Shown: positions 1 through 64,000 of the stretch, in pieces
Layout of the letters: each line of letters opens with the position of its first letter
How positions within the stretch are numbered: position 1 is the stretch's first letter
DNA from: Fuerstiella sp.
GTDB taxonomy: Bacteria; Planctomycetota; Planctomycetia; Planctomycetales; Planctomycetaceae
Direction of reading: 5' to 3'
Assembly (NCBI GenBank): GCA_022447225.1
Contig: JAKVAZ010000010.1
Coordinates: forward strand, 1 to 64,000
DNA length: 64,000 nt
The notes under the pieces: generated by a model
What the model was told of the DNA's origin: nothing
The model's input: only the letters and a program-made list of their open reading frames with translations
The model's database searches: none
Made by a program: the position numbers and the translations under genes

Positions 1-88
1 AATCGACTGCACGAAAATGAAAAGCACCAGGTCAGGCGGTTTCGGGTTCCGCTTTTCCGGGATCAGCGTAGACCTGGTACTGTGTATG

Positions 89-1213
89 CTATCCGAACTT
101 CAAAGCGTTTTCCTGACCACGGCTGAGGTCCATCTCGGCGTAGGACCGTTCTGTGGTTGTCTTGCTGGAATGCCCAAGAATCTGCTGCGCCGTTTCCAGG
201 TCCGCTTGCTGTCTCGCCTGAGTCGCTCGTGTCTTGCGAAGTTGACCAGGCGACCAACGTGGGATCTCAGCCTTGTCACAGGCTTTCTGAATCGCCGTGT
301 ACAGCGAATCCTTCGTGTAGAATTCACCCACTTTTCGGGATTTAGCTTGGTCCCCGTATTCTTTACGGACGAATTCTTCCAGACCGACTTGAGGATCGAA
401 CACGTAGTCACTCCGACTGTGTTCGCGGAATGAGTTCAGTAACTTCTGGCAGCGTGGTCCAATGATAACTGAGCGATTCTTTCCTCGGTGGCTCGTCTTG
501 TGTTTTTGCGGCTGGTAGACCCAGTTCTGTCCGCTGGTATCGATTTTGGACCAGCGCAACGCACAGGCTTCTGATGGTCGGCAACCAGTCAGCAGCATAA
601 ATTGAATTAGTCCCCAAACAGGACTTGTTACGTGCCGTTGGACTGCTTCCACATGCTCGATTTCAACTTTAGGCTTCGGTGTCGGCGGTTTTGCCTTCGT
701 TCTCCCAGCCCGCAAACCTTTTACGGTTCGGAGTGCCTGAAAGTGGTTCACTGATACATATTCCTCACTGACTCCCCATTCAATCACCTGCTTGATGCGT
801 CGAATGCGGCTGTTGATGGTTCCCTGGGCTAGTCCTTCATCAACCAATCGATCCCGTAGTTCCTTCAGTTTCTTCGGTCCGAAGTCTATGACTCGAACGC
901 CGTGGAAATAGTTTGTGAGGGACCGGAGTGCGTATTTGAAGTTGTCCGCTTCCCCAGTCGGCTCACCGTCAACATCGACATATTCTTCAATGGCGTGCTT
1001 CATGAACAGCAAAGCCAGCCGACTGACAGTTAGGCTCACCTGAACCGCGGGATTCCGTTCGGCGTGATCAGCTTCCCACTGAGCCATAACTTCATCGAAT
1101 TTTGCTTTGGACTCTGGCGAACCGTACTTGCCGAGGGAAATGCGTTTCCCGTTGACGGTTGTGCGTGCTTGTCCGCTCGTGCTGTGTAGTCCGTAGACTG
1201 GTTTGCGTGCCAT
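89..1213 (-). CDS. Tyrosine-type site-specific recombinase (integrase)
   Basis: A 374-residue phage-integrase-family protein that would cut and rejoin DNA at an attachment site. The N-terminal half (about 60-165) has the SAM-like core-binding helices. The catalytic domain (about 185-374) shows Arg212 in TGCRPSEA, a likely Lys239 in the beta-hairpin (HKTSHRG), Arg326, His348 in ILGHSS and the nucleophile Tyr358 in ERSYAE. The first His of the usual HxxR box is replaced by Gly323 (GQLRKTRAT), a substitution seen in some active family members. The start is the ATG at 1213, and the short N-terminus (GLHSTSGQARTTVNG) resembles planctomycete integrases. It is the only mobile-element gene in the window. 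It reads out of the left edge, so whether it belongs to an island, phage or integron-like unit cannot be decided here. A tRNA-Gly-like remnant and a perfect inverted repeat lie just upstream. Confidence 0.9.
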   Translation of the reverse strand: MARKPVYGLHSTSGQARTTVNGKRISLGKYGSPESKAKFDEVMAQWEADHAERNPAVQVSLTVSRLALLFMKHAIEEYVDVDGEPTGEADNFKYALRSLTNYFHGVRVIDFGPKKLKELRDRLVDEGLAQGTINSRIRRIKQVIEWGVSEEYVSVNHFQALRTVKGLRAGRTKAKPPTPKPKVEIEHVEAVQRHVTSPVWGLIQFMLLTGCRPSEACALRWSKIDTSGQNWVYQPQKHKTSHRGKNRSVIIGPRCQKLLNSFREHSRSDYVFDPQVGLEEFVRKEYGDQAKSRKVGEFYTKDSLYTAIQKACDKAEIPRWSPGQLRKTRATQARQQADLETAQQILGHSSKTTTERSYAEMDLSRGQENALKFG

Positions 1214-1250
1214 TGAAACCTACTCCCGATAGTGAGGTATTCACGTTGTC

Positions 1251-1281
1251 CTCACCACTTCGCAAGTATGGAAGTGGTGAG
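1251..1281. promoter_or_regulatory. Perfect 11-bp inverted repeat upstream of the integrase
   Basis: CTCACCACTTC at 1251-1261 and its exact reverse complement GAAGTGGTGAG at 1271-1281 are separated by nine bases. The repeat sits 38-68 bases upstream of the integrase start codon. A shorter GTGA/TCAC repeat lies at 1232-1244, and a further CCTCAC occurs near 1294. This arrangement fits an operator or a recombinase arm site. It could also form a hairpin in the integrase leader RNA. The function is inferred only from position and symmetry. Confidence 0.45.
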
Positions 1282-1356
1282 TCGTTGGTGATCTTCCTCA
1301 CTGCCCAGGTAGAGCAGGTTTCCGCAACTCACGGAAAGGAAACAAGTTGTGATTCT

Positions 1357-1428
1357 GCGACTGTGCCCGATAGCAGCGGTAGTACGTTGGCTTGGGAAGC
1401 TGGCGTGTTGCCACTACACCACAGCCGC
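1357..1428 (-). pseudogene. Degenerate tRNA-Gly(CCC)-like remnant
   Basis: Read on the minus strand from 1428, the sequence begins like a glycine tRNA. It has a GCGGCTG acceptor strand, a D arm with a perfect GTGT/ACAC stem around AGTGGCA, then CCAGC, an anticodon loop TTCCCAA (CCC) and GC. The seven bases at 1363-1357 (CAGTCGC) can still pair with the acceptor strand, with one G-T pair. The anticodon stem keeps only two pairs, the T stem is reduced to about three, and the TTCRA T-loop is absent, so a functional tRNA is unlikely. Its place next to an integrase suggests an attachment-site remnant, meaning the 5' part of a tRNA gene left after integration or excision. That is an inference. A decayed tRNA unrelated to the integrase is the alternative. 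Confidence 0.5.
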
Positions 1429-1692
1429 ACATTCTGACCGAGCATACAGGGCCTCAATGACGGTTGCCAGTCTCTGCATTCGATCGTACTCATTCGCACC
1501 CAGGTCTCTGCAGATTCCCACAGCATTGCCACGGTGGTCCGCCGATGTATGCTGCACCCCGGTATGCCGACCTTCTTTGAAGTCTGTTCGGAGCATTCCG
1601 CAATGAAATTGTCGGCGGTCTCAGTATGTTGAGCCGTTGTTCTGCTTCGTGTCATCAAGCGTAACCCGAAGATCTTTGCAAGGAACTGAACG

Positions 1693-2760
1693 ATGCGTCT
1701 GATATTCGATGCTCACCTGGATCTGGCTCTGTTTGCTCTGGCGGAAAATCGTGATCAGACAGAAGAGGTGGCCACCATGAATGCTCGTGAATTCGGGCTC
1801 ACCGACGCACTCAATCGCGGACACGCCGCAATCAGTCTGCCGGAGATGCGGCGAGCAAAAGTTGCCGTGTGTCAGTCAACGGTTGCCGTGCGGACGAACC
1901 GGGAAGCGCGTCCCACCAGTCGCTTCGATCTGGACTATGGAACTCAGGCGATTGCTTATGCTGCAGCACAGGGACAACTGGCCTACTATCGAATTCTCGA
2001 ACAGCAGGGTGAAGTCACATTGATTCGGACGGCCGCGGAGCTGGACGCGCACTGGCGCCGCTGGGAAGAAAATGCCGATGACCGTCTTCCGATCGGGATC
2101 ATTGTTTCCATGGAATGTGCGGATCCGATTGTCGAACCGGCGCAGGCCGAAGCCTGGTGGGAGGACGGGGTACGCAGTGTGATGCTGGCACACTTTGGCC
2201 CAAGTCAGTATGCGGCCGGCACTCTGGCCTACGGACCTCTGACCGAAAAAGGCCGGGAGATCCTGCCGGAATTCGAACGACTTGGAATGATTCTTGATTT
2301 GACACACCTGTCCGAGGAAAGCTTTTATGACGCCTACGAACGGTTCTCCGGTCCGGTGATCGCCAGTCATACAAATTGTCGCGCGCTGGTGCCTGGCGAT
2401 CGTCAATTCACCGACGAGCAGATCCGGATGATGATCGCCCGGGACGGGGTCATCGGAGAAGCACTGGATGCGTGGATGCTGGTGCCCGGGTGGATTCATG
2501 GCGAATCGGATCCGCACAGTGTGAGTCTGGCCGCGGTGGTCGACCACATTGACCACATCTGCCAAATTGCCGGAAACGCGAGTCATGCGGCAATCGGCTC
2601 TGACACCGGCGGTACCAATCATATGCCAGGTGATTTGCTCACAACGGTGGACCTGCACAAGATGGACGCGATGCTCCGCCAACGGGGTTACTCCGACGAA
2701 GATGTGGACAACATCTTCCACGGAAACTGGATACGCTATTTTCGGGAGTGGCTGAAGTAG
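1693..2760 (+). CDS. Membrane dipeptidase-like metallopeptidase (family M19)
   Basis: A 355-residue protein of the renal-dipeptidase family, whose members hydrolyse dipeptides at a binuclear zinc site. Family motifs are present but slightly altered: DAHLDLA at the N-terminus, ECAD where most have EGG-type residues (about 140), LTHLS (about 203), SHTNCRAL (about 225), IGSDTGG (about 303) and GNWIRYF close to the C-terminus. No signal peptide is visible, so it is predicted to be cytoplasmic. An AAGGA sequence a few bases upstream supports the ATG at 1693. The next gene on the same strand is an acetyltransferase 277 bases away, followed by phosphonate-catabolism genes. A role in releasing amide- or peptide-bound aminophosphonates is possible but speculative. 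M19 enzymes are common in planctomycetes in other contexts. Confidence 0.85.
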   Translation: MRLIFDAHLDLALFALAENRDQTEEVATMNAREFGLTDALNRGHAAISLPEMRRAKVAVCQSTVAVRTNREARPTSRFDLDYGTQAIAYAAAQGQLAYYRILEQQGEVTLIRTAAELDAHWRRWEENADDRLPIGIIVSMECADPIVEPAQAEAWWEDGVRSVMLAHFGPSQYAAGTLAYGPLTEKGREILPEFERLGMILDLTHLSEESFYDAYERFSGPVIASHTNCRALVPGDRQFTDEQIRMMIARDGVIGEALDAWMLVPGWIHGESDPHSVSLAAVVDHIDHICQIAGNASHAAIGSDTGGTNHMPGDLLTTVDLHKMDAMLRQRGYSDEDVDNIFHGNWIRYFREWLK

Positions 2761-2884
2761 CAAACACATGCTGCGAGACGAGCACTCGGACAGGCACATT
2801 GTGCGGTTAATTCTGTCCATGCCCGTGGGGAGCAGTCGCGGAAGTTCAGCAATGCGTAGAGTGTGCTGTCACCCTTTATTAACC

Positions 2885-2935
2885 GCTACGATGAAAACAG
2901 GTGCGGTGTAACTGCTATGATGAAAACAGGTGCGG
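2885..2935. repeat. Tandem direct repeat, two copies with 29-bp period
   Basis: The 22-base unit GCTACGATGAAAACAGGTGCGG at 2885-2906 recurs at 2914-2935 with a single C-to-T change. The flanking bases make the period 29. It lies between the dipeptidase and acetyltransferase genes. It may be a local duplication or a pair of protein-binding sites for the downstream genes. Nothing in it codes for protein. Confidence 0.7.
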
Positions 2936-3037
2936 CGGTCTTCAGCCTGGCTTCCCCCTTTGCCCATATGCACGTCTTTTCAATGGAATTAACCACCTGA
3001 CGACTTCGTACCGCATGGTGAGTTACGAGAACATCTG

Positions 3038-3571
3038 ATGTCGACTCCTGAAGAACTACAGATCACCATTCGCGCGTTCCGGCCCGATGACCTGGAGGTC
3101 ATCAGGCAGATTACCGTTGAGGCTTTCAGCGGAGTCTCGATTGACGAGGCGGCCGAACTGGTCTGCGGGACGATTAACGGTCATGACTGGAAGTGGCGGA
3201 AAGCCCGCCACATCGATGGCGACGTGGCCCGTGAGGTGGAAGGCATCCTGGTGGTGGAATCGGTCGCAGGTGAGGTGGTGGGTTACATCACTACCTGGCA
3301 GGATGTCGATGCGGGGATCGGCTACATACACAACCTGGCGGTCGTACCCGAGTGGCGCGGCCAGGGCCTGGGGCGGTTGCTGATCCAGCGGGCTCTGGAC
3401 CGTTTCCGCGATGCGGGGCTGTCTCACGCCAGGATCGAGACACTGGCCCAGAATGAGGTGGGTCAACACCTGTATACATCCATCGGATTTCGCGAGGTGG
3501 CCAGGCAGGTTCATTTCTTCGCGGATCTCTCAAAATCACAGTCCGCTCGTGACGACAGCCGGAGCGATTGA
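3038..3571 (+). CDS. GNAT-family N-acetyltransferase
   Basis: A 177-residue protein of the Gcn5-related acetyltransferase superfamily, which moves an acetyl group from acetyl-CoA to an amine. The clearest signature is motif A at about 104-120, LAVVPEWRGQGLGRLLI, with the R/Q-x-x-G-x-G pyrophosphate-binding loop. It is followed by a helix and LYTSIGF (motif B). The substrate is unknown. The start is the ATG at 3038. It stands upstream of a phosphonate-catabolism set, and acetyltransferases such as PhnO in phosphonate loci acetylate aminoalkylphosphonates. An aminophosphonate substrate is therefore worth considering but is not shown by the sequence. The C-terminal 20 residues are polar and probably disordered. 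Confidence 0.85.
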   Translation: MSTPEELQITIRAFRPDDLEVIRQITVEAFSGVSIDEAAELVCGTINGHDWKWRKARHIDGDVAREVEGILVVESVAGEVVGYITTWQDVDAGIGYIHNLAVVPEWRGQGLGRLLIQRALDRFRDAGLSHARIETLAQNEVGQHLYTSIGFREVARQVHFFADLSKSQSARDDSRSD

Positions 3572-3768
3572 TGGTGATGACAGTCGTCGGGGCCACCGGT
3601 CAGCGAACTGCCGTCACACTGGACAGGTTGGGTGGCGGGGTCTGTGCGGTTCGACGATAACGGAAGCGTCTCAAGCAGCTTCGGTCGGAAGTGGCGTGCT
3701 GTCCTGCGTCATCACGGGCGATTGCTGTTTGAATCTGTCGGGAGGCTGATGTCAGCAAAACCGGAACT

Positions 3769-4842
3769 TCAGGAGTGGTTGGAATTTTGATGTGGTCGCA
3801 CAGCAACGCGGAATGAACCATCCCCTTGAGCGTAAGCAATCGCCTCATTGATTTGTTCAAGCGAAAATTCCCGATCAACCAGTGAGGCAAACGGATAGTC
3901 CTGACCGGATTCAGACAAGAATTCCAACGCTGACTGCAGATCATCGGGCCGATAGTTGTGGACGCCCTGCACACGCAGCATCTTTCTTACCAGCAGTTCC
4001 CCATGCAGTGACAGCGGGCGGCTGGGAAACACAGCGCCCACTAAAACCAATCGTCCGCCGATTCGCAGTTGATCCACAGACGATTCCATGGCATCGGGGG
4101 ATCCGGACATGTCCACGACAATGTCTGCTCCTCGTCCGGCTGTGATCTCAGACAGCTCGTTCAGGGAGGAATGAGTTGCCCCAAATGATTCTGCCCGACG
4201 CAGGCGCTGTTCCACCACATCCGTCACGATCACATTTGCAGCCCCTCGACTTCGAGCCATGGCCGCAGTCGTTAAACCCAGCATTCCGGCACCATGAATC
4301 ACCACGGTTTTGCCTTCACAGTTTCCGGCCGTTCTCAACGCAGCCGCAACGGTTGCTGTGGCACATCCGGCCGGGCTGACCACCACATCCGGCAGGGTGT
4401 CGGGAACCTTGATGATCGCGGTGCCGGGAATCAGGTGACAGTGAGATGCCAGCCCGCCGCTCAACGGATACTTATCTGTGATTTCTTCGTGACCGTACTT
4501 GAACAGCTGGTCGCATTTTTGCGGTGGTCCTTCGGAACAAAAATAACAACACCCGCATGTGGCGGTGACAGACCAGCAAATGCGGTCTCCCGAGGAGAGC
4601 GGTTTCTCATTAAGATCACGGACGATTCCGCGGACATCGCTGACATGTCCCATGATTTCATGTCCCAGAATCGTGGGAGTCGGAACGCTGCGAGCACCAC
4701 TGATGGAATGCAGATCGCTTCCGCAGAGTGTGCAGCAGTCAACTTCCACAATCGCTTCCCCGTCGCCCAGTTTGGGAAGCGGAATGGATTTCAATTCCAG
4801 GGGAACATTTGGTTCACGGAAGACAGCAGCAACAGCATTCAT
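3769..4842 (-). CDS. Zinc-dependent alcohol dehydrogenase, phosphonate-catabolism-associated type
   Basis: A 357-residue medium-chain dehydrogenase. The catalytic-zinc residues Cys40 (CGSDLH), His61/Glu62 (GHE) and Cys160 are present. The structural-zinc set is Cys96, Cys99, Cys102 and Cys110. The Rossmann fold has HGAGMLGL near 185. The sequence resembles the group described as putative phosphonate catabolism-associated alcohol dehydrogenases, a clade repeatedly found beside phosphonate genes. Its location supports this, since it is divergently placed next to phnA-phnY-phnW with a 664-base shared upstream region. A hydroxyalkylphosphonate substrate is plausible, but no residue proves it. It converges on the acetyltransferase, leaving a 197-base gap. 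Other zinc alcohol or sorbitol dehydrogenase functions cannot be excluded. Confidence 0.85.
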   Translation of the reverse strand: MNAVAAVFREPNVPLELKSIPLPKLGDGEAIVEVDCCTLCGSDLHSISGARSVPTPTILGHEIMGHVSDVRGIVRDLNEKPLSSGDRICWSVTATCGCCYFCSEGPPQKCDQLFKYGHEEITDKYPLSGGLASHCHLIPGTAIIKVPDTLPDVVVSPAGCATATVAAALRTAGNCEGKTVVIHGAGMLGLTTAAMARSRGAANVIVTDVVEQRLRRAESFGATHSSLNELSEITAGRGADIVVDMSGSPDAMESSVDQLRIGGRLVLVGAVFPSRPLSLHGELLVRKMLRVQGVHNYRPDDLQSALEFLSESGQDYPFASLVDREFSLEQINEAIAYAQGDGSFRVAVRPHQNSNHS

Positions 4843-5506
4843 TGGATGGCCGGAAAAATGTGGATTTCTGGATGTGCAGTGCGGTCATCGGTGTGTGCAG
4901 GATCAACAGATGGCAATGGGTTCCTGCGACAACCGAGGACTTCCAGAATATCCAACTCATCGCTGAACGTGAAGTTCACTGCATTCGATTATCGGTGAGT
5001 CATGCAGACGTTTAGCAGCCTAAGTCATCTGACAGACATCTAGTCAATCTGCGTCGCCACTTCCGGCTTTATGTGCGGACGACCGACTGGATTGAAGCCG
5101 GGCAGTGAAATGCGATGCGTCTGCGTGTGGAACTGGTATTCGGAAGACATCAATCTTAACATTTGGGCTCTGTTCGGCCTGGGGACGATTTCTGTGGCCC
5201 GAAGCAGCCGGCTCACCAGTTCGCTCAACGCATTTCCTGCGAGGCGTCGTCAGTGATTTGAGTTCTGCCAGCCTTCAGACTTCTGTCTGACTCAGGCGGG
5301 ACGATATGCCGGATCGCTTTTGTGGTTTCCAAATCAACACACGTCCGGCAGTCGCCTGGCTGTTAAATGTTGGTGTACGACCTGTGGTCAGTCACACTCC
5401 GGATTCTGACTGAATACGGCCGGACCAAAATACCGGCCATGCGAATTGAACGTGAAGATTTCTCCTGACCGTATTTGAGCACGGTCCGTCCGAACTGGAA
5501 ATAAAA
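4843..5506. other. Divergent intergenic region upstream of phnA and the alcohol dehydrogenase
   Basis: These 664 bases separate the divergent alcohol dehydrogenase and phnA genes and should hold both promoters. Several ORFs of 60-95 codons cross it, but none has a recognisable domain, and most run on from the antisense of the dehydrogenase. I found no clear inverted repeat, riboswitch or tRNA. The length is large for this compact gene set, so a regulator-binding site or small RNA could be hidden here. Confidence 0.4.
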
Positions 5507-6745
5507 ATGCCTGCTGTCTTTGAAGCAAACGGTCGTCGGTATGCTCCACCTGACCAGCCGATTGTGGTCATCTGTATCGACGGATGCGGTGACGAATATT
5601 TGTCGGTGTCGATCAATCGCGGCCGGATGCCTCACATGGAGCGCATGGCCCGCAACGGATATCGCGGACTGGTTCGAGGCGTGGTGCCGACTTTTACGAA
5701 TGTGAATAACGCATCGATCGTGACCGGCGTTCCGCCGGCGATTAACGGTGTTTCCGGCAACTTCTTCCTCAACCCGGAAACCGGGGAAGAAGTGATGATG
5801 AATTCTCCCGAATATCGTCGTTGTGGAACATTGCTGACCGCCGCTGCCGATGCAGGACGAAAAGTTGCGTTCATCACAGCCAAGGAGAAACTCCGCACCG
5901 TGTTGGGTGATGGAATTGTCGAACGAGGCGGCATCGCGTTTTCGTCTGAGAAAGTTGATGAGGCACGACAGGAAACACATGGTGTTGACGACGCAGAATC
6001 GATCATTGGCCGGCCACGTCCTGAAATCTATTCCGCGGATGCTTCTGTCTATGTTCTCGAAGCCGGAGCCGCCCTGCTGGCACAGCACAAAGCCGATTTT
6101 CTTTATCTGTCGCTGACGGACTACATGCAGCACAAATTTGCTCCGGAAGAACCCGAAAGCCTGGAATTCCATGCTGCAATGGATGAACAAATCGGCCGAC
6201 TTCTGGACGCCGGCTGCATCATTGCTGCAACCGCCGATCATGGAATGAATGCCAAGAACAGGGACGACGGAACTCCCAATGTGATTTATGTGGAATCGCT
6301 GCTGAGCGCGGAATTCGGCGAAGGTTGTCGGGTGATCTGTCCGGTTACGGATCCGTATGTCGTGCATCACGGATCTCTGGGAGCTCTGGTGATGGTCCAT
6401 CTTGACCAACCTGCAATGGCGGGGGAAGTGGCAAAGTTTCTGTTCGACCAGGAAGGCGTCACTGAAGTTCTGACACGTGACCAGGCTGCTGCGAAACTGG
6501 AACTGCCCGCAGATCGCATCGGTGATCTTGTGGTCCTCAGTGGACGCAGTGTGGTCCTTGGCAAGACACCTGAGTACCACAACCTGAAGGTACTACACCA
6601 GGGTCTGCGATCTCACGGCGGGCGCTACGAAGAAATGGTCCCACTGGTGATTTCACATCCATTAAAAAGCGAATACATCCGCAAGGCTCAGGGTGATCCC
6701 CGTAATTTTGATGTCTTCGACTTCGCCTGTAACGGAACCTGCTGA
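5507..6745 (+). CDS. phnA: Phosphonoacetate hydrolase
   Basis: A 412-residue member of the alkaline phosphatase superfamily that cleaves phosphonoacetate to acetate and phosphate using two zinc ions. The full ligand set known from PhnA can be read. Asp25 is in CIDGCGDEY, the nucleophile Thr64 in FTNVNN, Asp205/His209 in DYMQH, Asp244/His245 in ADHGMN and His370 in SHGGRYEE. The length matches the family. The N-terminus has no signal peptide, so the enzyme is cytoplasmic. It is the first gene of a rightward run, with phnY starting 12 bases after its stop codon and phnW beyond. Together these make the PhnWAY route for 2-aminoethylphosphonate. Other superfamily members such as nucleotide pyrophosphatases share the metal site, but the neighbours make PhnA by far the best call. 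Confidence 0.93.
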   Translation: MPAVFEANGRRYAPPDQPIVVICIDGCGDEYLSVSINRGRMPHMERMARNGYRGLVRGVVPTFTNVNNASIVTGVPPAINGVSGNFFLNPETGEEVMMNSPEYRRCGTLLTAAADAGRKVAFITAKEKLRTVLGDGIVERGGIAFSSEKVDEARQETHGVDDAESIIGRPRPEIYSADASVYVLEAGAALLAQHKADFLYLSLTDYMQHKFAPEEPESLEFHAAMDEQIGRLLDAGCIIAATADHGMNAKNRDDGTPNVIYVESLLSAEFGEGCRVICPVTDPYVVHHGSLGALVMVHLDQPAMAGEVAKFLFDQEGVTEVLTRDQAAAKLELPADRIGDLVVLSGRSVVLGKTPEYHNLKVLHQGLRSHGGRYEEMVPLVISHPLKSEYIRKAQGDPRNFDVFDFACNGTC

Positions 6746-6757
6746 AATACGGAACAG

Positions 6758-8194
6758 ATGATGGTCATTGAACTGCCGAGTTACATTGCCGGTGAGGCCG
6801 TTAGAACCGATCGATGGCTTGATGTGCACTATCCCTGGGACAACTCCCTGACGGGTCGGGTTGCTGTGGCAGGTCCGGTACATCTCGAACGGGCGATTGT
6901 GGCTGCGATCGAGGGGGGGAGACAGCCCCTCACACGTTATCAGCGTCACGATATTTTGCGCCGTGCCGCGGCGCTGCTGGCAGAACATCGGGAAGAGCTG
7001 GCGCAGCTGATCTGTCGTGAATCCGGGTTGTGTATGAAGGAAACCCTGTACGAAACAGGCCGCAGCTCGGACGTTATGGAGTTCGCAGCCATCGAAGCCC
7101 TGAGGGATGACGGTCAGATCTTTTCCTGTGATATTTCCCCTCAGGGAAAAGCCCGGAAGATCTTTACGTTTCGTCAGCCGGTCCAGCTGGTCACGGCAAT
7201 TACACCGTTCAATCATCCACTGAACCAGGTGGCTCATAAGGTCGCTCCGGCGATCGCCGCCGGGGCTCCTGTATTGCTGAAACCGAGCGAAAAAACACCT
7301 CTCACCTCACTGAGATTCTGTGAGCTGCTTTATGAAGCCGGACTGCCGGGATGGATGTTGAGTATGTTCGTGGGTGACATCGATGATGTGGTCACCCCGA
7401 TGATTACAGATCCCCGGGTGGAGTTGGTTTCCTTCACCGGTTCCGTGGAGATCGGAAAACTGGTCGCTCAAACGGCCGGATATAAAAAAACGTGTCTGGA
7501 ACTCGGCGGCAATTCACCACTGATAGTTCTGGAGGACGCCGATCTTGACAAAGCTGTGCTGCTGGCGGCGGAAGGCTGTTTCCGGAATTCCGGTCAACGG
7601 TGTACAGCCGTCAAGCGATTGCTGGTGCAGGAATCGATCCACCGGGAATTTACTCAGCGGTTTGTGGAAAAGGCGGGTGAGTATCTGCCCGGTGACCCGG
7701 AGGATCGGTCAACGCGAGTCGGAACGGTGATTGATGAAGCAGCAGCCATCACGCTGGAACAGCGAGTCCGGCAGGCCGTTGCTGATGGAGCGGAAGTCCT
7801 GTTGGGCGGCGATCGTCGCGGGGCGCTGATGGAGCCCACCGTCATCAACAATGTTCCTCGCAGTACGCCGATGGTATTAAAAGAGAGCTTCGGTCCCCTG
7901 GCTCCGGTCATTCCCATTCGGGATCTGGACGATGCGATTGACTATTACAACAACGGGCCGTTTGGGCTGAGTACCGGAGTGGTCACCAATAATATGGAGC
8001 AGGCTCTGAAAGCGGTTCGAGAACTGAAGACGGGAACCACGAATATCAATGAAGTTCCGGGCTATCGAATCGAGTCCAGTCCTTTTGGTGGTGTCAGAGA
8101 TTCGGGACTGGGGATTAAAGAAGGTGTGATCGAAACGATGAAGTTCATGACCAACGTTAAGACATTTAGTCTGCCGTGGGGATCATCACTGTGA
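6758..8194 (+). CDS. phnY: Phosphonoacetaldehyde dehydrogenase
   Basis: A 478-residue aldehyde dehydrogenase that would oxidise phosphonoacetaldehyde to phosphonoacetate with NAD(P)+. Catalytic residues are in place: Asn152 (TPFNHP), Glu248 (LELGGNSP) and the nucleophile Cys282 (NSGQRCTA). The C-terminal SSPFGGVRDSGLG motif is typical of the superfamily. The generic family includes succinate-semialdehyde and lactaldehyde dehydrogenases. The specific call rests on the flanking phnA (12 bases upstream) and phnW (65 bases downstream), which supply its product use and substrate. Two adjacent ATG codons (6758 and 6761) can serve as start. It is probably cotranscribed with phnA. Confidence 0.92.
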   Translation: MMVIELPSYIAGEAVRTDRWLDVHYPWDNSLTGRVAVAGPVHLERAIVAAIEGGRQPLTRYQRHDILRRAAALLAEHREELAQLICRESGLCMKETLYETGRSSDVMEFAAIEALRDDGQIFSCDISPQGKARKIFTFRQPVQLVTAITPFNHPLNQVAHKVAPAIAAGAPVLLKPSEKTPLTSLRFCELLYEAGLPGWMLSMFVGDIDDVVTPMITDPRVELVSFTGSVEIGKLVAQTAGYKKTCLELGGNSPLIVLEDADLDKAVLLAAEGCFRNSGQRCTAVKRLLVQESIHREFTQRFVEKAGEYLPGDPEDRSTRVGTVIDEAAAITLEQRVRQAVADGAEVLLGGDRRGALMEPTVINNVPRSTPMVLKESFGPLAPVIPIRDLDDAIDYYNNGPFGLSTGVVTNNMEQALKAVRELKTGTTNINEVPGYRIESSPFGGVRDSGLGIKEGVIETMKFMTNVKTFSLPWGSSL

Positions 8195-8259
8195 GGCTGA
8201 AATCTCCTGCCTGATAATAGTTGGCTCATTGAAAACGAGTTCGTGAAAACCCAATATCA

Positions 8260-9387
8260 ATGATGGATCTGATCGAGAACGATTACCTACTCTTAACACC
8301 TGGCCCTCTGTCAACGTCTCCCACGGTTCGCGCTGCCATGAATCGTGACTGGTGTACGTGGGATGACGACTACAACGTCGGTGTGGTGACACCGATTCGG
8401 GAGAAGCTGGTGCAGCTTGCCACTGCCTCCCGGCCGGACGAGTATACCTGTGTGCTGATGCAGGGGAGCGGCACGTTTTCGGTGGAATCGATGATTGGCT
8501 CGACGATTCCTGCGGATGGTAAACTGTTAGTGCTGGTCAACGGAGTATACGGAAATCGACTGGCTCAGATTGCCGCACGACTCAATATCGATCACATCGT
8601 ACAGGACAGCGGAGAGCTTGCACGACCTGATCCGGATCGTCTCGGTCAGACGCTGTGTGATGATCCCGGGATCACACATGTGGCTGTGGTGCACAACGAA
8701 ACCACCACCGGCATGATGAATCCCCTGGAAGAAATAGCCTCGATCGTGAAGTCGCAGGACCGAATTCTGCTGGTGGATTCGATGAGTGCTTTTGGAGGCG
8801 TACCAATGGACGTTGCTGAACTGGGCATCGACTACCTGGTGTCGTCAGCAAACAAATGCATTCAGGGGGTACCGGGTTTTGGTTTTGTGATCGGACGGGT
8901 GGAGCAGATCAGGCAAACGCAGGGCCGGGCCCGGTCGCTGTCACTGGATCTCCACGACCAGTGGCAGTGTATGGAACACGGCAAAGGAAAATGGCGTTAT
9001 ACGAGTCCGACGCACGTGGTGCGTGCGTTCTATCAGGCGTTGATTGAGCTGGAACAGGAAGGAGGCATCGCGGCTCGTCATGCCCGCTATACCGAGAATC
9101 AGTGTCGGTTGGTGGCCGGCATGCAGCGACTGGGATTTCGCTGTGTGCTGCCGGCTGAATATCACAGTCCGATCATTACGGGGTTCCGCAGTCCGCAACA
9201 TCCGGACTACGATTTCCAGCGGTTCTATGGTCTGCTGAAGACTCAGGGTTTTGTGATTTACCCGGGCAGAGTGACCGGAATTGACTCCTTCCGCATCGGT
9301 ACGATCGGTCACGTTTTTCCTGAGGACATTGACCGCCTGCTGATCGCGATTCGAGCGTCGATGTACTGGGAATCGCTGAAGTTTTAG
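8260..9387 (+). CDS. phnW: 2-aminoethylphosphonate-pyruvate transaminase
   Basis: A 375-residue fold-type I PLP enzyme that transfers the amino group of 2-aminoethylphosphonate to pyruvate, giving phosphonoacetaldehyde and alanine. The N-terminal [14 protein letters not shown] and WCTWDDDYN signature is characteristic of PhnW. Asp173 ([10 protein letters not shown]) contacts the PLP ring, and Lys199 in [15 protein letters not shown] is the Schiff-base lysine. The length fits the family. Two ATG codons, 8260 and 8263, are possible starts. It follows phnY by 65 bases and precedes a membrane protein by 11 bases. Serine-glyoxylate aminotransferases share the fold, but the motifs and neighbours favour PhnW. 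Confidence 0.94.
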
Positions 9388-9398
9388 GAGCCAGGTGC

Positions 9399-10712
9399 AT
9401 GGTCACGCCTCGTCATTTGCGGGATTCGCTGGTTCTGCCATGTCTTTTTCTGGGGATGGTCGGGGGGAGTTACTGGTCCGGCGTCCGGATGTCCAACGAA
9501 GGCTGCGGATGGACCAACGGGCTCATCTGGGGACTCGCCTGGTATTACCTGAGTACATCGCGTCATGACCGCAGCCAGCGGCTCTATGGCAGCGGGTGGT
9601 TTGTCCTGGCATCCGTGGCGGGTTTCTACCTGGGCGGTCAACATGGTTATGGTCAGTTTCATTCCTGGATTCAGGGGATGTTTCATCTGAATTACAACGA
9701 CGGTGAACTGGTCGAGATTTTTCCTGCGGTCGGCTACTGGTGGGTATTTCTTTGTGGCTGTGGCTGGGGAGGAGTGGCCGGGGTTGTGCTGAGTTGGAGT
9801 GGATACATTCGGCGAATCCCGTGGTGGCAGTGGGGCGTGCGGATCTGTCTGGTGGTGGGAGTTGCGTGGGCGTTTCGTGAGTTTGCTCTGGCACGCCAGG
9901 ACCTGATTATGCCGCTGTACGGGCAGGTGGACTACAGCAATCTTGAAGCGTGCCCCGACTGCGCGTGTCCCGACTGCAGACGTACCGTGCGCACGCTTGC
10001 GGAGTCCATGATGTGGCTGGGATTCTATGTGGGCGGGTTGATCTTCGAGGTGTTCAGAAGAGACTGGAACAAAGTTGGGTTTATCCTGACCACGGGGCTT
10101 GGGTTTGGTTGTGCCTTTACGGCTTTTGAGTGGTTGCACCTTCCTCTGTTCCAGAGCGGCAGCCTGTGGAAATTCTGGGAGTCCTCATGTGGAGTCCTGG
10201 GAGGAGTCACACTGGGCGTCAGTTTCTACCTGTTTAATCGGCCGCGGTCGGATGACGTCCGTACCGATCAGCAGGTCGGGACATCGGCACGATGGATTTT
10301 GGTGGCAGAACGATTGATTGGTGTCTGGCTGCCGGTGCTGGTGTCGTTCTATGTGGTGACCAAAAAAAAATCGCAATACTATTTTTCCTGGTTTGGCATG
10401 GAAAAAAATGCGTTCATGGAGAGCGTTGACCTGTCTCTGGTAATTCTGCTGACTGCGATCGGTTGCGTGGTGGCCTGCCGGACTCTGTGGTGTTCAGGAT
10501 CCGGGCTGCCCGTACCGGCTGTTCCTCGCGCCGGCCGGCTGTTCCTGACGAGCTATGTTGTCATGTTTTTGGTCTCTCGGCTGCATTCCTTTGACGGGAT
10601 CATTGATAACGCGTCTCAGAGATTCGAGGTGGCGCCATACGGAGTTCCGTTTTTACTGGGAATCGTGTTCTTTTTCTGGATCCACCTCCGACGACGTTCG
10701 CACGCGATTTGA
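9399..10712 (+). CDS. Polytopic membrane protein, unknown function
   Basis: A 437-residue protein with about twelve hydrophobic stretches spread over its whole length, so it is an integral inner-membrane protein. I do not recognise its family. Glycine- and tryptophan-rich helices recur, for example FLCGCGWGGVAGVV near 120 and SCGVLGGVTLGVS near 270, hinting at an internal repeat. A short soluble loop at about 186-195 carries a paired cysteine motif, CPDCACPDC, which could bind a metal or form disulfides. It starts 11 bases after phnW and is followed 21 bases later by a creatininase-fold gene, so it is likely in the same transcript. No phosphonate transporter is otherwise visible, so a transport role is conceivable but unsupported by homology. 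Confidence 0.8.
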   Translation: MVTPRHLRDSLVLPCLFLGMVGGSYWSGVRMSNEGCGWTNGLIWGLAWYYLSTSRHDRSQRLYGSGWFVLASVAGFYLGGQHGYGQFHSWIQGMFHLNYNDGELVEIFPAVGYWWVFLCGCGWGGVAGVVLSWSGYIRRIPWWQWGVRICLVVGVAWAFREFALARQDLIMPLYGQVDYSNLEACPDCACPDCRRTVRTLAESMMWLGFYVGGLIFEVFRRDWNKVGFILTTGLGFGCAFTAFEWLHLPLFQSGSLWKFWESSCGVLGGVTLGVSFYLFNRPRSDDVRTDQQVGTSARWILVAERLIGVWLPVLVSFYVVTKKKSQYYFSWFGMEKNAFMESVDLSLVILLTAIGCVVACRTLWCSGSGLPVPAVPRAGRLFLTSYVVMFLVSRLHSFDGIIDNASQRFEVAPYGVPFLLGIVFFFWIHLRRRSHAI

Positions 10713-10733
10713 ACCCATTAACGGGGACCACTT

Positions 10734-11534
10734 ATGAATGACCAAGAGATCTGTATTGAGAAAATGAGACCCGCGCAGGTGGCGGCTTGTCGGCGGCGGG
10801 CGGATCTGGCATTTTTGCCGCTGGGGGCCATTGAATGGCACGGTGTGCATAATCCTCTGGGGGTGGATGCCATCAAGGCTCATCACATCAGCTGCATGGC
10901 AGCAGCTGAACTTGGTGGGGGTGCGGTGTTTCCTGCCCTGGTCTGGGGGGTGCCTCGGGACAGTTTTTTTGTCAACAAGTCCAGCAGTTTCGGTGATCTG
11001 TCCGAAACAGTGGCCAAAGCCCTGGAAACCCAAACGCAGCGGGTGCGCGGTTTTTCGTCTCACGGAGGTATGGACATCCAGGAGCAATGGCTGTTCTACC
11101 AGCGGCTGCTAAGGATGAGTCTGGAACAAATCGCAGGGTACGGATTCAAGTCGGTCTATATTGTGTGCGGACACAATCCGTTGATCCACTGGGCCAGGCC
11201 CGTTGCAATGGCGTTTGCTCGCGCTGCGTGGGCAGCAAATCAGCCGATCAATATTGACTGCGGTGGTGAGTTTGACGCCGCCGGACTCCAAATCAGCGAT
11301 CACGGTGGTCAATGGGAAACCAGCATCACCATGGCGATCGAACCGGACAGCGTTGATCTGGATGAGCTGCGGGAACAACAGGAATACCAGGGAGTTGGCT
11401 GCGGTGATGATGCGCTGGAGGCGACAGCCGGTCAGGGCAGAGAGTGGATCGAGACGTGTGCCGGCGCGATTGCCCGTGATGCCCGCCGGCTGATTGATAA
11501 CCATCCTGACAGTGCCAACAGGACGAATCGTTGA
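10734..11534 (+). CDS. Creatininase-superfamily metal-dependent amidohydrolase
   Basis: A 266-residue protein with the creatininase fold, whose members hydrolyse cyclic or linear amides at a binuclear metal site. Visible signatures are LPLGAIEWHG near 28-37 (family form PxGSxEQHG), a following Asp (GVDAIKAHH), CGHN near 145 (family form NGHGGN) and DHGGQWETS near 187-195 (family form HAGExETS). The substrate is unknown. Several superfamily members act on formamides or on cofactor intermediates. A GGGGA sequence ahead of the ATG at 10734 acts as ribosome-binding site. It is the last gene of the rightward phn run and converges on the carbamoyltransferase gene 127 bases away. A role in freeing amide-bound aminophosphonate is possible but only inferred. 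Confidence 0.82.
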   Translation: MNDQEICIEKMRPAQVAACRRRADLAFLPLGAIEWHGVHNPLGVDAIKAHHISCMAAAELGGGAVFPALVWGVPRDSFFVNKSSSFGDLSETVAKALETQTQRVRGFSSHGGMDIQEQWLFYQRLLRMSLEQIAGYGFKSVYIVCGHNPLIHWARPVAMAFARAAWAANQPINIDCGGEFDAAGLQISDHGGQWETSITMAIEPDSVDLDELREQQEYQGVGCGDDALEATAGQGREWIETCAGAIARDARRLIDNHPDSANRTNR

Positions 11535-11661
11535 GAGCGGCCGTCCGTGTTTTGGTGTCGCGTTCTCACTTTCTGAGTGGAGACGGGGATCTGATGTTCA
11601 AATTGCGGGGATGTCCCGAGTCAACCGGGGCGGTTCTGATTTTGTATGCAGTGGATGTCGG

Positions 11662-14600
11662 TCAACCCAGGTAACTGGACAAACAGGTGGGGGTCGTTTT
11701 TGTTGCAGACTGTTCAACAGACATGTCTGTTTTGCGGCTATCTGTCGTCGGCGACGAAGCGGCATTCTGCTGGTAGCTTTTCAGCTGCAGGATTCCCAGC
11801 CGATGCAGCTTTTCAATCCAGCTTCGTTCGAACTCCTCACTGTACTGTGACAAAACGGGTGCTGTTCTTTCAAAGCGTTCGAGTTCGTCGGCAATGCCGG
11901 CTGTAATTTCATAGGTAGTGAAGAAGGGGTTACCCGGGAAACGCAGTTCGTAGTCCGTTTCCCTGCGCGACAGGCTTTGTGTGGCCACCAGCCGCAGTTG
12001 CGAATGGACGGACAGAACCATGGATTCGGCCTCCCTGCTGTCCCACAGGCGGCGCTGCTCAATCCATTCCTGGACATGTTCCCAGACGGGTTCCGCAGGA
12101 TTGTGAATGGTGCGGGTTGTAATATCAGAGCCGGAACATCGGGCGTTCAGCCAGACGAGAATATATCCAAAATTCACGTTCTGCAGATTTTCGTCACGAA
12201 AGTTTTGAATCCAGCGGTCTAGTTCTGCGTGATAGTCTTCCAGACTTTGCGAGAACGGTGCATGGCAGTGCGGGACGGAGAACAGGATTTCATCCCGATC
12301 TGCGGTTGAGAGAATCAAAGCGTGGGCGGCCGCCTCGTTCAGCCAGTTCTTAAGTTTTTGCTCATACGTTTCAGGATTGACCAGGTCGGTGACAACACAA
12401 AGTCTTCCGTCCGGGCTGAGGTGTTGTTCTGCTCCGCGTACAATTTCCTGCAGGATTCTTTCTCCCGTTGTACCACCATCACGGAACCTGAATTTCTCCT
12501 CCGGGCTGGGAACGAACGGCGGGTTTGCGAGGATGCAGTCGAACGTTTGGTCTTTGACGGCTTCGTACAGGTCTCCCTGACGTGCTTCATAATTGCGAAT
12601 ACCATTCAGCTGAGCATTGAACCGTGAAAAACGAATGGCTCGGGGGTTCACATCGACAGCAACGATTTTTCTCGCGTAGCGACCGGCCACCAGTCCCTGA
12701 ATTCCTGATCCGCAGCACAGGTCCAGCAATGCGTCACATATTTGACGTGGCGCTGTCTGCACAAGACCGTGACTGTCCATGCCAATATACATGACCGGAT
12801 CTTCGTCCAGTCGGTCATCTTCAAAGATCATGTAGCGATGATCGGTGGCAATCAGCAGACCACCTGAACAGAACAGGTCAACACCCCCCCGAAAGTGATG
12901 TTCCTGTTCGATCAGAATTCCCATTGTAACGAGGCAGTGCCGCTGATTTTCGTCAAAGAGATTTTCCACACGTTTCCGGGGAACCGAGGCTCTCAGCTGA
13001 AACAGTCGGACCAGATCACTCAGAGGAGTTTCGGGCAGCAGGTGTGTGTCGTAATAGTGCAGTCGTGTTGGTTCAATCGACTGCAGGGAGTCAACACTCA
13101 GCAGCCGGCAGATGGTTTTTTCGGCGTAGCCGGCGTTCAGAATGGTCTGCCGGATTTGTCGCAGTTCGTACTCAATATTGAAATCGGAACTGTGGAACGA
13201 GTCCAGAGTCTGCCTGCTTTTCAGGCCGGACAGATCGATGAGTGATCGATGGTCCGTATCCAGCCAGCCGTTATGAACTGCAATCTGAAACTGTTCAAGG
13301 ACGGAAGTCACCTCCGCGATCATTTCATCGAATTCTGCCGGTGTTGCGCACAGTTTCAGACGCAGTTCTTCCCGAAGTGAACGGGGATCATGGCGGACCG
13401 CAAGCAGGACTTCGAGCTGACGCAGAGTCAGCTGCACTTTTGCCTGGCGTCCGGTTTCATCCACAAGTACTGAGTTGCCCCCGGGATTCAGAACAATGGT
13501 TGTCTGCGGGCTAAGCTGAGTTTCCAGAGGGACAAGAAACGGTGATTTGCCGAATAAGAGACTGGTTTCCTTCAGCAGGCCTCCATGGTCGGCGATGCTG
13601 GCCAGTTCTGATTCGGTCCAGTGCCGACTGCCGTCATGATCGAACAGGGCTGCATCCAGTTCGGTCATCAGCGGGACAACGGACGGTTGCTGCGCATCCA
13701 GACCGCGAGGTAGTTTTTCCACAGGCAGATTGAAAACATGCCGGTCATATTCTCTGACCGACTGGTGCCGACGTCGAATCCATCGATCTTCCAGAGCAAG
13801 ATAGTCTATGTCGGTTCGCAGGAACGTTTCGATTGCTTCCTGAGGTGTTTCCACGATTGGCTGACCCGCCACATTGAAGCTGGTATTCAGTAGGACCGGT
13901 GCAACACCCCGCCTTTTTTCTGCTTCCAGACACAGTGCATGGAAGAATGCATTGTCCTGCTCGGTGCAGGTCTGCACGCGACCGGTGCCGTCTGCGTGTG
14001 TGATGGACGGCAGCAGTGATTTGAGTTCTTCCCGGACCGGCGCGACCAGCAGCATATACGGTGATTCGGAACCCAGTTCGAAGACATCTGCTGCGCGTTC
14101 CAGAGGCACGAAAGGAGCGAACGGGCGAAAGGCTTCGCGAAATTTGACTCTGGCGTTTAAAACGTCCTTCATGCGTTCATAGGTGGGGTCGGCCAGAATC
14201 GAACGATGTCCCAGAGCACGCGGTCCAAACTCAGAGCCTCCTTCATAGCGGGCAACAACATGGCCTTTGACCAGGGCGTCTGCCACGCGATGAGTCATGT
14301 CAGCGAATTCAAACTGTTCCACCTTCAGCAGATCACCAAAACCGTCGACAGCTCTGTCGATTTCCTCGGAGCTGTACGGGCGCCCGAAACAGGCGGACCG
14401 GAGAGCCGGACGTGCGGTTCCGGATTCCTGAGTGTGGTACGCCCACAGCGCACAACCCGCCGAAATTCCGTTGTCGCCGGCGGCGGGAAAGACAAAGATG
14501 TCATCCAGTTTGCAGCGTGTCAGGATTTGATAGTTGGCCACAGAGTTCAGTGCAATACCGCCAGCCAGACACAGGTGTGTGAGTCCCGTTTGTTTTGCTG

Positions 14601-15453
14601 CTTCTTCGACCAGAGCGCACAAAACCTGTTCCAGTTCGTTTTGTACTTTCCATGCCAGGTCGACCAGCCATGGTCGAAAATAAGGTTTTCCCTGTCCGCT
14701 GTTGTAGCGTTTTTCCAGGGCTGTCATCTCCAGAAAAATATCATACGCCGATATTCGGATGCTGCGTGAGTTTAAGTCTTTATGAAACCAGCGGTTCCAG
14801 TTTGGCTGGGGACCGCCGTATGCAGCAAGTCCCATGAGCTTGCCGGCTTCGGCGAAACTGAGCCCGGAATTGAGCTGGGTGACAAAACCGGCTTTTCTGG
14901 CAACAGCTTCATACACAAACCCCAAAGTCGACAGAGTCGTCAGGTGAGACTGAACCGTTTCGCTGTGCAGTTCCGTTAGTTTGGTGCCGCGGCCTTCGTA
15001 CAGCGTATAAGACTCCGTATGACGCCCGTATTTATCGGAAATCGTTGACCCGCTGGCATCCACAACCAGGACCAGGGCTTCGTCAAATCCGGAAGGCCAG
15101 AAGGCCGAATAGGCATGGGCCAGATGATGGCTGGGGACCTGCCGCACATGTGAAGCCAGTTCGTCTGAAAACTTGCTTCGCATGATCTGTGGTGCCATAT
15201 CGACACCCGGCATGTTTGCCGTGATGGTGCTCATCGCTGACAGAGGCAGTTCCAGGTAGTTCAGGCAGTAAGCAATGCTTTCCCCAGGTACCTGAATTTG
15301 ACCCATCTGATCAGGGGACTGCAGCATGAACCCCACACTGTGCTTCACCCGGTCCAGGCGTTCCTGCTCGATCGCAACCACCACCCTGCCGTCCTGAACG
15401 ACGGCGGCGGAGCGGTCGTGTCCCATATTGATACCCAGGTGAAATTTGCTCAT
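11662..15453 (-). CDS. Carbamoyltransferase-methyltransferase fusion protein
   Basis: A 1263-residue multidomain protein. Residues 1-565 are a complete NodU/CmcH/TobZ-type O-carbamoyltransferase. The Kae1-like part shows SHHLAHAYSAFW near 108-119, VVDASGS, GGIALNSVAN near 298 and AAGDNGISAG, and the C-terminal part shows GGSEFGPRALGHRSI near 405-419. Residues about 590-740 form a linker that may contain a winged-helix segment. Residues about 755-1120 are a class I SAM methyltransferase with LDLCCGSGIQG near 910, VAVDVNPRAIRFSR and the NPPF motif near 977, preceded by a helical domain like that found in actinobacterial stand-alone methyltransferases. The ATG at 15453 gives the normal MSKFHLGINMGHD beginning; a GTG nine bases upstream is an alternative. 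It is alone, with no adjoining biosynthetic genes. The target of either activity is unknown. Confidence 0.9.
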   Translation of the reverse strand: MSKFHLGINMGHDRSAAVVQDGRVVVAIEQERLDRVKHSVGFMLQSPDQMGQIQVPGESIAYCLNYLELPLSAMSTITANMPGVDMAPQIMRSKFSDELASHVRQVPSHHLAHAYSAFWPSGFDEALVLVVDASGSTISDKYGRHTESYTLYEGRGTKLTELHSETVQSHLTTLSTLGFVYEAVARKAGFVTQLNSGLSFAEAGKLMGLAAYGGPQPNWNRWFHKDLNSRSIRISAYDIFLEMTALEKRYNSGQGKPYFRPWLVDLAWKVQNELEQVLCALVEEAAKQTGLTHLCLAGGIALNSVANYQILTRCKLDDIFVFPAAGDNGISAGCALWAYHTQESGTARPALRSACFGRPYSSEEIDRAVDGFGDLLKVEQFEFADMTHRVADALVKGHVVARYEGGSEFGPRALGHRSILADPTYERMKDVLNARVKFREAFRPFAPFVPLERAADVFELGSESPYMLLVAPVREELKSLLPSITHADGTGRVQTCTEQDNAFFHALCLEAEKRRGVAPVLLNTSFNVAGQPIVETPQEAIETFLRTDIDYLALEDRWIRRRHQSVREYDRHVFNLPVEKLPRGLDAQQPSVVPLMTELDAALFDHDGSRHWTESELASIADHGGLLKETSLLFGKSPFLVPLETQLSPQTTIVLNPGGNSVLVDETGRQAKVQLTLRQLEVLLAVRHDPRSLREELRLKLCATPAEFDEMIAEVTSVLEQFQIAVHNGWLDTDHRSLIDLSGLKSRQTLDSFHSSDFNIEYELRQIRQTILNAGYAEKTICRLLSVDSLQSIEPTRLHYYDTHLLPETPLSDLVRLFQLRASVPRKRVENLFDENQRHCLVTMGILIEQEHHFRGGVDLFCSGGLLIATDHRYMIFEDDRLDEDPVMYIGMDSHGLVQTAPRQICDALLDLCCGSGIQGLVAGRYARKIVAVDVNPRAIRFSRFNAQLNGIRNYEARQGDLYEAVKDQTFDCILANPPFVPSPEEKFRFRDGGTTGERILQEIVRGAEQHLSPDGRLCVVTDLVNPETYEQKLKNWLNEAAAHALILSTADRDEILFSVPHCHAPFSQSLEDYHAELDRWIQNFRDENLQNVNFGYILVWLNARCSGSDITTRTIHNPAEPVWEHVQEWIEQRRLWDSREAESMVLSVHSQLRLVATQSLSRRETDYELRFPGNPFFTTYEITAGIADELERFERTAPVLSQYSEEFERSWIEKLHRLGILQLKSYQQNAASSPTTDSRKTDMSVEQSATKTTPTCLSSYLG

Positions 15454-16087
15454 TGACAGCACGAGTATCTATACGAAAGGAGTGCGACCGGGATGTTTGA
15501 GTACACAACAAGCAGTCCGCAGCCGGGCACAACACGGGTGAAACTGCACAACAGTCATCCGCACGCAGCAGCGGAACGCAAAAAAAGATTCGCGGGATCC
15601 TGCCAGTGTTAATTTAGAATGCATCAAAGACCACCTCAAGTACAGGCACGGTCTCCTTTACAGGCACGCGCCCGTCCTCAACGCGTCTGTATCGTGGACT
15701 GAAGCGGATCGTGTACCAGGCAGATCACAGTTTTTCACTGTGTGAGTTTACGGGGTGCCGGCAAATCCGGTGCGTTCATCACTGATCATCTGCAGGATGA
15801 ACTGCGGCATTGTGTGAGTCTTCGGTGTTTTTGCAAAAGACGATGTTGCGATCAATGCCTCAACAGCCGGCTCCGTTTCGGACAACAGTCCGGGACATGA
15901 ATCAGACAAACGTCACGGCTGTGTTTGAACGTTTTGTTTGTCCGATCGCAGTACACTTCAGGACCGGTCCTGTTACTTGCCGGACAGTGCGGGTATCCTT
16001 GCCGACCGTTGTTCGTGACCGTTCGACATTGATTCCGCAGGTGTGCGGGAGCCGTCACGTTTGTGGGAAAATTACTCTGAGGACACA
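15454..16087. other. Divergent intergenic region, no gene seen
   Basis: These 634 bases lie between the divergent carbamoyltransferase and glycosidase-like genes. Only short unsupported ORFs occur. A 10-base direct repeat TACAGGCACG starts at 15641 and again at 15659 and could be part of a binding site. The GAGGA at 16079-16083 is the ribosome-binding site of the next gene. No RNA gene was recognised. Confidence 0.4.
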
Positions 16088-18736
16088 GTGCATTTGAAGT
16101 TTTCTCTTAAGAATATTGTATCGGTGAGCGTCCTGTTTCTGACCGCTGTGGCTCAGAGCGCGGAATTTGATTCCGTAGAGATTTGTATCGGTTCGCAGGC
16201 TGACGATGTCGAACGCAACGTGGCCGCCCTGCTGGCTCGCCGCATCACCGAACCGACCGGCATACGGGTTCAGGTTAAGTCAGGTGCCGAACCGGATTCC
16301 GGAACAGGTTCCGAATCAGACACGGAGTCGTCCCCGAACAACAGGCTTCTTATATTGCTTGGTATTCCCGGGCACCACGACGAGATCCGCCGGTTGTTTG
16401 AGACGCATCACATCAAACGGCTGTCCGACCGCGACCCCGGGCCGGAAGGGTTCCTCGTGGCGATGTCTGACGAATACGACGGTGTGCTGATCGCAGCGGG
16501 ATCTGACCGGCGGGGAGTGCTGTATGCCGCGGGGGAAGTGTTACGACAACTGACTGTTCATGAGCACACCGTCGAAGTTCCTGATACATTCACCGTGCGC
16601 ACGGCGCCGGCATTCGAAGTCCGCGGCACGCAGTTCGGACAAAGCCACATTGCCAGGCGTCTGGCGGGAGTGCGCGACTGGACTTCAGAAGAGACTCAGC
16701 GTGTGATCATGGATTACGCCCTGGCCGGAGCGAATGTATTCCCCGTAGCGCCCGGGCCTCTGTTTGATTTTATCAAATCTTTCGGTCTGATGACCCAGGG
16801 CGGATTCGGTGCGAACACCGGGTCCGGTCCGCCGGAATGGAACGCGAAGGAGTCGATTGGGCGGATCGGATATATCTGCCTGTCTGTTCCTGAAGCTGTA
16901 GCGGCTCAGCTTGAACGTTGCGAAAATCAGTTTCGAACGAGTCCCTCGTATGATTACATCAAATTTCACGGCGGTGACGGAGGAGGCTGCGAATGTGACC
17001 TGTGCGATCCCTATGGTCTCACGTTTATCAGGGTCGTGGAGCAGATGGCTGCGATTATTCACAGGTATCATCCGGCAACAAAAATTTACTTCACCAATCA
17101 GAAATTCGACAACGCTGACGACAACGCGATCTTTCGATACCTGCAGGAAAAGCCTCGTGACTGGCTCTGGGCCTGGGGTTACGGTCCTGGATCCGACGCG
17201 GCAACGTGGCAGCCAGGTCATCGCCAGACGCATCGAATGGATCTGTTTCGTTATCCGGGATTTGGGCCGTTCGATCTTTATCCCCGCGAAATCCTGCGTC
17301 AGCTGCCACCTCGTCACGTGCTGACGTACTACAACGAAATAACCCACTGGCGTTATTCTCAGCATGGTTACATTCAGATGTATCCCCGCGCCGACCGTGC
17401 AGGTGACCTGCCTCCGCGGACCGGTCATTTCATCTATGAGAGGCGGCCGGACCAGGCACTCACCATGGTCTACGACCGACTCACCTTTTTTGCATGGCCG
17501 CGGTACTACCATCGGGTGTTCAATGATCTCATGCGTTACAGCGTGGGTGACGTGACTCATTCCAGTGGTCACCACGACCACTTCAACCAGTGGATGTGGC
17601 AGCGACTTCTCTGGTCACCGCGGACCGGCGTTGAAGACGTTGTCGAGGAATACTGTCGTACCTGGTTTGGGCCGGAAGCCGCAGACCTCATGTCGCAGGC
17701 GATTTTTCAGCTTGAGGAGAACCTTGAGGAAGATCCGTCGATTCCGCTTGCAGAGAAGGACGGGATCGATCGCTGCTATGTGCTGGTGAAGGAGGCCGGC
17801 TGGAAGATTCCTGAGTTCCACCGCCGTACCAGCTGGCTGTGGAGACAATTCATGCAGAAGGCCGCGCTGGACAAGTACGTCCAGCTTAAGGTTCGGCAAC
17901 AGACCCGTGTGAAGCTGCTCATCGAACGTGGTATCACGGATGCCCTGAAGGACGGCGACATGAGTCGCGCGATCGAAGATGCTCTGGCAGCAATTGAGAC
18001 GCTGACGGAGTCGGCGGAGATGGCGGCTCTGCGTGAAGAAGCACGCAGACTGGGAGAAGAAAGTAACACCTTGTTCGGGGTGAGAAACGAAGGCTATTTC
18101 AATCTTGATCACGACTTCGTTGGTTTGGGATGGTTGAAACGACAGCTGAAGAATGCCGGACAGGCAACCGGGTCAGACCGTATCGACCGGCTGCGGATGA
18201 TCGTTGATTATGAGAATCCCGGTCCCGGCGGCTATTACGACAATCTGGGGACCAGCAATCATGCTCCGCGGGTCGTGCACGGTTATCCGTACGATCACGG
18301 GCAGCCGTACGTTGCTCAAATGCTTTCCGAAGGCAACCGACCCAGTCAGCGATCCATGCATTTCACTCAGGACGAAACCGAAGGAGTCACTCTTCACTAT
18401 CGTGATCTTGATCCTGAGGCCCGCTATCGTGTTCGCTTCACTTTTGTACGTCCGTGGTATCAGTCACGCTACGCGATGCGTATGAACCAGAAATCCCAGG
18501 CAATTCTGGCTGACGACGTGGTACTTACTGAGGAACAGGAACTGCCGGAACAGATGAGTGACTTTTTCACCTTTGATGTTCCTCCGGAAACCACCAGCGA
18601 TGGTGAGCTCTTCATTTCACTGCGAAAGGCGAAAGGGGTCGCCGACGGTCCACGAGTCGAACGAGAACAATGGCGCAACAGTGGAGGATGGGGCACGATC
18701 GCCTCCGAAGTGTGGCTGATGAAACAGAGCGAATAA
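16088..18736 (+). CDS. Secreted glycosidase-like protein related to DUF4838/alpha-glucuronidase-type enzymes
   Basis: An 882-residue exported protein. The GTG at 16088 is preceded by GAGGA with four bases between and starts a clear signal peptide (hydrophobic VSVSVLFLTAVAQS, cleavage near SAE). A longer reading frame from 16043 would bury this signal. Residues about 25-150 look like the beta-sheet domain found before the barrel of alpha-glucuronidases and GH20 enzymes (RRGVLYAAGEVLRQL). The middle (about 160-540) has TIM-barrel-like strands and a cysteine cluster GGGCECDLCDPYG similar to that of DUF4838 proteins. A helical region and a C-terminal beta domain follow. The substrate is unknown, but the protein probably acts on polysaccharide outside the cytoplasm. 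A DUF4838 relative lies at 47845-50007. Confidence 0.8.
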   Translation: MHLKFSLKNIVSVSVLFLTAVAQSAEFDSVEICIGSQADDVERNVAALLARRITEPTGIRVQVKSGAEPDSGTGSESDTESSPNNRLLILLGIPGHHDEIRRLFETHHIKRLSDRDPGPEGFLVAMSDEYDGVLIAAGSDRRGVLYAAGEVLRQLTVHEHTVEVPDTFTVRTAPAFEVRGTQFGQSHIARRLAGVRDWTSEETQRVIMDYALAGANVFPVAPGPLFDFIKSFGLMTQGGFGANTGSGPPEWNAKESIGRIGYICLSVPEAVAAQLERCENQFRTSPSYDYIKFHGGDGGGCECDLCDPYGLTFIRVVEQMAAIIHRYHPATKIYFTNQKFDNADDNAIFRYLQEKPRDWLWAWGYGPGSDAATWQPGHRQTHRMDLFRYPGFGPFDLYPREILRQLPPRHVLTYYNEITHWRYSQHGYIQMYPRADRAGDLPPRTGHFIYERRPDQALTMVYDRLTFFAWPRYYHRVFNDLMRYSVGDVTHSSGHHDHFNQWMWQRLLWSPRTGVEDVVEEYCRTWFGPEAADLMSQAIFQLEENLEEDPSIPLAEKDGIDRCYVLVKEAGWKIPEFHRRTSWLWRQFMQKAALDKYVQLKVRQQTRVKLLIERGITDALKDGDMSRAIEDALAAIETLTESAEMAALREEARRLGEESNTLFGVRNEGYFNLDHDFVGLGWLKRQLKNAGQATGSDRIDRLRMIVDYENPGPGGYYDNLGTSNHAPRVVHGYPYDHGQPYVAQMLSEGNRPSQRSMHFTQDETEGVTLHYRDLDPEARYRVRFTFVRPWYQSRYAMRMNQKSQAILADDVVLTEEQELPEQMSDFFTFDVPPETTSDGELFISLRKAKGVADGPRVEREQWRNSGGWGTIASEVWLMKQSE

Positions 18737-18974
18737 CCGCGGCGCCGATCACCCGCTACAGTCTGTGTTCGATTCGGTTCAGATTTTGTATGCGGCTGAT
18801 CGGACAGAGACAGGAGTCCACTTGAAATTTACAGGGGCTCTGTGACTCCTTTATCCGATCTTTGTCGTTGTCCGCTGTGCCGCGGTCACTCAACCGATCC
18901 GGGGATTCGAAGTCCATGAGATTATCGGGGATGTTTGCGGTGCGATGATTCGGATCGTGTGCATGTTGTCGTTT

Positions 18975-19232
18975 TCAACGTGAACGCCCGCTGCCTGCGA
19001 TTAACCTCTGGTCCATCACGATTTCCATTATTTCAAAGACTTCGTCGACGCTGTATCCGGCATCCACTAATTCAAACCACAGGTCCATGATGTTCGGACA
19101 GTCATTAGAGTCCACGATGCCGGTAAACAGAGTCTCTGGATAGTCGGTGTTGGCGGCGATTGCAAACGCGTTGTTCGTACTCAGGGTTGCGGTCAGGGCC
19201 AGGGTCAATATTGCTGTGATGATACGTTTCAC
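18975..19232 (-). CDS. Small secreted protein, unknown function
   Basis: An 85-residue ORF whose best start is the GTG at 19232. From there it reads a lysine-arginine N-terminus, a hydrophobic stretch (ITAILTLALTATLS) and a likely cleavage site near AFA-IA, which is a typical signal peptide. The mature part of about 60 residues is acidic, with one cysteine and a helical VDEVFEIMEIVMDQ segment. I recognise no domain. The frame is open upstream to 19319, but that longer form would hide the signal peptide. It stands alone between the glycosidase-like gene and the tRNA. The signal peptide is the main support for it being real. Confidence 0.5.
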   Translation of the reverse strand: MKRIITAILTLALTATLSTNNAFAIAANTDYPETLFTGIVDSNDCPNIMDLWFELVDAGYSVDEVFEIMEIVMDQRLIAGSGRSR

Positions 19233-19544
19233 GGGGTTTCTCTCTGAATCGGAGGAAGTTGAGGTTCTCAGGAATGAACCTGCCTGCCACATCAGCGAGT
19301 CGCCAAATTTTGAAAACAATCACGGGATTGGCCGCATTGCATGAAAACAACACGGCTCGTGCAAAATTCCGCATGATACTTGATGGTGCCGCAGGAATTG
19401 ATGCGAGACCGGACCGTTGCGATGGCCGAAAAGTAGGCTGTCGATGTCCACGGCACAGCTGCGATGATCACTGATCTGATTCAGTGAGGTGACATCCGGC
19501 AAAAGCTTGATGTTTCGGAAGCACTTTGAGCTGTAAAAACACAC
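19233..19544. other. Gap between small secreted protein and tRNA-Arg, no gene seen
   Basis: These 312 bases contain short overlapping ORFs without recognisable domains or ribosome-binding sites. They should include the promoter of the leftward small gene. I see nothing else that can be supported. Confidence 0.35.
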
Positions 19545-19618
19545 TACCCCCGGCGAGATTCGAACTCACGACCTTCGGATTAGGAATCCGACGCTCTATC
19601 CAGCTGAGCTACGAGGGC
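19545..19618 (-). tRNA. tRNA-Arg (anticodon CCU)
   Basis: A complete cloverleaf reads from 19618 to 19545 on the minus strand. The acceptor strands GCCCTCG and CGGGGGT pair with G-T closures. The D arm is AGCTCAGCTGGATAGAGC. The anticodon stem CGGAT/ATCCG encloses TTCCTAA with anticodon CCT. The T arm GTGAG-TTCGAAT-CTCGC is standard, and the discriminator is A. The 3' CCA is not encoded. It decodes AGG arginine codons. It is isolated, with no other tRNA close by. Confidence 0.96.
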
Positions 19619-19997
19619 ACGTTGTGTATTTTGTGTCGGATGCACTGGCCGAAGTCGTTAACCTACATCAGCCATGGTCGACCGATTGTCGAATTTGCCT
19701 GAACAAATTGATTCTAACGTGGTTCGCCGGTGGGTCCAGGGTCAGGATTCAGGATGTTCGGTCCGCTGCTGTTGAACTTTTCTGCTGTCACGCACGTGCG
19801 GATGTTGTATGCCGGTCGGATTGAAAAATTGATGCCGCCGGTGATCCGCGAAAGCCGTAGACGCCGCGACAAATTGTCTGCGGGAATTTTGTATTCGGAA
19901 TCCGCCAGGCAATTCGGATATGCTCCTGTTTTTGCGGTGTGATTCGGTGATCTGGTGATCAACAGCAGTTATTCTCCATTGAGAATTCAAAGAGATA
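19619..19997. other. Gap between tRNA-Arg and the GTPase gene, no gene seen
   Basis: The 379-base stretch holds only short unsupported ORFs. The last 60 bases are AT-richer and end in AAAGAGATA just ahead of the GTPase start, a weak ribosome-binding site. The promoter of the tRNA and that of the GTPase operon are expected here but not clearly visible. Confidence 0.35.
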
Positions 19998-21107
19998 ATG
20001 ATGCATAAAATTCAATACATCATGGTAGGTGGGTTTCTGGGAGCCGGTAAAACCACCACGCTTGCCCGTCTGGCGGAGTATTACACTTCTCAGGGACTGA
20101 ACGTTGGCATTGTTACCAATGATCAGGCGTCCGATCTGGTCGATACCAATATGCTGCGTGCCCTTGGGTTTGATGTGGGTGAAGTCGCGGGCGCCTGCTT
20201 TTGCTGCAGCTTCGATGATCTGATGAGTACGGTTCGCGGCCTGGGCAGGGAACAACGTCCGGACATTATTCTGGCCGAACCGGTGGGCAGCTGTACCGAT
20301 TTGGTGGCAACGGTGATTCAACCCATTCGACAGCTGTTTGATGCGGAGTTTCGTATCGCACCGTACGCAGTGATTCTGAAGCCGTCACACGGAAAACGAA
20401 TTCTGCGGAAACAGCAGCAGGCCGGGTTTTCTCCCAAAGCGGCCTACATTTTTACCAAACAACTGGAAGAAGCCGATCTGGTACTGATCAATCGTGTGGA
20501 TGAACTGACCGAATCGGAAGCTGGAGAACTGGAAAATCTGGTCCGCACACATGTGGACGACAGGCCGGTTCTGCGAATGTCGGCCCGGACGGGAACCGGA
20601 TTTGAAGAGTTCATCGAACTGCTTGCCCAAGAAGGTGACTACGGACGTCGGCTGCTGGATATTGATTATGACACTTACGCTGAAGGTGAGGCAGAGCTGG
20701 GCTGGTTGAACAGTAGTCTGCGGGTCCGTTCGAACAACGACTTTGAGCTCGATGCTCTGCTGCTGCAAATTGTTGAGCAGCTCAAGCTGAATCTGCAGAC
20801 AGAGTCTGCGGAGCCGGCTCACCTTAAAGCGATCGGACTGTGGGAAGGTTTCTTCGGAGTCGCCAATCTGGTCAGCAGCGATTCGCCGGTGGAATTGTCT
20901 CTGCCGTCCAGTTGCAGTGTGGCGAGTGCTGATGTGATCATCAACGCTCGAGTTGCCTGTGACCCGAAGCAGCTGGAATCAATCGTCATGGCTGTTGTGG
21001 GAAATGTACTGGCATCTGTCGGAGCCACTGCTGAATTCCGGGGTACCCGGAGTTTCCGGCCCGGACGTCCGGAACCGACTCACCGCATCACCGAAATTTC
21101 CGGCTGA
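19998..21107 (+). CDS. CobW/COG0523-family G3E GTPase
   Basis: A 369-residue GTP-binding protein of the G3E group, whose members deliver zinc, cobalt or other metals to target proteins. Walker A is [10 protein letters not shown] at 11-20. The metal-binding CxCC motif is at Cys67, Cys69 and Cys70 (GACFCCSF). AEPVGS represents the switch region, and INRVDEL the NKxD-type guanine motif with Arg in place of Lys. The C-terminal part (about 230-369) lacks the histidine-rich tail seen in many zinc chaperones. Two ATGs, 19998 and 20001, are possible starts. It is 27 bases upstream of nadB and probably cotranscribed with it. The metal and client are not evident from sequence. Confidence 0.9.
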
Positions 21108-21134
21108 CAATCAGCGGCCTGTTGGAGACACGTC

Positions 21135-22757
21135 TTGTCATCTGCTCCGATCCCTGTCCCTGTGCTTCGGCGATACCTTGTGCCGTTTGATCCTCGCAGG
21201 ATTCCACATCTGTTCACCGACATACTGGTTCTGGGCAGCGGGATTGCCGGAACCCGGGCGGCCCTGGCTGTGGATCCGGCACTGCAGACGATCCTTGTTA
21301 CCAAGGATCAGCTGCAGCAATCCAACAGCACCTATGCCCAGGGCGGTATTGCCGGCGTACTGGATCCGCTTGATGATTTTGCAAGTCACGTGGCCGATAC
21401 CATCGCGGCCGGCAAGGGAATGTGTCATGTGGATATTGTGGAGAAGGTGATTCACGATGCACCGGAACGTATACGGGAACTGATTGATCTGGGAGCCGAA
21501 TTTGATCGGATTGACGGCAGACTGGCGCTGACACTGGAGGGCGGCCACAGTTATCCCCGAGTGGCACACGCGCTGGGTGATGCGACCGGACAGGAACTTA
21601 TGCGGGCCATGTATGCGTCGGTACAGAGTGCTCCGAATGTGGACATCTGGCAGCAGACTTATACGATTGATCTGCTCACGCAGGACGGTGTCTGCCGCGG
21701 TGCTCTGGTTTGGAATCCGGATCATGGGCGCACCTTCGTGTGGGCCAAGCAGACGATTCTGTGTACCGGTGGAGCCGGTGCTCTTTATCGTGAAACCACG
21801 AATCCGCCCATCGCGACCGCAGACGGACACGCACTGGCATTCCGAGCCGGCTGTGAAGTTCGTGACATGGAATTTATGCAGTTCCATCCCACGGTCCTGT
21901 ACATCGCCGGCAGTTCACGGCATCTGATTACTGAGGCAGTGCGCGGCGAAGGTGCTCATCTGATCGACTCCACCGGGCGTCGTTTTATGCCGGACTATGA
22001 CGAAGCTGCAGAACTGGCCCCGCGTGATGTGGTTTCGCAGGCAATCACCCGGCAGATGGAATTGACCTCACATCCCTGTGTTTATCTGGATTTGTCACCG
22101 ATTGCCGAAGACCGAATTCGGCTGAGGTTTCCTCATATCGGAAAAGTCTGTGCGGATTTTGGTCTGGATATTACACGTGACAAAGTTCCGGTCCGGCCGG
22201 GTGCGCATTATATGATTGGCGGAGTCACCACAGCGTCAAACGGTCAAACGAGTCTGCCGAATCTGTGGGCGGCAGGTGAAGTGACATCCAGCGGGCTGCA
22301 CGGGGCCAATCGCCTGGCCAGTAACAGTCTGCTGGAAGGTGTGGTCTTCGGGCGTGAGTGTGGTAGAAATGCATCTCAGGCGGCGACCGTGATTCCGGAC
22401 AGTTTGACGGCACCGGCAATGACGTCGGCTCCGGTTGAGGACACGGCCGATGAATCGCTTGACCTTGCTGACATTCGCAATTCGCTAAAAAGTTTGATGT
22501 GGCGCAGCGTCGGTATCACTCGAAACGAAGAGTCACTGGAATTAGCCGAACAGCAACTGGATTTCTGGGCGAATTATGTGTGTCGCCGTGACCTGATGGA
22601 ACCGGAAGGCTGGGAATTGCAGAATATGATGCTGGTTGGTCGAGTCATGGCAACTGCGGCGCAGGAACGCCGTGAAAGCCGTGGAGTTCATGCACGCAGC
22701 GATTATCCGCAGACAGATCCGCAACCGATTCCGCATATCCGGCTTATGCGTGCCTGA
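21135..22757 (+). CDS. nadB: L-aspartate oxidase
   Basis: A 540-residue flavoenzyme that oxidises L-aspartate to iminoaspartate, the first step of bacterial NAD synthesis. The FAD-binding motif LGSGIAGTRAAL is at about 33-44. Next come NSTYAQGGIAGVL, the substrate region GGHSYPRVAHA and the C-terminal FAD contacts PGAHYMIGGV and GLHGANRLASNSLLEG, all typical of NadB and related fumarate reductase flavoproteins. The start is a TTG at 21135 with GGAG seven bases upstream. The C-terminus ends in the helical extension common in NadB. nadA and nadC are not in the window. An aspartate-dehydrogenase-like gene, which could make the same product, lies 2.6 kb away. Confidence 0.94.
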   Translation: MSSAPIPVPVLRRYLVPFDPRRIPHLFTDILVLGSGIAGTRAALAVDPALQTILVTKDQLQQSNSTYAQGGIAGVLDPLDDFASHVADTIAAGKGMCHVDIVEKVIHDAPERIRELIDLGAEFDRIDGRLALTLEGGHSYPRVAHALGDATGQELMRAMYASVQSAPNVDIWQQTYTIDLLTQDGVCRGALVWNPDHGRTFVWAKQTILCTGGAGALYRETTNPPIATADGHALAFRAGCEVRDMEFMQFHPTVLYIAGSSRHLITEAVRGEGAHLIDSTGRRFMPDYDEAAELAPRDVVSQAITRQMELTSHPCVYLDLSPIAEDRIRLRFPHIGKVCADFGLDITRDKVPVRPGAHYMIGGVTTASNGQTSLPNLWAAGEVTSSGLHGANRLASNSLLEGVVFGRECGRNASQAATVIPDSLTAPAMTSAPVEDTADESLDLADIRNSLKSLMWRSVGITRNEESLELAEQQLDFWANYVCRRDLMEPEGWELQNMMLVGRVMATAAQERRESRGVHARSDYPQTDPQPIPHIRLMRA

Positions 22758-22762
22758 TGTTC

Positions 22763-22798
22763 CGGGCGATCGCCCGTTCCTGGCAGCATGCTGCCAGG
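22763..22798. promoter_or_regulatory. Two adjacent perfect palindromes between nadB and the SDR gene
   Basis: CGGGCGATCGCCCG (22763-22776) and CCTGGCAGCATGCTGCCAGG (22779-22798) are both perfectly self-complementary and only two bases apart. They start five bases after the nadB stop codon. The second would make a stable RNA hairpin but has no T-run after it, so it is a poor classical terminator. Dimeric-regulator sites, an mRNA-processing hairpin or a rho-type stop are all possible. Confidence 0.6.
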
Positions 22799-22858
22799 AT
22801 GTGGTTCCAGTCTGTATGTTACCCGTATTCGTCATATTCTTTCATTCGGAGTACATCG

Positions 22859-23641
22859 ATGCCTACGTCTCTTCCTGGCGTTAATCAGTTCGACCTCACA
22901 GGCAATGTGGCCATCATCACCGGCGGTACGAAAGGACTGGGGACCGCCATGGCAGCGGGACTTGCATCAGCGGGTGCGACTGTAATTGTCGTGGGACGTG
23001 ATGCCGGTCAGGCGGCGGAGGTTGCTCAGGAAATTTCAGACACCTACGGTCAGCCGGCAGCGGGTGTTGCTGCCGATGTGACCAGTCCGGCGGACGTCCA
23101 GGACATGGTGGACGGGGTGATGGGGAGTCACCAAAAAATTGACATTCTGATCAACAGTGCAGGGATCAATGTTCGCGGGGCAATCGACGATGTGTCCTAT
23201 GAAGATTTCCAGCAGGTTCAAAAGACAAACGTCGACGGTACCTGGTTGTGCTGTCGCGAAGTGATCCCGCACATGAAAGCCGCCGGATACGGACGCATTG
23301 TGAATATTGCCAGCACGCTTGGCATGGTAGGGCTGGCCAATCGAACTCCTTACACATCCAGCAAAGGGGCCGTCATTCAGCTCACTCGGGCCCTGGGACT
23401 GGAATTGGCTACGACCGGCATCACATGTAATGCGATTTGTCCTGGACCATTCCTGACACCGATGAATCTGCCGTTTGCTGAGTCGGAGGAAACCAGGAAG
23501 CACATTGTGGGAGCAGTGGCTCTGGAACGCTGGGGAGACCTTAGCGAAATCCAGGGTCCGGCGATTCTGCTGTCGAGTCCGGCCAGCAGTTATATGACCG
23601 GAAGTCTGCTGACCGTGGACGGGGGATGGACGGCAAAATGA
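22859..23641 (+). CDS. Short-chain dehydrogenase/reductase
   Basis: A 260-residue classical SDR that would oxidise or reduce a hydroxyl/keto group with NAD(P)(H). The cofactor motif TGGTKGLG is near 19-26, NSAG (NNAG type) near 98, the catalytic Ser in VNIASTLG, and Tyr/Lys in YTSSKGAV near 160. PGPFLTPM follows. The C-terminus ends VDGGWTAK, as in many family members. The ATG at 22859 is chosen because GGAG lies seven bases upstream. The frame is open to 22757, but that extension would run through the palindromes. The substrate is unknown. 3-oxoacyl-ACP reductase-like and gluconate 5-dehydrogenase-like roles are both possible. It lies 101 bases after nadB on the same strand. Confidence 0.9.
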   Translation: MPTSLPGVNQFDLTGNVAIITGGTKGLGTAMAAGLASAGATVIVVGRDAGQAAEVAQEISDTYGQPAAGVAADVTSPADVQDMVDGVMGSHQKIDILINSAGINVRGAIDDVSYEDFQQVQKTNVDGTWLCCREVIPHMKAAGYGRIVNIASTLGMVGLANRTPYTSSKGAVIQLTRALGLELATTGITCNAICPGPFLTPMNLPFAESEETRKHIVGAVALERWGDLSEIQGPAILLSSPASSYMTGSLLTVDGGWTAK

Positions 23642-23719
23642 AGGGACAGCCCGGCTGAAGTGAGTGTTTCCGGGTTCGGTAGTCACAGGTTTGACAGCGT
23701 TTTCCATACGCTGGATTCA

Positions 23720-24451
23720 TTATTTGACACTGAATTCCAGTATCCATCGCTGATCTGTCTGCGGATTGACGCACCCCAATTCGAGCACGCCCAGTTCTGT
23801 AACGTTGGAATGAAATCGGACCGGTACCCAGGTTTCATTGATGGCGTCACTGGCTTCCAGCCGGGTTTCAACCGGAGCTGATTCCACCAGTTCTTCCGGT
23901 GACCAGGACTGTAGACGCGTTCCGATCGCGTCTTTCGGTCGCATTGTGGAACCAAAATCCGAAATGTGCCCGCTCTCCGACAGCCAGACTGATGTCCGGA
24001 GACGGGACGTCGCACGACGTTCCTTCTTCCATTCCCTGCGGAACCACGCACATGGCACGTTGGGGGGCGTGGCGCGCCAGGTACCGCCAGCCGGATGTTT
24101 CAATTCCAATGTACCAGCAACAGGCCGTTGCGGACGATCATTAACGGCACACCCGGGAACGAATCTGTCAGCGATCAAACTGGTGACTGCTGAGTAGTCC
24201 AGCTCCAGACAGACTCCCTGCTCAGCGAATAATCCGGACGAATAGTGGGCCAGTGCTAAATCCATATTGTCGCCGCCGACCAGCTGAGGAATCAGCAGAA
24301 ACTGAGCCTGTAGTTCGTTGTTGTCCAGGTCAACGTATGAAATCACGATGTTGGTGGTGCCAAGATCAATACCGATTGCGAAACGGGCAGCGATGATGTC
24401 GTTTTCCGTAAACGAATCTGGGGAGAATTGTGTGATATCGCACTCATACAT
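23720..24451 (-). pseudogene. Decayed Hsp70-family (DnaK-like) gene
   Basis: The ORF begins with an Hsp70 ATPase start, FAIGIDLGTTNIVISYVDLD, and then jumps at about 24280 from IPQLV directly to GGDNMDLALAH. In intact planctomycete Hsp70 relatives these two segments lie a few hundred residues apart. A second in-frame jump occurs near 24212 (FAEQGV to LELDYSAV), losing more of the middle. After DRPQRPVAGTLEL the reading frame shifts. The expected CVVPQGMEEGT segment is in another frame (about 24053-23935), and the family C-terminus (VPVRFHSNVTELGVLELGC to the stop) is back in the first frame. Two deletions and two compensating frameshifts mean the nucleotide-binding domain is destroyed, so no chaperone can be made. 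It is divergent from rnpB. Confidence 0.8.
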
Positions 24452-24617
24452 GTCGGACAACAGAGCAGGCAGTGTTCCTGTTTGAGGGGGGTGTTTGCCG
24501 ACGTGCGAACTGTGTTCAAGCGTAATGCGGAGCCGGACATCCAGGAATTCACGGGATTCCAGGGAAATCTGCAAACGGAACACTGCAAAGCTCTATTTGA
24601 AAACTAGACTTTGTGTC

Positions 24618-25026
24618 GCAGGTGGCCGGGTGTTCGCTGCGCTGAAATTCGGCGGAGAGGAAAGTCCGGGCTCCACTGAACACGATGGTGGATAACGTCC
24701 ACCGTCCGCAAGGACCGGGCAAGTGCAACAGAAAGCAAACCGCCTGAGAAGTTCGCTTCGAGGTAAAACCTTCGTGGTTTTCCAGGTAAGGGTGAAATGG
24801 TGCGGTAAGAGCGCACCGGCGGCTCAGGTGACTGAGTCGGCCGGGTAAACCCCATCGGGAGCAAGGCCAGACAGACGGGATCAGTTCCTTCGGGAGCCAG
24901 CGGGGTGCTTCAGACCGTTTGACCGTCGGGTGGGCTGCTGGAGACGTCGGGTAACCGGCGTCGTAGATAAATGAACACCCGTGGTGCTTCGGTATCACGA
25001 CAGAACCCGGCTTACAGGCCACCTGC
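24618..25026 (+). ncRNA. rnpB: RNase P RNA, bacterial type A
   Basis: The catalytic RNA that trims tRNA 5' leaders. The ends are fixed by a perfect 10-bp P1 helix, GCAGGTGGCC at 24618-24627 with GGCCACCTGC at 25017-25026. The universally conserved P4 strand GAGGAAAGTCCGGGCTCC is at 24657-24674. Its partner region, ACAGAACCCGG followed by CTTACAGG, is at 25000-25018. The interior contains GATAAATGAACACCC-type sequence at about 24966 and several hairpins expected of the specificity domain. The length, about 409 bases, fits bacterial type A RNA. The promoter is not clear. ORFs drawn across this stretch on both strands are spurious. Confidence 0.95.
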
Positions 25027-25330
25027 AGTTTTATCCGGCGTATTCGACAACGAACGACCATTGGCAGTTTGGTGCAGCCGGTCGATTTTTTCGCGGAGGG
25101 AGAAGGTCATCAGGCGAAGGAGACGACCAGGCAAAAAGTGGTGACCACCTGCCCTGCATCGTTGAACTCATTTTGACCGCTGCTGCTCGTCACTTTCGGG
25201 CAGCATCTTTGTTACGATTGGCCACAGGTTTGCCTGGGCTGTGCAATTGAATAAAACTTGCAGACGGTCTGTATGGCTGATCGGGGACACATCACTTGAT
25301 TTGCTCAGGATTTCATAAGGAACACCATCA
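25027..25330. other. Gap between rnpB and the aspartate-dehydrogenase-like gene, no gene seen
   Basis: These 304 bases hold no supported ORF. The end of the stretch contains AAGGA at 25317-25321, the ribosome-binding site of the next gene. A promoter for the 25331 gene is expected here, but I cannot place its elements with confidence. Confidence 0.4.
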
Positions 25331-26128
25331 ATGACCAAAGTGAACACGCGAGTTGGTCTGATCGGTTACGGGACGATTGGAAATGCGGTCCATCGACTGA
25401 TCGATGCTGATTCAGAAAACGGGATGGAAGTCGCATTCGTTCATGATGTTGATTCGTCGCGACTGAAGGACGTTGAGTCCGGGCTGGTGCTGACCGATCT
25501 TGCTGAGTTTGATTCAGCAAATGCTGATCTGATTGTGGAGATGGCCCATCCGGATGTCAGTCGACAGTGGGCGACGACCATACTGGAGAAGACGAATTAC
25601 ATGCTGATTTCGGTCACCGCTCTTGCTGATAAAGCTTTTGAGGAAAGCCTTGAGCAGACGACTCGCCGGCACGGCACTCGTGCCTGGCTGCCTCATGGCG
25701 GCGGTGTGGGAGTGGACGCTCTGCTTGAAAACCGCGATGTCTGGGAAGAAGTCTGTGTGGTCATGAAGAAGCCGCCCGGAAACGTCGACTGCGCGGCGAT
25801 CGGGATTGATCCTGACAGTATCACTGAAGAAACCACCCTGTACGACGGTCCTGTGCGTGACATCTGTCCGAAGTTTCCTCGCAATGTCAACACGATCGCC
25901 ACAATTGCCTATGCCAGTCTGGGGTTTGACCGTACAAACGCGAAACTGATCGTGAATCCGGCCTGGAATACGGCGACTGTGGCCGTGCACGCCCGGGCTC
26001 CCGGTATCATTCTTGACATCGAACGTTCCGAGACAATCTCCGGAGTGACCGGAGCCAGCACACCGGCATCGATCTACAACAGTATTCAGATGATCGGATC
26101 GAAGGGTTCCGGAATTCACATTCGCTAA
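25331..26128 (+). CDS. L-aspartate dehydrogenase-like protein
   Basis: A 265-residue protein of the NadX/AspDH family, which converts L-aspartate to iminoaspartate with NAD(P)+. The Rossmann motif GLIGYGTIG is at about 9-17. EMAHPDV, SVTALADKAF and the HGGGVGVDAL stretch near 122 match family blocks. YDGPVRDICPKFPRNVNTIAT resembles the conserved FPKNVN region, with the characteristic Asn-Val-Asn. The length is normal. The ATG at 25331 has AAGGA nine bases upstream. It is followed 24 bases later by an aminotransferase on the same strand, so the two are likely cotranscribed and may interconvert aspartate or a similar amino acid. Some family members act on other amino acids, so the substrate is not certain. 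Confidence 0.82.
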   Translation: MTKVNTRVGLIGYGTIGNAVHRLIDADSENGMEVAFVHDVDSSRLKDVESGLVLTDLAEFDSANADLIVEMAHPDVSRQWATTILEKTNYMLISVTALADKAFEESLEQTTRRHGTRAWLPHGGGVGVDALLENRDVWEEVCVVMKKPPGNVDCAAIGIDPDSITEETTLYDGPVRDICPKFPRNVNTIATIAYASLGFDRTNAKLIVNPAWNTATVAVHARAPGIILDIERSETISGVTGASTPASIYNSIQMIGSKGSGIHIR

Positions 26129-26152
26129 ACTGATAATCACGAGAACAACAAA

Positions 26153-27376
26153 ATGCCTGTGCGCATTTCTCCCTGGGCGCGGCAACTTAAGTCGTCGCCC
26201 ACCCTTGAGGTCAAAGCGGTTGCCGATCAACTGCGGGCTGACGGTGTGCCGGTACTGGATCTGGGTATCGGCGAAATGAATCCGGAGATCCCGGTTCCGG
26301 GGTTGATCAAGCAGGCAATGGTCGACGCACTTGATGCGGACGCGACCCACTATTCGGCGGAACGGGGTGACCCGGAACTCATTTCCGCGATCTCCGAAGA
26401 TCTCGCCCGCTTCGGTCTTTCGTATTCTGACCGACAGATTGTCGTCTGTCCCGGCCCTAAGGATGCCATCTTTAAGGTGGCATTGACGATTCTGAATTCA
26501 ACGGAGCGGCGGCGACGGCTGCTGATGTTTACGCCCGGATATGAGTCTTTCGAAAATGTTCCGATTCTTGTCACAGGAGATCCTCCCGTCATCCTGCCAA
26601 CGGATTCTAATTTCCTGCCGGATCCTTCACAGCTCGATGAACTGCTGAAGACCGATGACACCATCGCAGCGGTCGTGCTGAACTCTCCTAATAATCCGAC
26701 CGGGGCCATCTATGAGAAACCTTTGCTGCGTGATCTTGCTGATGTGCTGTCGCGACACGAAGACGTTGCCGTGATCTCGGACGAGGTTTACCGGACGATC
26801 TACTACGACGACGCGGAATATGCGAGTATCGCTCCGCTTTTGCCGGAGCAGACATTTGTTGTGAGTGGAATGTCAAAAGAGGTTTCCGGAACCGGTCTGC
26901 GGCTGGGCTTTGTCGCCGGACCTGAAAAGCACATCGCGACTGTGGCGGTTGTGGAGGGAAATGCTTCTTCGTGTGTTAATCTGCCAACTCAAAAGGGCTA
27001 CGCGCGTTTTCTGCGGGCCGATGCTGATTTTGCAGAACGCCATTCCATTCGGGATCAGTTGTGTGTCCGCCGCGATCATTTGCTCAGCAGGTTTGCTGAG
27101 GCTGCACCCAAAGCCAGATGGAACCGGCCTCAGGGGGCATTCTATTTTTTTCCGGATATGACTGCATACATCGGTCAGCGGGATGCCGACGGTCGGGTGA
27201 TTGAAAACGATATGGACCTGTCACGTCATGTGCTTGAGACCAGACATGTTGTCACCATACCCGGTACACTGTTTCACCGTCCGGGACACATGCGTTTTGC
27301 CTTTGCCCAGTCAATCGAGACAATCGATCGGGCTATGGAAAATCTGGGCGAAGCTCTGGCGCTGCTGCGGACCTGA
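26153..27376 (+). CDS. Class I/II pyridoxal-phosphate aminotransferase
   Basis: A 407-residue fold-type I aminotransferase of the aspartate-aminotransferase superfamily. The N-terminal LDLGIGEMNPEIP, the NSPNNPTG loop (Asn181), Asp210 and Tyr213 (SDEVYRTIYYDD), the Schiff-base Lys242 in GMSKEVSGTGLRLG with Arg250, and the C-terminal substrate Arg in HMRFAF are all present. The substrate cannot be read from the motifs, and aspartate, aromatic amino acids or a branched substrate are possible. It sits directly after the aspartate-dehydrogenase-like gene with a 24-base gap, which favours a linked amino-acid pathway. The start is the ATG at 26153. Confidence 0.9.
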   Translation: MPVRISPWARQLKSSPTLEVKAVADQLRADGVPVLDLGIGEMNPEIPVPGLIKQAMVDALDADATHYSAERGDPELISAISEDLARFGLSYSDRQIVVCPGPKDAIFKVALTILNSTERRRRLLMFTPGYESFENVPILVTGDPPVILPTDSNFLPDPSQLDELLKTDDTIAAVVLNSPNNPTGAIYEKPLLRDLADVLSRHEDVAVISDEVYRTIYYDDAEYASIAPLLPEQTFVVSGMSKEVSGTGLRLGFVAGPEKHIATVAVVEGNASSCVNLPTQKGYARFLRADADFAERHSIRDQLCVRRDHLLSRFAEAAPKARWNRPQGAFYFFPDMTAYIGQRDADGRVIENDMDLSRHVLETRHVVTIPGTLFHRPGHMRFAFAQSIETIDRAMENLGEALALLRT

Positions 27377-27535
27377 AAATTCAGGTGAATGGCGGCTTTC
27401 CGTCTGCTGTTCCGGAGTGGAGGTTTCCGGTGGTTCCGCAGGAGGTGTGGACGTGGCCGGAGACGTGGTCTTGCCGGACAACATTGCCTGGTCACAGGGA
27501 GTTGACGTCGGTGAACAGGAATCCCGGACAGAGGA

Positions 27536-27563
27536 TTGACTTTTGATTCCCTGCGGCCATAAC
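27536..27563 (+). promoter_or_regulatory. Candidate sigma-70-type promoter
   Basis: TTGACT at 27536-27541 and CATAAC at 27558-27563 are separated by 16 bases. The first matches the -35 consensus at five of six positions and the second the -10 consensus at four of six. The site is about 50 bases upstream of the next gene. It is proposed on pattern alone. Confidence 0.3.
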
Positions 27564-27616
27564 GTGGGCGTTAGGATTCACCGATATACGAAGCTACGCG
27601 AGTGCGGCATTTGCTT

Positions 27617-28147
27617 ATGTTTGAGGACCACGAACGCGAACGATTCTTCCACGAGCTTTGGGAGTCCGTACGAATTGAGCGTGAGGTGAGGTTTTCGCTG
27701 TTCACCTTTGGTGATTCTGACCTGCCCTATTTTCTGGTGATGCCCTCGGACGGCGAAAACAAGACCGTTTCCGTGCGTCAGGGGCAGGTAACAATATCGC
27801 GGGCCAAGATTCTGACTCCTGATAACGTGCGCCCTGAGTTTCAGAACTTCTTTGAGAATTCGGATGAGTTTGGGGCTGCCGAGTTTCTGATGGCCCGGAC
27901 GGCCGCTTTTTCGAATCTGAAACTCAGCAATCATCAGGGCAGCGAACGTATCGTTACCGATACTGTTGCCGAAGCGGTGGATCAGCTCAATCAGCGGCTG
28001 GATGGTGAGGAAGAGGAGCACACCGCCATTCTAACGGCCCCGCCAGGACTGGCCGGTTTTGCCCTGTTCAAATATGCATCGCAGCGTGTCATGTCCAGTG
28101 CTCAGGATAATTTGCAGGAACTTCGCGAGCGAGGTTTTCTTCCTTAG
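27617..28147 (+). CDS. Conserved-looking hypothetical protein, cytoplasmic
   Basis: A 176-residue soluble protein without a signal peptide or membrane segment. I do not recognise a domain. The N-terminal half is mixed alpha/beta (RFSLFTFGDSDLPYFLVMP), the middle has PDNVRPEFQNFF, and the C-terminal half is helical and acidic (VDQLNQRLDGEEEE). The ATG at 27617 is preferred over the GTG at 27602 because it begins a sensible acidic N-terminus. A candidate promoter lies about 50 bases upstream. A membrane protein gene follows 34 bases after its stop, so the two may form an operon. Confidence 0.72.
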   Translation: MFEDHERERFFHELWESVRIEREVRFSLFTFGDSDLPYFLVMPSDGENKTVSVRQGQVTISRAKILTPDNVRPEFQNFFENSDEFGAAEFLMARTAAFSNLKLSNHQGSERIVTDTVAEAVDQLNQRLDGEEEEHTAILTAPPGLAGFALFKYASQRVMSSAQDNLQELRERGFLP

Positions 28148-28181
28148 CGGTCCGTCACTCTTTGTTGCAAAGACGTGGTGC

Positions 28182-28724
28182 ATGAGTCCCGAGACCGGTG
28201 AATATCTGATGCTGTGGACAGCCCGGGCCAGTGTCGCGTGTTACGTGATTGCACTGTGGCGCTGGCTGTTTGCCGGGACCCGGAATCTGGCTTCTGATCC
28301 TGTTGCCGCCAGACCGGCTGATCGCCTTTACATTCTGTGTTGGTCGGGTGCATGGTTGTTTTGTGTGCTGCACGTGGTCTGTGCCTTCCAGTTCAGGCAT
28401 CACTGGGTCCATTCTGCGGCACTTCAACACACAGCAGAGATGACCGAACGTGTTGTGGGGATCAACTGGGGCGGCGGGCTGTATATCAACTACGTATTCC
28501 TGATCTGCTGGGGAGTCTCGTCGGTTCGCAGTCTGAGAATACTGGGTCATCCGTCATTGAGGCGGCCTGTCTTCGAGACGTATATGCATGGTTTTGCCGC
28601 ATTTATGATGTTCAATGCGACTGCGGTTTTCGGACCCTGGTGGTGGTGGATCCCCTCCATCATTGTGGTGGCGCTGGTTTCGTATCGGAAACCGGCCCTG
28701 CGGCAGTCGAATACGCAGCAGTGA
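28182..28724 (+). CDS. Four- or five-helix membrane protein, unknown function
   Basis: A 180-residue integral membrane protein. Hydrophobic segments occur at about 11-30, 48-68, 105-120, 135-155 and 158-172. They are rich in tryptophan and histidine (FQFRHHWVHSAALQHT), which could be heme- or metal-related, but no family signature is seen. The ATG at 28182 is chosen over an open frame that continues upstream to 28059, because that extension overlaps the preceding gene in another frame and looks random. It is 34 bases after the preceding gene and converges on leuS with an eight-base gap. Confidence 0.7.
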   Translation: MSPETGEYLMLWTARASVACYVIALWRWLFAGTRNLASDPVAARPADRLYILCWSGAWLFCVLHVVCAFQFRHHWVHSAALQHTAEMTERVVGINWGGGLYINYVFLICWGVSSVRSLRILGHPSLRRPVFETYMHGFAAFMMFNATAVFGPWWWWIPSIIVVALVSYRKPALRQSNTQQ

Positions 28725-28732
28725 ATACTTTT

Positions 28733-31438
28733 CTATTTGACCACGAAGTTGACCATACGGCCGGGGACAGCAATCACTTTAACCACGTTCTTTCCCTCGA
28801 GCTGCTGCTGGACAGTCGCATCTGCCTCCGCCGCAGACTGCAGCGCAGTCTGATTCGCGTCGCCCGGTACATGGATTTTTGCTCTCAGTCGACCGTTGAC
28901 CTGCACCGGTATTTCAACGGTGTCTTCGATCAGCAGTGATTCATCATGCTCCGGCCAGGACTCACGGGCCAGTGATTCCGTATGGCCGAATACGCGCCAA
29001 AGCTCTTCCGCAATATGCGGAGCAAACGGGCTCAGGATAAGCACAAATGGCTCCAGCACGGCTTTCGGCCGGATGTCTTCGTGTCCCATAAAGTTGACGA
29101 ACTCCATCATACGACTGATTGCCGTATTGAAGCTCATTCGTTCAATGTCAGCGGACACCGCTTTGATGGTTTTGTGCAGGATCCGCATTTGCTGCTCTGT
29201 CGGTTCTGAGTCAGAGACCGCAGCGTTCAAAATCAGATCTTCAGATCGTTGGTCAATGACCATACGCCAAACGCGTCCCAGAAAGCGGAAGACACCTTCA
29301 ACACCCTTCATGCTCCACGGTTTGACCTGTTCCAGAGGTCCCATGAACATTTCATAAAGGCGCAGTGCGTCAGCTCCGTATTCGTTGACCACGTCGTCCG
29401 GATTGATCACGTTTCCCCGTGATTTGGACATTTTTTCGCCGTTCTCTCCCAGAATCATGCCCTGGTTCACCAGGCGATTAAACGGTTCAGGGGTCGAAAC
29501 ATGTCCTCGATCAAACAGCAGCTTATGCCAGAACCGCGCGTACAGCAGATGCAGCACCGCGTGTTCAGCTCCTCCGATATACAGGTCGACGGGCAGCCAG
29601 TACTTCTCTTTGGCAGGATCAATGAACTGATCTGAATTCTGCGGGTCGCAAAATCTCAGGTAGTACCAGCAGCTGCCGGCCCACTGAGGCATACTGTTTG
29701 TTTCCCGCTTCAGGGGTGTCCCGTCTTCTGCCGTTTTGTACAGCCATTCTTCGGAAGCCTTGGAGAGCATTGGCTGAGGGGTGCCGGTGGGTTTGAAATC
29801 CTCCATATGAGGATGTGGCACGGGCAGATTCTTTTCTGATTCCGCACGCATCAAACCTGTTTGGTTGCCGTCGGTATCCAGTTCATGCCAGATTGGAAAC
29901 GGTTCACCCCAGTACCGCTGACGACTGAACAGCCAGTCCCTCAGTTTGTAATTAACGGCAGCCTGCCCCAGTCCCGAGGATGTCAGTGTCTCCGTGATCG
30001 CTGCTTTGAACTCGACAGTCGGAGTGCCGTCATGTTCACCGCAATTGATCGCTTTTCCCAGGCCTGAAAACGGAGTCAGGTTCTGTCCGTTTCTGTTAAT
30101 GGACAGTGCGGCTTCGTCTTTGGACGGCGTCCAGTCTTCAGGTGGCTGAACGACGGGAAGGATCGGCAGGTTGAACTGAACGGCGAATTCAAAGTCACGC
30201 AGATCATGGGCAGGCACCGCCATGATGGCTCCCGTGCCGTAACTGATCAGCACATAGTCGGCGACCCACACCGGAATTTGTTGTCCGTTGACCGGGTTGA
30301 CCGCATAAGAACCGGTGAACACTCCCGACTTCTCTTTCGCCAGGTCTGTGCGATCCAGTTCACTTTTGAGTGATGCGGTGCGACAGTATTCCTGCACGGC
30401 AGTTTGATTTTCGCTGATTGTTAACCGATTGACCAGCGGATGCTCCGGAGCGATCACCATGTAGGTGGCTCCGTACAGTGTGTCCGGTCGAGTCGTATAC
30501 ACCCGCAGAACATCATCGGACGGTTCCTCCGGCCATCCCTCATTGGTTCGCTGCGTCCTCCAGGCATCGAACGGACCATCACCGGTGAAAAAGTCAACAT
30601 TGGCCCCGGTACTCCGACCAATCCAGTTGCGCTGCAGCAGCTTGATGGATTCCGGCCAGTTCAGATCCCTCAGTTCCGATTCGAGGCGGTCTGCGTATTT
30701 TGTGATTCTCAACATCCACTGCCGAAGAGGAATCCGCTCCACAGGGTGACTGCCGCGTTCACTCAGTCCGTCGATGACTTCTTCATTTGCCAGCACAGTA
30801 CCCAGTGCGGGGCACCAGTTGACAGGGGCTTCTGAGATGTATGCCAGGCGATGCCGATCCTGATAACGACGAACAGCATCATCTCCCTTGTCCTGGACAT
30901 CTTTCGGAATCGTGAGCTCTGCAATTGGTCGACCCTTGCCGGTACGACTGATCCCATCCGGACCGTTCCAGCGGCAATCAGCGTCGTACCAGGTGTCGAA
31001 CAACTGCAGAAAGATCCATTGTGTCCAGCGATAGTATTCGGGGTCTGTTGTGGCAATTTCGCGTGACCAGTCGTAGCTGAAGCCCAGCATCTTCAGCTGA
31101 CGACGAAATGTTTCAATGTTCTGTTCGGTCGTTTCGCGCGGATGAGTACCCGTTCGGACCGCGTGTTCTTCTGCCGGTAAACCGAAAGAGTCCCAGCCCA
31201 TCGGATGCAGCACATGCCGGCCGTTCATTCGAGCGTGTCGAACGACGATGTCGGTGGCCGTGTAGCCTTCCGGGTGGCCAACGTGCAGTCCGCTTCCCGA
31301 CGGATAGGGAAACATATCCAGCACATACAGCTTTTGAGCAGCATCCGTCGGAATCCTGTCGGGCAGAACAAACGTTTGGTTTTCTTCCCAGAATTCCTGC
31401 CATTTGTGTTCAATGCGTTTTGAGTCGTAGCGAGGCAT
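28733..31438 (-). CDS. leuS: Leucyl-tRNA synthetase
   Basis: A 901-residue class Ia aminoacyl-tRNA synthetase that charges tRNA-Leu. The HIGH-equivalent is HVGH at 52-55 within [15 protein letters not shown]. The KMSKS loop is at about 669-673 ([10 protein letters not shown]). Between them lies the connective/editing region, with [19 protein letters not shown] and [12 protein letters not shown], the hydrolytic editing site that rejects mischarged leucine analogues. The C-terminal anticodon-binding and LeuRS-specific domains are present to the end ([16 protein letters not shown]). The length is normal for bacteria. The start is the ATG at 31438. It is monocistronic by appearance. Confidence 0.97.
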
Positions 31439-31685
31439 TTGAGGTCTTGGTGTTGAAGATCAGATTCATACGGATGGACGGGATTCGGAAGGCGGCGGCA
31501 GTGTATTGAACAGGGGGCGGCCTGCAAATCATGTGCTGGTGGCAGGTTATGGACACGAATTCATCAAGTGGCAGGATACAGAACCAGTATTCTCACAATC
31601 TTTGAATTTCCATAAAAACCACGTTCCACGGACTGAGTCCGCACACCACAGAACTTCGCGGTTGATTTTCGTCAGAGGACCAATC

Positions 31686-31958
31686 ATGACCTACAAACAG
31701 TTGTTTCTGCTGATTCTTACGATCTGGTCAGCGGAACTGGTGACGCGACTGGTGTTCGACATGATGCTGCCGCCTCAAATGGAGTATCGGACTGTCTATC
31801 TGCAGAAAGATCCGGACAGAAATGTTTTTCTCGGACGTGGACTGGCTGACCTTGGAAAACGAGGCTGGAAGATTGCCGATGCTGTTCCGGATCCGGATGA
31901 CCGACAGCAACTGGTTGTGTTTATGCAGCGACAGACGATTCTGAAGCTGGGTGACTGA
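31686..31958 (+). CDS. Small single-span membrane protein, unknown function
   Basis: A 90-residue protein. The ATG at 31686 is preceded by AGAGGA and starts a hydrophobic segment (LFLLILTIWSAELVTRLVF) that is probably a membrane anchor. A short soluble domain follows (YLQKDPDRNVFLGRGLADLGKRG and QQLVVFMQRQ), with DRQ and GKRGWKI residues that suggest a small beta-alpha fold like those of DUF4177-type proteins, though I cannot be certain. The open frame extends upstream to 31506 without support. Its stop is 10 bases before the start of the DUF1573 gene, so the two are probably cotranscribed. Confidence 0.7.
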   Translation: MTYKQLFLLILTIWSAELVTRLVFDMMLPPQMEYRTVYLQKDPDRNVFLGRGLADLGKRGWKIADAVPDPDDRQQLVVFMQRQTILKLGD

Positions 31959-31968
31959 AGGGGCAACG

Positions 31969-33099
31969 ATGCCGGAACGGCTGCAGAAAACCGATCAGCG
32001 CCGATCAGTGTGGATGTCACGACTGCTGGCAGTGCTGCCACTGGTGGCCTGTCTTCTGACGGGATCGGCGGTTCATCAAGCGTCGCCGCTGGACAGAACC
32101 GGGACACCCCGGCGTCCACTGCAGTTCGCCCGCTATTGTTTCAATCACGGCCAGGACCCGATTTCTCACACGTCGAAGCTCGTCAGTCGGTTTCGGTTTC
32201 GGAACGTGGGAGCAAATCCTGTTCAGTTGGGGGAAATCGAACGCAGTTGCGGATGCCTGACTCCGGAATTGAGCCATCGCCGGCTTGAACCAGGTGAAGT
32301 CGGTGAAATGAAGGTCTCCGTACCTCTGGCCGAGCAGTCTGAGGGGTTTCATGAATTCCAGCTGACCGTTCATTACACGGCCCCTGAACCACGGAATGAA
32401 ACCGTTCTTATCAAGGCCGTATTTCCGGAGCCTGAAATCCATGTGATACCCAGAGCAATGCACGTTTCACAGCGCGGAACCGCAGGGCAGCCAATCACTC
32501 ACCACTTCACCGTTTATGACAATCGGGGTCAACCACTCAGGGTTGAGGCAGTGGAGTCGTCGTCACCCTGGATTCACGGCCGGATTCAGTCGGTCAAAGA
32601 CGGGGGGCGAGAGACTCGGATTGGGATAGAGATTCAAGGTGAAATTCCTGCAGGAACGCATCGCATGCTGGTTCATGGTCAAACGGATGATCCTCAGTTT
32701 TCCACGGTCGTGATGCCCGTCAGAATTCAGGGACCTGAACGCACTGAGCCGGTGCTTGTCAGACCTTCCCGTTTGCGACTGCGGGCAGAGCAGACTACTC
32801 CGGAGTTTGTTCAGGTGCAGATCCCCGAGCACTGGGTGATTTCACATGTTGACTGTTTCCCGCCCGAGTTGCTTTGTGAATGGCAGCAGACATCAAACGG
32901 CGCACTGCAGACAGTGAGTCTGGCCCTCACGGTCAGTGAATCACCATCGCCGGGTACGAGGGAAGGAGTCGTGACACTGTACGCGAATGACTCCACTGAG
33001 ATGGTCACGGTGTCTGTCGAAATTCTCGTCAACAGACCCGGATCGATACAGCCGCAGGATGCCCGGGGCGTTAACGAATCCCGTTCGAGTCAGGAGTAG
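31969..33099 (+). CDS. DUF1573-domain exported protein
   Basis: A 376-residue protein with an N-terminal membrane or signal segment (LLAVLPLVACLLTGSAV, about 19-35). It is followed by a DUF1573-type immunoglobulin-like domain with the hallmark SCGCLTPEL near 88-96. The rest consists of further beta-rich repeats (about 130-370) resembling tandem Ig-like domains. These proteins are common in planctomycetes and are thought to sit at the cell surface; the exact function is unknown. The ATG at 31969, with AAGGGG upstream, is preferred to the GTG at 31951. It is 10 bases after the small membrane protein gene and converges on the minus-strand coiled-coil cluster, overlapping its small ORF by ten bases. 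Confidence 0.82.
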   Translation: MPERLQKTDQRRSVWMSRLLAVLPLVACLLTGSAVHQASPLDRTGTPRRPLQFARYCFNHGQDPISHTSKLVSRFRFRNVGANPVQLGEIERSCGCLTPELSHRRLEPGEVGEMKVSVPLAEQSEGFHEFQLTVHYTAPEPRNETVLIKAVFPEPEIHVIPRAMHVSQRGTAGQPITHHFTVYDNRGQPLRVEAVESSSPWIHGRIQSVKDGGRETRIGIEIQGEIPAGTHRMLVHGQTDDPQFSTVVMPVRIQGPERTEPVLVRPSRLRLRAEQTTPEFVQVQIPEHWVISHVDCFPPELLCEWQQTSNGALQTVSLALTVSESPSPGTREGVVTLYANDSTEMVTVSVEILVNRPGSIQPQDARGVNESRSSQE

Positions 33100-33203
33100 C
33101 TGTTCAACGTCAGAACCAGCAGCGTGATTGCCACGACGATTGCGCCAAGTGAGACGAACATCAGGCCATCGTAGATACCGGGATCAGAGTTTGGTGGTGA
33201 CAC
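33090..33203 (-). CDS. 37-residue single-span membrane miniprotein
   Basis: This short frame starts with GTG at 33203, inside the last codons of the coiled-coil gene in another frame, and stops at 33090-33092 inside the end of the convergent DUF1573 gene. It reads a polar start with DPGIYDGL, then a membrane helix (MFVSLGAIVVAITLLVLTLN) and SYS. The ATG at 33161 would give a shorter 23-residue product. The overlap with the upstream gene suggests translational coupling. Support comes from the clean helix, the compact overlap and the operon position. There is no family match I can name. It could still be a chance ORF. Confidence 0.5.
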   Translation of the reverse strand: MSPPNSDPGIYDGLMFVSLGAIVVAITLLVLTLNSYS

Positions 33204-34032
33204 GATCGCCCTCCTGAACATTATACCGACGTGAACTGGCTACGACGATACCGACGGAACTGTCCGGTTCAACGAGAGATACCCGGACGTCGCATACGAA
33301 CTGATCCTGACGGAATACGTGTACTGTCATTCCTTCCCGGATCGTATCATCGCTGCCAATATTAATTTTTACAAATTCCTGTGTGCGGCTTCGAGACTGG
33401 AGTTTATCCACGACATAACCGTCCACCTTTTCAATTGGTTCTGAACTTTTGACGGCGACGCGCTGTGTGGAATCAATTCCGTTTGCACGCAGTAGTTCTT
33501 TCATCCGGACATTTTCAGCAAGATAGCGCTCTTCCGCCTGTCGGTAGACATTGAGTGATTTGTTGAGTTCCAGGATTTGACTGTCTTTTTCGCGAATATC
33601 GGCCAGCTGGCGTGTCAGTCGAACGCCTCTGGCTTCAATCTCCTGGCGATGAGCCAGGGTTTCAGCCAGTCTGGCGTCTGATTCTGCGGCAGCTCGCTCA
33701 CTTTCTGCAATTGCCTTGTTTCGGGCCTGGCGTTCGTCGGCCAAAAGTCGTTCAGCAGTTTCCGTTGTTGTTCTGGCGGACCTCAGTTGCTCTTCGGCGG
33801 TATCACGCGAACTTTCAGCCTCTTCACGCAGTTGATTGGCCGCAAGTACTTCTGTTTTTCGCTGATTGACTTCATCATTGAGATTTCCCTGCAGCGATGT
33901 CACTTGAGTATTTGCAGCGTTGAATTTCTCACGCCATGTATCCTGCAGTGAATACGCTGCTCCGGCAAAGCAGACGAACAGCAGACTCAGACAAAGCTGC
34001 AGGACAATCAGCATTTTTCCGACGGCATTCAT
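33184..34032 (-). CDS. Membrane-anchored coiled-coil protein with C-terminal beta domain
   Basis: A 282-residue protein with an N-terminal membrane segment (MLIVLQLCLSLLFVCFAGAA, about 7-26). A long coiled coil runs to about 175, rich in Glu, Arg, Ala and Gln (EEQLRSARTTTETAERLLAD). It ends in a beta-rich domain at about 195-282 (FVKINIGSDDTIREGMTVHVF and QEGDRVTTKL). That last domain resembles the small barrel of MreC-like or flagellar proteins, though I do not claim homology. The predicted position is in the inner membrane, with the coil facing the periplasm. It lies 70 bases downstream of a similar coiled-coil gene on the same strand, and a membrane miniprotein frame overlaps its 3' end. 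The three may form an operon. Confidence 0.78.
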   Translation of the reverse strand: MNAVGKMLIVLQLCLSLLFVCFAGAAYSLQDTWREKFNAANTQVTSLQGNLNDEVNQRKTEVLAANQLREEAESSRDTAEEQLRSARTTTETAERLLADERQARNKAIAESERAAAESDARLAETLAHRQEIEARGVRLTRQLADIREKDSQILELNKSLNVYRQAEERYLAENVRMKELLRANGIDSTQRVAVKSSEPIEKVDGYVVDKLQSRSRTQEFVKINIGSDDTIREGMTVHVFRQDQFVCDVRVSLVEPDSSVGIVVASSRRYNVQEGDRVTTKL

Positions 34033-34102
34033 CCAGGATTCTCCAGTTCAGCACATGTGCTGAATTTGTCTTCTGTTCTATCCAAAGTCGAACAAATCAG
34101 TC

Positions 34103-34750
34103 TCAGCGATCCAGTTGCTGCCGGACCTGGTCTGCCCGCAGCTGCAGATTTTGAATGTCCAGTCGAAGTCGCAACAACTGATCTGTTAGTGTTCGTTCCA
34201 GTTCCCGGAGCTCGAACTTGTGTGTACGCAGTTCTTCCAGTTCTTCATCCAGCCGGGCGACATCCTGACGTCGACTGTTCGTTTCGTCACGTACGATTCG
34301 AGCATCGACCGACAGTCTCTGGAACTCACCCGAAATGTCCGTAACCTGCTTTTCATAATCGACTGCGACTAACTGGAGCTGCTCGCCTCTCTGCTTCATT
34401 GCCTCGGCATCCTGAGCTTGTTCAGCTTTGTGCTGTTCCAGTTGTGCATTGACTGATTGGAGTTGTGTCGCAGCCTCACCGGATTCAGCCTGCAACTGCC
34501 CCTGTGCATCGTTTGTTGCGGCAATCACGGCTTCAAATACTGTCTGATTGGAGGCCACAGACTTGCGATCCCCCAGTCGCCGCGAAACACTCCATCTGAC
34601 TGTTTCCCCGTACTGGCGCTCAAACGAGTAGTCAGGCAGTTCTGCCATTGCCTGTGTCATGCCCGGCACAGCAAAATACGCTACCATTGACACGCCGGCC
34701 AAAAGAACCGACACAACGGCAGTAAAAACAAGGAGGATCTTGCCAAACAC
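34103..34750 (-). CDS. Membrane-anchored coiled-coil protein
   Basis: A 215-residue protein with a hydrophobic N-terminal anchor (about 4-28: ILLVFTAVVSVLLAGVSMVA) and a long, charged coiled coil from about 75 to the end (QLQSVNAQLEQHKAEQAQDAEA, LDEELEELRTHKFELREL). No enzymatic motif is present. The start is a GTG at 34750 (translated VFGKILLV). It and the following gene share architecture, a short hydrophobic anchor followed by a coil, and are separated by only 70 bases, so they probably form a structural complex in the cell envelope. The family is not one I can name. Confidence 0.72.
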   Translation of the reverse strand: MFGKILLVFTAVVSVLLAGVSMVAYFAVPGMTQAMAELPDYSFERQYGETVRWSVSRRLGDRKSVASNQTVFEAVIAATNDAQGQLQAESGEAATQLQSVNAQLEQHKAEQAQDAEAMKQRGEQLQLVAVDYEKQVTDISGEFQRLSVDARIVRDETNSRRQDVARLDEELEELRTHKFELRELERTLTDQLLRLRLDIQNLQLRADQVRQQLDR

Positions 34751-35253
34751 GCTTCAACTGTTCCGGTGAGCACAGTGTGTATAAAAACGACGCCAATTTG
34801 CAGGGAACTGGCTCTTTTATACGCAGCTCACAAAAAGTGAGTCAAACAGAAAGTGAGTCATCCAATCGATTTGGAATAACAAACCGATCCCAGTCGGGCA
34901 CTCGGCAGGTTGATGGCCAAATCGGTGTTAGGTCGCAACAAAGCTTCGCATCCGCCGATTGATCAAATCGATGCATGCGCAGCCTGCTCCCTTGTCTGAA
35001 TATCGACCACAGCCAACGTTGACTGAGTAAGTACGAAGCTAATCCGGATATTTGTCCGTGACTGAATAATTATGCTGTTCGCTTCAGGTGACGTATTTAT
35101 CCTACTCTCACATATATAGTATACGCATGTACACTAAAGTTGCCAGCTTATGAGTGGGGGCAGTTGTTCTGACATTTTGTTCCGGTCGTGTGTCTAACCC
35201 GAATATGGAATCCTGTGTCGTCAATTGCATCCAATTCAGGAACTCAGTCAATC
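34751..35253. other. Divergent intergenic region between coiled-coil operon and glgX
   Basis: A 503-base region, AT-richer than its surroundings near 35080-35140. It contains an 11-base direct repeat AAAGTGAGTCA at 34834-34844 and 34850-34860. Sequence near 35108-35130 is unusually TA-rich (CATATATAGTATACG) and could hold a -10 box. No ORF with a recognisable domain lies here. Confidence 0.4.
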
Positions 35254-37446
35254 ATGAAACCTGCTGGTACCATGCTGCGAGTATGGCCTGGACAACCCGA
35301 CCCGCTTGGAGCCACCTGGGACGGACAAGGTGTCAATTTTGCCATCTTCTCGGAACATGCGACGGCTGTTGATTTGTGTTTGTTTGACTCTGAGTCGGAC
35401 ACTCAGGAGGCCCATCGTTTGTCACTGACCGAGCGAACCCATCAGGTTTGGCATGGTTATCTTCCGAATATTTGTCCGGGACAGCTTTACGGATATCGAA
35501 TTCACGGTCCTTACCTCCCCGACCAGGGGCATCGATTTAACCCCCATAAGGTCGTCCTGGATCCCTATACCCGTGCACTTGGACGCGGTATCACCTGGTC
35601 GGACAGCATGTTTGGGTACATCACGTCCGAGCATGATCTTTCGATTTCAACCAGCGATAACGCGGCGTTTGCGCCACTGGGTCTTGTGGTTGACCCGGAA
35701 TTTGACTGGCAGGGGGATACGCTGCTCAGGACACCCTGGCACAAGACGTTTATTTATGAAGCTCATGTGAAGGGCTTCACTAAGCTGCACCCCGACATCC
35801 CGGAAGCCCTTCGCGGCACCTATCAGGGGCTGGCGTCAGACCAGGCAATTGATCATCTCAGGCGGCTGGGGGTGACGGCTCTGGAGTTAATGCCGGTGCA
35901 TTACAATGTCAATGACCGCCATCTTGAACAAAACGGTCTTTCGAATTACTGGGGATACAACACACTCTCATTCTTCGCCCCGGATCGTCGGTATGCCGCC
36001 GCAGATAACGCGGCTGACGTGATCAACGAATTTCGAGAAATGGTTCGCCGACTGCACAAAGCAAACATCGAAGTCATTTTGGATGTTGTTTACAACCATA
36101 CGGGAGAAGGCAATCATGTTGGACCCACGTTGTCACTCAGAGGTATCGACAATGCTTCCTACTATCGGGTGATGCCGAACAGCCAGAGGTACTACCAGGA
36201 TTTTACCGGTTGCGGAAACACGCTCAACATGCAGTGTCCGCGTGTCCTGCAGCTGATTATGGACAGTCTGCGGTACTGGGTGCAGGAAATGCATGTCGAT
36301 GGATTTCGTTTCGACCTGTGCAGTGCTCTGGCCAGGGAACTGCATGATGTGGACAAACTGAGTGCATTTTTTGACATCATTCTGCAGGACCCGCTGCTGT
36401 CTCAGGTTAAACTGATTGCCGAACCATGGGATCTGGGTCTGGGTGGCTATCAGGTTGGAAATTTTCCTCACTTGTGGTCTGAATGGAATGGAAAATACAG
36501 AGACACAATTCGCAGATTCTGGGCGGGTGACGGAGGTGCAGTCAACGAATTTGCAACGCGGTTGACAGGCAGCAGCGATTTGTTTCAACACAATGGACGT
36601 CGTCCGTCCGCCAGCATTAATTTTGTTACGGCACACGACGGGTTTTGTCTGCGTGACCTGGTCACCTACCACCACAAGCGCAATCTTTCCAATATGGAAG
36701 ACAACCGTGACGGTGAGGACCACAACAATGGATGGAATTGCGGGGCGGAAGGCGAATCAGACGATCCGCAGATCGGGAAAATTCGTCTGAAGCAGCGTAA
36801 GAATTTCATTACGACGCTGATGATGTCGCAGGGAGTTCCTATGCTCCGCGCCGGAGACGAACTGAGTCATACGCAGCATGGCAATAACAATGCTTACTGC
36901 CAGGACAATGAAATCAGCTGGCTGAACTGGAATCTGGATGATTCTCAACAGGAATTTCTGAGCTTCTGCCAGTCGGTGGTGCAGATCTGGCACGAACAGC
37001 CGGTGCTGAAACGAAGAAACTTCTTTCAGGGACGCCGGATCCGCGGTGCGGGAGTCAAAGACATCGCGTGGCTGATGCCGGACGGAGGTGAAATTACCGA
37101 CCAGGAATGGAATTCGGGAGCCATGCACTCACTGGGAGTACGGCTGAACGGAGAGTCGATGAATGAAGTGGACGAACAAGGTGAACAAATCGTTGGAGAA
37201 ACACTGCTGCTGCTGCTGAGTAATTTGCCGGCCCCTGTTCCGTTTTTGCTTCCACGACACAAGCCTTCCGAACGATGGATCACGATTCTGGATACCAGCG
37301 TTCCTGTTCATGAAATTTCCCGGACTCCGTTGTCGGCAAACGAATTTTTCCCGCTGCAGGGACACAGCGTGGCCGTTCTCAGCCTGAAGCCGGGCTGGCC
37401 ACCGGTGACAAATCAGGTGCACGAACCTCACTCGGAATCACTCTGA
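35254..37446 (+). CDS. glgX: Glycogen debranching enzyme
   Basis: A 730-residue GH13 subfamily-11 enzyme that hydrolyses alpha-1,6 branches in limit-dextrin-type glycogen. The N-terminal CBM48-like domain (PDPLGATWDGQGVNFAIFSEHAT) is followed by the TIM barrel. The catalytic nucleophile is Asp354 in DGFRFDLCSAL, the acid/base Glu390 in IAEPWDLG, and the transition-state Asp462 in TAHDGFCLRDLV. DVVYNHTGEG is barrel strand 3. The length fits. The ATG at 35254 is chosen; the open frame runs back to a GTG at 35188, and an ATG at 35272 is also possible. It is transcribed alone here, away from other glycogen genes. Confidence 0.95.
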   Translation: MKPAGTMLRVWPGQPDPLGATWDGQGVNFAIFSEHATAVDLCLFDSESDTQEAHRLSLTERTHQVWHGYLPNICPGQLYGYRIHGPYLPDQGHRFNPHKVVLDPYTRALGRGITWSDSMFGYITSEHDLSISTSDNAAFAPLGLVVDPEFDWQGDTLLRTPWHKTFIYEAHVKGFTKLHPDIPEALRGTYQGLASDQAIDHLRRLGVTALELMPVHYNVNDRHLEQNGLSNYWGYNTLSFFAPDRRYAAADNAADVINEFREMVRRLHKANIEVILDVVYNHTGEGNHVGPTLSLRGIDNASYYRVMPNSQRYYQDFTGCGNTLNMQCPRVLQLIMDSLRYWVQEMHVDGFRFDLCSALARELHDVDKLSAFFDIILQDPLLSQVKLIAEPWDLGLGGYQVGNFPHLWSEWNGKYRDTIRRFWAGDGGAVNEFATRLTGSSDLFQHNGRRPSASINFVTAHDGFCLRDLVTYHHKRNLSNMEDNRDGEDHNNGWNCGAEGESDDPQIGKIRLKQRKNFITTLMMSQGVPMLRAGDELSHTQHGNNNAYCQDNEISWLNWNLDDSQQEFLSFCQSVVQIWHEQPVLKRRNFFQGRRIRGAGVKDIAWLMPDGGEITDQEWNSGAMHSLGVRLNGESMNEVDEQGEQIVGETLLLLLSNLPAPVPFLLPRHKPSERWITILDTSVPVHEISRTPLSANEFFPLQGHSVAVLSLKPGWPPVTNQVHEPHSESL

Positions 37447-37550
37447 CCGCACCTTGAAGATCTCAACGAGCCCGCAGATAAGCCGAACTCCTGCCGACTA
37501 ATCAAGTCGTGGAAACACAAATCCGCTGTATTGCTGCCGGACGATCCGTG

Positions 37551-38408
37551 TTATTTGTCGTAATCCAGATTCAGTCGCACTCCACTGTCCCGGAGGGTTT
37601 TCAGGTGTGTTGATTTCGACTCTTCGTTCAGGGGGTTTCCGGCAAGATATAACTTCCAGAATGAGGCAAAACGGCGTTTGCCTGTGGCATCAGCCTGGGC
37701 CATATCGGCCAGCGGTCCGATGTTCTGGATTTTGTTGCCCTGGAGGTAGGTCGAATAGACTGTTTTTCCTGGAGGCAGCATGGACACATCTTCGATGTTG
37801 TTGTGCGCTAAACCAATCGAGTCCAGTCGGGGAAGTTCAGTGACCGGAGCCAGATCTTTGATCCTGTTGTGGTTCAGTGACAGTGTCCAGAGCTTCCTGA
37901 GTCCGGATGTCGGTTCGAGGGATTCGACCTGATTATGGGAACCGTACAGTGATGTCAGGCGATCCAGAGTTTCCAGGCCTTCCAGCGACGCAACTTTGTT
38001 GTGTTCAAAATTTAGATACTGGAGTTTTGCCAGTTTCCCCAGAGGCGTGAGATCTGCAATTTCATTGTGCTGAATACTGAGTGACTGCAGATTCTTACAA
38101 CCGGCCAGTGCCGTCACGTCTTTGATGTTGTTCTTACCGAACCGGGCTTCTCCCAGATTGATGCAGTGTTCCAGTCCTGTCAGGTCGGAGATCCCGCGGT
38201 TTTCCACCACAAATGAATAGATGGCGTGCAGGTCTTCGACGGTGATGTCGTCGCCTTCCTTCTGTCGTTTTCGTTTTTGTTCAAGCAACGCTTTTCGTAA
38301 TGCATCATCGGGGATTTCCACGACTTCAGCGGATTCCTCCGCTCCCCCGATTTGGCAGCAGAGAACGGCAGAAACCAACAGCACCGGAATTTGTCGCAAA
38401 CGAATCAT
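37551..38408 (-). CDS. Leucine-rich-repeat exported protein
   Basis: A 285-residue protein with a signal peptide (RQIPVLLVSAVLCCQIG, cleavage near GGA-EE). A charged region follows (IPDDALRKALLEQKRKRQKEGDD), then about seven or eight internalin-type 22-residue leucine-rich repeats from about 75 to 245. Examples include LQSLSIQHNEIADLTPL, LQYLNFEHNKVASLEGL and LWTLSLNHNRIKDLAPV. Such domains bind proteins. The likely site is the periplasm or cell surface. It converges on glgX with a 104-base gap and starts divergently from pyrD. No catalytic motif is present. The ligand is unknown. Confidence 0.88.
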   Translation of the reverse strand: MIRLRQIPVLLVSAVLCCQIGGAEESAEVVEIPDDALRKALLEQKRKRQKEGDDITVEDLHAIYSFVVENRGISDLTGLEHCINLGEARFGKNNIKDVTALAGCKNLQSLSIQHNEIADLTPLGKLAKLQYLNFEHNKVASLEGLETLDRLTSLYGSHNQVESLEPTSGLRKLWTLSLNHNRIKDLAPVTELPRLDSIGLAHNNIEDVSMLPPGKTVYSTYLQGNKIQNIGPLADMAQADATGKRRFASFWKLYLAGNPLNEESKSTHLKTLRDSGVRLNLDYDK

Positions 38409-38906
38409 GGTAACCTCAGATTCAAAAAAAAATTTGGCAGGCCGGAATCGTCTTATTGCCTATGCGAAAAACGGTGAGATTCAGCGTTTTCCTTTGGTGA
38501 CGAACGGCGTCCGATACCACCACTGTCTCAGTCTAGTCGGTGAATCGGTGACATTGAAGTTTCAGCTGTGAATTCTCCGGGCCATCAACCCTTTGATCCC
38601 GTTTGCTGGAGTTCCAGACCGGCGTTCAACCGGGCGGCTTCAGTCTCATTAAACAGATGGAGGCCTGGTAATCCGTGACGCCGGTCAGGCTTCTTTTCCG
38701 GCGATAATCATTGAATGTGATCATTGGCCACTATCGACAGCAGAATTCCGGCAGATTTTCAGACGTGGTCGCTGACACCGAAACTGAATTCCGATTCCCT
38801 GTCGGTGGAAAATTGTGGGAACACGACCGCGGTTCCGGCAGACATTCACTAACATCCGTGGATATCCACGCTGAGGTCGTGTCCACTTTTCTGCAGTTGT
38901 CCCCCG
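38409..38906. other. Divergent intergenic region between LRR gene and pyrD, no gene seen
   Basis: These 498 bases contain short unsupported ORFs only. The part next to the LRR gene is A-rich (AAAAAAAAATTTG near 38426) and is likely its promoter side. No RNA gene, repeat or clear operator was found. Confidence 0.35.
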
Positions 38907-39812
38907 ATGAATCCGCTTGCTGTTCGACTCAATCGTCTCGAACTTCCCAATCCCATCCTGGTGGCGTCGGGTACGTTTGGTTATGCGAAGGAAATGACGG
39001 CGTTCGTTGAATTTGCGGCGCTGGGTGGAATTATTCCAAAAACCGTGACACCTCAGCCGAGGCCCGGGAACGCTCCGCCTCGCACCGTTGAAACGACGGG
39101 GGGGATGCTGAATTCGATCGGTCTGGACAACGATGGATTCGACCAGTTTATCGAAGAAAAACTGCCGTATCTGCTCAAACTTGGTACACCCGTAATTGTG
39201 AACATTGCCGCAAAAACGATGGATGAATTTCATCGAATGGCGACGGTGTTGAATGGAGAGTCCGGAGTTGCTGCTGTCGAGCTGAACATTTCGTGTCCCA
39301 ATGTGTCCGGAGGAGTCGACTTTGGTACGGATCCGCAATTAGCGGGTGAAGTTGTGGCCGCAGTCTGCAGTGCCGGTGATCTGCCGGTGATTGCCAAGCT
39401 CACACCCAATGTGACGAGCGTCGTACCGATTGCTCAGGCAGTGGCTGATGCCGGGTGTGATGCTGTGTCACTTATCAATACTTTTCAGGGAATGGCCGTT
39501 GACTGGAGACGTCGCAAACCGATTCTCGGCAACCGGCTCGGGGGACTGAGTGGTCCGGCGATCAAACCACTGGCTCTGCGTATCGTGTGGCAGGTCGCTC
39601 AGGCGGTTGATATCCCGGTGATCGGTGTGGGCGGAATCCGGTCAATCGATGATGTTTTGGAATTTCTGGTTACGGGTGCAGTTGCTGTGCAGGTTGGAAC
39701 AGCAAGCTTTTTTGATCCCGGTATTTCCAGTCGATTGGTGGCGGAACTGGAGCAGGTTCTGCAGGAACAGGGCGTCAGCAGTGTCAGCGAGATTGTTGGA
39801 ACACTTGAGTAA
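38907..39812 (+). CDS. pyrD: Dihydroorotate dehydrogenase, class 1B catalytic subunit
   Basis: A 301-residue FMN enzyme that oxidises dihydroorotate to orotate in pyrimidine synthesis. The class 1 pattern is clear: [14 protein letters not shown] at the N-terminus, [18 protein letters not shown] near 58-75, the catalytic Cys130 in [18 protein letters not shown], and the FMN-phosphate loop GVGGI with [10 protein letters not shown] near the C-terminus. A catalytic cysteine instead of serine marks class 1. Class 1B enzymes use an iron-sulfur/FAD partner, PyrK, which is not in this window. The start is the ATG at 38907. It appears monocistronic. Confidence 0.94.
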
Positions 39813-40075
39813 GCCCGGGATGTTGCATGATTCATCTGGATTCCGCCTGTTTTCGATCACAAATCAACGGCTGCACGGTACCGATTTGGTGGACAGAGAT
39901 GGTTGATAAGAACGATGTTGGAGACGCGCGGGGACAGGTCTGTGTTGATCGCAATTGATCGAGACTTCAGAGTTTCGGCGACATGTCGCCTTGAGCCGCG
40001 GGAATGACTCCAGGGAATATCCACAGCCCGGACTGAATGAGTCAGTATTCCGTTGCAGCGGGAAAGTGACCGGCC

Positions 40076-40951
40076 ATGAATTTTTTTCTTGCTGCTTTGT
40101 TGTGGGGGCTAAGCAGTCTGATTTCGTCTGCCTGGGCGGCGGACCCGGAACGGCTTGCCCTGGTTCAGGACGAGCGGATCGATGAGTGCAGCGGTCTGGC
40201 ATTCAGCAGTTTGACGGATGATGCGGTCTGGATGCACAATGATTCGGGCGGTCAACCCCGTTTGTTTCTGGTTGGGCAGGATGGTTTAACACGGAGTGTC
40301 TGCCGTATCAGGAGTGCCGATGCTGTTGACTGGGAAGATATGTGTTCGTTTCGGATGGACGACCAGTCGTATCTGCTGATTGGTGATGTTGGCGACAACC
40401 ATGTGCAACGAACGAAAAAGAAATCTCCGTGTACCCTGTATCTGCTGCGTGAGCCGAAACCCTCAATAAAAGAAACACGAAACGTCGAATGGGATGTGCG
40501 GTTCCGGTTTGAATACGAGGACGGACCTCACAACTGTGAAGGTATTGCGGTGGACGTGGAACGACGTGAAATCCTGCTGCTGACGAAAGAATTGCCCTTC
40601 ACCTGTGGTTTGTATCGTTTGCCACTGGACATCCATGTCCGCGAACAGAATTTGACGGCCAAACGAATCGTCCGGCTGCAGATCCCGTTTGCCACCGGGC
40701 TGGATATCTCCCGCGACGGACGGTTACTGGCGGCGGTTACGATGTGGGACGGCTGGATTTGTCAACGTACGGCACAGCAGACGTGGGCAGAAGCACTGAA
40801 AGCTTCGATTCAGCGCATCCGAGTGCCTGCCCGGATGCAGGGGGAGTCGGTCTGTTTTTCGGCGGACGGTACTTATCTACTGCTCAGCAGTGAACAGAAA
40901 AAACAACCGGTCTGGCGTGTGCCGGTTCCGAAGCGGCGGGTCAGGCATTAA
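40076..40951 (+). CDS. Secreted propeller-like protein, unknown function
   Basis: A 291-residue protein with a signal peptide (LLAALLWGLSSLISSAWA, cleavage near AWA-AD). The mature part has repeated beta-strand segments with WMHNDSGG, LLIGDVGDNH, NCEGIAVDVERREILLLTKE and LDISRDGRLLAAVTMWD. These resemble blades of a six-bladed beta-propeller of the SMP-30/lactonase or WD-like type. No catalytic set can be assigned. The start is the ATG at 40076, with no strong ribosome-binding site. It converges on the SelA-like gene, leaving 135 bases. Confidence 0.8.
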   Translation: MNFFLAALLWGLSSLISSAWAADPERLALVQDERIDECSGLAFSSLTDDAVWMHNDSGGQPRLFLVGQDGLTRSVCRIRSADAVDWEDMCSFRMDDQSYLLIGDVGDNHVQRTKKKSPCTLYLLREPKPSIKETRNVEWDVRFRFEYEDGPHNCEGIAVDVERREILLLTKELPFTCGLYRLPLDIHVREQNLTAKRIVRLQIPFATGLDISRDGRLLAAVTMWDGWICQRTAQQTWAEALKASIQRIRVPARMQGESVCFSADGTYLLLSSEQKKQPVWRVPVPKRRVRH

Positions 40952-41086
40952 GTGCGGAACGCCGGCAATGTGGTCGGCTGTGCACTCCATAGTGTGGTTT
41001 CACCGATCCTCAGCAACTGAGGTCACTCACGACTGTCCGGTCTGAAGTGACCATTTTCTGTCCGGAGTCACAGCATCGAATCCTGA

Positions 41087-42325
41087 TCACGCGGATACCA
41101 GTGTACGCTTCATCACGTCGCGAATTCGCTCACCAACCATTTCCTCCTGGGGTGGCTGAAGCGTGAACACAGAGACCAGGAATCCCTCGTCTCCCGTACC
41201 GTGTACCCGGGCGGTGACGATTGACGGTTTTCCGGCAGCCAGCAGAGCACTCATTTCCGGGGGCGTCGTGCGGACACGGGATTCGTCCCAGTGAATCAGA
41301 GCGTGCGGTATGCGGTTGGCGAGTGGGGGTGTTATCCGTTCAACGCGGACCGTGGGAATGTCGGCGAGCTTTTTTTCAATCACGGAAATGCGACGATTCC
41401 ACTCACGTTCTTCGGCAACATGATCCAGTGAGACGAACCGTTCGATGGCTGCCCACAGTGCCACCATGTTTTCCTTGCTGACTTTCATACTGCGACCAAT
41501 GTTGCCGGAGTACGGAGCCGTATTCCGTTTGGCAGCTTCGATCAGTTTCTGACGTCCGAGCAGCAAACCGGTATCCTGCGGACCGCGAAGTCCCTTTCCT
41601 CCGCTGACTGCCACCAGATCATAGCCGGCGTTCGTTAAGTCTGAGATCGTTGATAGAGGTGGAATGTCGGCGGCCGCATCAACCAGTGTTGGAATGCCGT
41701 GACGACGTGCCGTATCGATCCATGCCGAACGATCAATTGCGCTTTCGCCTTCCAGGAAGTTGTAGGAAAACATCATCACTGTTTGGGAACTGATAGATCG
41801 TTCCAGATCTTCCCGCGATTCAACATCCACAAGTTTCACACCACAGGATGTCATCTGATGGTCATAACAGTCGCGGTGAGACTTTTGCCGGATCACTTCA
41901 ATGCCCGTTGTGGCCGGCAAAGGCAGTTGCGGAATCAGGCTTCTGTCCTTCCACGTAATCGCTGCTGATGTGCCGGCAACGATGCTCCCCGCTGCGCCGG
42001 TCGTGACCAGCGCAGCTTCCACATTGAGAAGTTTGGCAATCCGTTCGCCAATTCGGTCCTGAAGTTCGATCAGATTGACGAAATGCCCGGATGCGGCCTG
42101 CCAGGCAGTGACAACCTCCGGCGGCATCAGTGAGCCGCCGAGGGTCGTGATTGTTCCGGCCGCATTTATGATCGGGCAGACACCAAGCATCTCATAAACA
42201 TCAGGTGCGGCGCTGCGGGGCGCTGCTGAATTCGAATTGCCGTGCGGGTCGCCGGCGGTGAGTTGCCTGGTTTCGCTGTGGAAAACCTCACCCCCGATCA
42301 ACCTGTTATTCTCGTGGTTGTGCAT
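41087..42325 (-). CDS. SelA-like pyridoxal-phosphate enzyme
   Basis: A 412-residue protein of the SelA/DgaE group. The fold-type I PLP region has INAAGTITTLGGS near 53-65, Asp216 in TLVDAAADIPP, and the Schiff-base Lys244 in AVSGGKGLRGPQDTGLLLG. Relatives such as DgaE use PLP to eliminate ammonia from amino-sugar acids, while true SelA makes selenocysteinyl-tRNA. The absence of other selenium genes, and the resemblance to DgaE-type proteins that often pair with amidohydrolases, favour a lyase. The first 45 residues are polar and low in conserved features, so a start at Met46 (MLGVCPIINAAG) is possible. An amidohydrolase lies in the same region at 61871-63004. Confidence 0.82.
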   Translation of the reverse strand: MHNHENNRLIGGEVFHSETRQLTAGDPHGNSNSAAPRSAAPDVYEMLGVCPIINAAGTITTLGGSLMPPEVVTAWQAASGHFVNLIELQDRIGERIAKLLNVEAALVTTGAAGSIVAGTSAAITWKDRSLIPQLPLPATTGIEVIRQKSHRDCYDHQMTSCGVKLVDVESREDLERSISSQTVMMFSYNFLEGESAIDRSAWIDTARRHGIPTLVDAAADIPPLSTISDLTNAGYDLVAVSGGKGLRGPQDTGLLLGRQKLIEAAKRNTAPYSGNIGRSMKVSKENMVALWAAIERFVSLDHVAEEREWNRRISVIEKKLADIPTVRVERITPPLANRIPHALIHWDESRVRTTPPEMSALLAAGKPSIVTARVHGTGDEGFLVSVFTLQPPQEEMVGERIRDVMKRTLVSA

Positions 42326-42426
42326 GAAGACGCCCGGTGAATTGTCCGTGGTGTTCTGAGGGACAAAAACGCTGGAAACAAAACGTGAACGTGCACAATT
42401 GCCAGGACAGGACCCAGGTACTCCCG

Positions 42427-44589
42427 TTACTGTTTTTGCACTGTGATTTTTTGCACTGTGATTTCACGGAGAAAAACGGTATTCCGCGGCGTGTCAGTAC
42501 TGTTTTGAGCGTATCGATAAACGTCATGGAGTAACAGCAGTCGGTTTGGTCCCCCGGAAACCATTCCCTGCTTGTGACTGCTGGCGCCGATCGTTGCGTA
42601 AGAATACGGTGCGGCATGCGGCACGACTGTCAGTTTGGTGTCCCAATTCCGTCCCGCACCGTCGCTGCTCAGTGAAACATGCACTCCGGGCCGACCGTAA
42701 TTGAGCGCCAACACACCATTGTCCAGCTGCAGAAGCTGTGGATGCTGGTAGGCACCTGAGAACGAGCCTGGGCGGCCGTCCGGCGCCGTATAGCGAAACG
42801 TGGCCGGGTCCAGGCCAGGGATATTGGGACAAACAATCGGTTCCGTCCATGTTCTGCCATCATCGTTTGAGCGGCACTGAACAAGGATGCGAGGATTTGC
42901 GGCTTCGGTCTGCACGACGGCCAGCATTGATTCGTCTTCAAGCCGTACCATAGCGGTACCAAAATAACCTCCGTGGATCGGTGTTGTGTCTCCGGCAATG
43001 CAGGAAACGAAATCCCACGTGTGGCCGCCATCCGTGCTTTCGATCAGCACAGCGTGACTGTGGTCCCTGTCTTGAAATGCTCCGTGGATCGATGCCAGCA
43101 GGTGCCTGCTGTCAAGATCACAGGCCAGAATGGTGGCACACCAGAAACGCATCGAACATTCATTGCGTCCGCGGCGAGTCAACACACGGTCGGATGGAAA
43201 TCGTACCCGGACGTCATCGTCCTGCCTCCACGTGATTCCACCATCGCAGCTGCGGTGAAAAACCGTGCGACACTCGTGTTCATTAACCCAAAATGTGCGA
43301 AAGTGCGCCAACAGCAGGCTGCCATCCGGCAGTGTGCAGCCGTCCATGCCTCCCCAGGAATGATATCGCCGGGGCCCCCATGTTTGTCCGTCATCTGTCG
43401 AGACACGGTATCCGACGTCGTCGGTATGGTATTCTTCGAGGTTCGCATCCTCGGGGATCCATTCGTCGGGACGGAGACGATAGAACGCGACAAGATTACC
43501 GTTGCCTGCCCGGTGCAGTCGAACAAAGTGAAACGCCTGACTGTTTGCATCCGCCGGTGGTCCATCATATTGGTCTACCACGACAGGATTTCCGGATCTC
43601 ACTTTCAATTTGTCATTACTTGCATAGTCAGCCGTCCATCCTGCGACGGCAGCCGGATCTGCTTTTCCACGGTGCAGCACAAACCTGTACCTGAGTACTA
43701 ACGGGTTTTCATCGGAAAGGGGAACGGCGTGGCGGCCGGGGTACACGGCATTCTGCATGCTGCCGCTGCTACGTAAAATCCACCGTGGCGGGAAGTCCGG
43801 CAGCGAAGGATGAGCAAGCATCGTAATCCCGCTCAGCTTGTCTGTCGTTCCAAATTTGGCAGTGATCTCCATCGACGGGCTTGGTTCGACCGACAGCCGC
43901 TGTGGTTCGACCTCACCGTAGTCGGCGGTGAAACGAATGCCGTCCGGCAGACGAATCCGCGGGGAAAAGCCTCCGTAGCCTTTTGCATTTTCGGATCCTC
44001 CGATGCTTACGTCTTTTTCGAGAGCAAGCAGCTGGATTTCGAAATCGATAGCGCGGGTGTCAGCCTGACGGCGGTAAGCACGGATTGTAGTGACCTCACG
44101 GACAATCGGTTTGGGCTGGCCGTTCGGATCCGTCCACTGCGGGGACGTCCAGTAGACGGTTGCGCGGACGGCAGCAGAATCTTCATGGTCCTCCAGGCAC
44201 TCCACACGTTCGACGTCGGCAAGAAAGTCACGACACCACCATGGATTACCCACGCGGGTCTTGCCGACATACAACTGTGTCCACGCCCAGAAGATTCCTC
44301 GGTGATGCAGGTGATCTTCCGGAAAGTCCTGAGTCAGTACGTTTCCGTCGAGGTCGTACAGTGGGTGAACATAACCGGCTCGCGTATGTTCACCGTTGAG
44401 TGACTTCGGCTTTTTCTGATAGAACAGAATCCGCGATGTTCCCTCTGAAATCTCCGCACCCTCGTCGCTGAATTTAACGCATAAGCGGTCTGCGGCGGAG
44501 GGTTCACTGCCGGCTGCAATTGCGTTGAGCAGTAAGGCAGCGACAAACAGACTGGCGGATTTCCAGCGGACCAGATGATTGCTTCTCAT
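42427..44589 (-). CDS. PmoA (DUF6807)-sialidase fusion, secreted
   Basis: A 720-residue exported protein with a signal peptide (SASLFVAALLLNAIAAGS) and two parts. Residues about 35-325 match the PmoA/DUF6807 family (AGYVHPLYDLDGNVLTQDFP, EDHLHHRGIFWAWTQ, RIRLPDGIRFTADYGEV). Residues about 345-705 carry sialidase/neuraminidase-like BNR repeats with Asp-box motifs (STDDGQTWG, SCDGGITWR, STDGGHTWD, SNDDGRTWT). This suggests a surface glycoside hydrolase or binding protein. An AGGAG-containing site supports the ATG at 44589. The 3' end carries a 15-base tandem duplication that repeats ITVQK before the stop. It lies between the SelA-like and beta-lactamase-like genes on the same strand. Confidence 0.85.
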   Translation of the reverse strand: MRSNHLVRWKSASLFVAALLLNAIAAGSEPSAADRLCVKFSDEGAEISEGTSRILFYQKKPKSLNGEHTRAGYVHPLYDLDGNVLTQDFPEDHLHHRGIFWAWTQLYVGKTRVGNPWWCRDFLADVERVECLEDHEDSAAVRATVYWTSPQWTDPNGQPKPIVREVTTIRAYRRQADTRAIDFEIQLLALEKDVSIGGSENAKGYGGFSPRIRLPDGIRFTADYGEVEPQRLSVEPSPSMEITAKFGTTDKLSGITMLAHPSLPDFPPRWILRSSGSMQNAVYPGRHAVPLSDENPLVLRYRFVLHRGKADPAAVAGWTADYASNDKLKVRSGNPVVVDQYDGPPADANSQAFHFVRLHRAGNGNLVAFYRLRPDEWIPEDANLEEYHTDDVGYRVSTDDGQTWGPRRYHSWGGMDGCTLPDGSLLLAHFRTFWVNEHECRTVFHRSCDGGITWRQDDDVRVRFPSDRVLTRRGRNECSMRFWCATILACDLDSRHLLASIHGAFQDRDHSHAVLIESTDGGHTWDFVSCIAGDTTPIHGGYFGTAMVRLEDESMLAVVQTEAANPRILVQCRSNDDGRTWTEPIVCPNIPGLDPATFRYTAPDGRPGSFSGAYQHPQLLQLDNGVLALNYGRPGVHVSLSSDGAGRNWDTKLTVVPHAAPYSYATIGASSHKQGMVSGGPNRLLLLHDVYRYAQNSTDTPRNTVFLREITVQKITVQKQ

Positions 44590-44652
44590 CCTGACTCCTG
44601 CAGTTCGGCTGTATGATTCTGTGTCGAGTTGAAGATTGTTTGTCGCGGGACG

Positions 44653-45870
44653 CTAATCTGTGATTGTGGCGACCACTTTGGTCGCCAAATGGCGTCCAAA
44701 ATCTTCGGGAAATTTATCGGACGTTGCATCACCGACGCGAATGAAGATCAGATCTTTGTCGGGGACAACAAAACCATTGTTCTTACGGGCACCGCGTGTC
44801 CAGACGACCCGCTCAGGCACATGATAGATCCACCACATACCGCCATACTCGGGATAAGGATCGGTGGGCTGCCATGCGAAGTCATAGTATTCTTTGGGTA
44901 CGATTTCCCGGCCGTCCCACCTGCCCCGATGGAGGGCAAGGTGGCAGAAGCGGGCGTGTTCGCGTGCTGTGGTGAGTACGCCGCTGTATCCCTGGCTATA
45001 AGGGCCAATATCCTGGTTTCCACCCAGTTGCAGCCAGCGGATGTTCCGAAGTCCGATGGGGACAAACATGCGTTCGTTGAGGAACGGGAACAGGTCTTGT
45101 CCGGCGATTCTGTGAAACAGAGGCAGAAGATGGGCAGCGCCGCCGTTGCTGTAATAGAACTTTGTACCGGGATCCGCAGCCAGCTGTGCCATCGGTGATT
45201 CATCCACTCCGCCGAACGTCCACTCAAACGGCATGGTCTTCGGCGGCGACTGAGCAGCAAAACCGGCCGTCATGCTGAGCAGATGCCGCAGAGTGATGTC
45301 GGCTTTACGCGGGTCGGTCAGCGGCAGTGCTTCGGGCAGGTACCTGCTGTTGAACACTTTCGTTTCCAGATTGAGATCCTCATACCCGGTCAGGCGGCCG
45401 GCTCGAACATCGCCCAGCAGAATGCCGAATGCCGCAGTGGTGTAGGATTTTGAGCTTGAGTAGAGGTTGTATGTCGCCGATCGGTCGCAGCCGTGATACC
45501 ACTCACCGACGACGTAACCACGTCGAATTACGAGGAAACCGGAGTTCCCGCCCGCCAGTCTTGTGTACTCCCAGACTGACTGCAGCGCGTCCCAGTCGAT
45601 GCCGGCTTTATCTCGAATTGTTTGCTTCTGCACTGCGTTGGGGACACCGTCAGACGGGAGCAGACTGCGCCAGCCGCCTTCAGATTCAGGTGGCGGAAAG
45701 TAGTCCGCTGGCTGTTCCGTTTCCGATACCTCCGGAGGTGCCGCCACAAGCGGCGTCCGACCGGTGATCAGTCCGGTGACGCTGAGTATCAAAATGAGGG
45801 CGGGGAGCGTTCGTTTGCCAGGCAGGACAGCTCTGCTGCAGCGACGTTGAGTGAAAAGGCTGTGACACAT
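44653..45870 (-). CDS. Serine hydrolase of the class C beta-lactamase family, exported
   Basis: A 405-residue protein with a signal peptide-like start (LPALILILSVTGLITG, about 22-37). The penicillin-binding fold has Ser138-Ser139-Ser140-Lys141, the SxxK motif with the nucleophile Ser138, and Tyr240-Ser241-Asn242, the YxN motif. The third motif is not the usual KTG; a possible equivalent is RGARKNNG near 360. The region MTAGFAAQ near 200 is typical. Such enzymes include esterases and D-aminopeptidases as well as beta-lactamases. With the changed third motif an antibiotic role is not supported. It is 63 bases upstream of the PmoA-sialidase gene, on the same strand. Confidence 0.85.
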   Translation of the reverse strand: MCHSLFTQRRCSRAVLPGKRTLPALILILSVTGLITGRTPLVAAPPEVSETEQPADYFPPPESEGGWRSLLPSDGVPNAVQKQTIRDKAGIDWDALQSVWEYTRLAGGNSGFLVIRRGYVVGEWYHGCDRSATYNLYSSSKSYTTAAFGILLGDVRAGRLTGYEDLNLETKVFNSRYLPEALPLTDPRKADITLRHLLSMTAGFAAQSPPKTMPFEWTFGGVDESPMAQLAADPGTKFYYSNGGAAHLLPLFHRIAGQDLFPFLNERMFVPIGLRNIRWLQLGGNQDIGPYSQGYSGVLTTAREHARFCHLALHRGRWDGREIVPKEYYDFAWQPTDPYPEYGGMWWIYHVPERVVWTRGARKNNGFVVPDKDLIFIRVGDATSDKFPEDFGRHLATKVVATITD

Positions 45871-46029
45871 AGCGTTTTGAATTCCTCAGAAGAGATAACC
45901 TGTTCGGCCGCATGAAGCAGACCGGGCCATCATTATGGGTCGGGTGGCCAACGTTGTCTACGACGCAAATGAGTGGTTCATCACAGATTTCGGGTGACTT
46001 CAAAGTCGGAGTATCATTCGTACTGACGA

Positions 46030-47598
46030 TTACGGATGTCCGTTGCTGTCCGGTTGCTGCCACTGCGACAGGATACACTGCGCCGCGTTGTGACCCGGAG
46101 CGCCACTGACTTCTCCGCCGGGATGAGTCCCCGCGCCGCACAAATAGAGGCCCTGAACGGGTGTGCCATAGCTGGACCATCCCTGCAGCGGTCGGTTGGC
46201 AAGGAACTGATCGGGAACCATGTCCAGATGCCGGATGTTACCGTCCGTCATGGCAACTCTCCGCTGAATATCGATGGGCGTGAACAGTGACCGATCGACA
46301 ATGCAGTCACGGATGTCCGGCGCATACCGGCTGACAACATCGATCAGTTTTTCGGCAACTTCCTCGCGGCGGCTGTCCCACGTCCCTTCGGACAGCCGGA
46401 CGGGAGCGTAGAGAGCCCAGATTGACATCACGTGTTGACCCTCCGCAGTGAGCGTAGGATCGTAGACTGACGGAATCTGGATTTCCATGACGGGTTCATC
46501 CGCGGGCCGCCCCTGACGAGCGTCGTTCCAGCTCTTTTCATAGTATTCAACTGACGGACAGATCTTGATGTTTGCCAGGCAGCGCGGGTCGAAGTCTTCA
46601 GCAACAGACTGTGAAAAGTCCGGAAGACGACTCAGTGCAGCATGGAATTTCAGATAGCCGGTGTTGGTTTTTAATCTGGTCGTCCGGCGAAAAAATTCTG
46701 ATGGTAAATGTTTCTCGCCGACCATTTTCAGCAGAGTCTGTTTCGGATCGGCGTTACTCACAACAATTCGACTCGTGATGTCTGTCCCGTCCTGCAGCCG
46801 AACGCCGATCGCCTGGCCCTGCTCGATGAGGACCTGTTCGACGGTGGCGTCCGTTTGAATCGTGACACCGAGTGTGCGGATTGAATCGGCCAGCGCCTGG
46901 GTGATGGATCCCATACCTCCTTTGACGATTCCAACATCTGCGGGACGACTGAACATGTCACACTTGATGTAGGTGTAGCACCAGGCGCTGCCCGATGCGG
47001 CCGGGTCACCGACGTCCTGAGCCTGAATGAATGCCCCACGCACCGCATCGGAGTCGAAGAATTCCGTGACCAGATCTTTCATGCTGGTCGTGAGTAGTCG
47101 GTCCAGAAACTGCTCGTCGGCTGTCCCCCGAACCTTTGCGGCGAGTTCGGACAGGGTTGGCGGGGAGCTGAGGAAATAGGGATAGATCAGTTCGGCTGCC
47201 CGCTGCCAGAATGCCTGCCACTTCGGATAGGCGTCGGCGTCGTGCCTGGAGAATTGCGCGATTGATTCCTGGCTGCGTTCGACGGAATCCCACAGCATCA
47301 GACTGCGGCCATCCGGATAAGGCTGGAATCGAGCCGGATCCAGCTGATACACCTCAAATCCGTGCTGATGCAGGTTGAAGTCATCGATGATCTTCGGCTG
47401 AAGCAGGTGGCAAATGTACGAACAGGAAGACAGGCGGTACCCGCTGAAGAGTTCTTCAGTGGCAACCGCACCACCAACGAAAGAACGGCGTTCCAGCAGA
47501 AGGACCTTCAGTCCGGCTTTGGCAAGATACCCGGCGCAAACCAGCCCGTTATGGCCGCCTCCTGCAACAATTGCATCGTAGTCTCGACCGGTTGTCAT
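46030..47598 (-). CDS. FAD-dependent oxidoreductase related to phytoene desaturase/PYROXD2
   Basis: A 522-residue flavoprotein. The dinucleotide-binding motif AIVAGGGHNGLVCAGYL is near 9-25, followed by VLLLERRSFVGGA. The C-terminus has the second FAD block LYLCGAGTHPGGEVSGAPGHN. The middle (GYRLSSCSYICHLLQPKIIDD and KGGMGSITQALADSIR) matches the PYROXD2/CrtI-like group better than carotenoid desaturases. No carotenoid genes accompany it. The redox substrate is unknown. The start is the ATG at 47598, with no strong ribosome-binding site. It is 159 bases upstream of the beta-lactamase-like gene. Confidence 0.9.
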   Translation of the reverse strand: MTTGRDYDAIVAGGGHNGLVCAGYLAKAGLKVLLLERRSFVGGAVATEELFSGYRLSSCSYICHLLQPKIIDDFNLHQHGFEVYQLDPARFQPYPDGRSLMLWDSVERSQESIAQFSRHDADAYPKWQAFWQRAAELIYPYFLSSPPTLSELAAKVRGTADEQFLDRLLTTSMKDLVTEFFDSDAVRGAFIQAQDVGDPAASGSAWCYTYIKCDMFSRPADVGIVKGGMGSITQALADSIRTLGVTIQTDATVEQVLIEQGQAIGVRLQDGTDITSRIVVSNADPKQTLLKMVGEKHLPSEFFRRTTRLKTNTGYLKFHAALSRLPDFSQSVAEDFDPRCLANIKICPSVEYYEKSWNDARQGRPADEPVMEIQIPSVYDPTLTAEGQHVMSIWALYAPVRLSEGTWDSRREEVAEKLIDVVSRYAPDIRDCIVDRSLFTPIDIQRRVAMTDGNIRHLDMVPDQFLANRPLQGWSSYGTPVQGLYLCGAGTHPGGEVSGAPGHNAAQCILSQWQQPDSNGHP

Positions 47599-47844
47599 GA
47601 TTGAACCTTTCCATCGATGCCTGATTCATAATTGCCGATTGATACCCGCGGCAGAGGGGCCTGTCGCTTTTCCCGGAACGCTCTGTCCTGCCTGGTACTG
47701 TATTAGTTCGGGATGAGTTTTGTCTTCGTTCGGCACAAACGCAGGTCCGGCAAACCGAACAGGCACAGTACCGCCGGGATTGAATGTTTTTTCAATATCG
47801 CATTTATAGCAACGGAACGGTCCTGGTTCGCTTCAGATGATCAA

Positions 47845-50007
47845 TCATTCGGTTGAGCCGGATTCGTCGAGCTTCTTTACTTCGGCCTGCCACTCCGCTA
47901 AAGCTTCGTCGATGGTGATTCGCCAGGCAGTGTAGCCACACCACAGCAGACCTTCTCGTGTTCTTTCTTCCTCCTGACATGCAGCGTGGAAACGATCTCG
48001 CACAGTCTCAGCTTCTTCGAGAATTTGTTGAGCCTGTCGGATCGTCGCTTTGCGGGCAACGCCGTTTTGGGCATTTGCTCTGGACCGCTGTTCATCCAGC
48101 GCGACCAGTGCCCGGGTCAGTTGAAGAGTCAGAACGGATCCATCAAGCGCGGTTTGCAGATAGTCAATGCGCCGCAGAAGCTGGCGTTCCTCGCTGACTT
48201 TGGCTTTCAGTTCGTTCAATTCCTCAAGACACTCTTGAAGCTCGCTGATGGCGTGGTCCTTGTCTCTCAGGTACGTCATCCTGCGTTCCTGGCTGAGCGG
48301 TTCATCCGGTGTCCAGGCCGACTGTGTTGCCGAACCACCACCACTTCCGTAAAGCAGTTCCGGAAGCGCGGCTGTGACGCGTTTGTAGATGTCCCGAATC
48401 TCCTGAGCGGTCTTCCCCCAGTAGCGGCGGAAGTAATCACGTTCCAGCTGTTCGACAGAGACGTCGGGATTCCATGTCACACGTGGAACCACGAATTTGT
48501 TGTAACTTTTGGTCCACCAGCCCTCCATTTCCTGGTGCTGCTCGAAACCGTCCACTCCCAGTTCGCGGAGGTATTGTACGTCCTGCACCAGATTCGGAAG
48601 CGGCATCAACCGAAGTCCGAGGTATCGAAAACGCATGTATTTTTCATGGAACACCATGCCCGCTCCGGTGTCTCGACAGATCTCCAGCCATTTGTCGCAG
48701 GCTTCCTGATAAGTGTACTTTCCGAACTTGTATCTGTTTGTCTGCGGGTCTCGGAATGGAAAGGCAAAGTTGCGTCCCCATGGTGCGAAATCCACATCGA
48801 TGGCAGCGGTAGGTCGGGCGATCGGATCCGGATCGACTGTGGTGGCGTAGGCGATGTGCATGATTCTCATTCCTGGCCGCACGCGCCGGGCTCTTTCAGC
48901 AAGAGCGGAATTGAGATCGAGGTAACGTTTGGCAACAGTGTGTGTTCCGCATTCCGGACAGTCACACCAGCCTTCCAGACCGTCACGCGGCATTGGATTG
49001 AAGACCTGGACTTCAGGATTCTCGTTAAGGAACATCTCGAAGTTGTTCAGGAAGGCAGACATTGCCTGGGGATTTGTCGTACAGAAGGACTGGTAGCCGG
49101 TGTCGGTCTGTGGATTGCGGAATCCCGCCAGTCGTTTTCCGTTTTTCAGCGCGTACCATTCCGGGTGCTTAATGCCGTATCGATCCGGCGGGAGAAACAT
49201 CCGATAGGTTTCATGCCCGCCGACTCCGATGATGATCCCCCGCTTCAACAGTTCCGGAACAACCTGCCGACGAATTTCTTTCCAGAGCTCTTCATGGCGC
49301 ACATAGGACCAGTTGTCGAAGATGAAAACGTTGTCACGGCACTTTGCAAACCAGTCGGCTTCGCGTTCTAAACGTTCGATACTGACCTTTTCGTTTCGTC
49401 CTTCACCGGCTCCTTCATTCGTATACCATCGACCGCGAAACGAGAAGGCCGCCTGTTCAAAACTTTGTTTCCTGGTGGTCAGCCAGACCTTGAGTTTCTT
49501 TGCAGGCCGGACGGGCACGACTTCGTCGCCGGGATCCAGGGTGTAAAAGCCGCAGTCAGCGGCCTTTTCCAGCACGTCATACACTCCGTACAGCAACGAC
49601 CGGCCTCGGGTGGCCACAAGAGTCAGAACTCCGTTGCCCGTCTTCCACATGAACGCGTCAATCCCCGGAACCTCAAGATGACACGGCTTGATTGGCTGCA
49701 GATGCGGCGGCAGGTTCGGGATTTCAACGTTCGGTTCCCTCAGATCAGAGAGGTGAAGGCATAACTCCCAGGGCTGCAGATTCTCCCGTTCCTGAATCGT
49801 AATGCTCACGGGATAGACCCGTTCCAGATAGTGCTTCAGTTCCGAAACGGCAAACTCGACCACCGTATCTGAGTTGGGTGAGTGCTGCAGCGTCAATGAA
49901 AAATTGCCGGGCGCGTCGGAAGCCGAACCCACCGACGGCAGCACAACGCTCAGCAGAAAAATGACTCTCCGGAACGACACAAAATTCAATAAACCGGTCA
50001 TTGACAT
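47845..50007 (-). CDS. DUF4838-domain secreted protein
   Basis: A 720-residue exported protein. The ATG at 50007 is preceded by GGAGG four bases upstream and begins a signal peptide (RRVIFLLSVVLPSVGSA). The frame runs on to 50196, but the extra residues would hide this signal. Residues about 28-160 form an alpha-glucuronidase-like beta domain (AVSELKHYLERVYPVSI, SLLYGVYDVLEKAADCGFY). DUF4838 follows, with QVFNPMPRDGLEGWCDCPECG near 345-365, the cysteine cluster also seen in the 16088 protein. The C-terminal third is helical and charged. It probably acts on polysaccharide outside the cytoplasm. The substrate is not known. Confidence 0.85.
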   Translation of the reverse strand: MSMTGLLNFVSFRRVIFLLSVVLPSVGSASDAPGNFSLTLQHSPNSDTVVEFAVSELKHYLERVYPVSITIQERENLQPWELCLHLSDLREPNVEIPNLPPHLQPIKPCHLEVPGIDAFMWKTGNGVLTLVATRGRSLLYGVYDVLEKAADCGFYTLDPGDEVVPVRPAKKLKVWLTTRKQSFEQAAFSFRGRWYTNEGAGEGRNEKVSIERLEREADWFAKCRDNVFIFDNWSYVRHEELWKEIRRQVVPELLKRGIIIGVGGHETYRMFLPPDRYGIKHPEWYALKNGKRLAGFRNPQTDTGYQSFCTTNPQAMSAFLNNFEMFLNENPEVQVFNPMPRDGLEGWCDCPECGTHTVAKRYLDLNSALAERARRVRPGMRIMHIAYATTVDPDPIARPTAAIDVDFAPWGRNFAFPFRDPQTNRYKFGKYTYQEACDKWLEICRDTGAGMVFHEKYMRFRYLGLRLMPLPNLVQDVQYLRELGVDGFEQHQEMEGWWTKSYNKFVVPRVTWNPDVSVEQLERDYFRRYWGKTAQEIRDIYKRVTAALPELLYGSGGGSATQSAWTPDEPLSQERRMTYLRDKDHAISELQECLEELNELKAKVSEERQLLRRIDYLQTALDGSVLTLQLTRALVALDEQRSRANAQNGVARKATIRQAQQILEEAETVRDRFHAACQEEERTREGLLWCGYTAWRITIDEALAEWQAEVKKLDESGSTE

Positions 50008-50508
50008 GTTTCCTCCGACAGGTCCGCTGCGTTCATCAGTCTGCCGGTTCACGGCCTGGACCTCAGCCGTTGGTGTGGCCTGATCTTTTTGGAACGGGAT
50101 TATTAGATGTGCTGCAAACGTCACGTTAGCATGGCTATTGTGATGCATTCCTGAAGCAATGCGAATGGTGGACGTTCTGTGGTAGACCGCAAACAATCCT
50201 GACGGAATTGTATGTCACCATGCAGAATAACGAACGAATCCTTAGTTGTCGGATTTTGAGTACACGCGGAGCAAAGCTCTGAGTCGTTGGAGTGCGTTAA
50301 AGGGGCAACCGGATCTGTGCAGCTCAGACACGAATCAGGCTTTCCCCAACCTTAAGGGACCCGTACAGAACAAATGAAAATACGGCGACAAAAAAATACC
50401 GGGGTCAGTCCCGGGAACGGCATTAATCCTGGCTGGTACCGCAGGGGGGTATGGGGAGGCTTCGTGATTCCGGTTGCCGGAAGACGGGGTGTTTGAGTGA
50501 GGATCATC
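50008..50508. other. Divergent intergenic region, no gene seen
   Basis: A 501-base gap between two divergent secreted-enzyme genes. A short hairpin (CCGGG/CCCGG around GTCAGT at 50399-50414) occurs 95 bases ahead of the rightward gene. GAGGATCATC precedes that gene's ATG. No gene or RNA gene is visible. Confidence 0.4.
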
Positions 50509-53500
50509 ATGAACAAGTCCGGACGATACGCAATTTTACTCTCCGGACGCCCTGTTGCGTCTTCGGTCATCGGTGTCCTTATCGGGATGCTGTCCGCTGT
50601 ACCCGCATTCTGCGGCTCTCAACATGAAGATTCCCTGCAGGAAGTGTATCGCTACCGATTTGATGAGGACCCGCACTGGAAAGAAAACTGGGACGTGGAA
50701 GTCACCGGAGGCACTCAGCGCCCCGTTCTCAGATCTGAAGACAGTCCGGCCGGTGTGAAACGGCTGTATTTTGACAATCGCCAGGGAGCCAGCCTCAAAC
50801 TTAAAGGTCGGCAGACATTCGCACTGTCATCCCGGATGCAGTACACGCTCACGGCTCGTCTGCGCATGCAGGGCTACTACGGAGAAATACGAGTCGATCT
50901 GGTTGATGCCGCCGATACGGACAGAACGTCGCGGGCGTATCGATTCAATCCGACCCATTCACCGTCCATGCGCGTTGGTCTGGCCGGTGAACGAGCGAGG
51001 TCGATTGCTCAGTTGTTCACCATGCCTTCGTCGCACCAGGAGTTCGTCGATCTGAGCATCGTGTTTTTCGCCCCGGACCGGGCGACTGAGGTTTTTATTG
51101 AGATTGCCGGCAGCGGTGGTATTGAGACCCTGGTTGAGGAAGTAGCGGTCTACCGAAATCTGTTACCGGTCTCAACGTTCGAAACCGGGATCGGCATCAG
51201 GAACCATCGTTGGTTCGGCGATACATTCTTCCGCACCGGCAGACTCTTCGAGGCCGAGGCCGTTGCGACGGACTTGCAGCTCCTTACCTCAGAAGATGTC
51301 GATGGAGACGGACAGTGGTCATTGATTCAATTGCCCCAGCCGGAACATCCAAAAATGTTCCCAATCAAAAATCCGTGGTTGTTTAGCGAATATTCGGTTT
51401 TGAAATCCGACTCGTCGCCACGAGAACAGGGAGGGACCACAGGAATTCTGCAGCTGCACTGCACAAGTCTTTACGGTGGTCAGTATGAGGTTTTTCTGTC
51501 TGACACCTGCCGAGACGCAGCAATATCTTTAGATGGTCATCACTGGAGAACAGTGCGGGGAGGAAACGGTGAACTGAACCTCGGGCTCGTGGACGTGGGT
51601 GAAGACGGATTCAGACTCTGGATCGACCATCGTCATGCGACTTCCGTTAATCCCGGCCCCATCTACGTGGATTACGTTCGTTTTATGCCTGTGTATGTAC
51701 CGGAGAACGGGATAGAGCAGCCGCAGAAACTACAGACGGTTCAGACTCCTTCGTCCGTGCTGGACTTAAACGTAAGTCTGGTCAGTCAGCAGGTCAGTCG
51801 GCGAAAGGATGAATGGGTCTGGTGCGGGATTCCTTTTGCACCCGGACAATTCAATCCGGCCGACAGGGTTTCCTGCGATGCTGCAAAGAATCTTACTGCC
51901 AGACCGCTGCTTTCCTGGCGCGACGGAAGCGTGAAGTGGCTGGGCGTTGAATTCCAGGCCAACGATATGTCTGACAGGGAATGTGTTCTGCGCTTGGAGA
52001 AGGGAGCGGATTCATCATCCGTGACATTGCCAAATGAAGCCGGTCGTTCTGCTGGAAACGAGGCAATACTGGATCTGGGCGATGTGGAAGTCCGTGCGGA
52101 ACACAATGTCTGGGACACGATTCTGTTTCGGGGAAAGCCGCTGATCAGCGGAGGGCCAGGCATTCGGTGTGAAACAGAGACCGGTATGGTGCTTGATGAA
52201 CTTATCACCAACAACGTGATGATTGAGAACAACGGACCGCATCCAACCCTGTATTCTCACGGATATCTCGGTCGTGACGGCGTGGCTGGTCCGGTTGCGT
52301 TCGAAGCATGGCTGGCAGAACGGGCGCCTGGTGTGTTGGGCCTCACATTCAGTGTGGTTAACATGTCCGACGAACAGTACCAAACGGACGCCGGTTGTTC
52401 ACCTGCAGTGGGACTTCGGGATCTGCAGCTGATCATTGACAACATCGAGGTTTGTCCACAGGAAATGGTCTGGCCGTCCGGAAGCCTTCCGGCTGAAGGA
52501 CGACAGGTTCTCAGGCAGGACGGCAGTGGCCCCAGTCTGGAGACCTTTGCCGGACAGTGGAGTCTTGAAGTCGATGGACACCAGCGGGCAGCCGGCCGTC
52601 GCACCGAGGGCTGGACGGACATCTGCAGCAGTAGTGCGGGGGTGGGGGTCGCCGTTCGTGAGTTTATAGAGAAATATCCAAAGTCGCTGGCCGTGGAAAA
52701 CTCAGACGGACGACTGGCTGTTCAGGTCGGAATCTGGCCGGCCGACGCCGAAACGTTCCGCTGGTCTCAGGGAACACGACTGACGGTCGACCTGGGAATT
52801 TATCTTCACGAAGGAACTGATCGGAATCAACGTGAAGTCGCGCTGGCCGCCATTCTGAATCCACTGCGAGCCATCCTGCCCGCTGCTCATTACTGCAATG
52901 CTTCGGTGTTTCACGCTGCTCTGGTTCCTGCCCCTGTCGAAGAATTTTTGCCGTACGAAAAAAGTATCGAGGACATGAACCGCAGAGCTCTGACACAGGC
53001 GATGAGTTACGGTCATGAACACTGGGGAGACGTTTTTCAGGGATCCGGCTACGTTCGTGGAACAACACGAATGTGGGGCAATCAGGAATACGGTCAGTTA
53101 CCGGCCAAAGTGTGGCACTTTGTCCGCACCGCAGATTTGTCCGAGCTCGCTGTACTTGAGGCCGCGTCGGCGCATTATGCAGATATTGACGTTTGCCATT
53201 ACTCCACACGAAAAGGCTGGACCGGCGGCTCACACCCGCATTCCGGCGACATCCGCGAAGGACATCAGATCGAACCGCCAAACTTCGCACATATTCATGG
53301 GGCTGATGCTCTGTTGTGGACACATCTGTTAACGGGCAATCAGCGGCTTAAAGATACCGCGGTGGAGATGGCAGACTTCGTGCTCGACAATATGCCGCCG
53401 CATGGTTCCTATTCGCAGGTCGTGCTGAGTCGATGGGGGGAGAGTCATCCGCCATTTGGAGCATATGACGGGGTACGGGAATTCGGACTGCCGTTACAGA

Positions 53501-54033
53501 CTGTGTGCACAGCGTATGAGATTACAGGGGACAACAAATATCTGCAGACAGCCCATCGTCTGGCGGATTACGGATTGCGTCTGCAGGACCCTGAGGATGG
53601 TTTTGTGGAAACCGCCTGGTATTTTGCCGCCAGTCGCCAGGCCAGAGTCGGGGCGCGATATGACATGAACCCGGCACTGATGCACTACTGGGAATTAACC
53701 GGAGACCGCCGGGTCGAACGATTTTTCGCGAAGATGGCCGATTTCCTGCTCGATCCTCCGAACAGAAATGCGGACTACATCATGCATCGCTTCCGTGTTC
53801 GCGGCTGGTTTGGTGGTTCGGAAAATCCGGAATCGTGGGCGTTTGCAGCGAAATTTTCGCCTCGGCGTACCGAAATGCTTCATGTGATGAAACAGCGATT
53901 CCTTAGTGAAAAATACAATACTTTCTGGCCGGACCATCAGGCACTGGATGCGAACGCCAAACAGCTGGGCTATCTGACCGTTGGTGGACATGCTGCGATT
54001 GGAGTGCTGGCAAATCCTCAGTCACCAAGATAA
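50509..54033 (+). CDS. Large secreted lyase-like protein related to PcRGLX/YetA exo-rhamnogalacturonan lyases
   Basis: A 1174-residue exported protein. The ATG at 50509 is preceded by GAGGA and begins a signal peptide (hydrophobic about 18-34, ending near AFC-GS). Residues about 40-420 are beta-rich, with sugar-binding-like segments (YGGQYEVFLSD, LVDVGEDGFRLWID). The family hallmark begins near 440, VWCGIPFAPGQFNPADRV, where members have the RIFT-barrel WxxGxPFPxG pattern, followed by WRDGSVKWLGVEF. The C-terminal half (about 820-1170) has GGSHPHSGDIREGHQIEP and alternating helices typical of an alpha/alpha barrel (YEITGDNKYLQTAHRLADYGL). Family members split pectin-type rhamnogalacturonan. 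The exact substrate here is inferred. Confidence 0.85.
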   Translation: MNKSGRYAILLSGRPVASSVIGVLIGMLSAVPAFCGSQHEDSLQEVYRYRFDEDPHWKENWDVEVTGGTQRPVLRSEDSPAGVKRLYFDNRQGASLKLKGRQTFALSSRMQYTLTARLRMQGYYGEIRVDLVDAADTDRTSRAYRFNPTHSPSMRVGLAGERARSIAQLFTMPSSHQEFVDLSIVFFAPDRATEVFIEIAGSGGIETLVEEVAVYRNLLPVSTFETGIGIRNHRWFGDTFFRTGRLFEAEAVATDLQLLTSEDVDGDGQWSLIQLPQPEHPKMFPIKNPWLFSEYSVLKSDSSPREQGGTTGILQLHCTSLYGGQYEVFLSDTCRDAAISLDGHHWRTVRGGNGELNLGLVDVGEDGFRLWIDHRHATSVNPGPIYVDYVRFMPVYVPENGIEQPQKLQTVQTPSSVLDLNVSLVSQQVSRRKDEWVWCGIPFAPGQFNPADRVSCDAAKNLTARPLLSWRDGSVKWLGVEFQANDMSDRECVLRLEKGADSSSVTLPNEAGRSAGNEAILDLGDVEVRAEHNVWDTILFRGKPLISGGPGIRCETETGMVLDELITNNVMIENNGPHPTLYSHGYLGRDGVAGPVAFEAWLAERAPGVLGLTFSVVNMSDEQYQTDAGCSPAVGLRDLQLIIDNIEVCPQEMVWPSGSLPAEGRQVLRQDGSGPSLETFAGQWSLEVDGHQRAAGRRTEGWTDICSSSAGVGVAVREFIEKYPKSLAVENSDGRLAVQVGIWPADAETFRWSQGTRLTVDLGIYLHEGTDRNQREVALAAILNPLRAILPAAHYCNASVFHAALVPAPVEEFLPYEKSIEDMNRRALTQAMSYGHEHWGDVFQGSGYVRGTTRMWGNQEYGQLPAKVWHFVRTADLSELAVLEAASAHYADIDVCHYSTRKGWTGGSHPHSGDIREGHQIEPPNFAHIHGADALLWTHLLTGNQRLKDTAVEMADFVLDNMPPHGSYSQVVLSRWGESHPPFGAYDGVREFGLPLQTVCTAYEITGDNKYLQTAHRLADYGLRLQDPEDGFVETAWYFAASRQARVGARYDMNPALMHYWELTGDRRVERFFAKMADFLLDPPNRNADYIMHRFRVRGWFGGSENPESWAFAAKFSPRRTEMLHVMKQRFLSEKYNTFWPDHQALDANAKQLGYLTVGGHAAIGVLANPQSPR

Positions 54034-54146
54034 AAGAGGTTGAGTCCACATGGGTGTGAATGGGAGTCAGGCCCCGGCCGATCGACACCACATCTGAATC
54101 TGATCCGTTTGGTAACAGCGAATCGGGCATCACAGACTGAGTCAAC

Positions 54147-55604
54147 ATGAAAAATATCGACAAACAATTTCTGACACGGCGTGACTGGCTGACAACGACA
54201 ACGGCGATCGGTGCCACGACCTTTGTGAAGCAGGCCGTCGGTGCTCCCGGGACGGGTGCGTCGACACCGGAGAATGTTGTTGATATCGGGTCGAGACGTG
54301 AACTGTTTGTGGATCATTTTCTGATTGATCGGCTGAACGGAACACATCTCAAACTCCATGAGCCCCAACTGGCTCCGCCCATGACCGAACCGGCTGACAA
54401 GCTGGAATATGCAACTGTCATCAAAGATGGCGATTTGTTCCGGCTGTATACTCGTGATGCACGTGGTGCCACCAAGAGCGGCGACGTTACGGAGGTCACT
54501 CGGTACTGCGAGAGCAAAGACGGGATTCACTGGACAAAACCGGTTCTGGGGCTGCACGAAGTCGACGGCAGCCGACAGAACAATGTGATTTTGCGCGAAG
54601 TCGGGGCCTGCCATAATTTTTCACCGTTTCTCGATACAAGACCGGGACTCTGGATTCCCGGCCGTCCGGAAGTTCCCAACGACCATCTTGCCGTTGACCG
54701 TCGATTCAAGGCACTGGGGGGGATTGGTGTCGGTCCGAACGGCGGCCTGTTTGCGTTTTCATCGGATGACGGGATTCACTGGACGAAGCTGAGCGACAAA
54801 TCCGTGATTACCTCCAGCGATGACATCGCGTTTGACTCGCAGAATGTTTCATTCTGGTCTCAAACCGAACAGTGCTACGTCTGCTATTTCCGCACATGGA
54901 AGACAACTCACGGAAAACTGCGATCCGTCAGCCGCACGACTTCAAAGGACTTTCTGTCATGGAGTGAACCGGTCGTGTTGGAACCGAATTTTCCTGGCGA
55001 GCATCTGTATACGAATCAGACTCATCCGTATTTTCGCGCGCCTCATATTTATGTGGCACTGCCCACTCGATTTCATCCCCGTCGGGGCGACAGTACGGAC
55101 ATCGTGTTCATGACCGCCCGAGGCGACCGACCCTATGACCGCACCTTTCGAGAAGCATTCATTCGACCCGGACTGGACATCGACCGCTGGGGCAACCGCG
55201 CGAATTACGCCGCGCTGAATGTGGTCCCCACCGGTTCGAGTGAGATGTCGATCTACACGACGCCCTTCCGTCGCTTTACTCTGCGGACGGATGGTTTTGC
55301 TTCAGTTCACGCAGGCCCAGACCGCAGCGAAATGGTAACGCATCCGATCCGCTTCGACGGTCGTTCACTGGTGGTGAATTATTCAACCAGCGGTGGCGGA
55401 CACCTCAAAGTTGAACTGCAGACGATCCACGGTAAGCCCCTGCCTGGATTCGACCTTGCCGCGTGTCAGATTCTTGTCGGAGATGCAGTCGAGCAGTCCG
55501 TTACGTGGACAGGCGGTGATCTCAGCCGACTGGCCGGAATGCCTGTGAGATTGCGATTCATGATGCAGGAGGCTGACCTGTACTCGCTGAAGTTCAATTC
55601 ATAA
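54147..55604 (+). CDS. Tat-exported GH43/GH32-like five-bladed propeller protein
   Basis: A 485-residue protein with a twin-arginine signal, LTRRDWLTTTTAIGATTF at about 9-26, so it should be exported folded. The mature part shows repeated propeller blades with YATVIKDGDLFRLYTRD, YCESKDGIHWTKPVLGL, FAFSSDDGIHWTKLSD and VCYFRTWKTTHGKL. These resemble GH43, GH32 and other glycosyl-hydrolase-like propellers that bind or cut oligosaccharides. No catalytic acid pair can be assigned with confidence. It lies 113 bases after the lyase gene on the same strand and is probably cotranscribed. Confidence 0.82.
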   Translation: MKNIDKQFLTRRDWLTTTTAIGATTFVKQAVGAPGTGASTPENVVDIGSRRELFVDHFLIDRLNGTHLKLHEPQLAPPMTEPADKLEYATVIKDGDLFRLYTRDARGATKSGDVTEVTRYCESKDGIHWTKPVLGLHEVDGSRQNNVILREVGACHNFSPFLDTRPGLWIPGRPEVPNDHLAVDRRFKALGGIGVGPNGGLFAFSSDDGIHWTKLSDKSVITSSDDIAFDSQNVSFWSQTEQCYVCYFRTWKTTHGKLRSVSRTTSKDFLSWSEPVVLEPNFPGEHLYTNQTHPYFRAPHIYVALPTRFHPRRGDSTDIVFMTARGDRPYDRTFREAFIRPGLDIDRWGNRANYAALNVVPTGSSEMSIYTTPFRRFTLRTDGFASVHAGPDRSEMVTHPIRFDGRSLVVNYSTSGGGHLKVELQTIHGKPLPGFDLAACQILVGDAVEQSVTWTGGDLSRLAGMPVRLRFMMQEADLYSLKFNS

Positions 55605-55763
55605 TTGCTCAGGAAAATGTTGAGAAAAACTCGTACGGCAATAGCGGGTAAGTTGCTTTAGTAGCCAGGTTTCAGAGACCAGTGGAATCACTGTGACGTA
55701 CTTTGTGACCCCCCTGCGTCTTTCGTCAATTGTGATCGTAATGAATGAGCTGGCGGACGTCGG

Positions 55764-56999
55764 TCAGGGAAGTCCGTTAATCACCCTTTCATCGAAATGT
55801 GCAGCAGCGACCCACGACATTAACTGGGCACACAGCAAACCGGCTGGAGTTCCGACGAGACTTCCGAGTACACCCATCAGGATTCCGACTGGTGCTAGAG
55901 CCGGCTGGTAAACGCCGGCGACAACGGGAGTCGAAATAACGCCACCGACATTTCCCATGCTGCCGGTGGCAAACAGAAAACAGGGAGCGCGCAGCACTCG
56001 GGCAGCAACGGTCAGGAAAAGAATGTGGATTCCAATCCAGACGACTCCCGTCAGTAACAGCAGTGGAGCTTCAGCAATTGCCCGCAGGTTACCAGTGGCT
56101 CCCATGGTGGCAACCAGCAGATACAGTCCTCCATAGGCAACGGGCGAAGCGCCTTCATGTTCGATGCGGCGGACCGGTGTGAAAGACAATACCAGTCCGA
56201 CGACCACAACAAGCAATATTCCCCACGTATAGTGTGACAGGACCGACCCCATCTCCGGAATCTGATTGCCACCCCACATGCACAACCAGCCGCCGACGAA
56301 CCCGGTACCCAATATCATTGCAAAACCCGGCAATGTAATCGGTCGGGCGTTGGCTGCTTTGTATTCAGTCAGACGTGTGTTCAATTCGTTGAGAACGCGG
56401 CGATCGGCGCGATTCCATTGATCGACGTTGTCCTGATACCGGCCGAAGCCAATCATAATCGTCATCCATCCATAGCCGACCACGGAATCAACGATGATAA
56501 TCGGACTGAAAATGTCATCCGGACAGTGAACGCCTTCCTTAATCGCCAGCATATTTGAGCCGCCACCGATCCATGAACCGGCCAGCGCGGCCATTGCTTT
56601 CCAGGTTTGCGGATCCAGGTGCGACTGAAAAATCGCCAACGTAATCGGACCACCGACCACGATCCCCGCAGTTCCGGCAAGCAGCATGCCGATTGCCAGC
56701 GGTCCGAGTCGGGCAATTGCCTTGACATCGGTGGAGATCGTCAACAGCAGCAGCGCTGCCGGCAGCAGATGCAGGCTGCACCAGTCGTACAGCGGGGACT
56801 CTGCAGGAGTGATCCCCCATGTTGTACCGAAAACCGGAAGCAAATAGATCCACACAATCGGTGGAATATAGTGAAATAAAACGGCCGTTTTTGGCGTCCG
56901 TGCCGCCAAGAAAATGCACGCAACGAAACCCGAAAAGAATACGAACAATGCTGTCGAATCGACAATTAACGGCAGAGACTCAGTGGCGGCAAGGATCAT
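55764..56999 (-). CDS. DUF819-family integral membrane protein, transporter-like
   Basis: A 411-residue protein with about ten to twelve membrane segments, including ALFVFFSGFVACIFLAA, LLPAALLLLTIS and MLLAGTAGIVVGGPITLAIF. Conserved glycine-rich stretches such as LAGSWIGGGSNMLAIKEG near 155-172 and GSMGNVGGVISTPVVAG near 360 are characteristic of DUF819 (YjcL-like) proteins, a family with transporter-like topology. The substrate is unknown. Starting at the ATG at 56999, with GAGAGAATCT upstream, gives a sensible N-terminus; a GTG at 57035 is alternative. It lies amid polysaccharide- and sugar-acid-related genes and could import a product, but this is inference. Confidence 0.85.
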   Translation of the reverse strand: MILAATESLPLIVDSTALFVFFSGFVACIFLAARTPKTAVLFHYIPPIVWIYLLPVFGTTWGITPAESPLYDWCSLHLLPAALLLLTISTDVKAIARLGPLAIGMLLAGTAGIVVGGPITLAIFQSHLDPQTWKAMAALAGSWIGGGSNMLAIKEGVHCPDDIFSPIIIVDSVVGYGWMTIMIGFGRYQDNVDQWNRADRRVLNELNTRLTEYKAANARPITLPGFAMILGTGFVGGWLCMWGGNQIPEMGSVLSHYTWGILLVVVVGLVLSFTPVRRIEHEGASPVAYGGLYLLVATMGATGNLRAIAEAPLLLLTGVVWIGIHILFLTVAARVLRAPCFLFATGSMGNVGGVISTPVVAGVYQPALAPVGILMGVLGSLVGTPAGLLCAQLMSWVAAAHFDERVINGLP

Positions 57000-57306
57000 A
57001 GATTCTCTCGGATGAATCGTGAGCAGCACGACCACAGAGACAAAACCCGGACTGGACCGTCAATCTAATCCGGACCGGGCTGAAATGTAGTATTGCCCGT
57101 TGGTGGCCCGATCCCGACTGGTGTCGTGCCGATCACGCACCCGGCGCCACGAAAGATCCGGATAACATCAGCGCAGGTTTCCAGGAAGGAGTCCGCACGT
57201 TCGAAATGTATCGACAGTCTCGCTTCTGCTCGACAGTCGTGAAGTTCGTAAACCAGCGAGTACCGTTCGGACAGCAGTGTCTGCTGTTCGAACGGTGTTC
57301 ATATGA
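57000..57306. other. Gap between DUF819 and porin genes, with a strong hairpin
   Basis: A 307-base gap between two leftward genes. Its main feature is the long inverted repeat at 57262-57296, listed separately, just after the porin stop codon. No protein-coding gene is supported. Confidence 0.4.
57262..57296 (-). terminator. Strong 16-bp hairpin just after the porin gene
   Basis: ACCGTTCGGACAGCAG (57262-57277) and CTGCTGTTCGAACGGT (57281-57296) pair across a TGT loop with one mismatch, which is a G-T pair in one RNA strand. It begins ten bases after the porin stop codon in the direction of transcription. There is no T-run after it, so it is not a classical intrinsic terminator. It may still stop transcription or protect the mRNA end. 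Confidence 0.5.
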
Positions 57307-58644
57307 TTACAGGACGATCGTCAGGCCGGCAACCAGGCTGTCCTGTTTAACACTTTTGTCGCTAACCGTCGTAATATTCATCAGTGGGGCGAAGCCGAGA
57401 CTGCGGACGTACTCCAGAGTCAACAGAGCATTCGGGTTGAGTTTCATTCCCACACCGACCACCAATTGGCGGTTGAATTCGAACTGTGTACCCGATCTGC
57501 CCTGGCGTCCTTCACTCCAGCTGACTGAATAGCGTGTCGGAATATCAGAGATAAACGAGCTGTAGGCTGCTTCAGTGCGATAGGCGATGATGGGATGGTC
57601 GGTCACCGGCCAGTCATAGAGAGTGCTGGCCAGTTCACCGGCCAAAGTCAGATTGCCGATTTGCAGCAGAGAATTCACGTCCCAGGCGGGGTTGCATGTA
57701 CCGAATACGTTTGGATCGAGGTGCTCGGCGGTCGAAGAATCATAAATGGTTCCGTAAAGAAACCCGGCTCCCAGTTGCAGAAGGCATTCCTCACTGTACT
57801 GCAGCCGGCAACGGGCGTTGGCTGCAAAGTTGTTCAGATCACCTTTCTCATTCGAATCGGCCACGCGGATTCCTCGGCCTCCATTGATCGCAGAGAGAGT
57901 GACGTTCGAAGTTCCGTCTTCATAGCCGACACCGATGGATTCGTGCAACGCTCCGAAGTAATGCCAGACAACTGATTGTGAGAACGGGCTGAGCGTGCCC
58001 ATGTCTCCAAAATTCAAATTCTTCTTGCCGAGAAAAGCATACCAGGGAGTCTGGTCCAGATCACCAAAGACCACATAGGACTGCCGCATCTGGAGGCTTC
58101 CCTGTTTGAAATCCCGAAAAGAGAAAACGTCAGAGAAGAGTAACTCACTGTGAACGTGGATGTAGCTGCCAATGTGTCCTGTCACACCCGCATTTGCTTG
58201 CAGGAGCCGTGCGTCGGTTGCGTGTCGTCCCTCGAAATCCGTAGGGAACCGAGTCAGGTAGCTGAACTTGTCGGTACGATTGGTGTGCGCTGCCAAGGCT
58301 GAAATTCGGCCCTGCATACCAAATAGAACGTGCGTTTCATCGCCCCATTTGGTGCCATTGGTGAGGACCTTGATTTCCTTATCCGACTGACGGTTCTGGA
58401 AATTGAAAATGTCCGTGAAATAGGCGGTGTCGGTGTGCAGATACTGGGTGTAGTTTCGGTGGGTTTTGGCCTGGTCCCAATAGGGATCATGCATGGTCTT
58501 CCCGGTTTGGCTTCCGGACGACCAAGAATCGGTCGAATATCTGACCTCGGCAATTGTTTCAGACGAAGTCTGTGCCTGGCCCCATGCAGCACTGAGAAGA
58601 CAGAAACAGAAGCAGAATGGTCCGATGTCTGGTAGCCTGTCCAT
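57307..58644 (-). CDS. Outer-membrane porin-like beta-barrel protein
   Basis: A 445-residue exported protein with a short hydrophobic signal (FCFCFCLLSAAWG, cleavage near AWG-QA). The mature sequence has many alternating amphipathic strands, such as FSYLTRFPTDFEGRHATD, QSYVVFGDLDQTPWYAFLGKKNLNFG and TLTLEYVRS-type segments (LLTLEYVRSLGFAPLM), and it ends in a strand (SLVAGLTIVL). This is the look of an outer-membrane beta-barrel; LbtU-like siderophore porins are the nearest group I can suggest. The last residue is Leu rather than the usual Phe. It could pass oligosaccharides or iron complexes. A strong hairpin lies downstream. Confidence 0.72.
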   Translation of the reverse strand: MDRLPDIGPFCFCFCLLSAAWGQAQTSSETIAEVRYSTDSWSSGSQTGKTMHDPYWDQAKTHRNYTQYLHTDTAYFTDIFNFQNRQSDKEIKVLTNGTKWGDETHVLFGMQGRISALAAHTNRTDKFSYLTRFPTDFEGRHATDARLLQANAGVTGHIGSYIHVHSELLFSDVFSFRDFKQGSLQMRQSYVVFGDLDQTPWYAFLGKKNLNFGDMGTLSPFSQSVVWHYFGALHESIGVGYEDGTSNVTLSAINGGRGIRVADSNEKGDLNNFAANARCRLQYSEECLLQLGAGFLYGTIYDSSTAEHLDPNVFGTCNPAWDVNSLLQIGNLTLAGELASTLYDWPVTDHPIIAYRTEAAYSSFISDIPTRYSVSWSEGRQGRSGTQFEFNRQLVVGVGMKLNPNALLTLEYVRSLGFAPLMNITTVSDKSVKQDSLVAGLTIVL

Positions 58645-59531
58645 AATAGATCACGCTTGCCGGAATAGAATTGAACAGTGCCACTAGGAAATTAGTGTCG
58701 GCCAACGACTTTTCCAGATGATCTCGTTATCCCGGAATTAACGGTATTTCCGGTTAGTGAAGATTTCCCTGGGACCTCAGAATGTTGTTGGTAATGCTGA
58801 TGACCGCCATGTTTCGGTGTTTTATGCGCGTTCTCACCACTGTTGTTTACCCGGTTCAAAACAGTTCGTTAGCTGCGAATTATCATAAAGCACCCGAACT
58901 TTTGCAGAACGTTTAATTAGTTTACGCTTGATGCGATCGCCTGGGGCGCGAGTTGTCGCCAAGAGAATTTGGCTCGGGAAAACCTTGCATTCTCGATCCG
59001 CGGGTTTGATTTCATACGTCGAGAACAAAAGTATCCGGCGTGTTTTTGTACGTGTGTTCAACTCGCAATGCTTCCCGGAAGTTGTGAACATCATTCACCG
59101 TTGCCCTGCCCTGGCAGTTGAATGACCGGTTCGACCCGCTGCCAATCGTTCGTGCCGGGGCCTCTGAAAACACCGGCGATCAGCGAATCATCGTGTTCCC
59201 AAGAGACGCAGTACAGAAGACAGAACAAAGCCTGGCGTGAAGACGTCAGACGGCCGGTTATCGAAACAATCAATCCGTTTTTCTGATTTGCGTCGCGCCA
59301 TGATCACCAGACTCAACTTCGACAGAAATCTGAACATCCGGAAAACGTCAGTCCGTGTTCCAAACAGGGGCTCCGAACGTTGTCTTGGTGTGAACGGTCC
59401 AGGATGCTGTATTGCATCTTCATACCAGTCGGACACTGGACTGGTGACAACCGTCCGGTAACTGTGACCTTCGACCTTCTCGAACTTCGTCCCACTCCAA
59501 TTGGCTTTAGACCTACACGGTACAATCTTCC
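58645..59531. other. Long intergenic region upstream of the enolase-family gene, no supported gene
   Basis: An 887-base gap, the longest in the window. Only short ORFs are present. The minus-strand frame at 59091-59273 encodes HDDSLIAGVFRGPGTNDWQR, which faintly recalls a glycosidase or sialidase fragment but is too short to call. An inverted repeat (ACCAGTC at 59424-59430, GACTGGT at 59439-59445) lies about 90 bases ahead of the enolase-family start and may be an operator. The rest shows nothing I can support. Confidence 0.4.
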
Positions 59532-60764
59532 ATGCAGATCACCGACGTCAAAACAGTATTGCTGACCGGGCCTTCAGGTAATGATCCGTTTCTGCAGCAG
59601 CAGAGAAAGCTGCGATCCGCAGCTTTTATCGAAGTTCACACCGATACGGATCTGGTAGGGATCGGCGAGACGTACACCGGATACCACGCTCCGGAACTCG
59701 TTCCGGAAATCGTAAATTTTTTTAAGCCCGTCCTGACAGGAGTGTCCGAACAGGAAATTGAACCGCGGCAACTGTGGCAGCGGATGTATCACTGCGGCAA
59801 TTTTTGGACGCGGACCGGAGTAGGCGTCAATGTGCTGGCGGGAGTGGAAGGGGCACTTTGGGATTTAAAAGGAAAGATACTCGGAGTGCCTGTTCATCAA
59901 CTGCTGGGCGGCAGGCTGCATGACCGTCTGCCATGCTATGCCACCGGGTGTGCCAGTATTTACCCCTGGTCGGATCTGATCCAAAAATTCGAGATGTATC
60001 GTGAGGCAGGGTTCAACTCCGCGAAGGTTGCGTCCGGATGGTTCAATGCGCATACCGGTGAGAGGTTTAAAAGCCGCAGTCCTGCGGCTTGGGTCGACAT
60101 GGAAACTGAAAAAATGGAGGCGGTACGTCAGTATATTGGACGTGACTTTAATGTGTGCATGGACGGCCACATGAGCAACGTGGAAGGAGAAGAATCGATC
60201 GTTTGGAATGTCGGAATGGCCAGAGCGGTGTTGCAGGCGATGGAGCCATACGACCTGTTCTTCTATGAAGAACCACTGCACTACAACGACCTGGAAGGCT
60301 ACGCCGAGCTGTGCGCCAGCACGTCTGTTTCAGTCGCCGGCGGTGAATGCTTGAGTACCCGCGAGGAGTTTCGTCATTATGCCGACCGCCGCGCGTTTGA
60401 CATCGCCCAGCCGGACGCAGCGTACATCGGCATTGCGGCATTTCTCGACGTGGCGCGACAGTTTGCAGTGCAGGGCAAACAAGTCGCGACCCACGCCTGG
60501 GCCTCCGGTGCCGGTGTCATGCAGAATATCCACGCCGCCTTCGCCACGCCCAATGTGGCTATTCTGGAAATCCCTCCTCTGGCTGGCCCTTTGCACACAG
60601 AAATCTACACCGACGGAGGATATCGTTTTCAGAATGGCTATATTCTGCCTCCGGAGGCGCCGGGGTTAGGTGTTCAGCTAACTGACGCAACCAAAAATCG
60701 GTACCCGTTCCAGAGAGATTCCGGTGAATGGTCGACTGTGCCAGGCAAAGGATCGTGCAAGTGA
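59532..60764 (+). CDS. Mandelate racemase/muconate-lactonizing enzyme-family dehydratase
   Basis: A 410-residue enolase-superfamily protein, most like D-galactonate or similar sugar-acid dehydratases. The N-terminal capping domain is followed by the barrel. Metal ligands are Asp211 in MDGHMS, Glu246 in FYEEPL and Glu272 in AGGEC. A catalytic Lys165 (SAKVASG) and His321 (ATHAW) are also present. Dehydratases of this type convert acid sugars to 2-keto-3-deoxy acids. The substrate cannot be fixed from the motifs. The start is the ATG at 59532 after a weak site. Its stop codon overlaps the GTGA start of the next gene, so the two are cotranscribed and probably act in one pathway. Confidence 0.88.
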   Translation: MQITDVKTVLLTGPSGNDPFLQQQRKLRSAAFIEVHTDTDLVGIGETYTGYHAPELVPEIVNFFKPVLTGVSEQEIEPRQLWQRMYHCGNFWTRTGVGVNVLAGVEGALWDLKGKILGVPVHQLLGGRLHDRLPCYATGCASIYPWSDLIQKFEMYREAGFNSAKVASGWFNAHTGERFKSRSPAAWVDMETEKMEAVRQYIGRDFNVCMDGHMSNVEGEESIVWNVGMARAVLQAMEPYDLFFYEEPLHYNDLEGYAELCASTSVSVAGGECLSTREEFRHYADRRAFDIAQPDAAYIGIAAFLDVARQFAVQGKQVATHAWASGAGVMQNIHAAFATPNVAILEIPPLAGPLHTEIYTDGGYRFQNGYILPPEAPGLGVQLTDATKNRYPFQRDSGEWSTVPGKGSCK

Positions 60765-61792
60765 AACGTCAGCCTTTGACGATCCTGGTGACGCTCGAAC
60801 CGGATGACAAGGCACTGGAACGAGTTCGCGCTGCCTGTCCTGACTGTTGTATCCGGGTAGGTCCCCGCATCGAATCGCCCGCTGAACGTTTACCGGCCAA
60901 ACTGATGCGCGGCACGGACATACTGCTGTGCGAATTTCCACCGGTCAATTTCGACGGATTTGACCAACTGCAGTGGATCCAGCTTAGCTCCGCAGGTTAC
61001 ACACAGCTCCGGGATCTGCCGATCCTTCAGCGCGGCATACGCGTCACGAATGGACTGGGTAATTTTGATGTGCCGATCGCGGAATGGAACGTGATGATGA
61101 TGTTGATGTGGGAGCGTGAGATACGCGTCCAGCTGGAAAATCAGAAGAGAAAGATTTGGGATCGAGCAGCTCAGTTTCAAAGCGACGTGTTCGGTCGGAC
61201 GATCGGCTTTTTCGGATATGGCGGCATTGCACGAGCGACCGCCCGTGTGGCGCAGGCGCTGCACCTTAAAGTGTGGGCGATGACGCGGGACGGCACGACC
61301 AAACCACGTGACCGGATCTATTGCGTACCCGGAACCGGCGATCCGGCAGGCGAACTGCCGGATCGTGTCTTCAGTCCGGATGACATTGAGGAATTCATGG
61401 GGGACGTCGACTATCTGTTCGTTACGATGCCCCTGACTAACGCAACCGAAGGAATTTTGGGCGAACGGGAGTTACGGATGCTGAAACCGTCTGCCGTCCT
61501 GATCAATCCGGCACGGGCCGGGATCGTAAATGAACAGGCACTGCTCCGTTGTCTCCGTGAAAAATGGATCCGAGGTGCGTCTTTTGACGTCCACTACGAG
61601 TACCCGCTGCCTGCCGAACATCCATTGTGGGAGATGCCCAATATCATTCTGACCTGCCACGTATCCGGTTCCTGTTCCAGCCCCCATTTCCTCGAACGAA
61701 TCTACGACATTTTCTCGCGAAATTGTCGGGCGTTTGTGAACGGGGAGTCAATGCTCAACGAGTTGAGTGAGTCTCAGTTACGAGGTCATTGA
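60761..61792 (+). CDS. D-2-hydroxyacid dehydrogenase-family protein
   Basis: A 343-residue NAD-dependent oxidoreductase related to D-lactate and phosphoglycerate dehydrogenases. The cofactor motif GFFGYGGIARATARVA is near 150. The catalytic Arg is in NPARAGIVNE near 248, and the downstream Glu and His in YPLPAEHPLW and ILTCHVSG. The GTG at 60761 overlaps the preceding stop in the pattern GTGA, with AAGGA about eight bases upstream; an ATG at 60728 would add 11 residues. It may act on a keto-acid or hydroxyacid derived from the dehydratase product. The precise substrate is unknown. Confidence 0.85.
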   Translation: MKRQPLTILVTLEPDDKALERVRAACPDCCIRVGPRIESPAERLPAKLMRGTDILLCEFPPVNFDGFDQLQWIQLSSAGYTQLRDLPILQRGIRVTNGLGNFDVPIAEWNVMMMLMWEREIRVQLENQKRKIWDRAAQFQSDVFGRTIGFFGYGGIARATARVAQALHLKVWAMTRDGTTKPRDRIYCVPGTGDPAGELPDRVFSPDDIEEFMGDVDYLFVTMPLTNATEGILGERELRMLKPSAVLINPARAGIVNEQALLRCLREKWIRGASFDVHYEYPLPAEHPLWEMPNIILTCHVSGSCSSPHFLERIYDIFSRNCRAFVNGESMLNELSESQLRGH

Positions 61793-61870
61793 CAACCGCT
61801 GTCGCTTCAATTTGAAAAACACCCACATTCACCAGGCTCCCATCAAGCAGAGATCCACAGCACCAGGCGT

Positions 61871-63004
61871 TCAGTCGTTCACGACGTCGCCTGCGCGAAC
61901 CACCAGTTTCGCCTCCCAGCAACCGCCGGAACGAATCTGATTATAACAATCCGTAAGAGGCGCTGCGGAGTCGTTCCTTTCCAGTACGGTTAGGTCGCCG
62001 CTGCTGCCGGGAGCGAGCGTGCCGACTTCACCGGCGAGCTGCAGAACTTTGGCAGGACTCGCACCGACACGAGCCAGCACTTCATGTTCCGGCATTCCCG
62101 CGGCAATGCATTTACTCATCATCCTCGGCAGGTCATGCGACGGTTGTACACCGAGATGAGCAGCATATTGGTCGGTGGAAATGGTGTCCGGATACCAGCC
62201 TTCGGCAAACGCTGCTTCTGCCACCCGAAACGAAAAACTGGCAAGCCCGTGGCAGCCATCGAACAAGACACCACGATCGCGCGCTTCACAGACTTCCGGC
62301 AGGACCCTGCCGTCATCGCCGATGATACTCCATTCGTCGTCACGAAAGATGTAAGTCACGACGTCGCCAGGCCGGATCAACGCCAGTTGTTCTGCGATCG
62401 GCCAGTCGGTCGGATTCCGCATGCCGTACAGCAGCGGCTTGCCTGTTCGTTCAGCCACGTTCAACGCACTTTGTACGACGTCCTGAGGATTCAGGGCACA
62501 TGAGATGCGACTGACGTTGACTGCAATGCCCCAAATGAAATCGCCGCCTTCAGCAATGGTCTCCGCACACGCATCGATGTCGACCCATTCGCTGTCCTGA
62601 AAGCATGCTCCGTCCGGGCTTTCTCCATGTGCCGACAGATTAATCGCCAGCCGAATACGTGTTCGGCTGGTTTCGATCGTGTCACGACGATATGTCCGCC
62701 AGTGTTTGGCCCCGGCATCTCCCTGAGAAAGCACGGTTGTCACCCCCCGGGGCAGAAATTCGACGTCCGGATCGACCCCGTATTTGGACCCGCTGTTTGC
62801 GGGGTGAGCATGAAGATCGACCAGCCCGGGCAATAAAAGTCCGTTTGGAAATTCCAGAGTCTGCCGCGAAGTTCCGTCCAAAGAGGCACCGGACGCCACA
62901 ATGCGATCGCCACGAACCGCAACGGCGCCTGGGCCATCCAGACCGGTCGTTGTACAAACGACACGCCCCGCCCGGATAAGAAGGTCGTAATCAAAATCAG
63001 GCAT
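61871..63004 (-). CDS. Amidohydrolase-superfamily metallo-hydrolase
   Basis: A 377-residue cytoplasmic protein like D-aminoacylases or related amidohydrolases. The N-terminal sheet DLLIRAGRVVCT and the metal motif HxH at His65 and His67 (LVDLHAHPANS) are visible, with later ligand candidates in FDGCHGLASFS and ISTDQYAAH. The composite domain closes with SGDLTVLE near 340. The start is at 63004 (MPDFDYDLLIRAG); a GTG-free extension to 63046 is less likely. It converges on the dehydrogenase gene, leaving a 78-base gap. It is the type of enzyme often paired with SelA/DgaE-like proteins. One such gene is 19 kb away, so any link is weak. Confidence 0.82.
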   Translation of the reverse strand: MPDFDYDLLIRAGRVVCTTTGLDGPGAVAVRGDRIVASGASLDGTSRQTLEFPNGLLLPGLVDLHAHPANSGSKYGVDPDVEFLPRGVTTVLSQGDAGAKHWRTYRRDTIETSRTRIRLAINLSAHGESPDGACFQDSEWVDIDACAETIAEGGDFIWGIAVNVSRISCALNPQDVVQSALNVAERTGKPLLYGMRNPTDWPIAEQLALIRPGDVVTYIFRDDEWSIIGDDGRVLPEVCEARDRGVLFDGCHGLASFSFRVAEAAFAEGWYPDTISTDQYAAHLGVQPSHDLPRMMSKCIAAGMPEHEVLARVGASPAKVLQLAGEVGTLAPGSSGDLTVLERNDSAAPLTDCYNQIRSGGCWEAKLVVRAGDVVND

Positions 63005-63458
63005 GAAGTCACCACGATGGCTGGCTGCCGGTACAGCGGGACACACTCAGACCACGGTGGACCATGCTCACGAAAGATACTGTGCACCGTGTTTGGAACG
63101 GTTTGGACTTTGTTCAGCAGCGAATTGTCAGGGCTGATGTGCAATCAGCACATTGTAGCCTCCAGGCGATTCGTCCGCCCTCATTATACGGGGATCTCGT
63201 GCAATCCGGCGCTGCTGACCTGCGGCTCAGATAAAATCAGCTCTTCCCCAACGTTTCAGCACGTAGTGCACAGGAGGTGCGAAGTCCTGAAGTCACCTGC
63301 CATTCCCAACAAATATGATGGATTCGTTACGGGACCCAAATCCAGATGCTCTGATAGAATCTGACATTGGCAGTCGGCGCAAACTCAACGTCAGACGGAA
63401 GGCGTCCATTGCCAGAATTGTTTGACCATACGGGTTCTCTCATGGTAAAACGGCCGGC
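63005..63458. other. Divergent gap before the DUF1549 gene, no gene seen
   Basis: A 454-base region with only short unsupported ORFs. Sequence near 63180-63190 (CATTATACGG) resembles a -10 box, but I cannot find a matching -35. No RNA gene or repeat is seen. Confidence 0.35.
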
Positions 63459-64000
63459 ATGCTGTTACCCAAAAACGTCGAGAAGTTTCCTGGCAGGTGC
63501 GCTCTTCGCATTGCCATTCCCGTACTCGTGCTGCTCGGTGGCAGACTGGTTGCTGACGACTCCGAGGATCAATTAGCGGCCTACGATGCGAGCATTGTGC
63601 AGAGCGATCGGGAGCACTGGGCCTATGTGCCGGTTCGGCAGCCGCAAGTGCCTGCTGTGGAAGATACCGACTGGATCCGAACACCGATTGACAATTTCGT
63701 ACTGGTGAAACTGGAACAGCAGGGGTGGCGACCGGCTCCGACGGCCAGACCACATGATCTGTTGAGAAGATTGTATCTCGATCTGACTGGACTGCCGCCG
63801 ACGATTGACCGTCAGGATCGGTTTCTCGAAGAGCCAACCGCTGAGCATTTTGATGAGCAGGTGGACCAGCTCTTACGACAAACAGGATACGGTGAACGCT
63901 GGGCGCGGCACTGGCTGGATCTTGTACGATACGCCGAATCGAATGGCTACGAACGTGATGCCGAAAAACGACACGTATGGCGATATCGAGACTATGTCAT
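63459..64000 (+). CDS. DUF1549/PSD1-type exported protein, N-terminal part
   Basis: The first 180 codons of an ORF that runs off the right edge. The ATG at 63459 begins a signal-like stretch (LRIAIPVLVLLGGRLVA). It continues with HWAYVPVRQPQVP and WIRTPIDNFVLVKLEQQGWRPAP. The family hallmark follows: LLRRLYLDLTGLPPT, then EQVDQLLRQTGYGERWARHWLDLVRYAESNGYE. Proteins with DUF1549 and DUF1553 domains are a planctomycete speciality and often carry a cytochrome-c-like domain at the N-terminus. That heme domain is missing here, as no CxxCH is seen. The function is unknown. Only the left part can be described. Confidence 0.9.
   Translation, partial: MLLPKNVEKFPGRCALRIAIPVLVLLGGRLVADDSEDQLAAYDASIVQSDREHWAYVPVRQPQVPAVEDTDWIRTPIDNFVLVKLEQQGWRPAPTARPHDLLRRLYLDLTGLPPTIDRQDRFLEEPTAEHFDEQVDQLLRQTGYGERWARHWLDLVRYAESNGYERDAEKRHVWRYRDYV

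Follow-up and report, generated by a model that had tools for sequence, protein, structure and literature searches.

Antibiotics and signals often receive carbamoyl and methyl groups late in their synthesis. On Nod factors, NodU adds a 6-O-carbamoyl group and NodS an N-methyl group. According to the account of phurealipid synthesis, PliA carbamoylates and PliB subsequently methylates the urea, yielding a methyl urea (PMC4486325). The crocagin study describes that CgnL also methylates a scaffold lacking the carbamoyl group, so that methylation is independent of the carbamoyl group (PMC10070186). Here, we analyzed a window of 64,000 nucleotides from Fuerstiella sp. (contig JAKVAZ010000010.1), a marine planctomycete in which a class III O-carbamoyltransferase, a linker, and a methyltransferase form a single chain.

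Architecture of the fusion protein

The open reading frame extends over 11662..15462 of the minus strand and comprises 1266 codons, counted from a GTG, plus the stop codon. An in-frame ATG at 15453, also found in the close ortholog L051, is the likelier start, coincides with the gene end given in the initial annotation, and gives a protein of 1263 amino acids. The initial annotation had proposed that one chain joins both enzymes, and had named two possible objections, namely that the assembly had wrongly joined two genes or that every close relative keeps them apart. We found a full-length ortholog, 89% identical and with the same flanking genes, on the independent contig JAKVAY010000037.1 of Fuerstiella sp. 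ALOHA_ZT_14, and five further fused copies, about 45-64% identical, in another class. The two parts are thus fused in seven genomes, which rules out an assembly error. Two genes misread as one are likewise ruled out, as no internal stops were found in the fused frames.

The carbamoyltransferase half (residues 9-566; 13765..15438, minus strand) was delimited by Pfam, a PDB sequence match, an AF2 model, and a fold match to TobZ. Carbam_trans_N was detected with an E-value of 3.1e-30 (106.2 bits; curated cut-off, 24) and Carbam_trans_C with 1.4e-61 (207.4 bits; cut-off, 27). In the model of residues 1-640 (pLDDT 72.3), TobZ was the top-ranking fold match (E 3.2e-42, TM 0.70/0.79, rmsd 5.5), in line with the full TobZ/NodU-type enzyme that had been annotated. 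Residues H15, H112, H116, D135, and D330 of the Kae1-like part and R415, K440, R446, R495, and S528 of the YrdC-like part are invariant in the seven fusions; H15, H112, H116, D135, D330, K440, and likewise S528 are invariant among 18 carbamoyltransferases. The catalytic His, the metal-binding H-x3-H, the acidic residues, and the adenylation Lys/Ser were assigned by reading alignments and spacing. The TobZ variants H14N, K443A, and S530A are named in the titles of the matching PDB structures, and the GdmN description lists Glu156 and Glu333 where the fusion has Asp. The NodU equivalog NF041651 of NCBIfam (>1000 bits) was not reached, with 135.5 bits for the whole protein and 139.3 bits for the first half alone. 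By domains, fold, and active-site residues, the N-terminal half is a class III O-carbamoyltransferase with predicted transfer activity.

The methyltransferase half begins with a DUF7059-like part (residues 786-890; 12793..13107, minus strand), recognized by alignment with stand-alone proteins and by a Pfam score of 19.4 bits, below the cut-off of 27. It is followed by the class I core (residues 898-1043; 12334..12771, minus strand), which matched Pfam MTS at 2.1e-21 with 76.8 bits against a curated cut-off of 23. The core carries LDLCCGSG at 913-920 and the NPPF motif, correctly noted in the initial annotation, at 980-983; D914, G918, G920, and NPPF are invariant in the seven fusions. Alignments then revealed a fusion-specific stretch (residues 1053-1072; 12247..12306, minus strand; TADR[DN]E-LFS-PH-HAPF-Q), which is absent from the 15 stand-alone relatives aligned. 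A weakly conserved region (residues 1111-1225; 11788..12132, minus strand) takes the position of DUF7782 in the stand-alone proteins; it gave no Pfam match to this family and an hhalign probability below 1%. Among five stand-alone proteins scanned, the DUF7059 cut-off was passed by L035, L036, L037, and L039 (L047 failed), and that of DUF7782 by L035 and L039. In the tree of this half, which otherwise held planctomycete relatives and the long outliers L053 and L002, the fusions are sister to the stand-alone L087 (98/95). Judged by alignment and tree, the methyltransferase half belongs with the stand-alone DUF7059-MTS-DUF7782 family, itself uncharacterized; no papers on DUF7059 or DUF7782 were found in the open-licence PMC literature.

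The profile models nearest to the core were PRK14968, PrmC, and HemK, all below their cut-offs (PrmC equivalog, 59-62 versus 199.1 bits; HemK2, 56-57 versus 87 bits). The PDB sequence matches comprised GenN as the best, MJ0882, HemK, RsmC, and 7rc2, which we take to be AerE. Two scans for viral relatives of the methyltransferase gave none; a third yielded 72 loci, which matched, as listed, the carbamoyltransferase part.

Distribution, origin, and gene surroundings

We searched samples of Planctomycetota genomes, plasmids, phages, and viral contigs, and scanned a genome collection for close relatives. The fusion was present in seven planctomycete genomes, two of 170 from its own family and five of 154 from a distant class. 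No such carbamoyltransferase-methyltransferase fusion was noticed in open-licence PMC papers, and the architecture is unusual, as the initial annotation had stated. In trees built separately for the two halves, the seven fusions grouped together (100/100 and 100/99) with identical branching, and a second tree of the first half grouped them again. The same monophyletic set with the same topology in both trees points to one old fusion event, kept since across two classes.

The fusion is under purifying selection: dN/dS between the two Fuerstiella copies was 0.131 overall, 0.088 for the first half, and 0.105 for the methyltransferase core. All 30 chosen active-site and motif positions are invariant in the seven copies, compared to 382 of 1225 positions overall; most of the 30 had been chosen after conservation was seen in fewer sequences.

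Among the genes nearby, no biosynthetic cluster was seen, in agreement with the initial annotation. Phosphonate-type genes and a creatininase adjoin the fusion gene in Fuerstiella. Neither turned up at the distant copies, and a substrate deduced from these neighbors was rejected. No adjacent genes were common across genera in the stretches compared, except for one weak match (E 2e-9) between G627, more than 10 kb from the fusion, and G853. It pairs a Phytase-like protein in G627 with a contig-end fragment without family in G853, and we attach no meaning to it.

Separate carbamoyltransferase and methyltransferase genes in the same order were found in the same genome (L073), in a glycan-type cluster, and in Mycetohabitans, where they overlap as annotated and lie beside an NRPS. 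The NPP[FY] motif of the methyltransferase in both pairs is expected by selection, because the pairs were found with the fusion protein as query. Carbamoyltransferases were absent from all 15 neighborhoods available for 17 stand-alone methyltransferase relatives and from 12 further stretches with unfused relatives, indicating no general link between the two activities.

Linker and C-terminal tail

The linker (residues 567-785; 13108..13764, minus strand) is moderately conserved among the fusions over its first ~75 residues, variable in length and sequence thereafter, and shorter in the distant-class copies. The possible winged helix suggested for it in the initial annotation was not supported. 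In the search for an RRE or other winged-helix domain, Pfam gave no match in the linker of the window protein and a weak one, below the cut-off, in that of the ortholog (HTH_MCM7, E 0.027); hhalign was negative; and strands followed by helices appeared only in a low-confidence model (pLDDT 28.8). Plasmids yielded chance-level matches only (best E 0.7). The linker may serve as a tether between the halves.

The initial annotation was thus right about the fusion, whereas its winged helix found no support; the kinship with the DUF7059-MTS-DUF7782 proteins, the single old fusion, and a conserved C-terminal tail were absent from it. This tail (residues 1253-1266; 11665..11706, minus strand; ATKTTPTCLSSYLG) follows a hypervariable spacer (residues 1226-1252; 11707..11787, minus strand), of which residues 1226-1250 share 0-30% identity between genera and 48% (G627/G810) or 60% (G000/G001) within them. 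The terminal peptide [T/S]KTTPTC[L/V]S[S/N]YL occurs in all six fusion copies with a sequenced end. Ten of the 13 columns from 1253 to 1265 are invariant in the six complete fusions, a score exceeded in 18 of 1254 windows, whereas windows wholly inside 1101-1250 have at most three. Nothing else in the C-terminal part is conserved as strongly. Since no second protein with this tail was found in the three genomes of the same genus or the 154 distant-class genomes, a common targeting signal was rejected. KTTPTC was not found in open-licence PMC papers. Placed beyond a flexible spacer, the tail probably serves for docking or as a carrier.

Possible functions and known counterparts

Our favored reading, given roughly even odds (a probability of about 0.5), is that the chain is one bifunctional tailoring enzyme whose halves act on one shared substrate; we infer the activities, their order, and the substrate. 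The N-terminal half would convert carbamoyl phosphate and ATP into carbamoyl-AMP, as TobZ and GdmN do, and carbamoylate a hydroxyl or amine of the acceptor; the C-terminal half would next methylate the same molecule with SAM. Both halves are complete by Pfam, PDB match, model, and fold match, which supports this reading, as do the invariant active-site and motif positions, the single fusion kept under purifying selection, the separate gene pairs in matching order, and the phurealipid precedent. That the gene neighbors point to no substrate stands against it, as do the lack of carbamoyltransferases near unfused methyltransferase relatives and the carbamoyl-independent methylation in crocagin. 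In a specific version, the methyl group would go onto the nitrogen of the carbamoyl group just attached, and the product would be an N-methylcarbamate or N-methylurea. HemK/PrmC act on glutamine and AerE/PoyE on asparagine, and we prefer the carbamoyl nitrogen because the named relatives of the core include such enzymes of planar amide nitrogens. The best PDB match, GenN, argues against it, as GenN methylates a sugar amine and has NSP instead of NPP. Even if the two halves share a substrate, this version is no better than tentative.

Alternatively, as with NodU and NodS on Nod factors, each half could act on an atom of its own within a single small product, such as an amino sugar or glycan. 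This is rather unlikely, but CgnI and CgnL are described to do so on crocagin (PMC10070186), and GenN as an amino-sugar N-methyltransferase, the gene pair in the glycan-type cluster of the same genome, and a tree-near Azospirillum carbamoyltransferase adjoining an N-acetyl sugar amidotransferase gene all fit. Against it, the genes beside the Fuerstiella fusions yielded no identified glycosyltransferase or sugar-nucleotide gene (seven proteins of the window scanned, the others inspected by eye), and in the first-half trees the carbamoyltransferases common in planctomycetes branch apart. The grouping of viral carbamoyltransferases on the fusions' side of the tree (100/99) suggests another substrate, a hydroxylated or hydroxymethylated nucleic acid base or nucleotide, carbamoylated and N-methylated; nitrogens of bases are frequent targets of NPP[FY] methyltransferases. 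A carbamoyltransferase modifying 5-hydroxymethylcytosine in DNA has been described (PMC8670742). However, the first half is equally near the carbamoyltransferases of Streptomyces and Azospirillum clusters, and no hydroxymethylase gene was noticed among the partly scanned neighbors, which makes a nucleic acid substrate quite improbable.

We regard it as improbable, too, that the tail itself is modified. As a built-in substrate or carrier it would receive the carbamoyl group on its Cys, Thr, Ser, or Tyr; KTTPTC[L/V]S[S/N]YL, carbamoylated and methylated by its own chain, would be a swinging arm for an (N-methyl)carbamoyl group or a fused peptide product. Borosin methyltransferases act on their own C-terminus. 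The 10 of 13 invariant columns and the identity of 16 of 16 residues in four distant-class copies favor a modified tail, but a docking peptide would be conserved equally. Nor was a free peptide gene with this tail found: the 154 distant-class genomes gave only four complete fusions and one relic, a short frame in G815 that resembles what decay would leave of a fusion gene's 3' end and is probably not a free precursor. HypF is reported to load carbamoyl onto the C-terminal cysteine thiol of HypE (PMC9633730), yet the fold match of the first half to HypF is weak. The fusion might, finally, merely co-express two unrelated activities, consistent with three genomes of family f41, in which both halves have unfused relatives that lie apart from each other. 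A single event kept in two classes, with halves diverging together, a fusion-specific stretch in the methyltransferase half, and a common new tail make this highly improbable.

If true, the bifunctional reading would provide a compact natural enzyme for N-methylcarbamates or doubly tailored products, of single origin and without a surrounding cluster. It would also help to approach what the uncharacterized DUF7059-MTS-DUF7782 methyltransferases do, and the invariant tail offers a directly testable handle.

The fusion resembles TobZ, GdmN, NovN, VtdB, and NodU in fold, metal-site and catalytic residues, and the YrdC-like part, with 27-31% identity in structure alignments. It differs from class III O-carbamoyltransferases by the attached methyltransferase and by the lack of a visible cluster nearby. 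The DUF7059-MTS-DUF7782 stand-alones align with it from ~786 to ~1110, weakly beyond, and share the NPPF and FNA-LNG motifs; the fusion, in contrast, has the 1053-1072 stretch, the carbamoyltransferase, and the tail, without a significant DUF7782. With the amide-nitrogen enzymes HemK/PrmC and AerE/PoyE it shares the class I core, matched weakly by the HemK/PrmC models and 7rc2; from HemK/PrmC it differs by scores below the equivalog cut-offs. CgnI and CgnL likewise bring a carbamoyltransferase and a class I N-methyltransferase to one small product, but from separate genes in a RiPP cluster and with methylation that does not need the carbamoyl group. PliA and PliB, likened here by reactions and not by sequence, follow the same order from carbamoylation to methylation, with two separate genes in Photorhabdus in place of one fused chain.

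Structure and occurrence of the fused gene

The open reading frame at 11662-15462 on the minus strand joins an O-carbamoyltransferase to an MTS methyltransferase, as the initial annotation had claimed, and its Carbam_trans_N, Carbam_trans_C and MTS domains all score far over the Pfam cut-offs. The start proposed there, 15453, is an ATG common to the fusion and its close ortholog and is likelier to be the true start than the upstream GTG. The fusion is real and no artefact. An assembly error joining two genes, named at the outset as the finding that would overturn the claim, fails as an explanation, given a full-length ortholog (89% identity) in the second Fuerstiella genome, G001, with synteny on both flanks, and seven fused copies overall. 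Neither the fusion nor its creatininase neighbour was found in the third Fuerstiella genome, G002.

The census used overlapping samples, so the following counts are not additive. The C-terminal half matched in 2 of 170 genomes of the own family (E <= 1e-13), both fused. At 1e-15, the own class (397 genomes) gave matches in 18 genomes, namely the window and 17 stand-alone frames of 502-609 aa. Across the phylum sample, the methyltransferase model matched 41 of 392 genomes at 1e-25 and was fused in three, the window's own genome (G000), G627 and G471; the stretches fetched for three further long frames (G570, G582, G739) gave no carbamoyltransferase match. In the distant planctomycete class of G627, the fusion model matched 60 of 154 genomes at 1e-90. 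Five of these carry the fusion (G471, G627, G810, G830, G853), and the remaining matches are confined to the carbamoyltransferase part. None of the 12 genomes in G460's class was shown to be fused, the three matches lying in the carbamoyltransferase part. A place covering 80% of the fusion chain was found in none of 357 matching plasmid records and none of 153 phage records. Separately, 72 IMG/VR loci on viral contigs (L117-L188) match the carbamoyltransferase half, many over more than 3 kb, which would fit a tandem of two copies.

Conservation of the two halves and the C-terminal tail

In a PDB sequence search, the first half retrieved NovN, GdmN, the carbamoyltransferase 7xb6 and TobZ (E 1.5e-68 to 3e-56). 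An AF2 model of residues 1-640, built with 17 relatives (pLDDT 72.3), had TobZ as its top fold match (E 3.2e-42, 31% identity), and TobZ-type carbamoylation is firmly predicted for this half. Structure titles list the TobZ variants H14N, K443A and S530A; from alignment and spacing, we read the corresponding residues of the fusion as H15, K440 and S528. The passages on GdmN in PMC9633730 describe an Fe ion ringed by His133, His137, Glu156 and Glu333, with H27 as the likely base; the fusion has H112, H116, D135, D330 and H15, thus Asp where Glu is described for GdmN.

The second half, also when queried alone, retrieved GenN, MJ0882, HemK, RsmC and 7rc2, the last titled 'Methyltransferase family protein' and presumably AerE. 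Its alignment with 15 unfused stand-alone relatives begins at a DUF7059-like part, spans the MTS core and becomes weak past about residue 1110. Among five stand-alones scanned, DUF7059 exceeded the cut-off in four and DUF7782 in two; in the fusion, DUF7059 scores under the cut-off and DUF7782 was detected neither by Pfam nor by hhalign. Residues 1053-1072 (TADR[DN]E-LFS-PH-HAPF-Q) are common to the fusions and absent from the aligned stand-alones, which suggests a new substrate for the fused methyltransferase. Three planctomycete loci (L093, L094 and L095, in G580, G497 and G474) each hold two closely spaced relatives of this half.

Picked positions across both halves were invariant in all seven fusions (30/30, versus 382/1225 positions overall); since most were chosen after their conservation was visible in fewer sequences, this is a check on three added sequences and no blind test. 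Nei-Gojobori dN/dS between G000 and G001 was 0.131 overall, with 0.088 for the first half, 0.270 for the linker, 0.105 for the methyltransferase core, 0.123 for the C-terminal region and 0.473 for the spacer.

The six complete fusions terminate in [T/S]KTTPTC[L/V]S[S/N]YL[G/R] after an unalignable spacer; the G830 copy is truncated by the end of its contig. Ten of the 13 tail columns 1253-1265 are invariant in these six copies. Of the 1254 windows of this length, 18 have a higher score, and windows wholly within 1101-1250 reach at most three invariant columns. In the distant class, the four copies with a complete end do not differ over 16 residues. A tail search returned only the two fusions in the own genus and, among 154 genomes, those four plus a 52-aa frame in G815, apparently what decay has left of a fusion gene's end. 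This likely relic (L201, 1498-1623, minus strand) shows just the 3' end in its open frame, with the variant tail SKTAPTCVSNYLQ.

Origin and gene neighbourhoods

Separate trees were built for the carbamoyltransferase half (61 rows, the short row L031 dropped) and the methyltransferase half (38 rows, 36 different). The seven fusions were monophyletic in both (100/100 and 100/99, respectively), with identical inner branching, ((G830,(G000,G001)),(G853,(G471,(G627,G810)))), and the carbamoyltransferase grouping was recovered again in a 33-row tree. Judging by these trees, which were midpoint-rooted and contain several long outgroup rows, the bootstrap of the larger one being not fully settled, the fusion arose once. 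Its closest methyltransferase relative is a stand-alone of the planctomycete family f41 (98/95); three f41 genomes (G570, G584, G611) also contain, at a separate place, a carbamoyltransferase from the same broad branch that is not fused. The trees gave the carbamoyltransferase half no clear sister, and the carbamoyltransferases common among planctomycetes fall into a different branch (100/99 in the 61-row tree, 100/100 in the 33-row tree). The first half of the G830 copy shares 75-77% identity with the Fuerstiella copies and 54% with that of G471, though G830 and G471 belong to one genus. Horizontal transfer is likely; the contig that bears the copy, from a draft genome, is 4,307 bases long, and misbinning may also account for it.

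No adjoining gene was common across genera, bar one weak match, within the 4 to 40 kb compared per genome (4 kb for G830). Near the fusion gene, Pfam identified a type I phosphodiesterase, an aldehyde dehydrogenase and a class V aminotransferase (5507-9387), which we take to be PhnA, PhnY and PhnW of aminoethylphosphonate use. This set, kept in G001, resembles 2-aminoethylphosphonate degradation (transaminase, aldehyde dehydrogenase, phosphonoacetate-hydrolase-like protein). Further neighbours are a family-less protein, a creatininase, a DUF4838 protein and a CobW protein.

No carbamoyltransferase was found in the 15 stand-alone neighbourhoods. Elsewhere in the own genome, a carbamoyltransferase adjoins a methyltransferase within a glycan-type cluster; the latter matches the fusion's methyltransferase weakly (E 4e-6). 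At this locus (L073, 9439-11972, contig C8), the second carbamoyltransferase is followed by an NPPY methyltransferase gene in an overlapping frame, and epimerase-, glycosyltransferase- and deacetylase-like genes were read by eye. Megaplasmids of Mycetohabitans rhizoxinica also hold an overlapping carbamoyltransferase-methyltransferase pair (L053, 11992-14710; L054, 11992-14695), immediately before a very large NRPS gene. A Streptomyces plasmid cluster (L055, 11992-14695) contains a same-branch carbamoyltransferase (41% identity) along with phenazine/isochorismate-type genes, an ATP-grasp gene and two unnamed proteins (92 and 231 aa).

Predicted chemistry and known systems

Both halves belong to types already described, and the open-licence PMC papers searched gave no instance of the two joined together with such a tail. 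Because the methyltransferase core resembles amide-nitrogen and base-nitrogen methyltransferases, the methyl acceptor would likely be a planar nitrogen, which a newly attached carbamoyl group would supply; an amine is possible, GenN being the top PDB match. Two precedents compare with such a pairing, and our analysis would not choose firmly between them. In phurealipid biosynthesis, carbamoylation is followed by methylation of the carbamoyl nitrogen, split over two proteins: the compounds vanished when pliA was disrupted, and desmethyl compounds remained when pliB was (PMC4486325). The crocagin route represents the alternative, methylation without a prior carbamoyl group, the substrate of CgnL being the scaffold that lacks this group (PMC10070186; see also PMC11285071).
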